Assembly: GCA_015494065.1 (NCBI GenBank)
Contig: WGCA01000031.1
Location: forward strand, 1 to 40,416
Direction of reading: 5' to 3'
DNA: 40,416 nt
Source of the DNA: Thermodesulfobacteriaceae bacterium
GTDB lineage: Bacteria; Desulfobacterota; Thermodesulfobacteria; Thermodesulfobacteriales; Thermodesulfatatoraceae
Below are positions 1 through 40,416 of the stretch, in pieces. Under the pieces are notes generated by a model. The model was not told where the DNA came from, searched no databases, and was given only the letters and a program-made list of their open reading frames with translations. A program made the position numbers and the translations under genes. How positions within the stretch are numbered: the stretch's first letter is position 1; each line of letters begins with the position of its first letter.

Positions 1-640
1 AATAAGATTCACTACCTCACCGATTTCAAGCGTGCGTTGACCAAGGTCGTGGGTCATACGTTGGACTTGCTGAATTTCTTGTTCTGCTTCGCGGACAATT
101 TGATCTGATTGGGAAGTATTTTGGGAGATTTCACCGATAGCGTTTTGCATTGTTGAATGCTCTTTTCTTCCCGAAAGAGGGTGACAAAATTGGGCCTTGC
201 CGAAAAATCTTCCCTTTTTTGAACCTCACTCAAAAAGTTGGCGATCTGCGAATAGAAACGCCCAAGGTGGGTAAAGATGAAAAAATAAATTCATAAGCGC
301 GCGTATCTCCTTTGCGAAGGGCAAATACTAAATCAGCCTTACTCAGCATTTTATCAATTTGTTCTTCTATCGCAGCTAATTTTTGGCTTTCTAGGCCATA
401 TTCAGTCAGTTTTTTGAGATGGGCAAGCTTTTCCCTTAGTTTTTGGATTTGTTGCTGAAACATCTGACGTTCGTCAGACTCCCATCCGATAAGATAATCG
501 TTTACCGCCATGGAGGCTTCATATAAAGCGTTTTTGGCTTCAAATACCGTAAAAATCTTTTCACCACTTAATTCATCGGCTTCTTTTAGAGAAGAAAAAA
601 AGAAAAAACTCAAAACAATATAAAAAATCAAAGGAACCAA
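1..640 (-). pseudogene. Decayed methyl-accepting chemotaxis protein, cut by the window edge
   Basis: Pieces of one chemoreceptor lie in different reading frames. Positions 230-640 encode a hydrophobic N-terminal segment (LVPLIFYIVLSFFFF) and a helical, four-helix-bundle-like sensor. That frame stops at 230. If one T is restored in the homopolymer near 285-290, the reading continues as THLGRFYSQIANFLSEVQ. A further shift leads into positions 1-160, which read as chemoreceptor signalling domain (AIGEISQNTSQS, then LGQRTLEIGEVVNLI), the stretch just before the conserved hairpin tip. No second membrane span or HAMP domain is visible between the parts. The open frame also extends upstream of 640 (IIRFLILKPFLL) without a good start codon. 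I infer an inactivated receptor with two frameshifts and an internal loss. The remaining 3' end lies outside the window. Confidence 0.75.
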
Positions 641-694
641 AAGAAAAGGTTTCAGGATTAAGAATCTGATTATCTGATATTCAAAGATTTAATA

Positions 695-718
695 TCGCTT
701 TAAAGGGATTTTAAGCGA
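695..718. repeat. Short inverted repeat upstream of the decayed chemoreceptor
   Basis: TCGCTTTAAA and TTTTAAGCGA form a 10-bp stem with one mismatch around a GGGA loop. It lies in the 641-828 spacer, which otherwise holds no gene. It could be the leader or an operator of the former chemoreceptor gene. No promoter could be assigned with confidence. Confidence 0.35.
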
Positions 719-828
719 CTAACTTGCTAAATATTTCCTAGTCATTTTGTCGAATTGTAGCTTAAAATGGCAACGTTAAGATCATTTTTTTTAAGCGTTG
801 AATTAATGGAAGGAGTTACCAAGAAAGA

Positions 829-2115
829 TTAATAGGTCAGGCGGCAGATGAAGAAGGCTGCTACTACCCCTACGAAATCGGCAAAAAGGGCGGCCCATAC
901 CGCGTAACGGGGGTCTTTTATACCCACCGCCCCAAAATATACCGCCAGCACGTAAAAGGTGGTCTCGGTTGAACCCTGAATGGTGGAGGCCAGGTAGGCC
1001 GCAAAACTATCCGGGGCTCGGGCCACCAGCTCGCTCATCAGACCAAAGGCCCCAGAGCCCGAAAGGGGCCTTAGAAGCGCCACCGGCAAGACCTCGGCGG
1101 GAAAACCTATGGGCTCGGTAACGGGCTTCAGCAGGGATGCCAAAACCTCAAAGGCCCCCGAGGCCCGAAACAGGCCCACCGCCACCAGGATCATGACCAG
1201 AAAGGGGATGATACGCACCGCTACCTTAAAGCCTTCTTTGCCCCCTTCACAGGCGGCCTCGTAGACCGGGACCCCGCGCCAATACCCAAAAGCCAGGAGG
1301 AATATCATGAGCAAGGGCACTATCCCGAAGGAGACGGCTTCTTTTAAAGTTTGAGTGGAAGGGGTTTGCCAGAACATCTTTCCAAAACCAAACAATAGGA
1401 GCAAAACGCTTCCCAGGATCACCGCCTTTTCCCAGGAAGGGAGCTGGTAGGTCAGGGAGAGGGTTTCTTGAGGGGTTTCTTTTTTTTCCGCCAAAGCTTC
1501 GAGGCACACGGGAGCGGGTTCCGGGCCGTAGAGGCGGGCCAAAAACTTGGCCGCCGCCACTGCCGCAACGGTGGAACAGGTCGTGGCAAAAAGGGTGGGC
1601 AGGATGATAGCCGCAGGCTCAGAAGCCCCGGCCGCCGCCCGGACCGCAATAACCCCAAGCGGCAGAAGCGTCACGTTGGAAGTGTTAATGGCCAGAAAAA
1701 GACACATGGCGTCGGTGGCCCGGTGCGGATGGGGGTTTAGTTTCTGCAGCTCTATCATGGCCTTGATTCCCAGAGGGGTAGCCGCGTTACCAAGCCCCAG
1801 GGCGTTAGCCGAAAGGTTAAGCACCATGGCGCTCATCGCCGGGTGTTCTGGGGGCACGTTAGGGAAAAGCTTTACCAAGACGCCGCGTACCGCCCGGGCG
1901 ATAAGGACCAAAAGCCCGCCTTCCTCCGCCACTTTGACCAGGCCAAGCCACAGGGTCATGGCCCCTATCAGCCCAAGGGCCAGGTTGACGGCCAGCTTAG
2001 CGGATTCAAAGGAACTCTTGGTGGTCTCGGCCAGGTTTCCGGAAAAGACGGCACACACCACCGCCGCCAGGATGAGATAAAACCAGATACGATTCATTAC
2101 CGCCGGTTTATGCAT
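829..2115 (-). CDS. SpmA/SpmB-like fused nucleoside-recognition membrane protein
   Basis: A polytopic inner-membrane protein of 428 residues. Its N-terminal half (about 10-210, with NLSANALGLGNAATPLGIKAM and TSNVTLLP) resembles SpmA. Its C-terminal half (about 225-428, with GSGAFGLMSELV and STIQGSTETTFYVLAVYFG) resembles SpmB. The two nucleoside-recognition (Gate) domains are therefore fused, and the length suits such fusions. The transported substrate of this family is unsettled; in sporulating bacteria SpmA/B act in spore core dehydration, which is not expected here. The ATG at 2115 overlaps the end of larB and has GGAAAG upstream; an ATG at 2097 is the alternative. It is the last gene of a three-gene minus-strand unit. 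Confidence 0.85.
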   Translation of the reverse strand: MHKPAVMNRIWFYLILAAVVCAVFSGNLAETTKSSFESAKLAVNLALGLIGAMTLWLGLVKVAEEGGLLVLIARAVRGVLVKLFPNVPPEHPAMSAMVLNLSANALGLGNAATPLGIKAMIELQKLNPHPHRATDAMCLFLAINTSNVTLLPLGVIAVRAAAGASEPAAIILPTLFATTCSTVAAVAAAKFLARLYGPEPAPVCLEALAEKKETPQETLSLTYQLPSWEKAVILGSVLLLLFGFGKMFWQTPSTQTLKEAVSFGIVPLLMIFLLAFGYWRGVPVYEAACEGGKEGFKVAVRIIPFLVMILVAVGLFRASGAFEVLASLLKPVTEPIGFPAEVLPVALLRPLSGSGAFGLMSELVARAPDSFAAYLASTIQGSTETTFYVLAVYFGAVGIKDPRYAVWAALFADFVGVVAAFFICRLTY

Positions 2116-2869
2116 GGGCTATTCTTTCCGGAAGCTGATTGATGAGGCTTGCCAGATAAGCGGCCCCAAACCCGTTGTCGATGTTGACCACCCCGACCCC
2201 CGGGGCGCAGCTGTTAAGCATGGCAAGCAAAGGAGCCAGGCCCTTAAAATGCGCCCCGTAGCCGGCACTGGTGGGTACCGCGATTACCGGAACGTCCACC
2301 AGCCCAGCCACTAGACTGGCGAGCGCCCCTTCCATACCTGCTACACAAATGATAACCCGGGCAGCTTTTAACTTTTCAAGTTCAGCCAAGAGCCGGTGCA
2401 CCCCCGCCACCCCGACGTCTGCCAGGACTTCCACCCGGTTTCCCAAAAATTCGGCACAAAGCCTGGCCTCTTCCACCACGGGAAGATCCGCCGTCCCACC
2501 ACTTAAGATGAGGATAAGGCCGCGTCTTTCCCTTTCTTCTTCGGGAGAGATGAAAAGAAGCCTTGCCTTTTCGTAATAGCGGGCCTTGGGATAGGCCTCA
2601 ACCAGGCGCTTTCCCGTCTCCGGCGCCAGCCTGGTCACCAAAACCGGAGCCTTTTGGGCCAGAAACGAACGTAAAATACCTTCCAGCTGCTCGTAAGTCT
2701 TACCCGGGCCGTAGATGACCTCAGGAAAATGTTTACGCAAGGCCCGGTGGTGGTCCAGGCGGGCAAAACCCAGGTCCTCAAAGGGCAAAAAACTCAGTTC
2801 CTCTTCGGCCTCGGCGGGGGAAAGCTCCCCCCGGGCCACCTTCTCCAGGATTTCTCTTATTTTCTTCAT
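2108..2869 (-). CDS. larB: Nickel pincer cofactor biosynthesis protein LarB
   Basis: LarB carboxylates and hydrolyses nicotinic acid adenine dinucleotide, the first step toward the nickel-pincer nucleotide cofactor of lactate racemase-type enzymes. The N-terminal signature is clear (ARLDHHRALRKHFPEVIYGPGKT, residues about 37-59). The C-terminal half is the PurE-like domain (VEVLADVGVAGVHRLL, then AGMEGALASLVAGLVDVPVIAVPTS and GYGAHFKGLAPLLAMLNSC). At 253 residues it is full length. The start overlaps the upstream stop as ATGA, and its own 3' end overlaps the SpmA/B-like gene by 8 bases. larC, larE and larA are not in this window, so the client enzyme is unknown. Confidence 0.92.
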   Translation of the reverse strand: MKKIREILEKVARGELSPAEAEEELSFLPFEDLGFARLDHHRALRKHFPEVIYGPGKTYEQLEGILRSFLAQKAPVLVTRLAPETGKRLVEAYPKARYYEKARLLFISPEEERERRGLILILSGGTADLPVVEEARLCAEFLGNRVEVLADVGVAGVHRLLAELEKLKAARVIICVAGMEGALASLVAGLVDVPVIAVPTSAGYGAHFKGLAPLLAMLNSCAPGVGVVNIDNGFGAAYLASLINQLPERIAHA

Positions 2870-3459
2870 GCCGGAAGCATCTTATAGAAAAGGCCTTTTA
2901 AATAATCCAGTTGTTGCCGGTATTGTTCTTCGAGTTGGCCTTTTATCTTACGCCATTCCTCCTGAAATTTGGGCTGCATTTCGATATCTACCTTGATCTG
3001 TTCGCCGTACTGTTCTTTAAGGGCCTCTTCTACCTCAGAAAACTGGGCCTTAAATTGCTGTTTAAACTGTTCGTAAATTTGTTTTTGCTGTTGATAAAAG
3101 AGAAGAAGGAGCTTTTTGATTTCGGCGGTCAGTTGTTTGACCTGGGGAAAAGAGGCAAAGACCTGTTCAAGCCCCAGCAAGGCCCTTTCAATCTCCGCGA
3201 TGGCGTGCTCATCCCTGGGGAAGACGATATTGCGCACCAGGGTATCCACCACCCCCCGGAGTATCAGGGGTTTATCTTCCGGTTTGACGGCCGCCAGGGC
3301 TTTTACGAGGCTGAAATCCTTTTCATTAAGGAATTTAGCGGCCAGCCTCCGGCCTTCCTTTATGAGTTCTTCCCTTCTCAACTCTTCTTTTGAAGCCTTG
3401 CCCAGCTTTTCTACCTTTTCCAGCACTATCTCAAGGGTGCTTTTTATTTCCTCCCCCAT
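2866..3459 (-). CDS. Coiled-coil protein of unknown function
   Basis: A 197-residue, highly charged, largely helical protein with no signal peptide or membrane span. The C-terminal half is rich in Gln, Lys and Glu with long heptad-like stretches (QQQKQIYEQFKQQFKAQFSEVEEALKEQYGEQ), suggesting a coiled coil. I do not recognise a catalytic motif. It is the first gene of the unit with larB, joined by an ATGA overlap, so it is probably co-translated with LarB. AGGAGG lies just upstream of the ATG. Function unknown; an accessory or scaffold role for larB or the membrane protein is only a guess from position. Confidence 0.75.
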   Translation of the reverse strand: MGEEIKSTLEIVLEKVEKLGKASKEELRREELIKEGRRLAAKFLNEKDFSLVKALAAVKPEDKPLILRGVVDTLVRNIVFPRDEHAIAEIERALLGLEQVFASFPQVKQLTAEIKKLLLLFYQQQKQIYEQFKQQFKAQFSEVEEALKEQYGEQIKVDIEMQPKFQEEWRKIKGQLEEQYRQQLDYLKGLFYKMLPA

Positions 3460-3578
3460 CGGGCCCCCCTCCTAAAAAATTTTGCACTTAGAAGATTAGT
3501 AGTCCCCGGGGCTTAGTCAATAAAAAGTCGGTTCAATAAAGCCTTGTCTCCTCCCTAAGCTTTGGTAGGGTATGGAGG

Positions 3579-3698
3579 ATGAAACGTTTGAGAGAGGCCC
3601 TTGAGAAAAGCCGCTCCCTCAGGATGCTAAGGAGACTGACCCTTTTTGGGGCCGGCATGTTGGCGGCCTGGCTGGTCTTAAAAATAAAGCAAAAATGA
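3579..3698 (+). CDS. Small single-span membrane protein, 36-39 residues
   Basis: A short frame reads MKRLREALEKSRSLRMLRRL followed by TLFGAGMLAAWLVLKIKQK. It has a basic amphipathic N-terminus and one membrane helix (about residues 20-36), likely with the N-terminus in the cytoplasm. GGAGG at 3574-3578 abuts the ATG at 3579, but lies 9 bases before an in-frame TTG at 3588, so TTG may be the true start (36 residues). The TGA stop overlaps the ATG of the GDT1-like gene (ATGA), implying coupled translation. I recognise no family. The overlap, the ribosome-binding site and the sensible topology support a real gene. Confidence 0.6.
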   Translation: MKRLREALEKSRSLRMLRRLTLFGAGMLAAWLVLKIKQK

Positions 3699-3961
3699 AA
3701 TATTTTTGGGCAACCTTTCTGGCGATCTTTCTGGCTGAACTGGGAGACAAGACCCAGCTCGCCACCCTCATTTTGGCAAGCAAAAGTCAACATCGCTTCC
3801 TGGTATTCCTGGGCGCCGCCACCGCCCTGGTCCTGGCCAGCGCCTTAGGGGTATTGGCGGGAAAGATCTTGGGGGAGCACCTTCCTGTCCGTTACGTGAG
3901 GCTCATAGGAGGCGGGCTTTTTATCCTCCTTGGTCTGGCCATGCTATGGGGCAAGTTATGA
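3695..3961 (+). CDS. Half-size GDT1/UPF0016 family cation transporter
   Basis: Inner-membrane protein of 88 residues with the family signature ELGDKTQLATLILAS (about 15-29) in the first helix, followed by two more hydrophobic segments. GDT1/TMEM165/MneA proteins export manganese or calcium and normally have two inverted copies of this motif in about 190-220 residues. Only one copy is present, so the protein must act as a homodimer or pair with a second half encoded elsewhere. It starts at an ATGA overlap with the small membrane ORF and ends at another ATGA overlap with the Ahb gene. Transporter family is well supported; substrate is inferred. Confidence 0.85.
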   Translation: MKYFWATFLAIFLAELGDKTQLATLILASKSQHRFLVFLGAATALVLASALGVLAGKILGEHLPVRYVRLIGGGLFILLGLAMLWGKL

Positions 3962-4437
3962 CCCTTACGAAGCTTGAAAAAAAACTCATCGCCGCCCTTA
4001 GCGCTGGGCTTCCTCTGGTGGAACGCCCGTATCAACTCCTGGCAGAAAGGTTTGGGGTCTCGGAGGAAGAAATTAGGGAAACCATCTCCCGGTTAATAGA
4101 GAAGAAGATCATACGCCGATTCGGAGGCACCCTCCGCCACGATCTGGCTGGAGTCAAGGGAAACGTCATGGTAGCCTGGCTCGTCCCGCCAGACCGTCTT
4201 GAGGAAGTAGGCCAGCTTTGCGCCCAAAAACCCTTCATTACCCATTGTTACGTTAGGAAGACGGCTCCTGATTGGCCTTATAATTTCTACACCATGCTTC
4301 ACGCCCCGGACGAAAAAGAATGCCGAATACTGGTGGAAGAACTGGCCCGTGAACTGGGGCTTTCCGACTATGAACTCCTCTTTACCGAAAAAGAAATCAT
4401 GCGCCGTATGCGCCGTTATTTTGAAGACGAAATCTAA
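3958..4437 (+). CDS. Siroheme decarboxylase subunit, AhbA/AhbB (Lrp/AsnC-like)
   Basis: AhbA and AhbB form a heterodimer that decarboxylates siroheme to didecarboxysiroheme in the alternative (siroheme-dependent) heme pathway of sulfate reducers and archaea. The protein has an N-terminal winged helix-turn-helix ([29 protein letters not shown]) and an AsnC-like ligand domain with GTLRHDLAG and YNFYTMLHA. The C-terminal [16 protein letters not shown] resembles the Ahb signature rather than a true transcription factor. The start chosen is the ATG at 3958 overlapping the previous stop (ATGA); an in-frame ATG at 3946 is possible. hemL lies 11 bases downstream, supporting a tetrapyrrole role. I cannot firmly separate AhbA from AhbB; the partner is outside the window. 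Confidence 0.85.
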
Positions 4438-4448
4438 AGGAGGGAGAA

Positions 4449-5735
4449 ATGGCAGGGACTTTGTCCAAGATCTTTTTTAAGGAGGCCCAAAAGTATATCC
4501 CTGGAGGGGTGAACAGCCCGGTGCGGGCCTGTCAAGCCGTAGGCGCTGAACCAGTGTTTTTCGCCGCCGGGGCTGGCCCCTACCTCATCGACGTAGACGG
4601 CAAAGAATATATTGATTACGTCGCTTCCTGGGGGCCTCTCATCCTGGGCCACGCCCACCCGGAAGTAATTTCCGCCGTACAAGCGGCAGCAGAGGCAGGC
4701 ACCAGTTTCGGGGCCCCTACTTGGGCCGAAGTGGAACTGGCTCAGCTCATTTGTGAGATCTTCCCCTCCATTGAAAAGGTAAGGCTCGTTAATTCCGGGA
4801 CTGAGGCCACCATGAGCGCAGTACGGCTGGCCCGGGGCTACACCGGCCGGCGCAAGATCATCAAATTTGACGGGTGTTACCACGGCCACGCGGATTCTTT
4901 CCTGGTGAAGGCTGGCTCAGGGGTGGCCACCTTGGGCATTCCGGGAAGCCCTGGTGTGCCCGAAGAAATCGTCAAAAACACCATCTCCCTTCCCTTTAAC
5001 GACCTTTCCGGGGTGGAAGAGGCCTTTGCCAAGATGGGTGAGGATATCGCGGCGGTGATCGTGGAACCCATCGCGGGGAACATGGGGGTGGTGCCTCCCA
5101 AAGAAGGCTTCCTTGAGGGCCTTAGGGAGATCACCCAAAAACACGGGGCCCTTCTCATTTTTGATGAAGTCATCACAGGTTTCCGAGTCAGCCTCTCCGG
5201 GGCCCAGGGGCTTTACGGCGTAGAACCAGACCTTACCTGTCTTGGCAAGATCATCGGCGGGGGGCTGCCGGTGGGGGCTTACGGGGGCCGGGCCGATATT
5301 ATGGCCCACGTTGCCCCGGAAGGTCCGGTCTACCAGGCCGGCACCCTTTCCGGCAACCCGATCGCCGTTGCCGCAGGCCTGGCTACGCTAAAAGTATTAA
5401 AGCGCCCCGGAGTTTACGAAAGACTCGAAGAACTTTCCGCACGTTTGGCCAGGGGACTGGCAGAGGCCGCTGAGGCCGCCGGAGCCAAGGTAACCTTTAA
5501 CCGGGTAGGTTCCATGATGACCTGCTTTTTCCGCGAGGGAAAGGTAGAAAATTTTGCCGACGCCGCCGCCTCGGATACGGAGCGTTACGGCCGGTTTTGG
5601 CGGGAAATGCTGGCCCGGGGGGTGTATCTGGCGCCTTCCCAGTTTGAAGCAGCCTTTGTTTCCCTGGCCCATACCGAAGAGGAAATCGACCATACCATCG
5701 AAGCGGCCCGCGAGGCCTTTGCGGCGGTGGCTTAA
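4449..5735 (+). CDS. hemL: Glutamate-1-semialdehyde 2,1-aminomutase
   Basis: PLP enzyme that converts glutamate-1-semialdehyde to 5-aminolevulinate, the C5-route precursor of all tetrapyrroles. At 428 residues it has the normal length. The expected motifs are present: [13 protein letters not shown] near the N-terminus, [20 protein letters not shown] (about 115-134), the cofactor region [11 protein letters not shown], and [16 protein letters not shown] with K267 as the PLP-binding lysine. AAAGGAGG lies 6 bases before the ATG. It follows the Ahb gene by 11 bases, so heme or heme d1 synthesis is organised as a unit here. It ends in a strong hairpin terminator. Confidence 0.97.
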
Positions 5736-5744
5736 GGATTATTT

Positions 5745-7651
<1,907 letters not shown>

Positions 7652-7659
7652 AATCCTAT

Positions 7660-7705
7660 CTTAGTCTTTGAAAAACGCTTAGCAATTCTTTACGAAAAGA
7701 CTAAG
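7660..7705. promoter_or_regulatory. 10-bp inverted repeat in the divergent PfkB / polyferredoxin-AOR promoter
   Basis: CTTAGTCTTT at 7660-7669 is repeated as its exact reverse complement AAAGACTAAG at 7696-7705, 26 bases apart. It lies in the 97-bp gap between two divergent genes, which is where an operator would sit. A plus-strand TTGAAA at 7668-7673 with TACGAA 17 bases later lies between the arms and could be the AOR-operon promoter, though the -10 is poor. The repeat could instead fold as an RNA hairpin. Confidence 0.5.
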
Positions 7706-7748
7706 GGATATTACTTTCTCTTCAGGGCTTTCACGTTGAGGAGGTTCC

Positions 7749-8159
7749 ATGGCCAGACTCAAAGTATTGGACGTTGACCGTTGTGTGGGCTGTCAGCTGT
7801 GCATGTTTGCCTGCCAACGCCGTACCGGGACCGGAGGGCTTTCAGAATGCGCCATTCACGTAAGGTCTCGCGGCGGGCTTTCCCGGGGTCTTACGGTAAT
7901 TGTGTGTCGTGCCTGTGAAGACCCTCCTTGCCTTACGGTATGCCCCACCGGGGCCTTGCTCAAAAGACGGGGCGGCGGGGTGGTCCTCTCACCCAAAAAG
8001 TGTCTGGGTTGCGGCTTTTGTGTACAGGCCTGTCCCCTTCAGGCCATTTTCTGGAACGAAGAGACCCAAAAACCAGTCATTTGTATGCATTGTGGTTATT
8101 GTGCCGCGTATTGCCCTCACCACGTCTTAAAAATAGAGGAGGAACAAAGTGCTGCCTAA
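7749..8159 (+). CDS. Polyferredoxin with four [4Fe-4S] sites, AOR partner subunit
   Basis: A 136-residue electron-transfer protein with four four-cysteine motifs in order: CVGCQLCMFAC (12-22), CRACEDPPCLTVC (about 53-65), CLGCGFCVQAC and CMHCGYCAAYC. All 16 cysteines are present, so four cubane clusters are expected. It has no signal peptide and should be cytoplasmic. The AOR gene starts with a GTG inside its last codons, so the pair is translationally coupled. It probably passes electrons between the AOR and a ferredoxin or another acceptor, like the iron-sulfur subunits of multi-subunit AOR and benzoyl-CoA reductase-type complexes. Family and coupling are seen; the electron route is inferred. 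Confidence 0.9.
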   Translation: MARLKVLDVDRCVGCQLCMFACQRRTGTGGLSECAIHVRSRGGLSRGLTVIVCRACEDPPCLTVCPTGALLKRRGGGVVLSPKKCLGCGFCVQACPLQAIFWNEETQKPVICMHCGYCAAYCPHHVLKIEEEQSAA

Positions 8160-9912
8160 CGATCCCCTAAAACGGGTGCTTTACGTCGACCTGAGTAGCA
8201 AACGCTTCTGGGTGGAAGAACGCCCGGAGCTTTTTGCCGAAAACATCGGAGGGACAGGGGTGGCCAGTAAGCTCCTAGAAGAGGAATGCCCCCCGGATAT
8301 TGACCCTACTGATGCCCGCAACCCCATCATTTTGGCCGTAGGTCCGGCCAACGGGCTCTTTCCCATCGCTTCCAAGACCGTGGCCATGTTCCTTTCCCCG
8401 CACAACAAATTTTTAGGGGAAAGCCACGCCGGGGGCCGCAGCGCCCTGGCCTTAAGGCTGGCTGGTTACGGTGCGGTGGTGATCAGGGGAAAGAGCCAGA
8501 GCCCGGTTTACCTGGTGATCGATCCCCAAGGGGCCAAATTCCGGGACGCCCGCGGGCTCTGGGGGCTCACCGTTTCAGAAACCGGCCGCTTTCTCCGGGA
8601 AAGGGAGGGCGGAAGTGGCCTTAGAAGCATTCTGCGCATCGGTCCTGCGGGGGAAAACGGGTGCACCTTCGCCTGCGTGGTCACGGAAACCTACCGTCAT
8701 TTCGGACGTTTGGGGCTGGGGGCCCTTTTTGGCTACAAAAAACTTAAGGCCATCCTGATCACGGGCAAAAGGGCGCTGCCGGTAACAGACCGCAAGCTTT
8801 TCCGGGAAACCTACGACGAATTGCTGGAAAGGCTCAAAAACACCCCTTCTCTGCGTAAATACCACGATATCGGCACTGCGGTAAACGTGCTCCCTCTTAA
8901 CAAGTTGGGGGCTCTGCCCACCAGGAATTTACAACAGGCCCGCTTTGAGGGAGCCGAAAAGATAAGCGGGGAGTATTTTGCCGAAAGGCTGCTGGGCCGG
9001 AGGCTGGCCTGTGCCCATTGCCCCATGGCCTGCATCCACCTGGCTGCTTTGCGCACGCCCTACGAAGACGAACCTTATTTTTATAAGACCACCTTTATCT
9101 CTTACGATTACGAACCCATTTACGCCAACGGCAGCATGCTGGGGATCGACTCGGCCGAAGGCATCTTAAAAATCCTGGACCTGATTGATAACCTTGGTCT
9201 TGACGCCATGAGCACCGGAGTGGTGCTGGCCTGGGCCACCGAAGCCTTTGAAAAAGGGCTCGTCACCACGGAAGACACCCTTGGCCTCAAGCCCCGGTTT
9301 GGAGACGTGGAGACCTATCTCAAGATGCTCCCCCTGATCGCCCAGCAGCGCAATGATTTTTACGCCGCCCTGGCCAAAGGCGTGGCCTTTGCCTCTGCCC
9401 GGTATGGCGGGGAGGATTTTGCCCTGGCTTTCGGGGGGAACGAGATGCCCGGTTATCACACCGGCTACGGGGCCCACCTTACTTTCCTTACCGGCGCCCG
9501 CCACAGCCACTTAGATTCTGCGGGCTACAGCTATGATCAGAAACTTAAACCCGAAGAAATCTCCCCCACACTCCTCGCCCAAAAGCTTTACGCCGAGGAA
9601 ACCTATCGTCAGATTTTGTCTTCGGCGGTGTGCTGCTTTTTTGGCCGCAGTGTCTATAATTACGAGACCCTGGCCAAGGTCTTTAGAATTTGCGGTTTCG
9701 ATTATGATGAAAAGGATCTACCCCTGGTGGGCGAAAAGATCCTTAAACGCAAATATTTCTTCAAAAAAAAGCGGGGATTCGCCCTCACCCAGCTCAAAAT
9801 ACCCAGAAGGATTTTGGAAACCCTCTCCCCCCACGGTAAGTTAAAAGAAGAGTTTTTACGGGAAGCGCTCCTTTCATACCAAAAACTCCTTGAGGGTGGA
9901 GGAGAAGGATGA
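8149..9912 (+). CDS. Divergent tungsten aldehyde:ferredoxin oxidoreductase
   Basis: AOR-family enzyme of 587 residues, expected to bind a tungsten bis-pterin and one [4Fe-4S] cluster. Cluster ligands are C288-x2-C291-x3-C295 (CAHCPMACIHL) and a cysteine near the end (C495/C496, SSAVCCFFGRS). The pterin-site motif NLGLDAMSTG is present. The usual GGxFGxELKxAG segment is replaced by AGGRSALALRLAGYGAVV, so it is a distant paralogue of the AOR at 10257-12062 and probably has another substrate. The GTG start at 8149 has AGGAGG upstream and overlaps the polyferredoxin gene. The 77-codon gene follows with an overlapping start. Oxidation of an aldehyde, or reduction of an acid, is the family activity; the substrate is unknown. 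Confidence 0.9.
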   Translation: MLPNDPLKRVLYVDLSSKRFWVEERPELFAENIGGTGVASKLLEEECPPDIDPTDARNPIILAVGPANGLFPIASKTVAMFLSPHNKFLGESHAGGRSALALRLAGYGAVVIRGKSQSPVYLVIDPQGAKFRDARGLWGLTVSETGRFLREREGGSGLRSILRIGPAGENGCTFACVVTETYRHFGRLGLGALFGYKKLKAILITGKRALPVTDRKLFRETYDELLERLKNTPSLRKYHDIGTAVNVLPLNKLGALPTRNLQQARFEGAEKISGEYFAERLLGRRLACAHCPMACIHLAALRTPYEDEPYFYKTTFISYDYEPIYANGSMLGIDSAEGILKILDLIDNLGLDAMSTGVVLAWATEAFEKGLVTTEDTLGLKPRFGDVETYLKMLPLIAQQRNDFYAALAKGVAFASARYGGEDFALAFGGNEMPGYHTGYGAHLTFLTGARHSHLDSAGYSYDQKLKPEEISPTLLAQKLYAEETYRQILSSAVCCFFGRSVYNYETLAKVFRICGFDYDEKDLPLVGEKILKRKYFFKKKRGFALTQLKIPRRILETLSPHGKLKEEFLREALLSYQKLLEGGGEG

Positions 9913-10142
9913 AAATGATAATCACCCTATTTTATGAAGAAAGCTGGATCGCTCAGGGGGAGGGCATATACGTTACGGCCCCCTCTTTATTGGAGCTCAA
10001 AGAAAGGCTTGAACATCAACTGGCTGAACAGGGCCTGTTTGAAGAAAATGAAATCGCCCTGGTCTTTGACCGAAGCCGCCTTCCTTCCTGGCTGGTCAAA
10101 GAGATCGCCTACGAGGAGATAACCATCTCAAAGCCTTATTAA
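9909..10142 (+). CDS. Small protein of unknown function in the AOR operon
   Basis: A 77-residue acidic protein, MKMIITLFYEESWIAQGEG followed by an amphipathic stretch (LLELKERLEHQL), with no cysteines and no membrane span. The ATG overlaps the TGA of the AOR gene (ATGA), and GGAGGAG precedes it, so it is made together with the AOR. The N-terminal pattern of two strands and a helix resembles small HicB-like or dodecin-like folds, but I cannot assign a family. A role in AOR assembly, stability or tungstopterin insertion is possible from context only. Confidence 0.7.
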   Translation: MKMIITLFYEESWIAQGEGIYVTAPSLLELKERLEHQLAEQGLFEENEIALVFDRSRLPSWLVKEIAYEEITISKPY

Positions 10143-10180
10143 ACCTCTTTAATCTCCGGTTTGACGGCCAAGATTTCCCA

Positions 10181-10199
10181 GGCGGCCCTTTGGGCCGCC
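10181..10199. terminator. GC-rich hairpin between the two convergent AOR units
   Basis: GGCGGCCC and GGGCCGCC form a perfect 8-bp stem with a TTT loop, 39 bases after the 77-codon gene. No clear T-tract follows on either strand, so termination would rest on the stem alone. It may be part of the repeat remnant that follows. Confidence 0.5.
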
Positions 10200-10218
10200 C
10201 TTGCTGTCCTTGAAATAG

Positions 10219-10247
10219 CTTCGCGCTTACGTCTTGCTCGCAATGAC
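10219..10247 (-). repeat. Remnant of a GTCATTGCGAG-type intergenic repeat
   Basis: Read on the minus strand, the segment begins GTCATTGCGAGCAAGACG and ends in GCGCGAAG. This resembles the dispersed GTCATTGCGAG...GAAGC repeats I know from many bacterial genomes. It lies in the convergent gap between the AOR units. A genome-wide copy count would be needed to confirm it. Confidence 0.5.
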
Positions 10248-10256
10248 TAAGAATCC

Positions 10257-12062
10257 TTAGGCCAGGTCTAGTTCCCGTAGTTTTTCAGGGGTAGGCCTTC
10301 CCTCTTCCCAACCGCGCACCTTATAGTACTCGGGCAACATCTCGGAAAGACGCACCACCTGCCCCTTATTTGGCCCCTCAGGCATGGCTTCGGTTAAGAG
10401 ACGTTTGGGCAGGGTGTCTTCTTTAGGATCAAGCCCGGCTTTTAGATTAAACACCCTTTCTAGATTCCAGATGCGCTCTCCGCAGCGCATCATCTCCTCG
10501 AGGGTATAATCAAAGCCGGTGGCTGCAGCTAGGAGATCCCGGTAATCCTCGGCCGAAAGGGCAAAGGAGGTAAAGAGGCAGATCCCCAGGGAATCTATCA
10601 CGGCAGTAAGGTCCTGGAAGGCCTTGACCCACTGGGCTTTGCCCTCGGTGGAAGAGGGATCAAGCTTTTCGGGAATACCTAGGATTTCTGGGGCGATAAG
10701 ATAGGCCCGCACGTGGCATCCCCCTCTGTTAGAGGTGGCGTAAGCCAGCCCCTGGGCCTGAGCCCCACGGGGGTCGTAAGCGGGAAGTTCCTGTTTTTTG
10801 ACGGTCATGGCTAGCTCCGGGTGCCCGTAAGCCTGGGCCAGCCGGGCTGCCCCTTCGGCCAGCTTATCCCCGAAGCCTTTGCGGTAGGCCACCGCGTGAG
10901 TGTAGTAAACGATGGCCTCTGAGCTTCCGAAATTCAAAGCCGGACCCGGACCAAGGTCCTCTTTCGGGAGATAACCCCGTTCAAAGAGCTCCATGGCGCA
11001 GGCTATGGTTACCCCACAGGAAATGGTGTCTATCCCCAGGCGGTTGCAAAGAAAATTGGCCTCAGTTACGGCGATGAGGTCCTTGACCCCACAACACGCT
11101 CCGTAGGCCCAGCCGCTCTCATACTCCGGCCCTTCTCCCCGGCTTCCCGTAGGCAGCGCCGTTACCCGCGCACACTTAATGGGGCAAGCGTAACAGCCAC
11201 GGTTCTTTTTAAGATAGCCCTTTTCCACCAGGGCCTCTCCACAAACCTCTTCCGTCCCTTCAAAGACCCCGGTCTGGAAATTCCTGGTGGGGTAAAGCCC
11301 GTTTTCGTTAATGATGTTGTCTAACACCTTGGTACCCAGCTTGGGCAGACCCTCTCCCGTCACCGGGTTGGTACGCAAGATTTCAGTCTTTTCCCGCACG
11401 AAATTTTTAAAAACTTCTTCGTCAGGGGCTACAGGTCTTTTGCGTCCCCGCACTATGATCGCCTTCAGTTTTTTGGCCCCCATCACGGCCCCTACCCCGG
11501 AGCGACCCGCCGCCCGGTGTTTGTCGTTGATCACACAGGCAAAGCGCACCAGGTTCTCCCCTGCCGGGCCGATACAGGCTACTTTGGCTTTTTCGTCCCC
11601 AAACTCTTCCCGGAGCTGGTCGGTGACCACGTCTGTCTCAAGCCCCCAGAGTTCCGCAGCCGGCCTAAGCTCAACTGCTTCGTCTTTAATGGCCAGGTAG
11701 ACTGGCTCTTTAGCGGCCCCTTCTAAAATGATCATGTCGTAGCCTGCGGCCTTAAGCTCTGCCCCGAAGTGGCCCCCTGAATTGGAAGAGGCAATAAGGC
11801 CGGTGAGCGGACTCTTACACACGACCATATAGCGCCCACCTGCCGGCGCCGAAGTACCCGTTAAAGGGCCGGTGGCAAAGATAAGTACGTTTTCAGGTGA
11901 AAGCGGTTCGGCCGCCGGATCCATCAATTGGTTTAAATAATAAGAAGCAAGCCCGCGGCCCCCTATATATTTGCGCAAAAGGGCGGGATCAGGCTTTTCT
12001 TTTTTGATTTCACCAGTGGTGAGGTTTACCCGCAAGATACAACCGGCGTAAGTACCCCCCAT
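10257..12062 (-). CDS. aor: Aldehyde:ferredoxin oxidoreductase, canonical type
   Basis: Tungstopterin enzyme of 601 residues that oxidises aldehydes to acids with ferredoxin as acceptor, or the reverse. Family motifs are intact: YIGGRGLASYYL near residue 32, SNSGGHFGAELKAAGYD (about 92-108), GRSGVGAVMGAKKLKAI, the cluster segment CYACPIKCARV (C-x2-C-x3-C), NRLGIDTISCG and the late cysteine in LGICLFTSF. It is the normal length for the family. A well-placed AGGAGG precedes the ATG. It is transcribed toward the other AOR gene. Sixty-four bases upstream lies the pyruvate-kinase-C-like gene on the same strand, which may share its transcript. Confidence 0.95.
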   Translation of the reverse strand: MGGTYAGCILRVNLTTGEIKKEKPDPALLRKYIGGRGLASYYLNQLMDPAAEPLSPENVLIFATGPLTGTSAPAGGRYMVVCKSPLTGLIASSNSGGHFGAELKAAGYDMIILEGAAKEPVYLAIKDEAVELRPAAELWGLETDVVTDQLREEFGDEKAKVACIGPAGENLVRFACVINDKHRAAGRSGVGAVMGAKKLKAIIVRGRKRPVAPDEEVFKNFVREKTEILRTNPVTGEGLPKLGTKVLDNIINENGLYPTRNFQTGVFEGTEEVCGEALVEKGYLKKNRGCYACPIKCARVTALPTGSRGEGPEYESGWAYGACCGVKDLIAVTEANFLCNRLGIDTISCGVTIACAMELFERGYLPKEDLGPGPALNFGSSEAIVYYTHAVAYRKGFGDKLAEGAARLAQAYGHPELAMTVKKQELPAYDPRGAQAQGLAYATSNRGGCHVRAYLIAPEILGIPEKLDPSSTEGKAQWVKAFQDLTAVIDSLGICLFTSFALSAEDYRDLLAAATGFDYTLEEMMRCGERIWNLERVFNLKAGLDPKEDTLPKRLLTEAMPEGPNKGQVVRLSEMLPEYYKVRGWEEGRPTPEKLRELDLA

Positions 12063-12126
12063 AGGTTCCTCCTTCTGAAACTTTTTGGAAAGATTAGCAA
12101 AATAGCCCAGGGAGGGAAAGCAAAAA

Positions 12127-12681
12127 CTACCAATCCCAGGGTTTGGCCAATATTTCCCGCACCTTAAGGCTGAAGAGTTTGTTAGAGGGCATGGCCTTGA
12201 TGATGGCTACGGTATCAGCGCCCCGGGCCGTACCAGCCACCGCGATCACGTCTTCGGGAGGGATAAGACCCGCGTCACAGGCCATAAGGACGATTTCTAC
12301 ACAGACTTTAATCCCCTGCCCAAAAAGCCTTAAAGTGTTGGCAATCAGGTCCTGCTGGGAATAGTGTTGAAGTTCACGAATAGCCGTCCCGATATTGCGG
12401 AAGACCATGGTACCGGTATAAACCTTGGCCCCCCGGCTTTCCAATGCTTGGCGGCGTTCAGGGGTGAGCTCAAGTTTCCCCGGCTCACGAAAACCCACGT
12501 TATGGGTCACAATTACGAGATTTACTTCCTCTTTTTCAAAGATATCGCAGGCCTTAAGGCCTGTGTCCCCAAAAGTAGAGGCCACTACCACGTGTTTGAG
12601 GCCCCGCTTTTTATAGGCCTCGTAAGCCACCTTAAGAGCTGCCTCGGTATTTTGTTTGCCCGCCTTTTCAAAAAGGACCAT
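12127..12681 (-). CDS. Orphan pyruvate kinase C-terminal (alpha/beta) domain protein
   Basis: A free-standing 184-residue protein resembling the C-terminal allosteric domain of pyruvate kinase, without the catalytic barrel. It opens with KAGKQNTEAALKVAYEAYKKRG and continues VVVASTFGDTGLKAC and LVIVTHNVGFREPG; later it has AGTARGADTVAIIKAM. Such stand-alone proteins occur in anaerobes and archaea and have no settled function; they cannot have kinase activity. The motifs suggest binding of a small phosphorylated or nucleotide ligand. It sits upstream of the canonical AOR on the same strand, so a link to that pathway is plausible but only inferred. GTG or ATG choice at the start is not in doubt (ATG at 12681). 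Confidence 0.8.
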   Translation of the reverse strand: MVLFEKAGKQNTEAALKVAYEAYKKRGLKHVVVASTFGDTGLKACDIFEKEEVNLVIVTHNVGFREPGKLELTPERRQALESRGAKVYTGTMVFRNIGTAIRELQHYSQQDLIANTLRLFGQGIKVCVEIVLMACDAGLIPPEDVIAVAGTARGADTVAIIKAMPSNKLFSLKVREILAKPWDW

Positions 12682-12695
12682 CTTGGGCTTCCCTT

Positions 12696-12995
12696 CTAGT
12701 GCATTTTTTTGGGTGCTGAAATTATCTGGTCATAGAGTTTATAATAGGGGATGATGGATAAAATCAAGAGCAAATCCCCTACGATCTTGAAGCCCAATAG
12801 ATAATTTCCGATCTGGACCTTCCAGTACCCATCGGTATTGCCCCTTAAGGGGCGGGCGTAGGAAAAAGGCTTTTTGGCCAGTTTCTCGTTTAGAAAATGG
12901 AGCAGGGCGTCTTTAACCGTGGGTTTGAGGCTGGGCAGGTCTTGCGTCAGGACCTTTTCGTGAAATTTTAAACGGAATTTCTTTTCTTCTCCCAT
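12696..12995 (-). CDS. RelE/ParE-type toxin
   Basis: A 99-residue basic protein with the RelE-like fold pattern: an N-terminal strand and helix (FRLKFHEKVLTQDLPSLK), then PLRGNTDGYWKVQIGNYLLGFKI and LLLILSIIPYYKLYDQI. The core RelE segment, K/R-L-x-G ... W-x-x-x-x-G-x-Y ... I, is clear. RelE toxins cleave mRNA in the ribosome; ParE types poison gyrase, and sequence alone does not settle which this is. The start lies 28 bases inside the antitoxin gene, the usual layout of a type II pair. Confidence 0.8.
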   Translation of the reverse strand: MGEEKKFRLKFHEKVLTQDLPSLKPTVKDALLHFLNEKLAKKPFSYARPLRGNTDGYWKVQIGNYLLGFKIVGDLLLILSIIPYYKLYDQIISAPKKMH

Positions 12996-13207
12996 GCTAC
13001 CTTTATCTTTGTCCCTCCTTCCTGTCCCTCTTCGACATTTTTGAGGTGTTTTGCCAAAAGGAGATCTTCTTCAGTCTCAAGGGCTTCCTTGATCAGTTTA
13101 CACACCATGGAGGACATAGAAGTGTTTTTGAGCTTGGCGAGCAATTTGATTCTCTCGTAAAGCTCCTGGTCCAGGACCACACAAAGGCGAGGATGTTTGG
13201 TGGGCAT
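12968..13207 (-). CDS. Ribbon-helix-helix antitoxin
   Basis: A 79-residue protein whose N-terminus reads PRLCVVLDQELYERIKLLAKLKNTSMSSMVCKLIKEAL, a ribbon-helix-helix DNA-binding domain (residues about 6-45). The acidic, then basic C-terminal tail should wrap the toxin. GGAGGG precedes the ATG. The gene is first in the pair and overlaps the toxin gene by 28 bases. As in other such pairs it is expected to repress its own near-consensus promoter at 13255-13283. Confidence 0.82.
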   Translation of the reverse strand: MPTKHPRLCVVLDQELYERIKLLAKLKNTSMSSMVCKLIKEALETEEDLLLAKHLKNVEEGQEGGTKIKVAWEKKRNSV

Positions 13208-13254
13208 CCGTCCCTCCCCAATAACTAGAATATATTTCTCTTAATTTCGGATCC

Positions 13255-13283
13255 ATTATAAAAAACTGAAACTTTATTTTCAA
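13255..13283 (-). promoter_or_regulatory. Near-consensus sigma-70 promoter of the toxin-antitoxin pair
   Basis: On the minus strand TTGAAA (13283-13278), a 17-base spacer and a perfect TATAAT (13260-13255) precede the antitoxin ATG by about 48 bases. It is one of the strongest promoter matches in the window. The rest of the AT-rich 13208-13484 gap holds no gene. Confidence 0.7.
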
Positions 13284-13396
13284 TAAGGTGCAGCATATAC
13301 GACGAACCAAATAGTCTGGCAAGCAAAATATAGCAATTCAAAATATAGAACTTAGCAACATTTTTTATACATAATTTTATTTCATGACGCAAACAA

Positions 13397-13419
13397 AAAA
13401 AGAATTTTTTATTCTTTTT
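13397..13419. repeat. A/T hairpin upstream of the chemoreceptor gene
   Basis: AAAAAGAAT and ATTCTTTTT pair perfectly across a five-T loop. The element lies 66 bases before the chemoreceptor start. Its role (terminator of upstream readthrough, or leader structure) is uncertain. Confidence 0.4.
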
Positions 13420-13484
13420 GCTTTAGTAACCCAAAATGTTTCCGAAAATAAAAGCAAGATAAAAAATTAAAGGAGGTTCATCAA

Positions 13485-14633
13485 ATGTTAAGCATCAAGT
13501 ACCTAAAAACCAAAAACATCATCCTATTATCCGTGGGTTTTGTCTGTTTATTATGGTTACTAAGTATTATTACACAGGCCCTTCATTTAAAAACAGAAAA
13601 GGAAGCCTTAATTTACTCCTTAGCTGCTTTTGTAGTAGCAAGTCTGGGTAGTGTCTCATTTGGTATGTACGCCGGCAATACTCTAGAAAATGACGCTAAG
13701 GAACTAATAAGAGTAATGAAAAAAGTTTCAGAGAAAGATTTTAGCGAAAAGGCAAAGGAAATAGAAAATAGCAAAAACGAAATCCATATTATAGCTAAAT
13801 ATTTCAATATTTCTCTGGAAAACGCAAGGGATGTATTAAAGGAAATAAAAGAAGGAATAGAACAAATAGCATCGAGTTCAGAAGAGTTTTCAGTAATATC
13901 AGAACAAATTACACAACACACACTAGAAACATTTAAAGACATTAAAAATTTAACAGAATATACGGAACAATTAAATGAACAATTGAATCTAGCAACGAAC
14001 AGTATCCAGGAACTTAGTGCCGCAATAAATGAGATAGCAAAAAATACCGTGGAGACCACCAATGAAACCCAGGAAAGTAGCGATCAAGCCCACAAAAACG
14101 ACGATATTATCGAAAGTTTAATCAAAGAAATAGAACATATTAAAAACGCAGCTGACATAATCCAAAATATCGCGGACCAAACTAATCTATTGGCCTTAAA
14201 TGCGACCATCGAAGCAGCCAGAGCAGGTGAAGCCGGAAAGGGTTTTGCAGTAGTAGCGGGAGAAGTAAAAGAGTTATCTAGAGAAACCGCCAAATCTACT
14301 GAACAAATCAGGGTATGGGTAGAAAATTTAGTAAACAAAGGATTAAAACTCAAAGAGACCAGCAAACAATTAAAAGAAACCATGCAAAAAACTGTCGAAC
14401 GAGCAGGAAGTATAGCCTCCGCCATTGAAGAACAAACTGCCGTAACTAAAGAAATCAACCATAATACCGACCAGATTGCCCAAGAAATCATTAACATTAA
14501 CGAAATGGGCAAACATCTAAAAGAAAGAACCGAAGAAGCAGAATCATCCATTATGGGCATAAAGCAAGCCGCAGAAGATATGAACAACTTGGCAACAACT
14601 TTAAAAGAAATGACCAATAAATATAAAATTTAA
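13485..14633 (+). CDS. Methyl-accepting chemotaxis protein with no periplasmic sensor
   Basis: A 382-residue inner-membrane receptor. Two membrane helices (about 11-33 and 44-66) are joined by only about ten residues, so there is no outside ligand domain. A HAMP-like segment follows, then a long cytoplasmic coiled coil with the conserved tip [33 protein letters not shown] (about 230-262), which binds CheA and CheW. No CheR/CheB-docking pentapeptide is seen at the end (TNKYKI). AAAGGAGG precedes the ATG. It is AT-rich compared with flanking metabolic genes. A GAF protein gene follows 11 bases later and could supply the missing sensor. It may sense from inside the cell or the membrane state. 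Confidence 0.92.
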
Positions 14634-14644
14634 AGGAAAAATAA

Positions 14645-15085
14645 ATGATTACCATCGAAAAAGAAGAAGCTTTAAAAATTATAACCATAGTTGCACATTT
14701 ATTAAACCAGAAAAACAAAAAGGACGGTCTAAAAGAAGTAAGCAAACTATTAAAGAAAAGATTAAACGTAGATCTAATCTGGATAGCACAAGAAATAAAT
14801 CAGACATTAAAAACAAAAGACGAAGAAATAATATTGACAAAATTGTTCCCTCAAGAATGGCAAGAAAAATTAAGAAGACATAAAATAGTATGGACGGAAA
14901 AAGAAAAAAAGATTTTAAATAAATTAAAAATGTCAAATTTAACCTTAATACCCATTATGAGAAAAGGAAAATGGCGGGGGTTAATCATTTTAGGGCAAGT
15001 CACCCCCGCCCCTAAATGGTCACCTGAAATTTTCAGATTGTTATCAATAATTTCCAATATTTTAGGAAATATTTTGTATATCTAA
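14645..15085 (+). CDS. Small GAF-like sensory protein
   Basis: A 146-residue soluble protein, Lys- and Ile-rich and AT-rich in DNA. The C-terminal half shows a GAF-type pattern: LTLIPIMRKGKWRGLIILGQ, then a Trp and the closing helix PEIFRLLSIISNILGNILYI. The N-terminal helix and NVDLIWIAQEINQTLKT fit the first helix and strands. There is no output domain. It lies 11 bases after the sensor-free chemoreceptor, so it may bind a ligand and act on that receptor or its CheA. The GAF assignment comes from pattern recognition and is moderate; the partnership is inference. Confidence 0.65.
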   Translation: MITIEKEEALKIITIVAHLLNQKNKKDGLKEVSKLLKKRLNVDLIWIAQEINQTLKTKDEEIILTKLFPQEWQEKLRRHKIVWTEKEKKILNKLKMSNLTLIPIMRKGKWRGLIILGQVTPAPKWSPEIFRLLSIISNILGNILYI

Positions 15086-15093
15086 AAAATACA

Positions 15094-16326
15094 TTAAATA
15101 GCCTTTAAAGTATTTTCAGCCCAGGACAAAGATTCTAAATAAATATCACCTAATTTTTGAAGATCAATTTTAAAATATTTAGAATACCTTATAACTTTCT
15201 GCCACTTTCCTCTTTCATAAGAGATACATAACGCTAAGGCGTTAAAAAGATAATTTCTTTTTCCTAGAAGAGCGTCTTTCAAGTCGTCTATCAAGGGCAA
15301 AGAGTTAACAATATCTTTCATAGGTTTACCAGAAAGGATATGAAATAATGAAACTAAACCAGCAAGAAAAAAAGTATGAGATTTACTAGCATATTTGGAA
15401 TTCAAAGCGAGAAGCTCTAAAAACCTAGCTCTAAAAAGAGAAAGCAAAAGAAGCTCACTTGGTTTATCTTTAATTAAAGAAGAAACAAGAACCAAAGATA
15501 TCCATTTTTTAATACCATACCTACCAAGTAACACTATTGCTTGTCTGATAGAAGAAATTTTTGTTGGAAGACAAAAATAGGCAGAATTTATATATTTTAA
15601 AAGCTTAAAAGTTAACTCAGGGTCTCTTTTAATAGCATTTTCAACATCTTTGTAATCAAAATTATCATTTGATACTATATGAAAAACATGCAAAATATTT
15701 TGTTTTAAACTATACACTGGTTTATCATAAAAAATTGAAGGTTTACAGAAAAAATAGCCCTGAAAAAAATCATAATCGCTTTCCAAAGCAAGATAATAAT
15801 CTTCTCTGTTCTCGACCTTCTCAGCCAAAAATTTGATCTTAAATCCAGAATACATTTGGGGAATTTCTTTTAAAATCTCTGGTTCATAAGCCAAAAAATC
15901 TATTTTAACAATATCAGCAAAAGATAAAAAGTTTTCAGCTTCACTATTTATAACAAAATCATCTAAAGCTATCAAATAACCCATTTTCTTAAATAGAAAA
16001 CATTTTTCAATTAATTCGTCACTTGGCTTTACACTTTCTAATAGTTCTATTACTAAAATTCTGGGTGAAACTAATAACGGTATTTCTTTTAATATTAGAT
16101 CTTCAGAAAAATTAATAAAAGCTTTACGGCCGTGAGTCAAACGCTCTAAACCAATAATAAGGAAACTATTAGTTAAAACTTCTAAAGAAGCCCTTTCTTG
16201 ATCAATTATCTCGCTAGCGTGCAAAGTATCACGGGTACGAAATAGCAATTCATAGCCAAATACTCTGGATTTGCGGTCAAATATAGGCTGGCGAGCCACG
16301 AATATAGCTTCAGATACTTTCATCAT
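15094..16326 (-). CDS. EAL-HDOD signalling protein (YuxH-like)
   Basis: A 410-residue cytoplasmic protein with an N-terminal degenerate EAL domain (about 6-205) and a C-terminal HDOD domain (about 210-400). The EAL signature is altered: YELLFR replaces YEALxR, although INFSED, LALDDF, VKIDFL and DFFQGYFF keep the fold. This pattern is typical of YuxH-type proteins that do not hydrolyse cyclic di-GMP, so it probably binds partners or the nucleotide. The HDOD part shows DPELTFKLLKYINSAYF and SSIRQAIVLLGRYGIKKW. It converges on the GAF gene with only 8 bases between stops. AT-rich like its neighbours. It may adjust motility together with the chemoreceptor. Confidence 0.9.
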   Translation of the reverse strand: MMKVSEAIFVARQPIFDRKSRVFGYELLFRTRDTLHASEIIDQERASLEVLTNSFLIIGLERLTHGRKAFINFSEDLILKEIPLLVSPRILVIELLESVKPSDELIEKCFLFKKMGYLIALDDFVINSEAENFLSFADIVKIDFLAYEPEILKEIPQMYSGFKIKFLAEKVENREDYYLALESDYDFFQGYFFCKPSIFYDKPVYSLKQNILHVFHIVSNDNFDYKDVENAIKRDPELTFKLLKYINSAYFCLPTKISSIRQAIVLLGRYGIKKWISLVLVSSLIKDKPSELLLLSLFRARFLELLALNSKYASKSHTFFLAGLVSLFHILSGKPMKDIVNSLPLIDDLKDALLGKRNYLFNALALCISYERGKWQKVIRYSKYFKIDLQKLGDIYLESLSWAENTLKAI

Positions 16327-16386
16327 ATAGTGAATCGTCCCAAAAGAGAAAAAAGATAACCTTAAAAATCCTCACGATAAGAGCAG

Positions 16387-16423
16387 AGGGACGCCATGGC
16401 AAAAGGACGATCTTGGCTTCCCT
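16387..16423. other. Hairpin between the EAL-HDOD gene and katG
   Basis: AGGGACGCCA (16387-16396) pairs with TGGCTTCCCT (16414-16423): nine pairs and one C/T mismatch around a 17-base loop. No T-tract follows on either strand. It could be a leader structure of the divergent EAL-HDOD gene or a remnant. The rest of the 16327-16478 gap shows nothing definable. Confidence 0.35.
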
Positions 16424-16478
16424 TAATGGCCATGCCGGATGGTTAAAGTCAGTGAATAAAATTTTTGCTAATAAAATA

Positions 16479-18690
<2,212 letters not shown>

Positions 18691-18703
18691 GATTTCATGT
18701 TCG

Positions 18704-18752
18704 GGGGAGGGACTTCTCACGAAAAGATTCCCTCCCCTGGTTTTCTATTTTT
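18704..18752 (+). terminator. Intrinsic terminator of katG
   Basis: GGGGAGGGA and TCCCTCCCC form a 9-bp stem around a 16-base loop, followed by TGGTTTTCTATTTTT. It starts 14 bases after the katG stop. Beyond it, 18753-18975 shows no gene or clear regulatory site. Confidence 0.8.
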
Positions 18753-18975
18753 AAGGTCAGCAAATAGGCGAAGTCTCCATTTATCATTGTGGATGCGTTA
18801 GCCCTCAGCCATGGCGCCCTTTACGCGTGTTAAAACGTAGAGAATGAAGCTCATTACTTCGGACCCCCCTGTGCAAAAGAAGAAAAGGTCCCCAAAATCT
18901 CTGGTTGAACTTCTTTTAAATTTTAGTTCGTGTGCTTTAATCTCCTGACAAAAAGCCCCAGAGCCAACAGACACT

Positions 18976-21900
18976 ATGCCCAGAAAGAGAAAGTCTTTTG
19001 CCCAAACCTGGTGGGGGGAGAAGTGGCTTGAGGTTCTCGACGAACTCGGGAGTTACTGGCCCAATAGGCTTCCCCGCGGCAGAAGGTACGCCCGCTCCGG
19101 GGCGGTGGTGAGCTTAGATCTTTTCCCGGCCCAAATAGCCGCCAAAGTTAAGGGCACCAGGGCCACTCCTTACCGGGTTTCCATAAGGGTGAGGCCCTTC
19201 TCTCCCGAGGAAAAGGAACGCTTCCTCGATGTCCTCAAAAGAAGGCCCCTTCTTGCCGCTTCCCTGTTGCAGCTTAAAGTCCCGGCTGAGATACTTGAAA
19301 CCCTTGAGGAAGAAGGGCTTGAGCTTCTGCCGACAAGACCCGAAGAATTCGAGGCTAAATGCTCCTGCCCGGACTGGGCCAACCCCTGCAAACACATTGC
19401 GGCGGTCTTCTACGTCATCACCGAGGCCATAGACCGCGACCCGTTCAACCTTTTTCTCTTAAGGGGAATCACTAAAAAAGAGATCTTGGCCTCCCTTGAA
19501 CTCAAAAAAGAAAAAAGGCGGGCCGTTCGCCATTTCACCCCAAAAGAAGAAGACTTCACCAGGTTTCATTCCCTGAGAGGGAAAGAAAGTTTCCCACCCA
19601 TCCGTCTCCCCGATGGGGCACGGGAGCTCATCTTTTCCCTGCTCCAGGAAAGGCCCGTCTTTTACCCGGAAGGAGATCTCAAAAAGGAGCTTTGCGATTT
19701 CTACGAATTCCTCTCCGCCCAGAAAGTAGAGGACTTTTGCACACCCTTTGAAAGGCCCTGGGGCAAGGAGGCAGAGGCCGTCTTTTTGCCTGCCAAGAAA
19801 AGGCTCTTCCTCTCTCACCCCGAACCCACGGGCCATCGCCTCATCCTTCCCCGACCCAAGGGAAACGCGCTTCGGCGAAGGCGCCTTTCAGGTTATCTCC
19901 TCAAGACAGAAGAGGCCCTTGGCTTCCTCCTTGGCCTATCGCTAGAAGAGGAGCTTTCCCCGGCCTTCAAGACTTACGTCTATCTCGCCCACCTCCTCTG
20001 GGGGCTCATCATAAAAGGCCACTTCATCCCCCAGGTAAAAAGGGAAAATGGTGCCTATTCCCTTGTCTTTCGGCCCTACCTTGCCTTTCGGGAGGTGAAG
20101 AAGCTCTTCAGGGAGCTTGCGGAGACGGCGCCTCTTTCCTCCTTCCTGCAATGGGAGGACGAATTTTTCCTTCCTCCTGAAGACGTCTTTTTCGCTTTCC
20201 TCTCCGAAGGATTGACCTGCCTCCTGCGGCACCTGGCCTCCCATTTCGGCCAGCTCTCTCTTCTGCGCGCGGAAAAAATCAAGCCCAGAGACCCGGTGGA
20301 ACGCGCCTTCTGGGAGGCCATTTCGGCCTGGCTCGCCCCACTTGAGGCCCCGGAAAGGGAAAACCGCCTGGAGCTCTCCCTCCTCTTAAGCCAGGCCCGC
20401 AAGTACTGGTATCTTTCCTTCCTGGTCAAGAACAGGCCTTTCAAGGGGCTTGACCTCCTTTCCCCTGAAGAAAGAAAGGAATTCCTCGATACCTTCGGGC
20501 TTTTGAGCCGGGCCTTCCCCGCCCTCGGAGGCCTTGAAGGGCGGGATGGGCTCAAAGAAAAGGTAAGACTTAGCCCCGAAGACCTCATCGGGATCCTTGG
20601 GTCTGGGCGTAAGATGCTCGAGGCCCTCGATATCCCGGTGGCGGTGAAGGGAAAGCTCCGTCTTCTTGAAAGGATAAAGCTCAAAGGTAAAACTCGCTCT
20701 TCAACCCCTGCGGAAAAAGAGTTTCTCACCCTTAACGATCTCTTGAACTTCGACCTGCGGGTGGTCCTGGGAGAGAAGGAACTCACCCTTACGGAACTAA
20801 AGGATTTGCTCAAGGAGGAGACACCCCTTCTCAGGCTTAGGGACGAATTCGTGCTCCTCTCTCCGGAGGAACTCTCCCGGCTCAAAAAGCTCCTTTCCGA
20901 AGAAAGTCTTTCCGGCTCAAGGGCCCTCCTTGCCGCCCTGACCGAAGAGGTAGAGGTCTCCGGTGAAAGCTTTCCCTTCGAGCCCCCGCCGGAGATCAAG
21001 CATTTTTTTGACCGGATCAGAAGCGAGGTCTCAAGACTCCTTCCGCCCCGGAAAGTAAAGGCCAGGCTCCGCCCTTATCAGCTAACCGGCTTCCGCTGGT
21101 TGGTGAGTACTTTGAGGGCTGGCTTTGGCGCCTGTCTCGCGGACGACATGGGCCTGGGAAAGACCCTTCAGACCATCTGCCTCATAGTCCACCTGCTTGA
21201 GACAGAAAAGATAAAAAGGGCCCTTATCGTGGCCCCCACCACCCTTCTCGGCAATTGGCAGCAGGAATTCGTCCGTTTTGCCCCGGAAGTGGAAACGGCC
21301 ATATATCACGGCCCGAACCGCACCCTTACCCCGCATCCGGTGCTCATTACCTCTTATGGGACGCTTCGCAGCGACCAGGAGGTCCTCTCCGAGGCGGGCT
21401 TTGACCTGGTGGTGCTGGATGAAGCCCAGAACATCAAAAACCCCGAAGCCGCCCAGACCAGGGCTGTCTACCGGCTGGCCGAGGCCCCCTTCCGGGTGGC
21501 TCTTTCCGGCACCCCGGTGGAAAATCGACTGCTGGAACTCTGGAGCATCTTTCGCTTTCTAAACCCGGGGCTTCTCGGCAGCCGCAAGCGGTTCCTTGAA
21601 GAATTTGCCCGCCCCATAGAATTCTGGGGGGACGAGAAGGCCCGGGAGCGCCTGAGGCGGGCGGTGGCGCCCTTCATCCTGCGTCGGGAAAAGACCGACC
21701 CGCAGGTCATCCGGGATCTCCCGGAAAAGATCGAAAAAGACGAATGGTGCCTGCTTTCTCCCCGTCAGGCTGTACTTTATCAACAGGTGGTTAAGGAAAG
21801 CCTCCGCCTGATTGAAGAAACTGAAGGTATAAAGCGTAAGGGCCTCGTCCTCAAGTTGCTTCTCTTTCTCAAGCAGATCTGTGCCCACCCCGCCCTTTAC

Positions 21901-22449
21901 ACCAAACACCGCACGGGCCGGATCGAAGATTCCGGCAAACTCCTGCGCCTCATGGAGTTGCTCGAGGAGATCAGGGCAGGAAAGGAAAAGGTCCTCATAT
22001 TCTCCCAGTTCAAAGGCATGGGAGAGATCTTGAAGGGTGTGATAGCCGAGCGTTTCGGCGAAACACCTTTTTTCATCCACGGAGGTGTCCCGCGGAAAAA
22101 GAGAGAAGAACTCGTCCAGAAGTTCGAGACCGAAACCGCGCCCTTCGTCTTCATCCTTTCCCTTAAGGCCGGGGGTACGGGCTTGAACCTCGTCTCAGCC
22201 ACCCACGTGGTACACTACGATCTCTGGTGGAACCCGGCGGTGGAGGCTCAGGCCACGGATCGGGCCTACCGGATCGGACAGAGACACCGCGTCCTGGTCC
22301 ACCGCCTTCTCACCAGGGGCACCCTGGAGGAAAAGATCAACGAACTCCTGGAGAAGAAAAAGAGCCTGGCCGCAGGGATCATCTCCTCCGGTGAAAAGTG
22401 GATTACCGAACTCTCAAACGAAGAACTGCGTGAACTGGTGGCACTGTAG
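18976..22449 (+). CDS. SNF2-family helicase with an N-terminal SWIM zinc finger
   Basis: A 1157-residue Swi2/Snf2 ATPase, expected to translocate on double-stranded DNA and remodel nucleoprotein. The SWIM finger is CSCPDWANPCKH (C129, C131, C138, H140). A long middle region (about 200-690) has no motif I recognise but fits the bacterial SNF2-associated domain. The motor has motif I DDMGLGKTLQ (about 720), motif II LDEAQNIKN (about 814) and motif VI QATDRAYRIGQRHR (about 1090). In many bacteria the SWIM protein is a separate neighbour; here it is fused. No nuclease or methylase gene is adjacent, so it is not obviously part of a defence island. No clear Shine-Dalgarno precedes the ATG. Confidence 0.93.
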   Translation: MPRKRKSFAQTWWGEKWLEVLDELGSYWPNRLPRGRRYARSGAVVSLDLFPAQIAAKVKGTRATPYRVSIRVRPFSPEEKERFLDVLKRRPLLAASLLQLKVPAEILETLEEEGLELLPTRPEEFEAKCSCPDWANPCKHIAAVFYVITEAIDRDPFNLFLLRGITKKEILASLELKKEKRRAVRHFTPKEEDFTRFHSLRGKESFPPIRLPDGARELIFSLLQERPVFYPEGDLKKELCDFYEFLSAQKVEDFCTPFERPWGKEAEAVFLPAKKRLFLSHPEPTGHRLILPRPKGNALRRRRLSGYLLKTEEALGFLLGLSLEEELSPAFKTYVYLAHLLWGLIIKGHFIPQVKRENGAYSLVFRPYLAFREVKKLFRELAETAPLSSFLQWEDEFFLPPEDVFFAFLSEGLTCLLRHLASHFGQLSLLRAEKIKPRDPVERAFWEAISAWLAPLEAPERENRLELSLLLSQARKYWYLSFLVKNRPFKGLDLLSPEERKEFLDTFGLLSRAFPALGGLEGRDGLKEKVRLSPEDLIGILGSGRKMLEALDIPVAVKGKLRLLERIKLKGKTRSSTPAEKEFLTLNDLLNFDLRVVLGEKELTLTELKDLLKEETPLLRLRDEFVLLSPEELSRLKKLLSEESLSGSRALLAALTEEVEVSGESFPFEPPPEIKHFFDRIRSEVSRLLPPRKVKARLRPYQLTGFRWLVSTLRAGFGACLADDMGLGKTLQTICLIVHLLETEKIKRALIVAPTTLLGNWQQEFVRFAPEVETAIYHGPNRTLTPHPVLITSYGTLRSDQEVLSEAGFDLVVLDEAQNIKNPEAAQTRAVYRLAEAPFRVALSGTPVENRLLELWSIFRFLNPGLLGSRKRFLEEFARPIEFWGDEKARERLRRAVAPFILRREKTDPQVIRDLPEKIEKDEWCLLSPRQAVLYQQVVKESLRLIEETEGIKRKGLVLKLLLFLKQICAHPALYTKHRTGRIEDSGKLLRLMELLEEIRAGKEKVLIFSQFKGMGEILKGVIAERFGETPFFIHGGVPRKKREELVQKFETETAPFVFILSLKAGGTGLNLVSATHVVHYDLWWNPAVEAQATDRAYRIGQRHRVLVHRLLTRGTLEEKINELLEKKKSLAAGIISSGEKWITELSNEELRELVAL

Positions 22450-22463
22450 CCGACCTACTAAAT

Positions 22464-22485
22464 TGGGATCCGTTCCCATTTTTTT
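22464..22485 (+). terminator. Intrinsic terminator of the SNF2 gene
   Basis: TGGGA and TCCCA pair across a five-base loop and are followed by seven T residues, 15 bases after the stop codon. The stem is short but the T-tract is strong. Confidence 0.6.
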
Positions 22486-22591
22486 GGGGTATACTTTTTA
22501 AAAGTACCTAATTTTTTAAAAAATCACCAACTTTTTGCAAAAATAAAGGGTTTTCTTCATCCTCCCAATCCCTTGCTACACAATATAAAGC

Positions 22592-22606
22592 GCCCTTTAA
22601 AAGGGC
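22592..22606. repeat. GCCCTTTAAAAGGGC inverted repeat
   Basis: A perfect 7-bp inverted repeat with one central base lies in the AT-rich gap 22486-22710. That gap otherwise holds no supported gene. It could be an operator for the downstream operon or a small hairpin. Confidence 0.35.
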
Positions 22607-22710
22607 AGGGGGGTTTGCAGCCTAACTAAGAGGAATGGAAACCGAACCCGCTCCTCCCTGGGAGGAAGAGCTTTTGGATTTTGCCCTCAGCACTGGTAAA
22701 ATATCCCTCC

Positions 22711-23112
22711 ATGAAAAACGAATTTCATGTTCCACATCGGTTTCCCGCCTGGGTTACGTGGCTCGCTTTTGCAGTAGGCCTGACCGGGGCCATCTCCTTA
22801 AGGTTAATCCTCATTGCCAAGGCCTACCGTCCAGAGTTGATCACCCTCTTCTGGTACATAGGGGTTTGCGGCAACATGCTCTTTTTTCTGTTTCGTTTCT
22901 ACGTTAGCCAGCGACGGCGCCGCACCATCGAGGAATTACGCCTTCTGGAAAAACTGGCCCAGCATGAACCACTAAGCCCCAAAGATCTGGCAGCCCTTCA
23001 TTACCTAGTAGCCAGTTTGAAAGTCTCCAAAGAACGTTGGAACTACACGGTAATCTTCCTGTGTTCTTTAGCGGCTATCTTCTGGGATCTTTGGTTAAGG
23101 CTGGCCAAATGA
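22711..23112 (+). CDS. Membrane protein of unknown function with three hydrophobic segments
   Basis: A 133-residue inner-membrane protein. Hydrophobic segments are at about 13-35 (VTWLAFAVGLTGAISLRLILIA), about 42-60 (LITLFWYIGVCGNMLFFLF) and at the C-terminus (YTVIFLCSLAAIFWDLWL). The middle, about 62-110, is a charged cytoplasmic helix (RRRRTIEELRLLEKLAQ). No family recognised. The ATG at 22711 lacks a clear ribosome-binding site and an in-frame TTG at 22681 is possible. The stop overlaps the yggS start (ATGA), so the two are coupled. Confidence 0.7.
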   Translation: MKNEFHVPHRFPAWVTWLAFAVGLTGAISLRLILIAKAYRPELITLFWYIGVCGNMLFFLFRFYVSQRRRRTIEELRLLEKLAQHEPLSPKDLAALHYLVASLKVSKERWNYTVIFLCSLAAIFWDLWLRLAK

Positions 23113-23798
23113 GCATAAAAGAACGGCTTGAAAACATAAAAGAACGGGTATTTGAGGCCTGTTTGCGGGCGGGCCGTAAACCCGAAGAAGTAAGAATCCT
23201 CGGGGCTGCCAAAAAACAACCTGTGGAAAAAATAAGGGAGGCCTTTGCCGCTGGACTTACCCTCATCGGAGAGAATTACGTTCAGGAAGCCCAAAAGAAA
23301 AAAGAACTCCTGGCCGACCTTCCCCTTGAGTGGCATTTAATCGGGGCCCTGCAGACGAATAAGGCCCGCCACGCGGTAAAAATTTTTGACCTCATCGAAA
23401 CGGTAGACCGCCCTGCGATCGCCCGAGAACTGGCCAAGCGGGCCACCAAGATAGGGCGCAGACTACCCGTCTTGGTAGAGGTAAACGTGGGAGGAGAAGA
23501 GACCAAGGCCGGAGTAGAACCTGAGGGGTTGGAAGCCCTCTGTGAGGAAATTCTGGCCCTGGCCAATTTAGAACTACATGGTCTTATGACGATCCCGCCC
23601 TTCCGTCCCAAACCCGAAGAGGTAAGACCTTATTTCGCTAAGTTAAGGGAGTTACTGGCCAAAATGCAGCAGAAATTCCCTGAAGCTCCCCTCAAAGAAT
23701 TATCCATGGGCATGAGCCACGATTTCGAAATAGCCGTAGAAGAAGGGGCAACCATTATCCGGGTGGGAACCGCCCTCTTCGGCCCCAGACCCCAATAA
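23109..23798 (+). CDS. yggS: YggS/PROSC family PLP homeostasis protein
   Basis: A 229-residue single-domain alanine-racemase-fold protein that binds pyridoxal phosphate and buffers vitamin B6 levels; it is not an active racemase. Motifs: ILGAAKKQPVEKIREA with the PLP lysine at about K35, GENYVQEAQKK, EWHLIGALQTNKA, LVEVNVGGEETKAG, LHGLMTIPPF and the C-terminal LSMGMSHDFEIAVEEGATIIRVGTALFG. The ATG is set by the ATGA overlap with the upstream membrane gene; the frame is open further upstream but that part is not family sequence. Confidence 0.94.
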   Translation: MSIKERLENIKERVFEACLRAGRKPEEVRILGAAKKQPVEKIREAFAAGLTLIGENYVQEAQKKKELLADLPLEWHLIGALQTNKARHAVKIFDLIETVDRPAIARELAKRATKIGRRLPVLVEVNVGGEETKAGVEPEGLEALCEEILALANLELHGLMTIPPFRPKPEEVRPYFAKLRELLAKMQQKFPEAPLKELSMGMSHDFEIAVEEGATIIRVGTALFGPRPQ

Positions 23799-23806
23799 AA
23801 ACCTTT

Positions 23807-23820
23807 GCGTTTTAGAACGC
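23807..23820 (+). promoter_or_regulatory. Short inverted repeat before the MerR-type gene
   Basis: GCGTT and AACGC pair across a TTAG loop, 9 bases after yggS and 44 bases before the regulator gene, followed by AATTTTTT on the plus strand. It may be a weak terminator of yggS or an operator of the regulator; a decision is not possible from sequence. Confidence 0.35.
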
Positions 23821-23863
23821 CAAAATTAATTTTTTAAAAGCGAATTCAAATTGGAGGAACAAA

Positions 23864-24160
23864 ATGGCGATATATTATGAAATGAAGGTCATTTGCGAAA
23901 AAGTCGGGCTCTCGCCCAAGACTTTACGCGTATGGATTGAAGAAGGGCTAATTGCTCCTCGGCGGGAAGGAAGGCGCTATCTCTTTGACGAAGACGACCT
24001 TAAAAGACTCCTGCTAATAAGAAGACTGCGGGACGACCTGGGCGTAAACCTGGCGGGTATTGATATCATCCTCCAGTTGCTCGACCGCATCGCTTCCCTG
24101 GAAGAGGAGCTGGCCATGTTGCGCCAGCAAATTGATACCTCAAAGGGACTGCCTGCTTAA
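23864..24160 (+). CDS. MerR-family regulator, HspR/CbpM-like
   Basis: A 98-residue DNA-binding protein. The winged-helix MerR domain fills residues 5-75 (VICEKVGLSPKTLRVWIEEGLIAPRREGRRYLFDEDDLKRL). Then comes LGVNLAGIDIILQLLDRI, the hallmark of the HspR and CbpM branch, and a short coiled coil to the end (LEEELAMLRQQI). HspR represses heat-shock operons; CbpM modulates the DnaJ-like CbpA. No chaperone gene is beside it, and no HspR-type operator was recognised, so its target is open. GGAGG lies 8 bases before the ATG. The end overlaps the start of the ComEC frame. Confidence 0.88.
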   Translation: MAIYYEMKVICEKVGLSPKTLRVWIEEGLIAPRREGRRYLFDEDDLKRLLLIRRLRDDLGVNLAGIDIILQLLDRIASLEEELAMLRQQIDTSKGLPA

Positions 24161-26375
24161 AAATAAAAGCCCCCTGTTTGTTTCGGCCCTGGTTTGGGCC
24201 GGAAGCCTCTTTCTCGTCTGGGAAAGGGGCTTTTTCCTCTGGGGGCTATTGCTGGCCTTTCTTTTCTTACGCCGTAAATACGGCCTAATCTTATTGTCAA
24301 TCCTCGCTTTCTTTTACGGCTATCTCTCTTTCCCTCCCCCAAGCCTTGATACCTGGCGCAAGCAAATAACCGGGATAGCAAAGGTTGAAAAAGCCTTGGT
24401 TGAGCAGGAATTCTTCCAAAAGGGGGTCGCCACGGTCTTTGAGCCAGCGGGACACGAAAAAAGGGCCCTATTCTACTTTCCTAAAGACACCAGGCTCGTC
24501 CCTGGAGACGTCTTCGAGACCAGGATGACGCTCAAAAACCCTCGCAGTTTTTGGAACCCCTTTGCGCCGGATTTTGCCAGGCAAAGGGCCGCTTACGGGA
24601 TCGTGGCGGTGGGCAGAGCAAGGACACCCCGCGTCATAAGACAAGAAAGGGGCTATTTAATAGAAAAGATCCGGCATAGACTCTTTGCTTTTGCCGAAGG
24701 TCTTTCCCCGGCTGCCCGGGGGCTTTTTGAGGCCCTCATCCTGGGGGAGAAAAGCCATCTACCCGCTTCTTTAAGGCACTCCTTCGAAAACCTAGGGCTC
24801 TTTCATTTCCTGGCGGTTTCAGGACTTCATTTCGGCCTCCTGCTGGGGATGTGTTACCTTATTCTCAAGGCCTTGTTTTTCTTCTGGCCAAGCCCCCTTC
24901 TCATTTTGACTGACCGGCAATGGCTTTTTCTCTGCGCCACCCCTCTGCTCTTTTTTTACGCCCTGATCACTGGCCCTTCCCCTTCGGCGCTGAGGGCTCT
25001 GGTGATGTATCTGGTCTTTGGCCTGGCCCTTCTGGGGCTGCGCCCTCTTAAAGGTCTTGACCTATTGGCTCTTGCGGTCTGGGTGATCCTCCTTTTTCAG
25101 CCCCAGGCGGTGGGAAATTTCTCTTTCAGGCTTTCGGTTTGCGCGGTCCTGGCCCTCATTTTGGCCAACGAAGGTCGCAAGCTCTTGCCGTGGCCAGAAA
25201 AGAAAATCTGGCACTATCCCCTGGCAAGTCTTTATTTTTCCTTGGTGGCCACGTTGGCTACCGCCCCCTGGCTTTTGGTCTTAAAAGGGAGCTTTTCACC
25301 TTGGGCCCCGGTGAGCAACCTGGTTGCTACCCCGGTCTTTGCCTTCTTGGTGCTGCCCTTGTGCTTGCTCGCAACCTTCCTTTCTTTTGGGCAACCTTCG
25401 GTAGCCGTCAAGCTGGCAGAGCTTGCACCCCGCGTCCTCCCCTTGCCCCGGCTTACTCTACCCCAGCTCACGCCACCGCTACCGGTGGGTATATTCGTCC
25501 TTCTACTTGCCCTTGCGTGCGGGGTGATCTTTTGGACCAAAGGGAAAATCAGGATTTTAGGTCTTGTTTTGGTCTTTCTACTTGCCTTTTGGGCCTACCA
25601 GGCATACTGGAGCTTAAACCTGTTTATCCTCCTTGACGTAGGCGAGGGTAGCGCCGGCCTGGTCAAAATCTCTGGTTACCGCAAGGCCATCCTCTTTGAT
25701 ACAGGGCCGCGTCTGGGCCATTTTGACGCCGGAGAGTTCATAATCGCCCCTACCTTAAGAAAGCTCGGGCTTACTCCCCATCTGGCCGTAATTTCTCACC
25801 TGGAAAGCGACCACGCCGGAGGTCTTAAGAGTCTTAAAGAGATCTGGCCTAACCTGGAAGAAATTAGCCCTTCCCATAGGCCCGAGGAGCGTCGTGGGCC
25901 GGGTTTTGCGCTTACTTTCTATTCCGCCCGCAGGTTTTCTAACCAGAACGAAAACTCTCTTGTAACTAAATTATCCCTTGCGGGGCTTAAGATCCTCTTT
26001 CCTGGAGATATCGGAAGAAAAAGGGAGAGAGAACTGGTGTCCCAGGACATTTCCGCAGACCTCCTGGTCCTGCCCCACCACGGGGCCAGAAACTCCGCCA
26101 GTTACCCTTTTTTGAAAAAGGTCTCCCCGGCCCTGGTGTTTTCTTCAAGCAGGCGGGCCGGACATCCCGCCCGAGAAACACTTACCAGACTAAAGAGCCT
26201 TGGCCTTCCGCACCTTGGCACCAAAAATTTCGGGGCCATAAGCCTCGTCTGGTCCGACTCGGAAGAAGTCTATCTTTGTACCGAAAAAGCACGCCGCAAA
26301 TATCCCCTCCTCTGGCGCAGCTTGTGGCCTTTGGTAAAAGTGGGGTGCAGACCCCTTGCCCTGCGGTCTCAATAA
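24132..26375 (+). CDS. comEC: ComEC/Rec2 DNA-uptake channel
   Basis: Inner-membrane channel that passes single-stranded DNA into the cell during natural transformation. It has N-terminal hydrophobic segments and an OB-like soluble part. The competence domain signature is RGLFEALILGEKSHLPASLR, then FLAVSGLHFGLLLGM (about 200-245 of 747). Several membrane helices follow, then a metallo-beta-lactamase-like domain with LLDVGEGSAGLVK and HLESDHAGGL. The end is intact. The start is unclear: no ATG fits, and I use the TTG at 24132, which lies inside the MerR gene; a later non-ATG codon near 24150 is possible. Whether the cell is competent depends on genes outside this window. Confidence 0.9.
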   Translation: MIPQRDCLLKNKSPLFVSALVWAGSLFLVWERGFFLWGLLLAFLFLRRKYGLILLSILAFFYGYLSFPPPSLDTWRKQITGIAKVEKALVEQEFFQKGVATVFEPAGHEKRALFYFPKDTRLVPGDVFETRMTLKNPRSFWNPFAPDFARQRAAYGIVAVGRARTPRVIRQERGYLIEKIRHRLFAFAEGLSPAARGLFEALILGEKSHLPASLRHSFENLGLFHFLAVSGLHFGLLLGMCYLILKALFFFWPSPLLILTDRQWLFLCATPLLFFYALITGPSPSALRALVMYLVFGLALLGLRPLKGLDLLALAVWVILLFQPQAVGNFSFRLSVCAVLALILANEGRKLLPWPEKKIWHYPLASLYFSLVATLATAPWLLVLKGSFSPWAPVSNLVATPVFAFLVLPLCLLATFLSFGQPSVAVKLAELAPRVLPLPRLTLPQLTPPLPVGIFVLLLALACGVIFWTKGKIRILGLVLVFLLAFWAYQAYWSLNLFILLDVGEGSAGLVKISGYRKAILFDTGPRLGHFDAGEFIIAPTLRKLGLTPHLAVISHLESDHAGGLKSLKEIWPNLEEISPSHRPEERRGPGFALTFYSARRFSNQNENSLVTKLSLAGLKILFPGDIGRKRERELVSQDISADLLVLPHHGARNSASYPFLKKVSPALVFSSSRRAGHPARETLTRLKSLGLPHLGTKNFGAISLVWSDSEEVYLCTEKARRKYPLLWRSLWPLVKVGCRPLALRSQ

Positions 26376-26402
26376 CCACATATTAACTCCAGGGAGGTGC
26401 CT

Positions 26403-26822
26403 ATGAAGCCGGGTTTTGAGACCTTTGAACACGGAGCTGATATCGGGATAAGGGGTATCGGCCGGACCTTAGAAGAGGCTTTCATCAACGCGGCCAAGGC
26501 CCTCTTCAGCCTCATGGTCTTAAACCTTGAAGAGGTAAAGCCTGAAAGGAAGGTAACTTTAGAAGTCGAAGGTGAAAACCTAGAAGAACTCTTTTTGGAG
26601 TGGCTAAACAGATTACTTTCTCTGGCCGGGATGGAAAACCTGGTCTTTTCTGAATTCGGCTGCCACATCAAGGACCTTTCCCTCTCCGGCTGGGCAGCCG
26701 GAGAACCCATCAACGAAGAAAAACACGAGCTGGGAGAGGAAGTGAAAGGGGCTACCTATACCATGCTCAAAGTAGAAAAAGTTAACGGCTTCTGGGTGGC
26801 CCAATGCGTGGTAGACGTATAG
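26403..26822 (+). CDS. Archease, RtcB ligase activator
   Basis: A 139-residue protein of the archease family. It speeds RtcB guanylylation and gives RtcB multiple turnover in RNA ligation. Family motifs are FEHGADIGIRGIGRTLEEAFINAAKALF at the N-terminus, the middle LEELFLEWLNRLLSLA, and the acidic C-terminus ending in VVDV. The metal-binding Asp of HGADIG and the terminal Asp are present. GGGAGG lies before the ATG at 26403; a GTG two codons earlier is possible. rtcB lies at 33893-35323 in this same window, so the pair is complete although not adjacent. Confidence 0.92.
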   Translation: MKPGFETFEHGADIGIRGIGRTLEEAFINAAKALFSLMVLNLEEVKPERKVTLEVEGENLEELFLEWLNRLLSLAGMENLVFSEFGCHIKDLSLSGWAAGEPINEEKHELGEEVKGATYTMLKVEKVNGFWVAQCVVDV

Positions 26823-26862
26823 GGGTTGCCTCTTCTCCTAAGCCGTGCTTTCTCTTTAGGGC

Positions 26863-28416
26863 ATGGCGACCAAACCCGTAGTACAGGAATTTCTACTTTC
26901 CCTGTCCCCTCCCTCCCTTGACGACCAGCGGGCGGATGAAGCCCGTCTGCGCCAGGCGTTAACAGAGAAATTGGAAGGCCAGGAACCCCGTATCACTCTT
27001 TCGGTCTTGAGAAAACTCCCCACCCTTTTGCGCGACTCAAAATTCAAAATAAAGGCCCGGGTGGCTTACGACGGCAAGGATTTCGTAGTATTTGACGTCC
27101 TCCCTCCCCAGGACAAGACACCCCTTTTGGGCCTTGGGGTGGACTTGGGGAGCACCGGGGTGGTCCTTTATCTTTATGACTTTTTGGAAGAAAAAACCAT
27201 CAGGAAACGTTCCTTCAAAAACCCCCAGATTCCTTTCGGGGAGGACATCTTAAACCGCCTGCACTACGCCGACCGCCCGCAAAGGCGCAAAGAGATCCAT
27301 GAAGTCACTTTAAAAGCGCTGAGAGAAGAGATCAGAAAGATCCTTTCTGACTTTCCGGAGGAGGCCCTGGCCTACGTGGCCCTTTGCGGCAACACCACCA
27401 TGAGCCACTTCTTCCTAAATCTTGAGACCCGCTACCTTTACCGGGAACCTTACATCCCGGCAGCAAGCTGGATCGACACTTTAAAGTTGAAAGAGTTTGC
27501 TCTCCCTGGTCACGAAGAGGGGTTGGTCTTCGTCTTTCCCAACCGGGGGAGTTACTTCGGCGGAGACCTCCTGGCCGGCATCCTGGCCGCAGGTCTTCAC
27601 CGCCGCGAGGAAATAAGTATCCTCATAGACGTGGGGACCAACGCGGAAGTGGTGTTGGGAAACAAAGAATTTCTGCTCGCCACCGCCGGGGCTGCCGGCC
27701 CGGCTCTAGAAGGGGGTATCCTGGCCTGCGGGATGCAAGCCGCCCCCGGGGCCATCGAAAGGGTAAGGATTGACCCGGAGACTTTAAATATAGAACTCAA
27801 AACCATAGATGACGAAAAACCGCGCGGGCTTTGCGGCTCAGGGGTGATTGACCTCCTGGCTCAGATGTTTCTGGCCGGCCTTATTGATCAGCGAGGAAAA
27901 TTTCTTCCAGAGAGATGGCCGGAAAGGTTTTGTACCATAAACGGGGAGCTCGCCTTTATCCTGGTGCCTGCCGAAGAATCAGCCACGGGAAAGCCCATTT
28001 ACGTCACCCAGGGGGAAGTAAAAAGTATTATCCGTTCCAAAGGGGCCATGTACACCATCTTGACGGTCCTCTGCCAGAGCATAGGCCTTGATTTCAAAGA
28101 CATCCACCGCTTTTACATCGCGGGAAGCTTCGGCAATTATATTGACCCCGAAATGGCCGTCTTAATCGGTATGTTACCAGACGTACCCCTTGAGCGTTTC
28201 GTCCCCTTGGGAAACGCCGCCGGTAAGGGTACGATAGAATTTTTAAAAAACCGGGAGGCTTTCTCTGAACTGAAACAAATTCTGGCCAACCTTACCTATC
28301 TTGAGATGAACGTGCGCCCCGAGTTTATGCAACTCCTAACGGGAGCCCTTTTTCTCCCTCACACGGACCTTTCCCTCTTCCCAAACGTCGCACGCAAGGT
28401 CAAGCCCTTAAAATAG
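26863..28416 (+). CDS. ASKHA-fold protein of the corrinoid-activator (RACo/DUF4445) type lacking the ferredoxin domain
   Basis: RACo-type proteins use ATP to reduce the cobalamin of corrinoid iron-sulfur proteins. This 517-residue protein has the linker (LRKLPTLLRDSKFKIKARV, about 46-64) and the ASKHA domains with GLGVDLGSTGVVLYLYDF, NPQIPFGEDILNRLHYA, LCGNTTMSHFFL and ILIDVGTNAEVVLG. The C-terminal FYIAGSFGNYIDPEMAVLIGMLPDV fits. The N-terminal [2Fe-2S] domain of about 90 residues is absent. An in-frame TAG lies just before the ATG, so no longer start exists. It may rely on a separate ferredoxin. Family is clear; the corrinoid target is unknown. It starts 40 bases after archease with a weak ribosome-binding site. 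Confidence 0.85.
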   Translation: MATKPVVQEFLLSLSPPSLDDQRADEARLRQALTEKLEGQEPRITLSVLRKLPTLLRDSKFKIKARVAYDGKDFVVFDVLPPQDKTPLLGLGVDLGSTGVVLYLYDFLEEKTIRKRSFKNPQIPFGEDILNRLHYADRPQRRKEIHEVTLKALREEIRKILSDFPEEALAYVALCGNTTMSHFFLNLETRYLYREPYIPAASWIDTLKLKEFALPGHEEGLVFVFPNRGSYFGGDLLAGILAAGLHRREEISILIDVGTNAEVVLGNKEFLLATAGAAGPALEGGILACGMQAAPGAIERVRIDPETLNIELKTIDDEKPRGLCGSGVIDLLAQMFLAGLIDQRGKFLPERWPERFCTINGELAFILVPAEESATGKPIYVTQGEVKSIIRSKGAMYTILTVLCQSIGLDFKDIHRFYIAGSFGNYIDPEMAVLIGMLPDVPLERFVPLGNAAGKGTIEFLKNREAFSELKQILANLTYLEMNVRPEFMQLLTGALFLPHTDLSLFPNVARKVKPLK

Positions 28417-28435
28417 TCAACTAAAGGCTCATAAT

Positions 28436-30166
28436 CTAATATTCTTTAGAGGACCACATGTCTCGGGTAAAACGAACCACTTTATTCCGCCCTCCTTCTT
28501 TGGCTTTGTACAAAGCCACGTCTGCATATTTAATAGCTTCCCATATTCCTTTAGCGTCAATTGGGAATTCGCTGACGCCTATAGAAATAGTCCTCTTAAT
28601 CACCCCTTTTGGGGTCTCAAACTCTTGAGCTTCTACTATACTCCTTAACTTCTCAGCTATCTTTAGACTATCACCTTCTTTTACGTCTACTAGAAGAATC
28701 AAAAACTCTTCTCCTCCAAATCTTACTACTAAATCAGAAGCTCTTACGTGTTTTTTAAGAAGATTAGCCGTCTCTTTTAAAATCTTGTCTCCTATATCAT
28801 GACCATATCGATCATTTATAGACTTAAAATAATCAAGATCCGCCATAAGAACACCCAAGACTGTTTTCCGTCGAAGAACACCTGCTATTAAATTATCGAT
28901 AGCTTCTTCTAGAAAGCGGCGATTATAAAGTCCGGTAAGAGGGTCTTTTAAAGTCTGGTCTTTTAAAGATTCGGCATATCTCTTTGCTTCGATTACTGGA
29001 ACGGCTTCTCGGATATATCTTTCTGCAATTCTTAATTTTTCTTTAATTCTTTTAGAACGCCTGTTTTCGGGTGTCTTTGGCAGAATAATTTGAGCTACTC
29101 CTATACACTGGCCACCACTCATAAAAGGCACACAATAGTGTTCTGCTTCATCTTTCCATAAAAAGAGAGAACATATTCTTGGTTGAATAATAGAATTGAT
29201 TACGTGGCCGGTTCTTTTAGCACGACAAAAATTGGCATTAAAAAGTTTTTCATGATTAACCTCCAGATCTGGTGGAGAAACATGAACCACCGTCATTGTA
29301 TTTTGCGAATTTGATACTTCATATAGTGCAAAGATCTCTATGCCAAGCTTTTCTTTAAACACTTGAGCCAATCGTTCATATACGTCTTTTACAGTTTGAT
29401 CCTCCTCAATAGTATGTTTAAAAATAGCAAGTTCAGTATAATTACGTAATAAATTTTTTACTGCTTCTGAGAGTTTTCCGATTTCGTCTTTGGCCTCGTG
29501 TTTCCACTCACAATATTCAGGATCTTCCAGACAGTAATGTTCTCCCTCAACAAATAAATTGTCAATTTTTTTAGTAATAATATCAAGGGGTCTTTTAACC
29601 ATAAAGAAAAAAGCCAAACCACCCCAGAAAAGACATAAAATCAAGATACCAAAAATGAGTAAATAAAAAGAAGAGGCATTTTCGGAAAGGGCCCCTAATT
29701 CTTTTTGCAACATTTCCTCTTCTTTTAATGACCAATCAAGGATCTTTTGAAATTCTTTTCGCATTTCCTGGTAAGAATTAGCCTTGACAAGGCGGGTCAA
29801 AATATCCTTTAAATAAGGATCTTTAACAGAGCTAACAATCCGAATAATTTTCTTGTTTCCCTTTTCGTAAATTCCTCCTTGAAGACCAACGTAGGCCAAT
29901 TTACGAATGGCATTTTTTATTCGCTCCTTTTCCTCGGCATTTGCCTCTTCCAGCCTTTCCAAAAGATAAAGTCCTTCCTGGGCCAGGGATTTGTAGGCGT
30001 AAATGGGCGCCCTCTCGAGATGATCTTTGAGTTTGTGCAATTGAGCGTGAAAATAAAAGGCTATGAGGGTATTGATGGCAACGCAGATGGCGATAACAAA
30101 ACCAACTTTCCAAAACAGACTCAAATTCAATAAAAATCGGATTAATTTACACGATCTGTATCCCAT
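28436..30166 (-). CDS. Membrane diguanylate cyclase: HAMP-GAF-GGDEF with clustered cysteines
   Basis: From the ATG at 30166, 576 residues. Membrane helix 1 is about 12-36, a helical periplasmic sensor follows, helix 2 is about 165-185 (FYLLIFGILILCLFWGGLAFFF), then HAMP. A GAF-like domain follows, and the C-terminal GGDEF domain has DPLTGLYNRRFLEE and RASDLVVRFGGEEF. The active-site GGEEF and the RxxD inhibitory site are intact, so it should make cyclic di-GMP with product inhibition. Cysteines cluster in YCLEDPEYC and in the GAF part (FCRAKRTG, RICSLF, HYCVPF, QCIGV), as if for a metal or redox sensor. Longer starts (ATG 30214, GTG 30274) are possible; AAGGAAG is closest to 30166. AT-rich relative to its neighbours. 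Confidence 0.9.
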   Translation of the reverse strand: MGYRSCKLIRFLLNLSLFWKVGFVIAICVAINTLIAFYFHAQLHKLKDHLERAPIYAYKSLAQEGLYLLERLEEANAEEKERIKNAIRKLAYVGLQGGIYEKGNKKIIRIVSSVKDPYLKDILTRLVKANSYQEMRKEFQKILDWSLKEEEMLQKELGALSENASSFYLLIFGILILCLFWGGLAFFFMVKRPLDIITKKIDNLFVEGEHYCLEDPEYCEWKHEAKDEIGKLSEAVKNLLRNYTELAIFKHTIEEDQTVKDVYERLAQVFKEKLGIEIFALYEVSNSQNTMTVVHVSPPDLEVNHEKLFNANFCRAKRTGHVINSIIQPRICSLFLWKDEAEHYCVPFMSGGQCIGVAQIILPKTPENRRSKRIKEKLRIAERYIREAVPVIEAKRYAESLKDQTLKDPLTGLYNRRFLEEAIDNLIAGVLRRKTVLGVLMADLDYFKSINDRYGHDIGDKILKETANLLKKHVRASDLVVRFGGEEFLILLVDVKEGDSLKIAEKLRSIVEAQEFETPKGVIKRTISIGVSEFPIDAKGIWEAIKYADVALYKAKEGGRNKVVRFTRDMWSSKEY

Positions 30167-30289
30167 CTTCCTTGTTCTATTCGGTATCTCTCCAAAAACT
30201 TTTAAATTTTTCATCTTTAAAAACACTGTTCTTAAAAAACTTTTAATTTGATACCTAAGTCTCCATTGAAACACGCAAAATTGGATTTA

Positions 30290-30336
30290 ACACAACATCT
30301 TGTGTTTTTTCTGGTTGACTACCCCAATAAAATGGG
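30290..30336 (+). promoter_or_regulatory. NrdR-box-like palindromes upstream of nrdD
   Basis: ACACAACATCTTGTGT (30290-30305) fits the NrdR-box palindrome (ACAC...GTGT). A degenerate second copy starts at 30321 (ACCCCAATAAAATGGG), 31 bases later, which is the usual spacing of paired NrdR boxes. The first box lies upstream of the -35 and the second lies in the promoter spacer. NrdR is the ATP/dATP-sensing repressor of ribonucleotide reductase genes. Confidence 0.75.
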
Positions 30337-30343
30337 TTATTAG
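30315..30343 (+). promoter_or_regulatory. nrdD promoter
   Basis: TTGACT (30315-30320), a 17-base spacer and TATTAG (30338-30343) precede the nrdD ATG by 29 bases. The spacer holds the second NrdR-like box, so repression by occlusion is expected. Confidence 0.65.
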
Positions 30344-30372
30344 GTCTTTAAAGTCTTTCCCGGGAGGTTGAG

Positions 30373-32442
30373 ATGGAGCCCTTGGTACGTAAACGTGACG
30401 GGAAATTTGTGCCCTTTGACCGCCGCCGTATCGTAAACGCCGTCTTCAAAGCCATAAAAGCGGTAGGCCAGACGGACCGCAAAATTGCCGAGGCCATTGC
30501 TGACGAAGTGGCCCTTAAGCTCTACCGGACCTTCTTTAAATTCGGCAACGTCCCCCACGTGGAACAGATCCAGGACATTATCGAAGAGACCCTCATCGCC
30601 CACGGATTAAGTGAAGTGGCCAAGGCCTACATCCTCTACCGGGAAAAGCGCAAACAGGCCCGGGAAATAGGCAAGGCCATCGTTGACGGCATCAACCTCA
30701 TCGAAGATTACCTCACCCGGGAAGACTGGCGGGTCCAGGAAAATTCCAATATGAATTATTCCCTCCAGGGGCTCAATTTTCACATCTCCTCTTCGGTAAT
30801 CGCCCGCTATTGGCTCACCAAGCTTTATCCCGCCGAAATCGGGGAGGCCCACCGGGAAGGCGACTTTCATATCCACGACCTGGGGATCCTCGGGCCCTAT
30901 TGTGTGGGCTGGGACCTTTACGACCTCTTGCTACGCGGCTTCGGCGGAGTGCCGGGGAAGGTAGAATCTACTCCGGCCAAGCACTTCCGCACCGCCCTGG
31001 GCCAGATCGTAAACTTCTTCTACACCCTGCAGGGGGAAGCCGCGGGGGCCCAGGCCTTCTCCAATTTTGACACCCTGCTGGCCCCCTTCATCCGTTACGA
31101 CAAGCTCTCTTATACCGAAGTAAAACAGGCGCTTCAGGAGTTCCTCTTTAACGTAAACGTCCCCACCAGGGTGGGTTTCCAAACGCCGTTTACCAACCTC
31201 ACCATGGACCTCAAGGTGCCTGAAAGCTTCCGGGAGATGGCGGTGGTGGTAGGGGGAAAGACTCGGGCCGAGACTTACGCGGAATTCCAAAAAGAGATGG
31301 ACATGATCAACCGGGCCTTTTGCGAACTCATGATGGCCGGCGACGCCAAAGGCCGCATCTTCACCTTCCCCATCCCCACCTACAACATCACCAAGGACTT
31401 CGATTGGGAAAACCCGGCCCTTGAGCCCCTCTGGGAAATGACCCGCAAATACGGCATCCCTTATTTTGCCAACTTCGTAAACTCGGACATGGACCCCAAC
31501 GACGCCCGTTCCATGTGTTGCCGCCTGAGGCTCGATAACCGGGAGTTGCGTAAGCGCCAGGGAGGGCTCTTCGGTTCGGCGCCCCTTACCGGCTCCATCG
31601 GCGTGGTGACCTTAAATCTTCCCCGGATTGCATATCTGGCCACCTGTGAGGAAGATTTCTTTGACCGCTTGGCCCATCTCATGGAACTTGCCAAAATCTC
31701 CCTTGAGATCAAGCGCAAAGTTATCGAGGACTTTACCGAAAAGGGACTCTACCCTTACTCCCGGGTATATCTCTCTGGAGTCAAGGAAAAGACCGGGGCC
31801 TATTGGACCAACCACTTTGCCACCATCGGCATCCTGGGAATGAACGAGGCCTGCTTAAACTTCCTGGGGGAGCCCATCTATACCAGCGCCGGCAAAGAAT
31901 GGGCCAAAAAGGTACTCCTTTTCATGCGGGATAAGATCGCCGAATTCCAGGAGGAAACCGGAAACCTCTATAACCTCGAAGCCACTCCCGCGGAAGGGGC
32001 CAGTTACCGCCTGGCCCGTATCGACAAAAAGAAGTTTTACCGCATCCTTACCGCCGGCACGGAAGATACCCCTTATTACACCAATTCCGTGCATCTGCCG
32101 GTGCACTACACCGACGACGTCTTCGAGATCTTAAGCCACCAGGACGAGCTTCAGTGCCTCTTCACTGGGGGGACGGTGGTCCACCTCTTCATCGGGGAAG
32201 AAATACCGAACACCCAGATGGTAAAAGAGCTCGTCCGGGCCATTGTGAGCCGTTTCCGCCTGCCCTATTTTTCCATCACCCCTACTTTCTCCATTTGTCC
32301 GGTACACGGCTATCTCCCCGGCAAACACACGGTCTGCCCTTATCCTCATACGGAAGAGGAATTGGCCCGTTACGGGCAGGAAATCGAAATCCCGGAGTTT
32401 GACCTGGCCACTTTATCCGAAAAGGCTTACCGCAAAGTCTAG
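30373..32442 (+). CDS. nrdD: Anaerobic (class III) ribonucleoside-triphosphate reductase, large part, lacking the glycyl-radical loop
   Basis: Makes deoxynucleotides without oxygen. The protein has 689 residues with an N-terminal ATP-cone (about 3-92, including FDRRRIVNAVFKAI). The class III barrel follows, with MCCRLRLDN (C382, C383; finger-loop cysteine region), GSIGVVTLNLPR and GGTVVHLFIGE. The C-terminus reaches TPTFSICPVHGY (C642) and HTVCPYP (C655). There the usual CPxCG is missing and the chain ends in EKAYRKV, before any RVxGY motif. The radical loop is instead encoded by the next gene, in the same frame beyond a TAG and a TAA. GGGAGG precedes the ATG. NrdG is not in the window. Confidence 0.95.
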   Translation: MEPLVRKRDGKFVPFDRRRIVNAVFKAIKAVGQTDRKIAEAIADEVALKLYRTFFKFGNVPHVEQIQDIIEETLIAHGLSEVAKAYILYREKRKQAREIGKAIVDGINLIEDYLTREDWRVQENSNMNYSLQGLNFHISSSVIARYWLTKLYPAEIGEAHREGDFHIHDLGILGPYCVGWDLYDLLLRGFGGVPGKVESTPAKHFRTALGQIVNFFYTLQGEAAGAQAFSNFDTLLAPFIRYDKLSYTEVKQALQEFLFNVNVPTRVGFQTPFTNLTMDLKVPESFREMAVVVGGKTRAETYAEFQKEMDMINRAFCELMMAGDAKGRIFTFPIPTYNITKDFDWENPALEPLWEMTRKYGIPYFANFVNSDMDPNDARSMCCRLRLDNRELRKRQGGLFGSAPLTGSIGVVTLNLPRIAYLATCEEDFFDRLAHLMELAKISLEIKRKVIEDFTEKGLYPYSRVYLSGVKEKTGAYWTNHFATIGILGMNEACLNFLGEPIYTSAGKEWAKKVLLFMRDKIAEFQEETGNLYNLEATPAEGASYRLARIDKKKFYRILTAGTEDTPYYTNSVHLPVHYTDDVFEILSHQDELQCLFTGGTVVHLFIGEEIPNTQMVKELVRAIVSRFRLPYFSITPTFSICPVHGYLPGKHTVCPYPHTEEELARYGQEIEIPEFDLATLSEKAYRKV

Positions 32443-32466
32443 AAAAATTAAGCAAAAGGAGGCTTT

Positions 32467-32640
32467 ATGAAGAAAAAAATTGAAATCCCCAAGGTCAAGG
32501 TAAAGGCCGTTCCGGTGGAAGTTTACTCCAGGGTGGTGGGGTATTTCCGCCCGGTCCAAAACTGGAACAAGGGTAAACAACAGGAATTTAAGGAACGCAA
32601 ACACATTCCCGTGCGGAAACTCACCTGCGGTTGCGGGTAA
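32467..32640 (+). CDS. Separate 57-residue glycyl-radical subunit of NrdD
   Basis: A 57-residue basic protein whose core EVYSRVVGYFRPVQNWN followed by KGKQQEFKERK is the C-terminal glycyl-radical loop of class III reductases. The radical glycine should be G25 (RVVGY). It ends in LTCGCG, giving two cysteines that could complete the zinc site. AAAAGGAGG ends 4 bases before the ATG. Two in-frame stops (32440, 32449) separate it from nrdD, so it is translated on its own. I infer that it docks in the NrdD barrel and is activated by NrdG, somewhat like the YfiD/GrcA spare part of pyruvate formate-lyase, but as the only copy here. Motif identity is firm; the assembly is inferred. Confidence 0.9.
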   Translation: MKKKIEIPKVKVKAVPVEVYSRVVGYFRPVQNWNKGKQQEFKERKHIPVRKLTCGCG

Positions 32641-32647
32641 AGGCCCT

Positions 32648-32677
32648 CCCCTCCACCGTTTTGGATCGGTGGAGGGG
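32648..32677. terminator. 11-bp hairpin between the glycyl-radical gene and ssb
   Basis: CCCCTCCACCG and CGGTGGAGGGG pair perfectly across an 8-base loop in the 38-base gap between convergent stops. No T-tract follows on either strand, so it would act as a stem-only terminator or barrier for both units. Confidence 0.65.
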
Positions 32678-32678
32678 G

Positions 32679-33092
32679 CTAGAACGGGAGGTCTTCTTCG
32701 GGGGGTGGTTCGTCTATAAAGTCGTCCGGACCAGAGGCTGGGCCAGTGGCCGGCCCCACTTCTTCCCGGCGCCCAAGCATTTGCATATTCTGGGCCACGA
32801 TCTCGGTAACGTAGCGTTTGACCCCGTCTCGGTCTTCATAGGACCGGGTCTGAAGCCGACCTTCAATATAGACCTGCCGCCCTTTGGATAGATATTCACC
32901 ACAGATTTCCGCCAGGCGCCCAAAGGCCACGATCCGGTGCCATTCGGTGCGTTCCTGGCGTTGGCCGTTTTTGTCCGTCCAGCGTTCCGAGGTAGCGATA
33001 CGGAAGGTGGCCACGGGCTGACCGTCTGCGGTGTAGCGTATTTCCGGGTCTGCCCCCAGCCGGCCGATCAAAATAACCTTATTCACGCTCAT
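32679..33092 (-). CDS. ssb: Single-stranded DNA-binding protein
   Basis: A 137-residue SSB. The OB-fold fills about 1-105 ([20 protein letters not shown] at the start, [21 protein letters not shown] in the middle). A short Gly/Pro-rich linker follows, then the acidic tip EEDLPF that recruits repair and replication partners. The ATG at 33092 has AAAGGA 10 bases upstream; the upstream open frame is not family sequence. It is the last gene of the minus-strand group rtcB, HIT, yjbQ, ssb. Confidence 0.96.
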
Positions 33093-33130
33093 AACAAGCC
33101 CACATCCTTTCAAAAGAATTTTTAAAAAAC

Positions 33131-33523
33131 TTAATCCGACACCACCTTCACGTAAACCTTACGGGTCCGGGGGCCGTCGTATTCCGCCAGGAAGATGCGC
33201 TGCCAAGTCCCCAGATTGAGCTTGCCCTCTTCGACGAAGACAAAGGTCCCCGGGCCCGTCAAAGAGGCCTTCACGTGGGCGGGAGAATTGCCTTCCAGGT
33301 GTCGGTAATTGAACTTCCACGGCACGAAATGGTTTAAGACGGAAATTACGTCTTCGGCCACCGCCGGGTCAGCCCCCTCGTTAATAATGAGGCCCGCGGT
33401 GGTATGGGGACAGTAAAGATAACAGATCCCGGAGGTAACCCCGGCCACCGCCTTGGCTACCTCCGGGGTAATGTCTACCAGTTCCGTCTGACGGTTGGTT
33501 TTGACCGTGATGGTTTTGATCAT
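33131..33523 (-). CDS. yjbQ: YjbQ/UPF0047 family protein
   Basis: A 130-residue protein of the YjbQ family, sometimes named secondary thiamine-phosphate synthase because some members complement thiE mutants weakly; the physiological role is unsettled. The hallmarks are [22 protein letters not shown] (about 38-59), [17 protein letters not shown] and [22 protein letters not shown], with the conserved histidines of the putative metal site. It follows the HIT gene by 17 bases on the same strand. Confidence 0.92.
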
Positions 33524-33540
33524 AAAAAGACCCCCTAAAT

Positions 33541-33870
33541 TTATTTCCAGCCCCCGATAAGGTGGAGGTGCAGGTGAAAGATCAACTGGCCGCCGCCTTT
33601 TTCTACGTTAAAGAAGAGACGGTAGCCACTTTCGGCCGTACCCAGTTCCTTGGCCAGCTTCTTGGCCACCATGATCATCTCCGCTACCAGGGGAGCGTCT
33701 TCCTCGGTGAGATCGTTGATACTACGGATATGTTTTTTGGGGACAATGAGGATATGAATGGGGGCCTGCGGGTTGATGTCCTTAAAGGCCACGATATTTT
33801 CCCCTTTATAGACGAAATCTGCCGGAATCTCACCGTTTATGATCTTACAGAAGATACAATCCTGCCCCAT
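33541..33870 (-). CDS. HIT-family (HinT-like) nucleotide hydrolase
   Basis: A 109-residue purine-nucleoside phosphoramidase-type protein. CIFCKIINGEIPADFVY (about 5-21) carries the zinc-type CxxC of HinT. The catalytic triad region is GGQLIFHLHLHLIGGW, with the His-x-His-x-His motif. HinT proteins hydrolyse AMP-lysine and other nucleoside phosphoramidates and adenylate intermediates. Lying 22 bases after rtcB, it may clear nucleotidylated by-products of RNA ligation; that link is inference. AAAGGAGG precedes the ATG. Confidence 0.94.
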   Translation of the reverse strand: MGQDCIFCKIINGEIPADFVYKGENIVAFKDINPQAPIHILIVPKKHIRSINDLTEEDAPLVAEMIMVAKKLAKELGTAESGYRLFFNVEKGGGQLIFHLHLHLIGGWK

Positions 33871-33892
33871 AAAACACCTCCTTTTTTCTTTT

Positions 33893-35323
33893 TTAGCCCT
33901 TAATACACCCCATGGGGAGCACCTTAGCTACTTTGCGGGCAAGCCCCGCCTTGTGGGCCACTTCCACTACCTGACTTACGTCTTTATACGCCTCCGGGGC
34001 CTCTTCCACCAGCCCCCTTTTGGATTTAGCCCTTACCACGATCCCCTTTTTCCTCAAGGCCTCGATGATCTGGTCCGCCCGCCAGCGTTTGAGGGCCTGG
34101 TGCCGGCTCATGGTACGCCCAGCCCCGTGGCAGGCCGAACCGAAGGCCTTCTCTTCACCCTCTTTGGTGCCCACCAGGATATAGGAGGCGGTACCCATGC
34201 TGCCACCAATAATCACCGGCTGCCCCACCTTTTGGTAACGGGCAGGAAGCTCAGGGCGCCCGGGCCCCCAGGCCCTGGTGGCCCCTTTCCGGTGCACGTA
34301 AAGCTCTTTGAGACGACCGTCCACCTCATGTTTTTCAACCTTGCACGTGTTGTGGCTTATGTCATAGAGCACGGTAATCCGGGCCTCGGGGATGACCCGC
34401 GCAAATACCTCTCGCACTAGGTGGGTGATCACCTGGCGGTTAGCCAGCGCACAGTTGACCCCGCAGGCCATAGCCCGGTAATAGCGCTCTCCTTCCGGAG
34501 AACGGATAGGGGCGCAGACCAGCTCTTTTTCCCTGATGGGGATACCGTATTTTTGAGAGGCCTTGGCCAGCACCTTGAGATAATCGGTAGCGATCTGGTG
34601 GCCCAAGGCCCTTGAGCCGCAATGGATGGAGACCACCACGTCTCCCAGTGCCAGGCCGAAGGCCTCCGCCGCTTCCGGATCGTAGATTTCGGCGACATAC
34701 TGAATTTCTAGATAATGGTTACCCGAACCGAGGGTGCCCACCTGTCGGTGCTGTCTCTTTTTGGCCTCAAGGGAAACGCAGGCGGGGTCCGCCCCGGGCA
34801 GACAGCCCTTTTCCTCGATATATTCCAGGTCTTCGGGTTCCCCGTAACCCTTGGCCACCGCCCACCGGGCCCCGCCTACCAGCACTTCGTCAAGCTGGTT
34901 AACCGAAAGCCTTATTTTCCCTTCAGAGCCCACGCCGGCAGGGATGGTGTGAAAGAGCTCGTCTATCAGTTCCTCTATGACTGGGGCCACCTCTTCCTTC
35001 TTAAGGCCCGTCTTCAGGCAACGGACCCCACAAGAGATGTCGTAGCCCACGCCTCCTACAGAGATGACCCCGCCTTCTTCCGGGTCAAAGGCCGCCACCC
35101 CACCGATAGGGAAGCCGTAGCCCCAATGCGCGTCTGGCATGGCGATGGAGGCCTTAACGATCCCCGGCAGACAGGCCACGTTGGTGACCTGTTCCCGTAC
35201 CTTTTCGTCCATCTCTTCAAGCAATTTCCGGCTGGCAAAAATGCGCCCCGGGACCCTCATGGCCCCACGTTTCGGGATTTCCCATTCGTAGTCGTTTATC
35301 TGAACCAAAGATTTGAGCTCCAT
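33893..35323 (-). CDS. rtcB: RNA-splicing ligase RtcB
   Basis: GTP- and Mn-dependent ligase that joins 2',3'-cyclic phosphate and 5'-OH RNA ends. At 476 residues it is full length. Active-site motifs are present: GGVGYDISCGVRCL (metal-binding Asp and Cys), GTLGSGNHYLEIQ, VSIHCGSRALGHQI, YDISHNTCKVEKH and ACHGAGRTMSRHQA, which contains the guanylylated His. AAGGAGGG precedes the ATG at 35323; a longer frame upstream (to 35383) is not family sequence. Archease at 26403-26822 is the known cofactor. The gene is first in the rtcB-HIT-yjbQ-ssb group and divergent from acpS. Confidence 0.96.
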   Translation of the reverse strand: MELKSLVQINDYEWEIPKRGAMRVPGRIFASRKLLEEMDEKVREQVTNVACLPGIVKASIAMPDAHWGYGFPIGGVAAFDPEEGGVISVGGVGYDISCGVRCLKTGLKKEEVAPVIEELIDELFHTIPAGVGSEGKIRLSVNQLDEVLVGGARWAVAKGYGEPEDLEYIEEKGCLPGADPACVSLEAKKRQHRQVGTLGSGNHYLEIQYVAEIYDPEAAEAFGLALGDVVVSIHCGSRALGHQIATDYLKVLAKASQKYGIPIREKELVCAPIRSPEGERYYRAMACGVNCALANRQVITHLVREVFARVIPEARITVLYDISHNTCKVEKHEVDGRLKELYVHRKGATRAWGPGRPELPARYQKVGQPVIIGGSMGTASYILVGTKEGEEKAFGSACHGAGRTMSRHQALKRWRADQIIEALRKKGIVVRAKSKRGLVEEAPEAYKDVSQVVEVAHKAGLARKVAKVLPMGCIKG

Positions 35324-35425
35324 AAGGGCCCTCCTTGTGGGCTTTTCTTCCCAGAAGTTAAGGTTAAGAAAGGGAAAAAGCAATTTTTAGGTGCCAATTT
35401 TCCCCAGCCGGGGTAAAAAAGGGCC

Positions 35426-35809
35426 ATGATCTTGGGCATAGGGGTTGATTTGGTAGAAATAAACCGTATCCAAAAGATCCTTGACCGTTATCCTCAACGC
35501 TTTGCCCAGAAGATCTTTTCCGCCGAAGAGCTTTCCTGGCTTGAAGAAAAACGCTTTACCCCGGAGCGAGTAGCGGCCCTTTTTGCCGCCAAGGAAGCCT
35601 GTTCTAAGGCCTTAGGCACGGGGCTGCGCGGCCTCTCCTGGCAGGAGATGGTAGTCTATCACGAACCTTCGGGCAAACCAGGGCTCAAACTCAGGGGTAA
35701 GGCCCTTCAAAAATTTTTGGCCCTTGGGGGCCAAAATATTTACCTTTCCCTCTCCCACGAAAAAAACTATGCTTTAGCGGTAGTCATTATCGAAGGAGCG
35801 TGCCTATGA
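35426..35809 (+). CDS. acpS: Holo-[acyl-carrier-protein] synthase
   Basis: Transfers phosphopantetheine from CoA to acyl carrier protein. The 127-residue length is normal. GIGVDLVEINRIQ at the N-terminus has the metal-binding Asp, and FAAKEACSKALGTG has the second acidic ligand; LSLSHEKNYALAVVI closes the fold. It heads the acpS-nnr-tsaE-DUF1614 operon, and its stop overlaps the nnr ATG (ATGA). Confidence 0.95.
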   Translation: MILGIGVDLVEINRIQKILDRYPQRFAQKIFSAEELSWLEEKRFTPERVAALFAAKEACSKALGTGLRGLSWQEMVVYHEPSGKPGLKLRGKALQKFLALGGQNIYLSLSHEKNYALAVVIIEGACL

Positions 35810-37392
35810 GGTTGGTTTACGGCAAAGAGATGCAGGCCCTTGACCGCTACACCATAGAAGATTTCGGTATCCCCGGGATCATCTTGATGGAAAACGCCGG
35901 GCGCGGTACCGCCGAGCTCATTATCAGCCGCTTTGCCCCGGAAGCCCAGCGCGGGGTCCTGGTGGTCTGTGGCCCCGGCAACAACGGGGGTGATGGCTTC
36001 GTCATCGCCCGCCACCTCTTTCAGCGGGGTTTCCCGGTAAAAGTACTCTCTTTGGCTCCTCAGGAAAAATTCAGGGGGGACGCCGCCGTCAATTTCCAAA
36101 TCGCCGCTGAGATGGGCCTGATAGCCGGCTTCATATTAGAAGAAAAAGACCTCTCCCTCCTGGAAGAGGCCCTTAAAGAGTGTGCCCTGGTGGTAGACGC
36201 CATTTTCGGGACCGGGCTTACCCGTCAGGTGGAAGGGCGTTTTGCCGGGGCCATAGAGATGATCAACCAGGCGGGCAAGCCCGTGGTGGCGGTGGATATC
36301 CCTTCAGGGCTCTCCGCTGACACGGGAAGACCTTTAGGTCAGGCCATTAAAGCTGCCCTTACCGCCACCATGGCCCTGCCCAAGGTAGGCCAGGTGATAT
36401 ATCCGGGAAGGGAATTAGTGGGTGAGCTTGAAATAGTCGACATTTCTATGCCGGCCAAGGTCATCGCGCAGCTGGCTCCGCCCCGGTTCTGGCTACAGGA
36501 GAACTGGGCCGCCGGCGCGCTTAAACCGCGAAAGCCCGACACCCATAAAGGTACTTACGGCCACCTAGTCGTCCTGGCAGGCTCCCGGGGAAAAACCGGG
36601 GCTGCTATCCTTACCTGCCAGGGAGCGCTTAGGGGAGGAGCCGGACTGGTCACCCTGGTTTGTCCCCAGAGTCTTAACCCGGTCTTTGAAACCACGCTTA
36701 CCGAGGCTATGACCTATCCTCTCCCCCAGGAGACCGCTCACGCCAGTCTGGCCCAGGAGGCTTATCAGAACATCCTCCTCTTTTGCGAAAGGAAAAAGGC
36801 CGTGGCCCTAGGGCCGGGTTTTGGCCTGCACCCGGACACCCTGGCCCTCTCACAAAAACTGGTTGCCACCCTTGATCTTCCCATGGTGGTGGATGCCGAC
36901 GGGATAAGCGCCCTGGCTGGCGAGCCCTTTCACCTGAAGCGGGCCCCGGCCCCCCGGGTCATTACCCCCCATCCTGGGGAATTGGCCAGGTTTTTGGCCG
37001 TTAACAAAGATGAGATCCAAAAAGACCGTCTGGCCGCCGCCCGGTATACTGCGCAGGAAACCGGGGCGGTGGTGGTGCTCAAAGGGGCCGCTACGGTCAT
37101 CGCCGCCCCTGACGGCCGGGAAGCGGTAAACTCTTCAGGGAACCCGGGGCTTGCCAGCGGCGGAAGTGGAGACGTACTAACCGGCCTCATCGGGGCCCTC
37201 CTGGCCCAGGGTTACGAAGCCTTCGTCGCCGCCTGTTTGGGGGTCTTCATCCATGGTCTGGCGGCCGATATCCTGGCCCAGAGAAAAGGGCCCTACGGTT
37301 ACCTGGCCAAGGAAGTGGCGGAACATATCCCCGCCGCCCTCAAAGAAATTACCCTGCGGAGGAACTTCTTTGGAGACCGTGACCACCTCTGA
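35806..37392 (+). CDS. nnr: Bifunctional NAD(P)H-hydrate repair enzyme (epimerase and dehydratase)
   Basis: Repairs hydrated NADH and NADPH. The N-terminal YjeF domain (about 1-210) is the epimerase, with LMENAGRGTAELI and CGPGNNGGDGFVIARHL. The C-terminal ribokinase-like domain (about 230-528) is the ADP- or ATP-dependent dehydratase, with HKGTYGHLVVLAGSRGKTGAA, DADGISALAG, TPHPGELARFL and SGNPGLASGGSGDVLTGLIGA. AAGGAG lies 8 bases before the ATG at 35806, which overlaps the acpS stop; a GTG at 35800 is the alternative. tsaE starts inside its 3' end. Confidence 0.96.
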   Translation: MRLVYGKEMQALDRYTIEDFGIPGIILMENAGRGTAELIISRFAPEAQRGVLVVCGPGNNGGDGFVIARHLFQRGFPVKVLSLAPQEKFRGDAAVNFQIAAEMGLIAGFILEEKDLSLLEEALKECALVVDAIFGTGLTRQVEGRFAGAIEMINQAGKPVVAVDIPSGLSADTGRPLGQAIKAALTATMALPKVGQVIYPGRELVGELEIVDISMPAKVIAQLAPPRFWLQENWAAGALKPRKPDTHKGTYGHLVVLAGSRGKTGAAILTCQGALRGGAGLVTLVCPQSLNPVFETTLTEAMTYPLPQETAHASLAQEAYQNILLFCERKKAVALGPGFGLHPDTLALSQKLVATLDLPMVVDADGISALAGEPFHLKRAPAPRVITPHPGELARFLAVNKDEIQKDRLAAARYTAQETGAVVVLKGAATVIAAPDGREAVNSSGNPGLASGGSGDVLTGLIGALLAQGYEAFVAACLGVFIHGLAADILAQRKGPYGYLAKEVAEHIPAALKEITLRRNFFGDRDHL

Positions 37393-37792
37393 AGACCAAA
37401 CCCAGGCCCTGGCGGCCAAGCTTGGTGCCAAACTCAAACCTGGAGACGTGGTCCTGCTCTTTGGCGAGCTGGGGGCTGGGAAGACTTCCTTCGTCAAAGG
37501 TCTGGCCAAGGGGCTTGGGGTGCCAGAGGATTGCTACGTACAAAGCCCCACCTTTGCCCTCATTAACGAATACCCCGGGCGGGTGCCCCTCTACCACGTT
37601 GACCTGTACCGCCTGGAGCCCGAGGAGACTTATGATTTGGGGCTTGAAGAACTGGCGGATAAGGGGGTGGTGGCCATCGAGTGGCCGGAAAAGCTCCCCT
37701 TTTCCCTGGGGAGGCGGGAAATAAAGGTTTATCTTGAGGTATTAGCCCCTGAAAAACGTAAAATAAAAATCGAGGTTTCCCATGATCTTTAG
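37370..37792 (+). CDS. tsaE: tRNA threonylcarbamoyladenosine synthesis ATPase TsaE
   Basis: P-loop ATPase that works with TsaB and TsaD to make t6A37 on tRNAs. The 140-residue protein has Walker A GELGAGKTS (32-40), SPTFALINEY, VPLYHVDLYRLEPEE and VVAIEWPEKLP. There is no suitable ATG. The TTG at 37370 lies 7 bases after GGAGG (37358-37362), inside nnr, and is the best start; GTG at 37379 is second. The frame overlaps nnr by 23 bases and the DUF1614 gene by 11, so the operon is tightly coupled. Confidence 0.94.
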   Translation: METVTTSEDQTQALAAKLGAKLKPGDVVLLFGELGAGKTSFVKGLAKGLGVPEDCYVQSPTFALINEYPGRVPLYHVDLYRLEPEETYDLGLEELADKGVVAIEWPEKLPFSLGRREIKVYLEVLAPEKRKIKIEVSHDL

Positions 37793-38456
37793 CCCTTTTG
37801 CCCTGATTTTCTTCATCTTTTTCTTTTTTCTGCTTATTTTCCTCTTCGTCTTTATCCACATCGGCCTTATCACCATCGCGGCGGGAAAGCTCGGGCTTAG
37901 TGGAGACCAGATCCTCCTCTTCCTCCTGGGTTCCCTTATCGGCAGCCACATTAATATTCCGGTAAAACGCATCCGCCGAGAGGTCGAACTTTACCCGGAA
38001 CAGACTGTAATCACCTTCTTTGGCATGCGTTACGTAGTCCCCAGGCCGAAAGAGCCCCGCTACACCGTGATCGCCGTAAACGTAGGGGGCTGTCTTATCC
38101 CGGTGCTGGTCTCCTTCTATCTCATGGTCCACAATGGCCTCTTCTTGACCCCCCTCCTCGCCACGGCCATCGTCGCGGCAGTGTGTTATAAGCTAGCCCG
38201 CGCTGTGCCAGGGGTGGGGATCGCCATCCCCATGTTCATTCCCCCACTTCTGGCTGCCCTGGTAGCCCTTTTGATCGCGCCGGAAAAGGCCCCGGTGGTG
38301 GCCTATATCTCCGGGACCATGGGTACGCTGATAGGGGCCGATCTCTTGCACTTACGCGACGTCAACCGCCTCAAGGCCCCGGTGGCTTCCATAGGGGGGG
38401 CCGGTACCTTTGACGGCATCTTTCTCACCGGTATTATCGCCGTTATCTTAGCCTGA
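37782..38456 (+). CDS. DUF1614 family membrane protein
   Basis: A 224-residue polytopic membrane protein. A Phe-rich first helix (IFFIFFFFLLIFLFVFIHIGL, about 9-29) is followed by GLSGDQILLFLLGSLIGSHINIPV. Later segments are AVNVGGCLIPVLVSFYL and SGTMGTLIGADLLHL, and GGAGTFDGIFLTGIIAVIL ends the protein. This is the DUF1614 pattern; the function of the family is unknown. It is the last gene of the acpS operon, overlaps tsaE by 11 bases and overlaps the convergent glk by 9 bases at their stops. Confidence 0.85.
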   Translation: MIFSPFALIFFIFFFFLLIFLFVFIHIGLITIAAGKLGLSGDQILLFLLGSLIGSHINIPVKRIRREVELYPEQTVITFFGMRYVVPRPKEPRYTVIAVNVGGCLIPVLVSFYLMVHNGLFLTPLLATAIVAAVCYKLARAVPGVGIAIPMFIPPLLAALVALLIAPEKAPVVAYISGTMGTLIGADLLHLRDVNRLKAPVASIGGAGTFDGIFLTGIIAVILA

Positions 38457-39407
38457 AGAAGGGTAGCTTTTGCCGAAAAGGGCGGCCCCGTAAAGGACGG
38501 GATAGGGGTGTTTGATCAAAAAGACGGGAATCTGGGCCAGAAAATCCTTAAACCGTCCCTTGGCCAAAAAGCCCTCCTGAAAAGGTCTTTCGGCAATGAG
38601 AGGAAGGAGCTTGGGAGCTATGCCTCCCCCGAGCATTACCCCACCGGTGGCCAGGCAGGAAAGGGCCCAGTTCCCTGCCTCTTTGCCGTAAGCGTAGACA
38701 AAGATCTCAAGGGCCTTGCGGGCGAGGGGATCTTCCCCTGAAAGACCAGCCGGGCCGATCTCTTTGGCTGAGGAAAAACGGGGAGTAATCCCTTCCTGCT
38801 GACACAAGAATTCGTAGATATTTTCCAGCCCCGGACCTGAGACCACCCTTTCCACGCTCACGTGGCCGAAACGGCGGGCCAAAAATTGGTGAAGCTCCCA
38901 GGTAAGCTCGTCCCAGGGGGCAAAATCAACGTGCCCGCCCTCGGTGGCCACGGGTACAAAGGAAGAGAGGTGGCGTTTGATAAGAAAAGAACGGCCAAGC
39001 CCAGTACCCGCCGCCAGCACCGCCACGTTACCCTGCGGGTCCCGGCGCCCGGGCTTAAGCGGATAAAGATATTTTTTGTCCAGGTGGGGCACGGTGTACG
39101 CCAAGGCCTCCAGATCGTTCAGGAGAAGGACCTCATCTACCGCTAGGGCCCGGGCCAAGGCGCTGGCTGAAAAACGCCAGCCCACGTTTACCATATCTAC
39201 CCGGCCCCGCAGGACGGGGCCAGCTACCGCCAGTGAGATGCGCTGGGGTTTTACCCCGGTCTCCGCCAGATAGGTCTTAATCAAGGCGGTGGGGGACCTG
39301 AATTGCCGGGTGGGGTATTCTTTTAATTTTTGCGGCCGGGTGGGGCCTTTAAGGGGGTAAAGGGCCAGTAAAGTCTTGGTCCCACCCAGATCCCCGGCCA
39401 GCAACAT
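38448..39407 (-). CDS. glk: Glucokinase
   Basis: ATP-dependent glucose kinase of the bacterial Glk (ROK-independent) family, 319 residues. GDLGGTKTLLALY at the N-terminus is the phosphate-binding loop. LLNDLEALAYT contains the catalytic Asp, and AAGTGLGRSFL binds nucleotide. The glucose-site segment ATEGGHVDFAPWDELTWELHQFL and VERVVSGPGLENIYEFL fit E. coli-type Glk. It starts at a TAATG overlap with the OmpH gene and converges on the DUF1614 gene with overlapping stops. Confidence 0.93.
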   Translation of the reverse strand: MLLAGDLGGTKTLLALYPLKGPTRPQKLKEYPTRQFRSPTALIKTYLAETGVKPQRISLAVAGPVLRGRVDMVNVGWRFSASALARALAVDEVLLLNDLEALAYTVPHLDKKYLYPLKPGRRDPQGNVAVLAAGTGLGRSFLIKRHLSSFVPVATEGGHVDFAPWDELTWELHQFLARRFGHVSVERVVSGPGLENIYEFLCQQEGITPRFSSAKEIGPAGLSGEDPLARKALEIFVYAYGKEAGNWALSCLATGGVMLGGGIAPKLLPLIAERPFQEGFLAKGRFKDFLAQIPVFLIKHPYPVLYGAALFGKSYPSSG

Positions 39408-39937
39408 TATTTTTTCTCTTTGCTGCGATAATATTGGTTATAGAGCTCGACCACGTGGTCGGTGATGTCGATGCGTTTGGAAGTCCAATAAACACCGGGG
39501 ATGCGCTTTTCTAGAATGAGGTCGTAACTCTCTTTTTGGGCCATTTCTTTAACGACCTTTTCCAGGTCTTTCATAATGGGTTGCAGGGCCTTCTCTTCGG
39601 CCTGTTTCATCTCATACTGGGCGTCTTCCCGCTGGGCCTGGTATTCCCGGAGCATTTTCTGGTACTGTCTTTCTTTTTCCTGACGCACGTCAGGGGAAAG
39701 GAGCGGAGCCTTTTTCTCCAAGTCCTCTTTAAATTTGCGCAGTTCTTCTTCTTTGGCCTGGAGTTTTTTCTTTAAGACCTCAAATTTGGCCTGGAGCTCT
39801 TTCAAGGCCTTCTGCCCGGCTTCAGACTTACGCACCACAAGCTGCAAGTCTATAACGGCAATCTTGATTTCCGCCGCTTGTACCCCTACACTTACCAATA
39901 AAAAGGCTAATACTAACACCCAACTGAGTCTCTTCAT
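39407..39937 (-). CDS. OmpH/Skp-family periplasmic chaperone
   Basis: A 176-residue exported protein. The signal peptide is about 1-21 (MKRLSWVLVLAFLLVSVGVQA). The mature protein starts IKIAVIDLQLVVRKSEAGQKA, the Skp family opening, followed by a long charged coiled coil (about 45-135) and the closing YDLILEKRIPGVYWTSKRIDITDHVV. Skp holds unfolded outer-membrane proteins in the periplasm, so a Gram-negative envelope is implied. AAAGGAGG precedes the ATG. It lies 12 bases after pal and overlaps glk by one base. Confidence 0.9.
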   Translation of the reverse strand: MKRLSWVLVLAFLLVSVGVQAAEIKIAVIDLQLVVRKSEAGQKALKELQAKFEVLKKKLQAKEEELRKFKEDLEKKAPLLSPDVRQEKERQYQKMLREYQAQREDAQYEMKQAEEKALQPIMKDLEKVVKEMAQKESYDLILEKRIPGVYWTSKRIDITDHVVELYNQYYRSKEKK

Positions 39938-39949
39938 CCAAAACCTCCT

Positions 39950-40416
39950 TTACTTGATGATGACTAAGTCCACCCGCCGGTTTAAGGCCCAGGCCTTTTC
40001 ATTATGGCCAGGGTCAAGGGGCCTTTCCTCACCGAAACTTACCGTCTCAAGCCTTTCTGGAGAGACCCCAAGATTTACCAGATAACGCTTGACGGCTAAC
40101 GCACGTTTTTCCCCCAAAGCCAGGTTATACTCGCTTGACCCACGCTCATCACAATTACCCTGGAGTTCAAGTCTCACCTCAGGGTGCGCGAAAAGATATT
40201 CCGCTGCCTCCCGCAATCTCTCCTTCATGTCGTCCCGTATCTGGTAGGAATCAAAATCAAAGAAGATGGCCTTAAGCGGGGGCGTGCTCCGCCCGTAAAT
40301 CAACAACTCGGAACGGTGTTCCTCCACCCAGGCCTCGCTCCTGGGCGTAAGGGCCTCTTCGGCAAAAGATGGTTCGGGAAGAGCCTTGGCCTCTTCAGGG
40401 GGGGCTGGGGCTGATG
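39950..40416 (-). CDS. pal: Peptidoglycan-associated lipoprotein Pal, 5' end outside the window
   Basis: The frame is open to the window edge, so the lipoprotein signal is not seen. A Pro/Ala/Glu-rich linker (SAPAPPEEAKALPEPSFAEE) leads into the OmpA-like domain: IFFDFDSYQIRDDMKERL, LQGNCDERGSSEYNLALGEKRALAVKRYL and LDPGHNEKAWALNRRVDLVI. The peptidoglycan-binding residues (NCDERG, RRVD) are present. Pal ties the outer membrane to the wall within the Tol-Pal system. It is followed by the Skp-like gene 12 bases on, an envelope pair. Confidence 0.94.
   Translation of the reverse strand, partial: SAPAPPEEAKALPEPSFAEEALTPRSEAWVEEHRSELLIYGRSTPPLKAIFFDFDSYQIRDDMKERLREAAEYLFAHPEVRLELQGNCDERGSSEYNLALGEKRALAVKRYLVNLGVSPERLETVSFGEERPLDPGHNEKAWALNRRVDLVIIK

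Follow-up and report, generated by a model that had tools for sequence, protein, structure and literature searches.

The window analysed here, 40,416 nt in length, is one entire contig of a 2.03-Mb draft genome. As the preliminary description had reported, it carries three co-directional, overlapping ORFs. The first, worS (7749-8159, forward strand), encodes WorS, a 136-aa polyferredoxin with four predicted clusters that was recognized as a small subunit by its Fer4 Pfam matches, its cluster cysteines and its pairing with WorL. The second, worL (8149-9912, forward strand), begins with a GTG start codon overlapping worS and encodes WorL, the predicted 587-aa large subunit of a tungsten oxidoreductase, assigned from its AFOR_N and AFOR_C domains, its residues and phylogenetic trees. 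The start codon of the third gene (9909-10142, forward strand) lies within the end of worL in an ATGA overlap. This gene encodes a 77-aa protein of the DUF5395 family, as judged from its match to PF17373, its conserved position and a coding pattern of substitutions. The flanking genes in the window encode a PfkB-family protein (6815-7651; assigned by family match), a PK_C protein and a canonical AOR (10257-12062, reverse strand) that lies outside the three-gene unit, is convergent with it and is 60.8% identical to PfAOR. When the whole draft genome was searched for AFOR_N, two matches were obtained in all, both inside the window. No Rfam match was found at gathering thresholds over positions 7600 to 12300, a PHROGs search returned nothing convincing (best E 0.025) and a plasmid search gave no matches.

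WorS and WorL as a gene pair

WorS contains 17 cysteines; 16 make up four ferredoxin-type groups of four, in agreement with the cluster cysteines counted previously, and the other is C34. Among its relatives of solved structure are the AmWOR1 (9mqx_E) and WOR5 (6x6u_B; E 1.4e-9) small subunits. Gene order was read in 103 homologous loci, 62 from the window's phylum (the same-phylum genome set) and 41 from Thermoproteota, the label used here for the phylum set that includes the Desulfurococcales archaeon G395. The former comprised 61 of 62 matching genomes plus one named MAG, with G116 left out for its partial gene; the latter came from 41 of 65 archaeal genomes with WorL matches, the other 24 being left out of the context count. 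A separate search of genome contigs with narrow patterns yielded 5 related loci. In 102 of the 103 loci the gene immediately upstream of worL encoded WorS, and at the sole remaining locus the WorL gene was cut by a contig end. These observations support a dedicated AOR/polyferredoxin pair, but not the three-part complex that had been proposed, as the 77-aa gene was absent at 99 of the 103 loci.

The architecture of the pair has already been published as the Class II WOR (WorL + WorS) layout, which an excerpt of that paper assigns to 40 of 92 WOR clades and 16% of WORs (PMC13328260). As in this class, WorL carries both AFOR domains, a four-cluster WorS is adjacent to it, and no gene for an FAD or bifurcating subunit (WorN or a WorABC module) was found among the window genes that flank the unit.

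Residues and phylogeny of WorL

Both Pfam domains of WorL, AFOR_N and AFOR_C, were above cut-off, with scores of 216 and 230 bits. Among solved chains the best match was PfAOR (242-247 bits), with WOR5 at 144-147 bits, and the score against the GAPOR model NF040818 was 43 bits, far below its cut-off of 1300. WorL shares 31-33% identity with PfAOR and with the neighboring canonical AOR. In an alignment with PfAOR, WorL kept T243, E322, Y436, H454 and R187 as well as the cluster cysteines C288/C291/C295/C496, while the stretch in place of GGxFGxELKxAG reads GESHAGGRSALALRLAGYG. The earlier reading, in which WorL retained the tungsten and cluster motifs and lacked this segment, is therefore correct for the cluster cysteines, the second shell and the missing segment, but not for the DxxGxC aspartate, which is lost. 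Nor is the missing segment a peculiarity of WorL, as PfFOR and HvWOR83 are also without GGxFGxELK.

Residue conservation was followed across 96 aligned AOR-family sequences, 37 of which were members of the WorL branch (25) or of its nearest outgroup (12). Two doubtful ORFs of locus L193 were taken out before residues were counted, and the additional AOR paralogue at L187 was excluded from the branch list. The second-shell residues of PfAOR are given as Thr243, Glu313, Tyr427 and His448 in the part of PMC12096430 that deals with them. All four, together with the four cluster cysteines, were kept in 25/25 branch and 12/12 nearest-outgroup sequences, and the equivalent of PfAOR Arg186 was kept in 37/37. 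In the same 37 sequences, PfAOR Asn93 was replaced by His and the DxxGxC aspartate (PfAOR D489) by Ser, Thr, Asn or Ala. Additionally, 27 positions were conserved in 36 or all 37 of these sequences but in fewer than 12% of the other 59, among them R97, H184, F185, H297, R302, Y319, H452 and R487. Several of these branch-specific positions adjoin catalytic residues, in the sense of proximity along the chain and not of distances in a structure.

Two trees were built, a quick one with 97 rows and a careful one with 43 rows under a mixture model; WOR5, WOR4 and CbGOR were in neither. One of the L193 ORFs was left out of the quick tree and the other formed a long, 12%-filled row near the root, and the mixture-model tree contained neither. 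The two trees agreed on the main split. In the mixture-model tree, WorL and its nearest outgroup (12 and 5 rows, respectively) made up one side of a deep branch with a support of 100/98. WorL was excluded from the AOR group that joins the window's canonical AOR to PfAOR (99/97), and the GAPOR-like, FOR and BamB groups each received 100/100. The WorL branch was thus apart from the AOR, FOR, GAPOR-like, WOR83 and BamB anchors, and the view that WorL is distinct from its canonical neighbor was borne out. Within the branch, sequences of the window's phylum were interspersed with those of Thermoproteota. The border between the WorL clade and its nearest outgroup was not firm, since the outgroup row L251 fell among clade rows with weak support.

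A search of 395 genomes from the window's phylum gave matches to WorL at E <= 1e-90 in 62, 19 of them at an identity of at least 54% (the window's own genome counted). At the same threshold there were 65 matching genomes among 250 Thermoproteota, of which G430 and G537 (35-37% identity) were dropped to leave 63 with a member of the branch. Named relatives occur in Thermodesulfatator, Thermosulfurimonas and another Thermodesulfobacteriota MAG, and the nearest, at 99% identity, is from a MAG labelled Thermodesulfatator atlanticus. We found no biochemistry for any member. The branch is apparently uncharacterised. It is present in sulphur bacteria and common in heat-loving archaea, being frequent in the archaeal phylum sampled here, and no solved structure is close to it.

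Taken as a whole, the genes probably encode a Class II (WorL + WorS) tungsten oxidoreductase from this uncharacterised branch. By homology and layout, WorL would hold a bis-pterin tungsten cofactor and one [4Fe-4S] cluster and would oxidize an aldehyde at the tungstopterin. Electrons would then pass from WorL's own [4Fe-4S] cluster through the four clusters of WorS to soluble ferredoxin. Among the points counted against this assignment were the loss of the DxxGxC aspartate and the fact that the metal and the carrier are not readable from sequence.

The DUF5395 protein

The 77-aa protein is acidic, as described before, with 14 D/E against 7 K/R. It had also been said to have no known motif; in fact it matched Pfam DUF5395 (PF17373) at 37.5 bits, above the gathering cut-off of 25, and is a divergent member of that family. 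A literature text search found no paper naming DUF5395 or PF17373. With a profile built from ten DUF5395 proteins, including the four found at WorL loci, the family was detected at 4/103 WorL loci, all in this genus. Across the loci read, conserved order is thus limited to worS and worL, and the third gene was seen in this genus only. When the WOR-linked form was searched for with its own profile, it was detected in 5/8 genomes of the genus, the window's own included, and in 0/2 genomes from other genera of the family. The three genus genomes with no match, in which the 77-aa gene alone was sought, were G647, G649 and G650 (83-96% complete). The WorL locus of Thermosulfurimonas dismutans, with a WorL of 84% identity, has no 77-aa gene either. 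In the other four genus genomes that carry it, the 77-aa gene abuts or overlaps the worL end and is followed by a convergent canonical AOR, as in the window.

The 77-aa protein is 37-66% identical to its four counterparts in congeners, compared with 73-83% for WorL. The five genes differ preferentially at third codon positions; for the closest pair, dN is 0.07 and dS is 1.06, and no dS was computable for 7 of the 10 pairs. The recurrence of the gene order in four genus genomes and the third-position excess show that the three-gene unit is more than chance. An AlphaFold2 model of the protein, built from a two-row alignment, had a mean pLDDT of 54.8.

In the window's phylum, DUF5395 was found in 7/297 genomes, the window's own included; in Thermoproteota it was found in 0/250 genomes, but the search controls were silent there too. 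The family adjoins a PF03601 membrane protein in three loci tested with Pfam. Neighbors that resemble the PF03601 protein by eye were also seen at L015, L019, L371 and L372. We take PF03601 to be a putative sulfate/sulfonate exporter family. In three genomes (G180, G345 and G227) DUF5395 occurs both in a copy linked to a WOR and in one linked to PF03601; the window's genome has one match.

The 77-aa protein is best read as a non-catalytic accessory at the level of the genus. It is unlikely to be a core subunit because it occurs at so few WorL loci, all in this genus, and its absence from all the others, T. dismutans among them, shows that enzymes of this type do not require it as a subunit. 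Its low identity relative to WorL, its patchy occurrence and the position of its family elsewhere beside one larger partner are likewise what an accessory would show. It may serve in assembly, stability, docking or regulation. Alternatively, within this genus it could be a genuine structural subunit, the third of a WorLS-DUF5395 complex. The third-position excess and the overlap or contact of its start with the end of worL in five genomes are consistent with such a role, but its absence from nearly all WorL loci, a divergence faster than that of WorL and the association of its family elsewhere with a membrane protein make it improbable. That it could be a real subunit in this genus, with the overlap kept in five genomes, was also counted against the Class II reading. 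DUF5395, a family for which no paper was found, gains a concrete partner to test.

A WorX- or MoaD-like identity was rejected. The protein gave no ThiS, MoaD or MoaE Pfam match, and a C-terminal GG tail, which is a criterion for a ThiS-like WorX, is missing; the C-termini of the five sequences are KPY, LLK, ELV, ELV and LTS. A MoaE-like gene is third in order in four genomes of the group with 40-41% identity (one of the four tested by Pfam).

Candidate substrates and known systems

WorL fell outside every substrate clade that could be tested, worS and worL were nearly always paired, and the third gene was usually absent. The observations in the preliminary description are partly confirmed and its interpretation is partly supported, and an enzyme with a substrate of its own is plausible.

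One reading, which falls somewhat short of an even chance, is an aldehyde:ferredoxin oxidoreductase of broad range, working in parallel with the canonical AOR to clear or recycle aldehydes. It is consistent with the second shell of aldehyde-oxidising WORs, kept in 37/37 sequences, with the varied neighbor genes in the window's phylum and with the mostly aldehyde-oxidising character of the WORs studied so far, as reported in an excerpt of PMC13328260. However, a canonical AOR already adjoins the unit, and the 27 branch-specific positions, several of them beside catalytic residues in sequence, suggest a distinct pocket.

As a guess at a single substrate, glyceraldehyde-3-phosphate (GAP) leads, tentatively. 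The branch would then be a ferredoxin-linked, GOR-like oxidoreductase that converts GAP to 3-phosphoglycerate and replaces GAPOR in many Thermoproteota, with the same activity in its bacterial members, and we regard this as possible but doubtful. In 3/41 archaeal loci (L154, L158, L160), an aldolase gene starts ~80-110 bases past worL and is followed by a PfkB-kinase gene. For the one aldolase tested, the best family was archaeal class I FBP aldolase (370 bits, short of that model's 430-bit cut-off), and among solved structures it matched a class I FBP aldolase (1ojx) best; the one kinase tested belongs to the PfkB family, with no firm subfamily. A GH57 gene and a weakly GalT-like gene (one of each tested) lie downstream in 7/41 archaeal loci. 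In Desulfurococcus amylolyticus, the tags of phosphofructokinase and FBP aldolase, Desfe_0717 and Desfe_0718, are consecutive, and Desfe_0557 is the assigned GAPOR, according to an excerpt of PMC6182646. The ten loci with sugar genes, however, all fall within one group of the aEF-2 tree, and at loci of the window's phylum no sugar genes recur. The PfkB-family gene beside the unit in the window is missing at the same place in L012, L013 and L023. T. dismutans, moreover, has genes for GAPDH and PGK and is unable to ferment sugars (PMC4911364, in excerpt).

None of the 250 genomes had both a WorL-branch gene (present in 63) and a GAPOR-like gene (present in 46; E <= 1e-60, all below the NCBIfam cut-off of 1300 bits), against an expectation of 11.6 (hypergeometric 3e-7). 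This probability was downgraded because the exclusion needs only 4 changes on the aEF-2 tree, a handful of events. That tree held 110 genomes, 52 with WorL, 38 with GAPOR-like genes and 20 with neither, and left out 19 of the 109 genomes labelled for WorL or GAPOR-like genes, which had no listed place in it. All four second-shell residues are kept, as they are in the GOR clade according to an excerpt of PMC12096430, and this agreement, found in 37/37 sequences, is shared with AORs and hence not diagnostic. The extra conserved R97, R163, H184, H297, R302, H452 and R487 would suit an anionic substrate. In a wider and slightly more doubtful form of this proposal, WorSL would be a further, independent lineage of ferredoxin-dependent GAP oxidoreductase, common to archaea and thermophilic sulphur bacteria, which replaces GAPOR in part of the Thermoproteota, and the DUF5395 partner gained in this genus would give its family an enzyme context. 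If GAP is oxidized, the branch would provide genomes that lack GAPOR-like genes with a step of glycolysis.

A further candidate, an oxidoreductase of aliphatic sulfonates such as PfWOR5/ASOR, would fit a sulphur-metabolising host. It shares the two-subunit layout, a WorS-like small subunit (6x6u_B) and, through DUF5395 elsewhere, a link to PF03601 membrane proteins, but is very improbable given the low WOR5 score relative to PfAOR and the second shell. The latter contradicts the WOR5 pattern, which has lost Thr, has His for Tyr and carries Tyr199 in place of Arg (PMC12096430, in excerpt), as Thr, Tyr and Arg are kept in 37/37 sequences of an alignment that does not contain WOR5 and in which the equivalence of this Arg to PfAOR R186 is inferred from the same excerpt.

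As a probable Class II enzyme, the unit is most similar in layout to PfASOR/WOR5 (clade 40) and CbGOR (clade 20), in which the genes for the large tungsten subunit and the four-cluster small subunit are likewise adjacent (PMC13328260, in excerpt). It differs from both in the extra DUF5395 gene of this genus, and WorL is remote from WOR5 in score and in second shell. With PfAOR and the canonical AOR at 10257-12062, WorL shares the AFOR fold domains, the cluster cysteines and the T/E/Y/H second shell; unlike them, it has a WorS partner, is without GGxFGxELK and the DxxGxC Asp, and lies at 31-33% identity on the opposite side of a branch with a support of 100. The Class III/IV WORs (AaAOR, AmWOR1) have a polyferredoxin small subunit in common with the unit, as the 9mqx_E match indicates, whereas the unit has no adjacent FAD subunit or WorABC gene in the window and its WorL is on a different branch. 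The 77-aa protein, although above the DUF5395 cut-off, is 19-26% identical to the aligned PF03601-linked DUF5395 proteins, and its C-terminal QWxRQYxQHYF stretch is shortened. As a small extra gene beside a WOR it recalls the WorX (ThiS-like) and MoaE-like genes, from which it differs in the families that it matches.

DUF5395, MoaE-like and WorL genes in other genomes

In genus mates, we found a DUF5395 (PF17373) gene within a near-gapless run of three, lying between the gene for a 67-aa protein and that for a membrane protein of the PF03601 family (locus L014, positions 7729-9807; L015, 832-2908; also L371 and L372); the PF03601 member was assigned by eye in L015, L371 and L372. The 67-aa protein has a single apparent membrane span, and the run is possibly a DUF5395-transporter unit. 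A MoaE-like gene directly followed that of WorL, the large subunit of the Class II tungsten oxidoreductase, in four related loci (L089, L094, L100 and L105; Pfam test on the L094 protein). Additionally, WorL homologues in four Thermoproteota genomes (G433, G417, G426 and G623) each contained one in-frame TGA or TAG, for which either an error in the draft or gene decay could account.

Other genes of the window

A catalase-peroxidase-like gene, encoding a large haem peroxidase (16537-18690, + strand; PF00141 in two stretches), was observed in this presumed anaerobe. The + strand also encodes a RACo-type protein (26863-28416; PF14574, PF17651 and PF17650), of a family that we take to be activators of corrinoid proteins. 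On the - strand, an AIR-carboxylase-like protein (2108-2869; PF00731) has a size that we regard as reminiscent of LarB, of nickel-pincer cofactor synthesis.

Genes upstream of the canonical AOR

Immediately upstream of the canonical AOR, and on the same strand (-), lies a gene for a stand-alone pyruvate-kinase C-terminal-like protein (12127-12681; PF02887, 28.3 bits against a cut-off of 28). A ribbon-helix-helix protein (PF07878) and an adjoining 99-aa ORF, itself without a Pfam match, are encoded at 12696-13207 (-); together they look like a toxin-antitoxin pair.
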